10,211 nt of DNA, from assembly GCA_946613955.1 (NCBI GenBank), contig CAMOGC010000045.1, forward strand, positions 1 to 10,211, written 5' to 3'. The notes beneath the pieces are model-generated. The model was not told the DNA's origin, made no database searches, and saw nothing but the letters and a program-made list of their open reading frames with translations. The stretch comes from an uncultured Clostridia bacterium. Its GTDB lineage: Bacteria > Bacillota_A > Clostridia > Christensenellales > Aristaeellaceae. This document shows positions 1-10,211 of the stretch, in pieces (position 1 is the first letter of the stretch; each line of letters begins with the position of its first letter). Position numbers and translations under genes: made by a program.

Positions 1-1258
1 AGTCCGCGGCCATCCATTTGGCGACGGCCACCTTCTGCTGGTTGCCGCCGGAGAGGTTCCGGACCAGCTGGCGGACGGAGGGGGTTTTGATGCCCAGCTT
101 TTCCACGTATTCCTCGCCGGCCTGATCAATTTTCCGCTTGTTCAGGAAGGACGCCCTGCAGTATTTGTCCAGGGAGGCGGCGGTGACGTTGAAGCTGACC
201 GTCTCGTTGACCAGGACGCCTTCCTTGCGCCTCTCCTCCGGCACCAGGGCGATGCGGTTTTTCAGCGCCTGGGAGGGGTTTTTGATCTTCAGCTCCTGCC
301 CGGCCATTTTGACCACGCCGCCGGTTTTCTCGTAAGCGCCGAAAATGGTTTTGCACAGCTCGGATTTTCCGGCGCCCACCAGCCCGGCGATGCCGACGAT
401 TTCGCCGCGGCGGACGTGGAAGGAAACGTCGTTGACCTTTCCGTCCGCGCCGGAGAGGTGCTGGACGGTAAAGAGATCCTCGCCGATTTGCGCCACCTCC
501 TTGGGGAAGTTTTCCTCGAAGGAGCGGCCCAGCATCTTGTCCACGATTTCCTTGGTCGTGGTCTGGGGGGTGATTTCCGTGGTATCCACCACCATGCCGT
601 TGCGCATGACGGTATAGCGCTCGCAGATCCGGATAATTTCGTTAATCCGGTGCGAGATAAAGATGATGGCGATGTTTTCCGTCGCCTGGAGATGCTTGAC
701 CAGGGAGAAAAGCTCCTCCGTTTCCGTATCCGACAGCGGGGCGGTGGGCTCGTCCAGAATCAGGAAATTGCATTCGTTGACGATGGCCCGGGCGATCAGC
801 ACCATCTGCTTCTGCGCCAGGGAAAGATTCTGGACCAATGTATGCGTATCGACCTGAATATTCAGACGCTGGAGCACCTTTTCCGCCTCTTTGTAAAGCT
901 TCCTCCAGTTCATGAAATACCGGCCGTTCATGACGGTGTCATTCAGGAGGACGTTCTCCGCCACGGAAAGGGTGGGGATCAGCGCCATATCCACTTCCTG
1001 ATATACGATTTGGATGCCCAGCTTTTTCGCAGCCAGCGTGCTGCGCAGGTCCACGACCTTATCATTCAGATAAACCTCTCCGGTATAATCCGGATTCGCG
1101 CCGGCCAGCACCTTCATCAGGGTGGATTTTCCGGCGCCGTTGGCGCCCACCAGCGCATGGATTTCGCCCGTGGTCACCTCAAAATTCACATCCGTCAGGG
1201 CCTTGACGCCCGGAAACTCGATGGAGACGTTCCGGGTTCCGAGTCTGATCTTTTCCAT
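1..1258 (-). CDS. Sugar ABC transporter ATP-binding protein (RbsA/MglA type, two nucleotide-binding domains), 3' end cut by window edge
   Basis: Cytoplasmic ATPase that powers a monosaccharide ABC importer. The first 419 residues are visible; the family is usually about 500 long, so the C-terminus lies beyond position 1. First domain: Walker A GANGAGKS with K44, Q-loop Q87, a degenerate signature LSLAQ at 145-149, Walker B D169-E170 (LILDEPTA), switch H203 (FISHR). Second domain: Walker A GLVGAGKS with K298 and signature LSGGN at 402-406. A degenerate first signature and an LSGGN-type second signature are usual in RbsA/MglA/XylG proteins. The ATG at 1258 is preceded by an AAAGGAG-like ribosome site about 9 bases away. 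The gene follows the binding-protein gene on the same strand after a 113-base gap with a strong hairpin. The substrate cannot be read from the ATPase; the divergent mtnK/mtnA genes suggest a 5-modified ribose (inference). Confidence 0.95.
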   Translation of the reverse strand, partial: MEKIRLGTRNVSIEFPGVKALTDVNFEVTTGEIHALVGANGAGKSTLMKVLAGANPDYTGEVYLNDKVVDLRSTLAAKKLGIQIVYQEVDMALIPTLSVAENVLLNDTVMNGRYFMNWRKLYKEAEKVLQRLNIQVDTHTLVQNLSLAQKQMVLIARAIVNECNFLILDEPTAPLSDTETEELFSLVKHLQATENIAIIFISHRINEIIRICERYTVMRNGMVVDTTEITPQTTTKEIVDKMLGRSFEENFPKEVAQIGEDLFTVQHLSGADGKVNDVSFHVRRGEIVGIAGLVGAGKSELCKTIFGAYEKTGGVVKMAGQELKIKNPSQALKNRIALVPEERRKEGVLVNETVSFNVTAASLDKYCRASFLNKRKIDQAGEEYVEKLGIKTPSVRQLVRNLSGGNQQKVAVAKWMAAD

Positions 1259-1308
1259 ACGTCGATTCTCCTTTGATCCCCGGGAACGGGGCAGGATGAT
1301 GGAAGAAA

Positions 1309-1336
1309 GGGGATCGGAGCCAGCGCTCCGACCCCC
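1309..1336 (-). terminator. Intercistronic hairpin between binding protein and ATPase genes (partial terminator or mRNA 3'-end stabiliser)
   Basis: Arms at 1309-1320 and 1325-1336 pair over 12 bp (one G-U wobble on the minus-strand RNA) around a 4-base loop. On the minus strand it is followed by TTTCTTCC, a weak U-tract. It lies just after the binding-protein stop. Such hairpins commonly let the binding protein be made in excess over the ATPase and permease. A smaller 5-bp hairpin at 1278-1291 sits just ahead of the ATPase ribosome site. The structure is seen directly; partial termination is inferred. Confidence 0.6.
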
Positions 1337-1371
1337 TCGTTTTCAGTAAAGCCGGAATGGGGCCGCTCTGA

Positions 1372-2478
1372 TTACTTGTGGATCAGATCGGCGGGCATCC
1401 AGTCGGCCACGCTCAGGTAGCCCAGGTTGCCGTAGGTCTCGCCGGCGATCTCGCCCAGGTTCTCCACGGTGGAGGTGTCCTTCAGAGAAGTCGCCATGAT
1501 GGCGGTGCCGGGAACTTCAACCACGTCCACACCGTAATTGCCGGTGGCGGGGTCATAGATCTTGTCATATTCGCCGGCGATTTCCAGCAGCAGCAGCCGC
1601 ATGGCGATTTCGCCGTTCATGGTCCAGTCGGTGGTGCCGGCGGCCATCCAGATTTCCGGATGGTTCTGCATGTTGGTCACGTCGACCTGGTCGATATCCA
1701 CGGAAGCCATGGGCAGCGCGTTCTCGCCGGAGAAGTTGCTGTTTTCGGAGATGGCGTTGTAGACGCCCTGGCCGTACAGATCGTAGTACACCACGATGCC
1801 GTCCACATCCGCCCGGTCAATGGACTGGAGATAAGCGGCGGTCACGGAGTTGGCGGAATCCATGGAATCCTGCAGGGGCTGCACTTCGCCGACGGTCTTG
1901 ATCTTGCCGGCGGCTTCGTATTCCTGCCAGCCGACTTCACGGCGATCGAAGGGGCTGTTGTAGTTCGGGCCGCGCCAGACCTTGATCAGGCGGACGCCCT
2001 CGCCGTACTTGGCGATCATGGCGTCCAGCAGAACCGTGACCAGGCTCTTATCCTGCTGGAACATCTGGGTAACGCCGGGGATCTTCTGATACTCGCCGTC
2101 GGTATAGAACTGGGTGTCGAAGCAGACGATCTTCAGATCGGGATACTGCTCGGTAATGCCCTTCAGGAAGGTATAGGAGCCGTCCTGGTTGCCGTGGCTG
2201 ACCAGCAGGCCGTCATAGCCCGCGGCGGCACAGGCGGAAATCCGATCCTGCCAGGCGTTGAAATCGCCGTCGCAGAAGATCACGTCGCATTCCACGCCCA
2301 GCGCCTTGCACAGGTCGACGCAGGAATTGGCCCACATCTGGAAGATGGTGGCGGAAGGAAGCAGCATAATGTAGGCTACCTTCTTGCCGGCCACGGGGTT
2401 GGTCGCCTCGGCGGTGCCGGCGACGCACATCATGACCGCCAGCATCAGGGCCAAAACAACAGCGATGATTTTCTTCAT
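1372..2478 (-). CDS. Exported sugar-binding protein of an ABC transporter (type I periplasmic-binding-protein fold)
   Basis: A 368-residue solute-binding protein that should capture a sugar outside the membrane and pass it to the permease. Residues 1-25 form a signal peptide: Lys2-Lys3, a hydrophobic stretch, then an A-E-A signal peptidase I-like site. Cys18 is preceded by V-M-M, which does not fit a lipobox, so a lipoprotein is not supported. The mature part begins with a beta-strand typical of the Peripla_BP_4 sugar-binding group (KKVAYIMLLPSATIFQMW), followed by alternating strands and helices such as YDGLLVSHGN and VDGIVVYYD. The ATG at 2478 was chosen because AGGAGG lies about 6 bases upstream and the signal peptide starts there. 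A longer reading frame from 2598 would run through the promoter. It is first in a transporter operon and divergent from the aldolase/mtnK/mtnA genes. Ligand unknown; 5-methylthioribose, 5-deoxyribose or a related pentose is inferred from context only. Confidence 0.92.
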   Translation of the reverse strand: MKKIIAVVLALMLAVMMCVAGTAEATNPVAGKKVAYIMLLPSATIFQMWANSCVDLCKALGVECDVIFCDGDFNAWQDRISACAAAGYDGLLVSHGNQDGSYTFLKGITEQYPDLKIVCFDTQFYTDGEYQKIPGVTQMFQQDKSLVTVLLDAMIAKYGEGVRLIKVWRGPNYNSPFDRREVGWQEYEAAGKIKTVGEVQPLQDSMDSANSVTAAYLQSIDRADVDGIVVYYDLYGQGVYNAISENSNFSGENALPMASVDIDQVDVTNMQNHPEIWMAAGTTDWTMNGEIAMRLLLLEIAGEYDKIYDPATGNYGVDVVEVPGTAIMATSLKDTSTVENLGEIAGETYGNLGYLSVADWMPADLIHK

Positions 2479-2501
2479 GGGAAACCTCCTTTTTATTATT
2501 C

Positions 2502-2517
2502 GGGCGAATCTTCGCCC
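2502..2517 (-). other. Hairpin in the leader of the binding-protein mRNA
   Basis: GGGCGAA and TTCGCCC form a perfect inverted repeat with a 2-base centre. It lies between the predicted transcription start (about 2524) and the AGGAGG ribosome site of the binding-protein gene. It may act as a 5' stabilising stem or modulate translation. It is too short to be a riboswitch, and on the plus strand nothing ends there. Confidence 0.45.
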
Positions 2518-2530
2518 TTTCGTTGGCATC

Positions 2531-2559
2531 ATCTTATCACCCGGCGCGGGGGTTGTCAA
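2531..2559 (-). promoter_or_regulatory. Sigma-70-type promoter of the sugar ABC transporter operon
   Basis: Read on the minus strand: TTGACA (2559-2554), a 17-base spacer, then TAAGAT (2536-2531). The -35 is consensus and the -10 matches 5 of 6. An A/T-rich stretch upstream of the -35 could serve as an UP element. The ATG of the binding protein lies about 45 bases past the expected start site. Confidence 0.85.
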
Positions 2560-2589
2560 GTTCATTTTTCTAAATTTTTTCAAAGATTT

Positions 2590-2617
2590 ACTAAACAAAA
2601 CGGGCCAGATGTTTAGT
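2590..2617. promoter_or_regulatory. Candidate operator A: inverted repeat ACTAAACA / TGTTTAGT
   Basis: Two perfect 8-base arms (2590-2597 and 2610-2617) are separated by 12 bases. The same octamer recurs at 2735-2742. The site lies about 30 bases upstream of the transporter -35 and about 75 bases upstream of the aldolase -35. This suits a dimeric regulator acting on both promoters. The regulator family (LacI, DeoR, GntR or other) cannot be told from this. Confidence 0.55.
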
Positions 2618-2691
2618 TTACCGGAAAAATGATGTCAAATCTGGTCATTAAATTTCTGAAGAGGAAAGGCGGAAAAAAGTTTTTCCATGGG

Positions 2692-2721
2692 TTGACAAAC
2701 AGAGAAATAAACAACTATAAT
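2692..2721 (+). promoter_or_regulatory. Consensus sigma-70-type promoter of the aldolase-to-pduL gene set
   Basis: TTGACA (2692-2697), an 18-base spacer, then TATAAT (2716-2721). Both hexamers match consensus exactly. Transcription would start near 2728, giving a leader of about 60 bases before the ATG at 2791. So strong a core promoter next to operator-like repeats suggests control by repression. Confidence 0.88.
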
Positions 2722-2734
2722 AAACGAGAAAACG

Positions 2735-2758
2735 TGTTTAGTCTTTGTTTATCTAAAC
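2735..2758. promoter_or_regulatory. Candidate operator B overlapping the start region of the plus-strand transcript
   Basis: TGTTTAGT at 2735-2742 is the third exact copy of the octamer found in operator A. It is followed by GTTTA-TC-TAAAC at 2747-2758, a 5+5 palindrome with a 2-base centre. It lies 14-37 bases past the -10 element, where a bound repressor would block clearance or elongation. Operator function is inferred from the repetition and position. Confidence 0.55.
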
Positions 2759-2790
2759 GCTTCGGATCGAACAGAGAGGAGTCTTTCGTT

Positions 2791-3660
2791 ATGATGCTGA
2801 GCAAATATCCGACCGACGAGGAAGCCAAACGGATGATCGTGGAGATCGGCCGCCGCATGTATGATAAGAATTTTGTGGCCGCCAACGACGGGAACATTTC
2901 CGTAAAGGTGGACGACGACATTCTCTGGACCACCCCCACCGGCGTAAGCAAGGGCTTCATGACGGAGGACATGATGGTCAAGATGCGGCTGGACGGGACC
3001 ATCCTTTCCCAGGGGGAGCGCGGCCCGTCCAGCGAGGTCAAGATGCATCTGCGGATCTACAACGAGAATCCGGAGGTGAACGCCGTGTGCCACGCCCATC
3101 CCCCCGTCAGCACCAGCTTCGCCATCGCCGGCATGAGCCTGGATCTGGCGATATACCCGGAGGCGCTGGTGAATCTGGGGACGGTGCCCTGCGTGCACTA
3201 CGAGGCCCCCGGCTCCCAGGGGATTCCGGATTCCATCGCCCCCTACTGCCGGGACTACAACGCCCTGCTGCTGGCCAACCACGGCGCCGTGGCCTGGGGC
3301 GCCAGCCTGACGGAGGCGTGGTACCGGCTGGAGTCGACGGAGCACTACGCGATGGTCATCATGTATACCAGCAATATAATTGGAAAGGCGAATGTGCTTT
3401 CCTGCCAGCAGATCAACGAGCTGATCGCCATCCGGGAGAAGATGGGCATTACCGGCGGCGGGGTGCCGGCCTGCTCGCCGGTGGCGACCAACGAGCGGGA
3501 CGTGGTGTCCTCCTCCGGGCCGGTCAACCCCGCGCCGCGGCTGAAGACCTTCGGGCAGGACGGCGCCTCCGGATGCGGATGCGGCGGGAATCAGGCCGCC
3601 TCCGAGGAGGAGATCCGGGCGATTACCCGGGCGGTCATGGAGCGGCTGCGGGGCGGCTGA
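2791..3660 (+). CDS. Class II (zinc) aldolase with C-terminal encapsulation-peptide-like tail; likely 5-(methylthio/deoxy)ribulose-1-phosphate aldolase
   Basis: A 289-residue class II aldolase of the FucA/AraD superfamily, which splits a ketose 1-phosphate into DHAP and an aldehyde. Visible family residues: phosphate-binding N32-D33-G34-N35 and T50-G51, catalytic E82 (in SSE, before the MH), and zinc ligands H101, H103 and H164 (CHAHP and NHG). The core ends near residue 218; FucA itself is about 215 long. A Gly/Pro/Ser-rich linker follows (about 219-270, including GCGCGG at 261-266), then an amphipathic helix at 271-286 (SEEEIRAITRAVMERL) that resembles a microcompartment encapsulation peptide. 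The ATG at 2791 has AGGAG 9 bases upstream. The in-frame ATG at 2629 lies ahead of the promoter, so it is rejected. The downstream mtnK and mtnA point to 5-methylthioribulose- or 5-deoxyribulose-1-phosphate as substrate. L-fuculose-1-phosphate remains possible by family alone. Confidence 0.9.
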   Translation: MMLSKYPTDEEAKRMIVEIGRRMYDKNFVAANDGNISVKVDDDILWTTPTGVSKGFMTEDMMVKMRLDGTILSQGERGPSSEVKMHLRIYNENPEVNAVCHAHPPVSTSFAIAGMSLDLAIYPEALVNLGTVPCVHYEAPGSQGIPDSIAPYCRDYNALLLANHGAVAWGASLTEAWYRLESTEHYAMVIMYTSNIIGKANVLSCQQINELIAIREKMGITGGGVPACSPVATNERDVVSSSGPVNPAPRLKTFGQDGASGCGCGGNQAASEEEIRAITRAVMERLRGG

Positions 3661-3666
3661 GCGCAA

Positions 3667-3701
3667 GACAGGGGAAGACAGGGGGACGGTTCTTCTGTCC
3701 T
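3667..3701. repeat. REP-like short palindromic element in the aldolase-flavoprotein gap
   Basis: GACAGGGG at 3667 is followed by GACAGGGGGACGGTTCTT and CTGTC; the arms GACAG (3677-3681) and CTGTC (3695-3699) pair. The run GGGGACGGTTCTTCTGTC resembles, from memory, a short repeat scattered in many Bacillota genomes and linked to REP-associated transposases. It lies in a 195-base gap that holds no convincing gene. Only one copy is in this window, so its repeat nature is recalled rather than shown. Confidence 0.45.
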
Positions 3702-3855
3702 GGATGGCCACGCGCATGGGAGACGAACCGGAATCGGTGAGACGGCCGGCGCCCTCTGGAAACGCGAGGCGAGAAGCTGAGCTCGCTCAGGCAGAAGGCC
3801 GGGGCCGCCCTGAGACGCGGCGGAAGAGACGGAGGAAAAGAGGAGGAGCTTCGCG

Positions 3856-5187
3856 ATGCGGGCCATTATCATCGGCGGCGTGGCCGCGGGCATGAGCGCG
3901 GCCAGCAAGCTGCGCCGGGCGGACGGGAAGGCGGAGATCGTGGTTTACGAGCGGGGAAGCTTCCTTTCCTACGGCGCCTGCGGGCTGCCGTATTTCATCG
4001 GCGGATGGAACGACGAGGCGCAAAAGCTGATCGCCCGGACGCCGGAGGAGTTCCGGGAGATGGGGATCGAGACGCATCTGCGGCACGAGGTGCTGCGGGC
4101 GGATTTCGAGAAAAAAACGGTTCTGGTTCGGGATCTGGAGAGCGGAAGGGAATTTACGGACCGGTGGGACAGGCTGATGATCGCCGTCGGATGCCGCAGC
4201 GCGGCGCCGCCGGTGCCGGGTTTCGATCTGCCGGCGGTATTCTCCCTGCGGTCCATGGAGGACGGGCTGCTGCTGCGGGAGGTGTTCCGCCTGCCGGGGG
4301 TGCGGCACGTCGTCATCGTCGGGGGCGGGGCCATCGGCGTGGAGATGGCGGAGGCCCTGACCCGGCTGGAAAAGCGGGTGACGCTGCTGGAGGGCGCCGA
4401 GCGGCTGCTGCGGCCCTTCGAGCCGGAATTCGCGGAGCTGGCCGCCCAGGAGCTGGAGAAAAACGGCGTTGCCGTCCGGCTGAAAACCCGGCTGAAGGCG
4501 ATCGAGGAAAAGGGCGACCACCGCGTTGTCCGGACGGAGGGGGAGGAGATTCCCTGCGACCTGGTGCTGATGGCGGCGGGGATCCGGCCGGAGACGGGGT
4601 TCCTGAAGGAGAGCGGGATCCGCATGGCGAGAAACGGCGCCATCCTGGTGGACCGGGAGATGCGGACCAGCCTGCCGGACGTGTATGCGGCGGGGGACTG
4701 CGCCACGTGCTATCACCGGGTGCTGGAGGAGGATTACTACCTCGCCCTGGGCACGGTGGCCAACAAGACCGGCCGGATCGCCGGGGCGAACATGGCCGGC
4801 GGGCACGAGAAATTCCCGGGCGTGCTGGGAACGGCGGCCATCAAGGTGTTCGACCTGGAGATGGGGCGGACCGGGCTGAGCGAGACGGAGGCGCAGCGGC
4901 TGGGCATTCCGGTGAAAACCAAAATGGTGTCCACCCAGGATCATCCCGCCTACTATCCGAACCCGAGCAAACTGGTCATCAAGCTGATCTATGACGCGCG
5001 GACAAGGAGGCTGCTGGGGGCGAATACGGCCGGAACACACGACGCGGTCATGAGGACGGACATCTTCGCCGTGGCGATCCACGCGGGGATGACGACGGAG
5101 GAGCTGGGGATGGTGGATCTGGCCTACGCGCCGCCCTTCGCCTCCGTCTGGGACGCGGTGCATATCGCGGCCAACGCGGCGAAATAA
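3856..5187 (+). CDS. FAD-dependent pyridine-nucleotide disulfide oxidoreductase, CoA-disulfide reductase / NADH oxidase family
   Basis: A 443-residue soluble flavoprotein, full length for coenzyme A-disulfide reductases and related NADH oxidases. FAD-binding GGVAAGMSAA at residues 7-16 opens the protein. A single redox cysteine, C42, sits in SYGACGLPY, the pattern of the one-cysteine subgroup rather than the CxxxxC of glutathione/lipoamide enzymes. The NAD(P)H-binding GGGAIG is at 156-161, and the second FAD motif VYAAGDCA at 276-283 includes D281. The C-terminal dimerisation domain contains HPAYYPN. No rhodanese domain is attached. AGGAGG at 3841-3846 is 9 bases before the ATG. In this gene set it could keep CoA reduced, reoxidise NADH from aldehyde oxidation, or act on another disulfide. 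The sequence alone does not decide between CoA-disulfide reductase, NADH oxidase and polysulfide reductase. Confidence 0.88.
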   Translation: MRAIIIGGVAAGMSAASKLRRADGKAEIVVYERGSFLSYGACGLPYFIGGWNDEAQKLIARTPEEFREMGIETHLRHEVLRADFEKKTVLVRDLESGREFTDRWDRLMIAVGCRSAAPPVPGFDLPAVFSLRSMEDGLLLREVFRLPGVRHVVIVGGGAIGVEMAEALTRLEKRVTLLEGAERLLRPFEPEFAELAAQELEKNGVAVRLKTRLKAIEEKGDHRVVRTEGEEIPCDLVLMAAGIRPETGFLKESGIRMARNGAILVDREMRTSLPDVYAAGDCATCYHRVLEEDYYLALGTVANKTGRIAGANMAGGHEKFPGVLGTAAIKVFDLEMGRTGLSETEAQRLGIPVKTKMVSTQDHPAYYPNPSKLVIKLIYDARTRRLLGANTAGTHDAVMRTDIFAVAIHAGMTTEELGMVDLAYAPPFASVWDAVHIAANAAK

Positions 5188-5362
5188 TACCGGAGCAGAG
5201 AAAGCGCGCGGCGGAGGCCCGGCGAGGGACGGAAAAGTGCCGCCGGAAAGCGGTTGAATCAGTATCACCGGAGGCGGCCCCGCGCGGGAACGGAAACGAG
5301 TGACCTGACGCCGCGCCGGATGGCGGAACCCGGGCGGGGAAACGACAAAAGAGGTGACCGGA

Positions 5363-6130
5363 TTGGAGAAGATTTGCGGCCTGGCGGAAGCCATCGGCAG
5401 CATTCCGGACGGGGCGATGGTGGGCCTGGGCGGCAATACGCTGAACCGGGCGCCCATGGCCGCCGTACGGGAGATCATCGCCCAGGGAAAACGGGGCCTG
5501 CGGCTGGTCAAGACCGCCGGCGGGCTGGATATCGACCAGCTTTGCGGGGCGGGATGCGTGGCGACGGTGGATGCCGGGTTTATCAGCTGCGAGAGCGAAT
5601 TCGGGCTGGCGCAGCATTATCGCAGGGCCGTCCAGAAGGGCGAGGTCGTCGCCCACGAGCACGCCTGCTATACGGTCATTTCCGCGCTGCGGGCGGCCAG
5701 CTACGGGATTCCGTTTATGCCCGTGCGGGGCCTGCAGGTCAGCGATTTGCGGAAGGTCAACGATTATTTCCGGGACGTGACCGACCCCTTCGGCGGGGAA
5801 ACGCTGGCGGCGGTTCAGGCGCTGGCGCCGGAGGTCTCCATCCTCCACGTGCAGGAGGCCGACGCCCGGGGAAACGGCCGGATCTGGGGGCCGGTCTATG
5901 AGGACGCGCTGCTGGCGAGGGCTTCGGGGCGGGTCATCCTGACGGCGGAGCGGATCGTCGGGGACGGGTATTTCGCCTCCCAGAGGGAAAAGCCCCAGAT
6001 TCCCGGATTCCTGGTCAGCCACGTGGTACACGTCCCCCGCGGCGCGGCTCCCTGCTGCTGCCCGGAGGAATACGGGGTCGACGGGGAGGCCGTTTCCCGG
6101 GCCCTGGCGGAAGGGGGCGACAGAGCATGA
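5363..6130 (+). CDS. CoA-transferase family subunit A (GctA/IpdA-like)
   Basis: A 255-residue protein of the class I CoA-transferase alpha-subunit family, related to glutaconate CoA-transferase A and the IpdA subunit of the cholesterol-ring hydrolase IpdAB. Family-like segments are DGAMVGLGGN near residues 16-25, the TAGGLDIDQLCGAG region at 51-64, and the stretch VVAHEH with E99. From memory that glutamate aligns near the acidic residue proposed to be catalytic in IpdA. The TTG at 5363 was chosen because GAGGTGA (5351-5357) sits 5 bases upstream. An alternative GTG at 5354 would lie inside that ribosome site. The stop overlaps the next start (ATGA), so the two subunits are translationally coupled. 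A 175-base gap of no clear content precedes it. The acyl-CoA substrate is unknown; in context it could be the acyl-CoA made from the aldehyde released by the aldolase. Confidence 0.8.
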   Translation: MEKICGLAEAIGSIPDGAMVGLGGNTLNRAPMAAVREIIAQGKRGLRLVKTAGGLDIDQLCGAGCVATVDAGFISCESEFGLAQHYRRAVQKGEVVAHEHACYTVISALRAASYGIPFMPVRGLQVSDLRKVNDYFRDVTDPFGGETLAAVQALAPEVSILHVQEADARGNGRIWGPVYEDALLARASGRVILTAERIVGDGYFASQREKPQIPGFLVSHVVHVPRGAAPCCCPEEYGVDGEAVSRALAEGGDRA

Positions 6131-6852
6131 GGGAAACCGTAAGGCCGGGGGATATGATGGCGGTATGCCTGGCCCGGCTGATCCACAACGGGGACCGGGT
6201 GTTTCACGGGGTATCCTCCCATCTGCCGATGATCGCCGTGCTGCTGGCCCGGCATACCCACGCGCCGGAGGCGGTGCATCTCAACATTCCCGGCGGCGTC
6301 AACCCCGAGGAGCCGACCCTGCGGAGCTTTACCAGCGCGGGCAGCGAGCTGTGGGAGAGCGCCGAGGCGGCGTTTCCCCTGATGGACGTGTTCGACCTCA
6401 GCATGCGGGGCGGGCTGGACGTGGCCTTTCTCAGCGGGGTGCAGTTTGACCAGGAGGGAAGGGTCAACGCCTCCGTCATCGGGGATTATCGCCGGCCGAA
6501 GGTGCGCCTGCCCGGCGGGGCGGGGAGCGCCGTGCTGATCCCGACGGCGAAGCGGGCCGTCATCTGGCGGACGAAGCACGACCGGCGGACGTTTACCGAA
6601 AAGGTGGATTTTATCACCGCGAAGGGGCACGTCAGCGACATCGTGACGCCGCTGTGCCATTTCCGGATGGAGGCGGGAAAGCTGATCGTGGAGAGCGTGC
6701 ATCCCGGCCACAGCCTGGCCGAGGTGGCGGAGAACACGGCCTTCCCCGTGCAGTACTACGAGGAACGGGAAACCCCGCCGCCCACGGAGGAAGAGATGTG
6801 GTGGCTGCGGCGGATCGACCCCCGGGATCTGCGGAGCATCGAGTTCCGGTAA
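6127..6852 (+). CDS. CoA-transferase family subunit B (GctB/IpdB-like), apparently lacking the catalytic glutamate
   Basis: A 241-residue partner of the preceding gene, with a 4-base ATGA overlap. Family signatures include LPMIAVLLAR near 33-42, FLSGVQFDQEGRVNASVIGDY in the middle with its Gly-rich follow-up LPGGAGSA, and the C-terminal PTEEEMWWLRRIDPRDLR, which recalls both GctB and IpdB. In GctB the nucleophile is a glutamate in an ES-G motif at residue 54. In a hand alignment from memory, the matching stretch here reads LNIPGGVNP, with Ile54 in that place. IpdB also lacks the glutamate. The pair may therefore be a hydrolase or C-C-bond enzyme on CoA thioesters rather than a transferase, or a transferase that uses another residue. 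The family assignment is firm; the reaction is open. Confidence 0.8.
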   Translation: MRETVRPGDMMAVCLARLIHNGDRVFHGVSSHLPMIAVLLARHTHAPEAVHLNIPGGVNPEEPTLRSFTSAGSELWESAEAAFPLMDVFDLSMRGGLDVAFLSGVQFDQEGRVNASVIGDYRRPKVRLPGGAGSAVLIPTAKRAVIWRTKHDRRTFTEKVDFITAKGHVSDIVTPLCHFRMEAGKLIVESVHPGHSLAEVAENTAFPVQYYEERETPPPTEEEMWWLRRIDPRDLRSIEFR

Positions 6853-6868
6853 GGGCAGCCTGATTTTG

Positions 6869-6897
6869 TTCAGCCCCTTCGCGGAGGGGAGCCTGAA
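6869..6897 (+). other. Intercistronic hairpin upstream of mtnK
   Basis: CCCCT (6874-6878) pairs with AGGGG (6885-6889), and TTCAG (6869-6873) with CTGAA (6893-6897), leaving a 3-base bulge on the 3' arm. It is followed by an A-run, not a U-run, so it is not an intrinsic terminator on the plus strand. It may be an mRNA processing or stability element in the 89-base gap. Confidence 0.4.
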
Positions 6898-6941
6898 AAA
6901 AATAAAACATGCGTGAAAAACGCGGAAAGGAAGCGGGTACC

Positions 6942-8156
6942 ATGGCAAGGTATGACAAGTATTTCCTGATGAAAGAAGAGGACGTGGCGGGCTATGTGCA
7001 GACGAAATACGCCGGACATTTCGCCCCGGACGCGAAGCTGACCGTAAAGGAAATCGGCGACGGCAACCTGAACTACGTCTTCAGGGTGGTGGAGGAGGCC
7101 ACCGGGAAATCCATGATCGTCAAGCAGGCGGGAGAGGCCCTGCGGATTTCCGCCGAGATGCACGTGTCCACCGACCGCAACCGCATCGAGAGCGAGATTC
7201 TGCAGCTGCAGGATAAGCTGGCCCCCGGCTCCGTGCCGAAGATCTACGGATACGACACGACCATGTGCGCCTGCGCGATGGAGGATCTGAGCGATCACGA
7301 GCTGATGCGCTACGCCCTGATGCGGCACGAGATCTTCCCGCGCTTCGCCGACGATATTTCCACCTATATGGTCAACACCCTGCTGAAGACCACGGACGTG
7401 GTGCTCGAGCACAAGGAGAAAAAGGCCCTGGTGAAGAGCTTCATCAATCCGGAGCTGTGCGAGATTACGGAGGATCTGGTGCTGATGGAGCCCTATAACG
7501 ATCTGAAGGGCCGCAACATCGTCGATCCCCTGATCGCCGATTTCGTGAAGAAGGAGCTGTATGGGGACAAGGCGCTGCATCTGGCCGTGGCGAAGCTGAA
7601 GTTCGAGTTCATGAACAACGCCCAGGCGCTGCTGCACGGGGATCTGCATACCGGATCCATCTTCGTGAAGAAGGATTCCACGAAGGTGTTCGATCCCGAA
7701 TTCGCCTTCTTCGGCCCCATGGGATACGACATCGGCAACGTGATCGCCAACCTGATTTTCGCCTATGACAGCGGCGTGGCCGCCGGGGCGGAGGAATTCA
7801 ACGCCTGGGTGCTGCGGACCATCGAGGAGACGATCGACCTGTTTATCGCCAAGTTCCGGAAAACCTTCGACGAATGCGTCACCGAGCCGATGGCCAGGGT
7901 CGAGGGCTTCCGGGAGGAATATCTGAAGAGCATTCTCAGCGACACCGCCGCCTATACCGGCACGGAGCTGCACCGCCGGACGGTGGGCATGGCCCAGGTC
8001 AAGGACGTGACCACCATCGCCGATCCCGAAAAGCGGGCGTACGCGGAGAAGCTGAACATCATCGCCGGCAAGGACTTTATCCTGAACCGGACCGGCTTTG
8101 CCGCCGGGAAGGATTTTGTGGACGCGGTCAGACGGGCGGAGGCGGCCCTGAAGTAA
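6942..8156 (+). CDS. mtnK: S-methyl-5-thioribose kinase (may also act on 5-deoxyribose)
   Basis: A 404-residue kinase that phosphorylates the C1 hydroxyl of 5-methylthioribose with ATP; length matches the family (about 397 in Bacillus subtilis). It has the protein-kinase-like APH fold. The nucleotide loop is GDGNLNYVFRV (39-49) with a likely ATP-contacting K62. The catalytic loop is HGDLHTGS (232-239) with D234 as base, and the metal-binding DPEF (251-254) includes D251 and E253. These correspond, off by one, to D233, D250 and E252 of the Bacillus enzyme as remembered. The ATG at 6942 was chosen over an in-frame ATG at 6909 because GGAAAGGAA lies about 11 bases upstream and the family N-terminus begins there. 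mtnA follows 18 bases downstream. No mtnW/mtnX/mtnB/mtnD is visible, which favours the aldolase shunt over full methionine salvage. Confidence 0.96.
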   Translation: MARYDKYFLMKEEDVAGYVQTKYAGHFAPDAKLTVKEIGDGNLNYVFRVVEEATGKSMIVKQAGEALRISAEMHVSTDRNRIESEILQLQDKLAPGSVPKIYGYDTTMCACAMEDLSDHELMRYALMRHEIFPRFADDISTYMVNTLLKTTDVVLEHKEKKALVKSFINPELCEITEDLVLMEPYNDLKGRNIVDPLIADFVKKELYGDKALHLAVAKLKFEFMNNAQALLHGDLHTGSIFVKKDSTKVFDPEFAFFGPMGYDIGNVIANLIFAYDSGVAAGAEEFNAWVLRTIEETIDLFIAKFRKTFDECVTEPMARVEGFREEYLKSILSDTAAYTGTELHRRTVGMAQVKDVTTIADPEKRAYAEKLNIIAGKDFILNRTGFAAGKDFVDAVRRAEAALK

Positions 8157-8174
8157 GGAAAGGCGGAAAAGAAA

Positions 8175-9278
8175 ATGGCGGACGAAAAAAACATCATGAG
8201 CTACGAGACCGTGGAGCTGGACGATGAGAACAGCGCCCTGGTCATTCTGGACCAGACGAAGCTGCCCTACGAGGTGGAGATCCTGCATCTGAAGACCCAG
8301 CAGGAAATCTGGGACGCCATCTACCTGCTGCAGGTGCGCGGCGCGCCGGCCATCGGCGTGGCGGCGGGCTTCGGCGTTTATCTGGCGGCGAAGGAGATTC
8401 AGGCCAGGAACCGCGCCGAATTCGACGCGTTATTCCACGAGGCCAAGGAGTTTCTGAATTCCTCCCGGCCCACGGCCGTCAACCTGAGCTGGGCGCTGAA
8501 CCGGATGGAGCAGGTGCTTCTGGATCATCCGGAGGCGAGCGTTGAGGAGATCCTGGCGCTGCTGAAAAAGGAGAGCGAGGAGATCAAGGCCGAGGACGTA
8601 TGGATGTGCCGCTCCATCGGCGAATACGGCCTGACCCTGATCAGGGACGGGGACGGCATCCTGACCCACTGCAACGCCGGGCAGCTGGCCACCTCCAAAT
8701 ACGGCACGGCCCTGGCGCCCATTCATCTGGGCCGGGAAAGGGGCATGAACTTCCGCGTTTTCTGCGATGAGACCCGCCCCCTGCTGCAGGGCGCGCGGCT
8801 GTCCTCCTTCGAGCTGATGGCCGACGGGGTGGACACCACCGTCATCTGCGACAACATGGCCAGCCAGGTCATGAAAAACGGATGGGTCAACGCGGTGTTT
8901 GTCGGATGCGACCGGGTGGCGGCCAACGGGGACGCCTGCAACAAGATCGGCACCTCCGGGGTGGCCATTCTGGCGAAGTATTACGGCATTCCCTTCTACG
9001 TTCTGGGCCCCACCTCCACCATCGACATGAGCATCGAGAAGGGCGAGGACATCACCATCGAGCAGCGCAAACCCGAGGAAGTCACCGAGATGTGGTACAA
9101 ACAGCGCATGGCGCCGGCGGGGGTCAAGGTCTACAATCCGGCCTTCGACTTCGCGGATCATGAGCTGATCAGCGGCATCGTAACCGAATACGGGATCGCC
9201 CGGCCGCCCTACAGCGAGAGCCTGAAGGAAATCTTCCGGAAGAAGGCGGAGGCGGAAAAAGCGAAGAAGGCGAAGTAA
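8175..9278 (+). CDS. mtnA: S-methyl-5-thioribose-1-phosphate isomerase
   Basis: A 367-residue aldose-ketose isomerase converting 5-methylthioribose-1-phosphate (and in shunt pathways 5-deoxyribose-1-phosphate) to the ribulose-1-phosphate. It is related to eIF2B regulatory subunits. Visible motifs are RGAPAIG at 55-61, [13 protein letters not shown] near 96-107, THCNAG with catalytic C166, and GCDRV with catalytic D246, followed by [11 protein letters not shown]166 and D246 match the Cys/Asp pair of the Bacillus enzyme. The C-terminus ends in a Lys/Ala-rich tail (about 350-367), slightly longer than the roughly 353-residue Bacillus protein. The ATG at 8175 has AAGGAAAGG about 11 bases upstream; a second in-frame ATG at 8196 is less favoured. 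With the preceding kinase it feeds the aldolase at 2791-3660 with its ketose-1-phosphate substrate. Confidence 0.96.
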
Positions 9279-9335
9279 GGCGAAGCCTGCGAAAGAAACG
9301 CGAATCACGCGGAACCAGGCGAAAAAGCACGACGA

Positions 9336-9384
9336 TCAGGAGACCGGCCCGGCCCCGTTTGCGGGGACCGGGCGGAGCTCCTGA
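9336..9384 (+). other. Strong GC-rich hairpin in the mtnA-pduL gap
   Basis: Inner stem: GCCCGGCCCCG (9347-9357) pairs with 9362-9373 (one bulged A at 9367) around a TTTG loop. Outer stem: TCAGGAG (9336-9342) pairs with CTCCTGA (9378-9384), separated by a small internal loop. The ribosome site GAGGAG (about 9386-9391) starts right after it and stays unpaired. No U-tract follows, so full termination is unlikely. It probably sets mRNA stability or translation of pduL. Confidence 0.5.
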
Positions 9385-9399
9385 ACGAGGAGACGAAAG

Positions 9400-10211
9400 A
9401 TGAACGAGAAGGAACTCCGGTTCGCCGTGACCCGGATGGTGCTGACGGAGCTGGCGGCGGCGGGAGAATACTGGGTGCCGGTGGCGGTTTCCAGCCGCCA
9501 CTGCCATCTGTGTCCGGCGGATCTGGAGCGCCTCTTCGGCCCGGGGCATACGCTGACGCCCCTGCGCCCGCTGTCCCAGCCGGGGCAGTTCGCGGCGGAG
9601 GAGAAGGTGACGCTGGAAACCCCGAAGGGGCGGATGAGCCTGCGGGTGGTGGGGCCGGTCCGGAAGGAAACCCAGGTGGAGCTGAGCCTGACGGACGCCC
9701 GCCAGATGGGGCTGAGCCCGCCCATCCGCCTGTCCGGGGAGCTGGAGGGCTCTCCCGGCGGCCGGCTGACAAACGGGGAGAAAAGCGTGGAGATTTCCCG
9801 CGGGATCATCGCCGCGGCGCGCCACCTGCACATGAGCCCGGAGGAGGCGGCGGCCTACGGCCTGCGGGACGGGCAGGAGGTCAGCCTGCTCTCCGGCGGC
9901 CCAAGGGGCGGAACGATGGAGCATCTGATCGTCCGGGCCGGAAAGGGCCACCTGATGGAGGTGCATCTGGACACGGACGAGGCCAACGCCTTCGGGCTGC
10001 GGGGCGGAGAGCTGTGCCGGCTGATCCTGCCGGGCGCGCCGGTATTCGGGTTCCCCGGGAGGGAAGGCGCGGCGGCGCCCCGGAGCGCCTGGGCCGGCTA
10101 TTCGGGCGGGAACATCGGGGAGGCGCGGAGAAGCCCGGCCTGGCCCGTCTTCCCTGGCGGGAGCAACGGGGAGGCGCGGAGAAGCCCGGCGCCGCCGGCT
10201 TCGGGGGAGAC
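9400..10211 (+). CDS. pduL: Phosphate acyltransferase of the PduL type with N-terminal encapsulation-like helix and unusual C-terminal extension, 3' end cut by window edge
   Basis: PduL exchanges CoA and phosphate on short acyl-CoAs (acetyl- or propionyl-CoA to the acyl phosphate) and is the usual phosphotransacylase of microcompartment metabolosomes. Residues 4-18 (KELRFAVTRMVLTEL) form an amphipathic helix like the PduL encapsulation peptide. The core then shows SSRHCHL (metal ligands H34, H36), LSQPGQFAAEE (58-68), GPVRKETQVE with R88, ARHLHM (H142, H144) and VHLDTDEANA (H189), all hallmark PduL motifs. The usual PduL core would end near residue 210. Here the frame stays open for at least 60 more residues in a Gly/Pro/Ala/Arg-rich segment with a 17-residue repeat. 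The ATG at 9400 has GAGGAG about 8 bases upstream. It would turn the acyl-CoA derived from the aldolase product into an acyl phosphate for ATP formation. A pathway acylating aldehyde dehydrogenase is not in the window. Confidence 0.93.
   Translation, partial: MNEKELRFAVTRMVLTELAAAGEYWVPVAVSSRHCHLCPADLERLFGPGHTLTPLRPLSQPGQFAAEEKVTLETPKGRMSLRVVGPVRKETQVELSLTDARQMGLSPPIRLSGELEGSPGGRLTNGEKSVEISRGIIAAARHLHMSPEEAAAYGLRDGQEVSLLSGGPRGGTMEHLIVRAGKGHLMEVHLDTDEANAFGLRGGELCRLILPGAPVFGFPGREGAAAPRSAWAGYSGGNIGEARRSPAWPVFPGGSNGEARRSPAPPASGE
10105..10190 (+). repeat. 51-bp (17-codon) tandem repeat in the pduL C-terminal extension
   Basis: Two units with a 51-base period share an identical 23-base run (10117-10139 and 10168-10190). 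In protein they read as x-G-G-x-x-G-E-A-R-R-S-P-A-x-P, and a degenerate earlier copy (FPGREG to SAWAG) seems to precede them. A period divisible by three keeps the frame. The repeat may continue past the window. Confidence 0.8.

Follow-up and report, generated by a model that had tools for sequence, protein, structure and literature searches.

The window analysed here is the whole stretch of 10,211 nucleotides from contig CAMOGC010000045.1 of an uncultured Clostridia bacterium (Aristaeellaceae), and its features are collected in Table 1. A preliminary description, made from the letters alone, had placed an aldolase, MtnK, MtnA, and PduL between positions 2,791 and 10,211 and had noted the lack of a shell gene. 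Family matches for all four were found there, and the window yielded neither a shell gene nor a gene for an aldehyde dehydrogenase. The kinase, the isomerase, and the class II aldolase of the DHAP shunt are all present.

Table 1. Genes and other features of the window, with the match or signal by which each was recognized
Feature	Position	Strand	Evidence
Sugar ABC importer ATPase (RbsA/XylG/AraG type)	2..1258	-	PF00005, E 8.6e-52; runs off window
Importer sugar-binding protein (Peripla_BP_4)	1372..2484	-	PF13407, E 8.3e-11
Inverted half-sites CTAAAC...GTTTAG (putative regulator sites)	2591..2616		Motif count
Consensus sigma-70-like promoter TTGACA-18-TATAAT, 5' of aldolase	2692..2721	+	Exact pattern
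Inverted half-sites GTTTAG...CTAAAC (putative operator), just 3' of promoter	2736..2758		Motif count
Class II (metal) ketose-1-phosphate aldolase	2791..3660	+	PF00596, E 4.9e-48
Encapsulation-peptide-like helix at aldolase C-terminus, residues 272-287	3604..3651	+	Structure model and profile
CoA-disulfide reductase/NADH oxidase-like flavoprotein	3856..5187	+	NF007123, 533 bits (cut-off 458)
CoA-transferase-fold subunit A (glutaconate CoA-transferase family)	5354..6130	+	PF01144; 5mzw chain A, E 3.8e-41
CoA-transferase-fold subunit B	6127..6852	+	PF01144; 5n03 chain D, E 4.5e-29
MtnK (5-methylthioribose/5-deoxyribose kinase)	6909..8156	+	TIGR01767, 418 bits (cut-off 275)
MtnA (aldose-1-phosphate to ketose-1-phosphate isomerase)	8175..9278	+	TIGR00512, 414 bits (cut-off 279)
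PduL phosphotransacylase	9400..10211, open at window end	+	PF06130, 210 bits; NF011652, 217 bits (cut-off 209)

Among NCBIfam families, the importer ATPase is closest to the xylose, arabinose, and ribose types, all of them below cut-off, and such an ATPase occupies the equivalent position in L001-L014; the sugar-binding protein matched no NCBIfam family at an E value of 0.001. The flavoprotein reaches 440 bits on TIGR03385, below the cut-off of 579, and its best PDB match is an NADH oxidase (6ruz). The genes for the two CoA-transferase-fold subunits overlap by 4 bases, and subunit B can be aligned with AibB and glutaconate CoA-transferase; what we take to be the catalytic position of the family seems not to be kept in it. 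Although the PduL gene is open at the window end, its PF06130 domain is complete (residues 27-200).

Exact palindromes upstream of the aldolase differed from locus to locus and were rejected as a signal, and for that reason hexamers were counted instead. GTTTAG/CTAAAC occurs 5' of the aldolase in all 16 loci (the window and 15 clostridial ones), with 39 occurrences in 5,280 upstream positions against 17 in 290,421 elsewhere. Within the window, the hexamer is confined to the two inverted pairs of Table 1.

The preliminary description had predicted a metabolosome, which turned on whether shell and acylating aldehyde dehydrogenase genes lie downstream or near homologous loci. The prediction survived this search of relatives' genomes: in the closest relatives, both kinds of gene are directly downstream and on the same strand. 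The three closest, with aldolases 89 to 92% identical to that of the window and the same gene order, carry after pduL genes for an aldehyde dehydrogenase, two BMC-H proteins, FucU, LacI, four BMC-P proteins, and an Fe-alcohol dehydrogenase. From this identity and shared order, we infer that the window itself continues into aldehyde dehydrogenase and shell genes. The suggestion that the shunt genes might recur next to shell genes was also borne out: aldolase, MtnK, MtnA, and PF00936 shell genes share one contig in 15 of the 26 genomes with a related aldolase, and in those 15 the first PF00936 gene comes 7.8 to 13.2 kb past the aldolase. PF00936 is found on the aldolase contig in one further genome (16/26), and PF03319 (BMC-P) is present in 20/26. 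The order from aldolase to pduL is identical, on one strand, and closely packed in 13 genomes (L001-L003 and L005-L014). Because shell genes come straight after the cluster in close relatives, breakdown of the sugar probably takes place in a protein compartment.

The other contents of these loci vary. An alcohol dehydrogenase occurs in 7 of the 12 shell loci examined (L077-L079, L081, L084, L088, and L090), and some of those without it carry a PduS-like protein instead; L079 has both an aldehyde dehydrogenase (NF011927, 652 bits; cut-off 403) and an Fe-alcohol dehydrogenase. The FucU homologue lies just above the L-fucose mutarotase cut-off (142.7 versus 141 bits), and some loci include a DhaK-DhaL pair or a ribokinase, neither of which is needed by the pathway proposed below. 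Longest-ORF gene calls produced antisense shadows in GC-rich DNA, and a codon-bias caller was used instead; it called few genes in AT-rich loci, where plain ORFs and BLAST were used, and it misplaced some starts, including several aldehyde dehydrogenase N-termini.

Residues E82, H101, H103, and H164 of the aldolase are invariant among 26 aligned sequences. A fold search placed the 5-deoxyribulose-1-phosphate aldolase DrdA first (6BTG/6BTD; 28% identity, E = 2e-18), only a short way ahead of YgbL and FucA. The aldolase tree, in which the program flagged long branches (L135 and others), groups the window with L001-L003 (96/99). Eight stretches of viral contigs fit the pattern used to search for the aldolase, and none was a relative.

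In the structure model, a linker with pLDDT below 50 (residues 238-270) leads into the C-terminal helix of the aldolase. Plain hydrophobic moment was discarded as a test for encapsulation peptides, as the C-terminus of MtnK outscores the aldolase tail and the measure therefore does not discriminate; in its place, we used a profile built solely from the N-termini of relatives' aldehyde dehydrogenases, with 690 other protein ends as the null. The aldolase C-terminus scores 13.4 on this profile, a value reached by 1 of the 690 null ends, and the profile picks out aldolase C-termini. Of the two encapsulation-like helices in the preliminary description, the one on the aldolase is thus upheld, and the one on PduL, at its N-terminus, gives a weak signal (2.1, a score that 44/690 null ends attain); PduL and alcohol dehydrogenase N-termini are weak on average. 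A similar helix also ends the aldolases (58 to 64% identical) of four genomes with no PF00936 match (G573, G410, G346, and G450), with scores that between 3 and 17 of the 690 null ends equal or exceed, so the tail alone is no proof of encapsulation.

The kinase and isomerase bear on what the sugar is. MtnK aligns with methylthioribose kinase (2olc, E = 3.2e-72), keeping HGDLHTGS and DPEFA, and MtnA aligns with methylthioribose-1-phosphate isomerase (2yrf, E = 1.9e-103). The usual methionine salvage pathway was set aside because not one of 27 genomes has an ARD (MtnD, PF03079) match above cut-off; three give a weak match that falls short of it. MTA/SAH nucleosidase is above cut-off in 13/26 genomes and on the aldolase contig in none. 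In the accessible part of the published work, Bacillus thuringiensis DrdK acted on 5-deoxyribose, and 5-methylthioribose was the only one of six further sugars tried that it also used (PMC6079011); Escherichia coli ATCC 25922, which has the shunt, showed no fermentative growth on 5-deoxyribose (PMC10986504). The family assignments point to 5-deoxyribose, methylthioribose, or both as the likely substrate.

A second arrangement was found in G138, a genome sampled among the relatives of a Treponema genome. There, genes for DeoR, BMC-H, BMC-P, aldehyde dehydrogenase, BMC-T, two BMC-P proteins, class II aldolase, MtnK, DeoR, and MtnA form one run. The aldolase is distant, the shell locus is ordered differently, and the aldolase tail is weak on the aldehyde dehydrogenase profile (37/690 null ends as high); no PduL was recognized in the scanned part of the locus. 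Among 100 genomes sampled as relatives of the clostridial genome G003, itself included, MtnK is above cut-off in 9, PF00936 is found in 14, and both are found in 8 (Fisher p = 1.4e-7, relatedness uncorrected). In a class-wide draw of 391 Clostridia, MtnK is above cut-off in 18 and lies in a shell locus only in the centre genome, G003; this type of locus is rare in Clostridia (1/391 sampled). Shunt genes without linked shell genes occur in L022, L126, L131, and L147-L150, and a KSB1 locus (L025) has a class II aldolase beside aldehyde dehydrogenase, PduL, and shell genes, with neither MtnK nor MtnA.

Both 5-deoxyribose and 5-methylthioribose are by-products of S-adenosylmethionine use. We consider it likely, judging from gene families and their arrangement, that the window represents the leading half of an operon encoding a metabolosome for such a 5-deoxypentose. 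The divergently encoded ABC importer would bring in the free sugar, and the fucose-mutarotase homologue may help to provide the right anomer. MtnK would phosphorylate C1, and MtnA would then isomerize the product to the ketose 1-phosphate; both are probably cytosolic, because none of their ends resembles an encapsulation peptide. To judge from the protein families and the tail, the ketose 1-phosphate would enter the shell and be cleaved by the encapsulated class II aldolase to DHAP, which would leave, and acetaldehyde or methylthioacetaldehyde, which would be retained. As in the standard metabolosome scheme, aldehyde dehydrogenase, alcohol dehydrogenase, and PduL would convert the aldehyde to alcohol and acyl-phosphate, with NAD and CoA recycled inside.

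It is possible, though we think it improbable, that the compartment is real and serves mainly another sugar (D-ribose, D-arabinose, or L-fucose), with the MtnK/MtnA homologues or DhaK-DhaL supplying the aldolase with ribulose 1-phosphate or a similar ketose 1-phosphate, from which glycolaldehyde or lactaldehyde would form. The FucU score, the ribokinase or DhaK-DhaL of some loci, and the kinship of the importer ATPase with xylose, arabinose, and ribose types would fit such a route, as would the description of DrdA-type aldolases as promiscuous in the accessible text of PMC6079011. However, MtnK and MtnA are both far above their equivalog cut-offs, no fucose isomerase or fuculokinase was recognized among the proteins scanned (part of the ORFs), and DrdK, the tested relative, used no other pentose or hexose tried in that text. 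Less probable still is an ordinary cytosolic DHAP shunt that in some relatives happens to sit next to a pdu/eut-type operon. The loci with shunt genes and no linked shell genes are what such a coincidence would produce; against it stand the order, strand, and close packing that 13 genomes keep between aldolase and pduL, the tail common to aldolase and aldehyde dehydrogenase, the differently arranged shell locus of G138, and the fact that no other aldehyde-producing enzyme was recognized among the genes identified.

The cells might also use the pathway for internal disposal of their own 5-deoxyadenosine and methylthioadenosine, the shell holding the aldehyde, a mechanism that overlaps with the one preferred here. 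This, too, we regard as unlikely: the nucleosidase above cut-off in half of the 26 genomes would fit it, but in many members the locus contains a mutarotase and either includes or adjoins the genes of a sugar importer, and uptake from outside is therefore favoured. The most far-reaching version of our preferred reading, a dedicated 5-deoxypentose organelle with which anaerobic Clostridia and Treponema would scavenge 5-deoxyribose and methylthioribose shed by other cells and ferment them within a shell, we hold with somewhat better than even confidence.

The proposed organelle has relatives among known systems, which are compared here as they appear in the accessible parts of the sources. The PVM and GRM5 fucose/rhamnose metabolosomes share the class II aldolase as the aldehyde source, the aldehyde dehydrogenase, and shell genes (PMC4207490, PMC8217296). 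Entry here would instead be by MtnK and MtnA; among the proteins scanned (part of the ORFs), neither fucose/rhamnose entry enzymes, apart from FucU, nor a glycyl radical enzyme was found. The regulator of the clostridial type is LacI rather than DeoR, whereas G138 has DeoR, and the closest relatives of the window differ in having four BMC-P and two BMC-H genes. Known DHAP shunt clusters (MtnK-MtnA-Ald2 and DrdK-DrdI-DrdA) group the same three enzyme families, sometimes with sugar transporters and, in one species, a fucose mutarotase homologue (PMC6079011, PMC10986504); the accessible text mentions no shell for them, and the word "microcompartment" does not occur in that of PMC10986504. SPU metabolosomes likewise have a shell in which an aldolase splits a pentose phosphate to acetaldehyde and a triose phosphate, but they use a DeoC-type aldolase and RpiB (PMC8217296), and neither DeoC (PF01791) nor RpiB (PF02502) was among the proteins scanned here (part of the loci). 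A PF00596 aldolase is also found in the ACI type, with a C-terminal encapsulation peptide (PMC8217296), and in the MIC and PVM-like types (PMC8156839); in the main texts compared, as distinct from supplementary gene lists, MtnK and MtnA are not mentioned for any of these. In Acetobacterium woodii, a methylthioribose kinase gene beside the pdu cluster is described, in the available part of the source, as unrelated to microcompartment function. Searches for microcompartment with 5-deoxyribose or mtnK gave no match in the literature covered, which excludes supplementary catalogues, and the accessible part of PMC10266427 holds nothing on this locus. Within that literature, a compartment fed by MtnK and MtnA appears to be undescribed, although it may overlap with an entry in those catalogues under no name.

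Catabolic microcompartments are typed by their aldehyde-making enzyme. If the reading is right, the source of the aldehyde here would be a sugar that remains from S-adenosylmethionine-dependent chemistry and enters through MtnK and MtnA, which would link the recycling of these by-products to microcompartments and could permit fermentative growth on 5-deoxyribose. The same enzyme families would then have become linked to a shell in two or more loci of different build, the Clostridia/Treponema type and that of G138. The results also suggest that automatic annotation of MtnK and MtnA as methionine salvage is unwarranted when an aldolase is nearby. The reading would give a testable substrate to a shell locus for which we found no published function in the literature searched, and it offers a candidate explanation for how 5-deoxyribose and methylthioribose excreted by other bacteria may be put to use by anaerobes.

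The nine genes of the window (see table) include the whole set that the preliminary description had named, namely, a class II aldolase, MtnK, MtnA, and PduL, with the last three passing their family cut-offs. Because of the promoter at 2692 to 2721, an aldolase start at 2791 is favored over a longer open frame from 2629. The closest solved fold to this aldolase is that of DrdA (6BTG, 6BTD), but YgbL and FucA are nearly as close, and the fold alone therefore does not identify the substrate. Among solved structures, the CoA-transferase-fold pair is closest to 5mzw (glutaconate CoA-transferase family), and its subunit B seemingly lacks the catalytic residue. Among the Clostridia loci, L001 to L003, L005 to L014, and L016 have the pair after the aldolase; the Treponema L019 and Clostridium CX1 loci lack it.

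Features of the window, with coordinates, strand, and family scores
Feature	Position	Strand	Remarks
Sugar importer ATPase	2-1258	minus	truncated by window edge
Sugar-binding protein	1372-2484	minus	
Promoter TTGACA-18-TATAAT	2692-2721		exact; before aldolase
Class II aldolase	2791-3660	plus	
CoA-disulfide-reductase-like flavoprotein	3856-5187	plus	
CoA-transferase-fold subunits, two	5354-6130 and 6127-6852	plus	
MtnK	6909-8156	plus	418 bits; NCBIfam equivalog cut-off 275
MtnA	8175-9278	plus	414 bits; NCBIfam equivalog cut-off 279
PduL	9400 to window end (open)	plus	NF011652, 217 bits; cut-off 209

In relatives whose aldolases are 92% (G001), 91% (G002), and 89% (G003) identical to that of the window, the genes that the preliminary description had proposed seeking in the flanks (BMC-H, BMC-P, and acylating aldehyde dehydrogenase [AldDH]) come directly after pduL. 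The order there is AldDH, BMC-H, BMC-H, FucU/RbsD, LacI, four consecutive BMC-P genes, and an iron alcohol dehydrogenase (AlcDH), with families assigned by scanning the G003 copy. Seven MAGs (G001, G002, G003, G005, G007, G011, and G014) each have only two PF00936 (BMC-H) and four PF03319 (BMC-P) matches, a shell set with no tandem-domain BMC-T and with more pentamer than hexamer genes. Among the shell loci read in relatives, L083 and L085 additionally encode a PduS-like RnfC protein and BMC-T, and L088 encodes DhaK-DhaL and a divergent ribokinase; further loci with such extras were judged by size alone. The DhaK-DhaL-like pair of L088 (10446 to 12062) lies within the shell operon, with the mutarotase on one side and LacI on the other. 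In G002, FucU and LacI are separated by two genes whose sizes match DhaK and DhaL, and pairs of about this size, recognized by size only, occur in L078, L081, L084, L087, L089, L090, L091, and L121. Present although the proposed pathway itself gives DHAP, the pair may offer a second entry by phosphorylating the free ketose at C1, or it may serve dihydroxyacetone salvage.

A scan of the species-genome collection for the aldolase gave 76 loci, of which 26 (L001 to L026, from genomes G001 to G026) enter the shell-gene counts; the other 50 (L027 to L076) have tblastn identities of 39 to 48%. PF00936 was found in 21 and PF03319 in 20 of the 26 genomes, and in 16 of them PF00936 shares a contig with the aldolase. 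MtnK and MtnA belong to the same gene run in 15 of these 16 (G001 to G003, G005 to G014, G016, and G019), where, by coordinates, the first PF00936 gene lies 7.8 to 13.2 kb beyond the end of the aldolase. The recurrence beside shell genes that the preliminary description had suggested looking for is therefore seen, for aldolase, MtnK, and MtnA, in 15 of 26 genomes. In the 16th, G025 (KSB1), the aldolase locus includes PduL, AldDH, and shell genes but neither MtnK nor MtnA. In G004, the contig stops within the first CoA-transferase gene, and the shell genes are on separate contigs; they are also off the aldolase contig in G018 and G021 (Treponema), G024, and Clostridium sp. CX1 (G022), whose aldolase contig carries the shunt genes. 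Shell genes were not found in G017 and G020, which have short contigs, or in G023 and G026. G015 is a MAG without a shell, with aldolase and MtnA alone.

Gene order varies. Treponema G019 has aldolase, binding protein, ATPase, a permease-like ORF, MtnK, MtnA, PduL, BMC-P, AldDH, a PduS-size ORF, a two-BMC-domain protein, BMC-H, and two BMC-P genes. A search of 97 relatives of G019, in which MtnK passed its cut-off in 14, led to G138, where DeoR, BMC-H, BMC-P, AldDH, a 199-residue double-BMC protein, two BMC-P genes, a class II aldolase (30% identity with its window counterpart), and MtnK (488 bits) are followed by DeoR, binding protein, MtnA, and ATPase, uninterrupted except for an opposite-strand gene after the first DeoR. 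PduL was not recognized in the scanned part of this locus. The link of MtnK-MtnA-aldolase to a shell is thus not limited to one arrangement.

Of 100 genomes sampled as relatives of G003, a set that counts G003 too, 9 had MtnK above its cut-off and 14 had PF00936, with both in 8, MtnK only in 1, shell only in 6, and neither in 85 (Fisher P = 1.4e-7, uncorrected for kinship). In a class-wide draw, MtnK passed in 18 of 391 genomes, and only in G003 did it lie within a shell locus, the other 17 having been judged by the contigs and positions of PF00936, so that links in fragmented assemblies could be missed; the locus type is therefore rare. A divergent MtnK-like kinase (183 to 266 bits to TIGR01767, below the cut-off of 275) lies <1 kb from a PF00936 match in ten genomes (L123 [G099], L124 [G120], and L125 [G160]; by position, G300, G394, G414, G470, G503, G539, and G591), and in 3 of the 10 it adjoins a more extended shell locus that includes PduL and AldDH.

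To score encapsulation peptides, we built a profile from eight AldDH N-terminal stretches and applied it to the ends of 391 distinct locus proteins, with 690 ends from 345 proteins (aldolase, PduL, AldDH, and AlcDH excluded) as the null. Aldolase C termini averaged 12.3 (14 proteins; 1/690 null ends as high), PduL N termini 4.1 (12 proteins; 2.5%), and AlcDH N termini 1.1 (7 proteins; 7.2%; best single score, 12.8), and MtnK and MtnA ends scored about -5 to -7. The 60 top-scoring proteins comprised 32 from the four cargo families and 28 others, among which the second CoA-transferase subunit accounts for 7. The preliminary description had noted encapsulation-like helices on two enzymes of the window. 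That on the aldolase tail holds up (13.4; 1/690), and the AlphaFold model has a confident body, a linker at 238 to 270 with pLDDT of <50, and a helix at 272 to 287; the PduL N terminus is weak (2.1; 44/690).

Three aldolases without a linked shell score low (L022, 384/690; L023, 117/690; L015, 283/690), and the G138 tail is weak on this AldDH-derived profile (37/690). As a point against the tail as a cargo signal, four genomes without PF00936 (G573, G410, G346, and G450) have a same-branch aldolase, ~64% identical to that of the window by BLAST (58 and 59% for two aligned), with a helix-like tail (3 to 17/690). There, the tail could reflect either shell loss or another use, such as clustering without a shell. 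These tailed aldolases (L147 to L150) sit in mtnK-mtnA-aldolase clusters. L015 (9824 to 11941), with an aldolase (81 to 82% identical) lacking the helix motif in its tail and with MtnA but neither MtnK nor shell genes, may be a copy of the locus in decay.

The kinase, isomerase, and aldolase of Bacillus thuringiensis are described as converting 5-deoxyribose to DHAP and acetaldehyde, and of six other sugars tried, the kinase accepted only 5-methylthioribose (PMC6079011). The same account notes sugar transporters in some such clusters and a fucose mutarotase homolog in one species. Escherichia coli ATCC 25922 is reported to grow on 5-deoxyribose via the same shunt, but not by fermentation (PMC10986504). 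The importer and FucU of our loci point to a sugar from outside. ARD (MtnD) passed its cut-off in 0 of 27 genomes, and MTA/SAH nucleosidase passed in 13 of 26.

The hexamer CTAAAC/GTTTAG has four copies in the window, all in the importer-aldolase gap. Across 16 loci (the window, L001 to L014, and L016), it occurs in every 330-base stretch preceding the aldolase, at 39 in 5,280 positions versus 17 in 290,421 elsewhere, and is the most enriched of three hexamers common to all 16; AACTAA has a higher ratio, but in only 10 of 16 loci. Both Treponema loci tested, as well as Clostridium CX1, lack it before the aldolase. We infer that the hexamer may be the site recognized by the LacI-type regulator encoded in these loci that carry it.

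Class II aldolases are described as marking PVM, PVM-like, GRM5, ACI, MIC, and SPU-like loci in the BMC catalogue (PMC8217296), a human microbiome survey (PMC8156839), and an earlier taxonomy (PMC4207490). The words thioribose, deoxyribose, and kinase do not occur in the main text of the catalogue; the loci described here may already be listed in supplementary tables under an unknown-function label. The preliminary description cited no characterized example, and our search of the literature, supplementary tables aside, likewise found no paper that connects a shell pathway with MtnK or 5-deoxyribose, save a remark on Acetobacterium woodii. There, a methylthioribose kinase adjoining the pdu cluster is called unrelated to BMC function (PMC7593272).

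We propose that MtnK and MtnA, which bear no recognized peptide, would act outside the shell and that the ketose 1-phosphate would pass into it. Inside, the tailed aldolase would cleave this intermediate, with AldDH, AlcDH, and PduL then making alcohol and acyl-phosphate from the aldehyde released.
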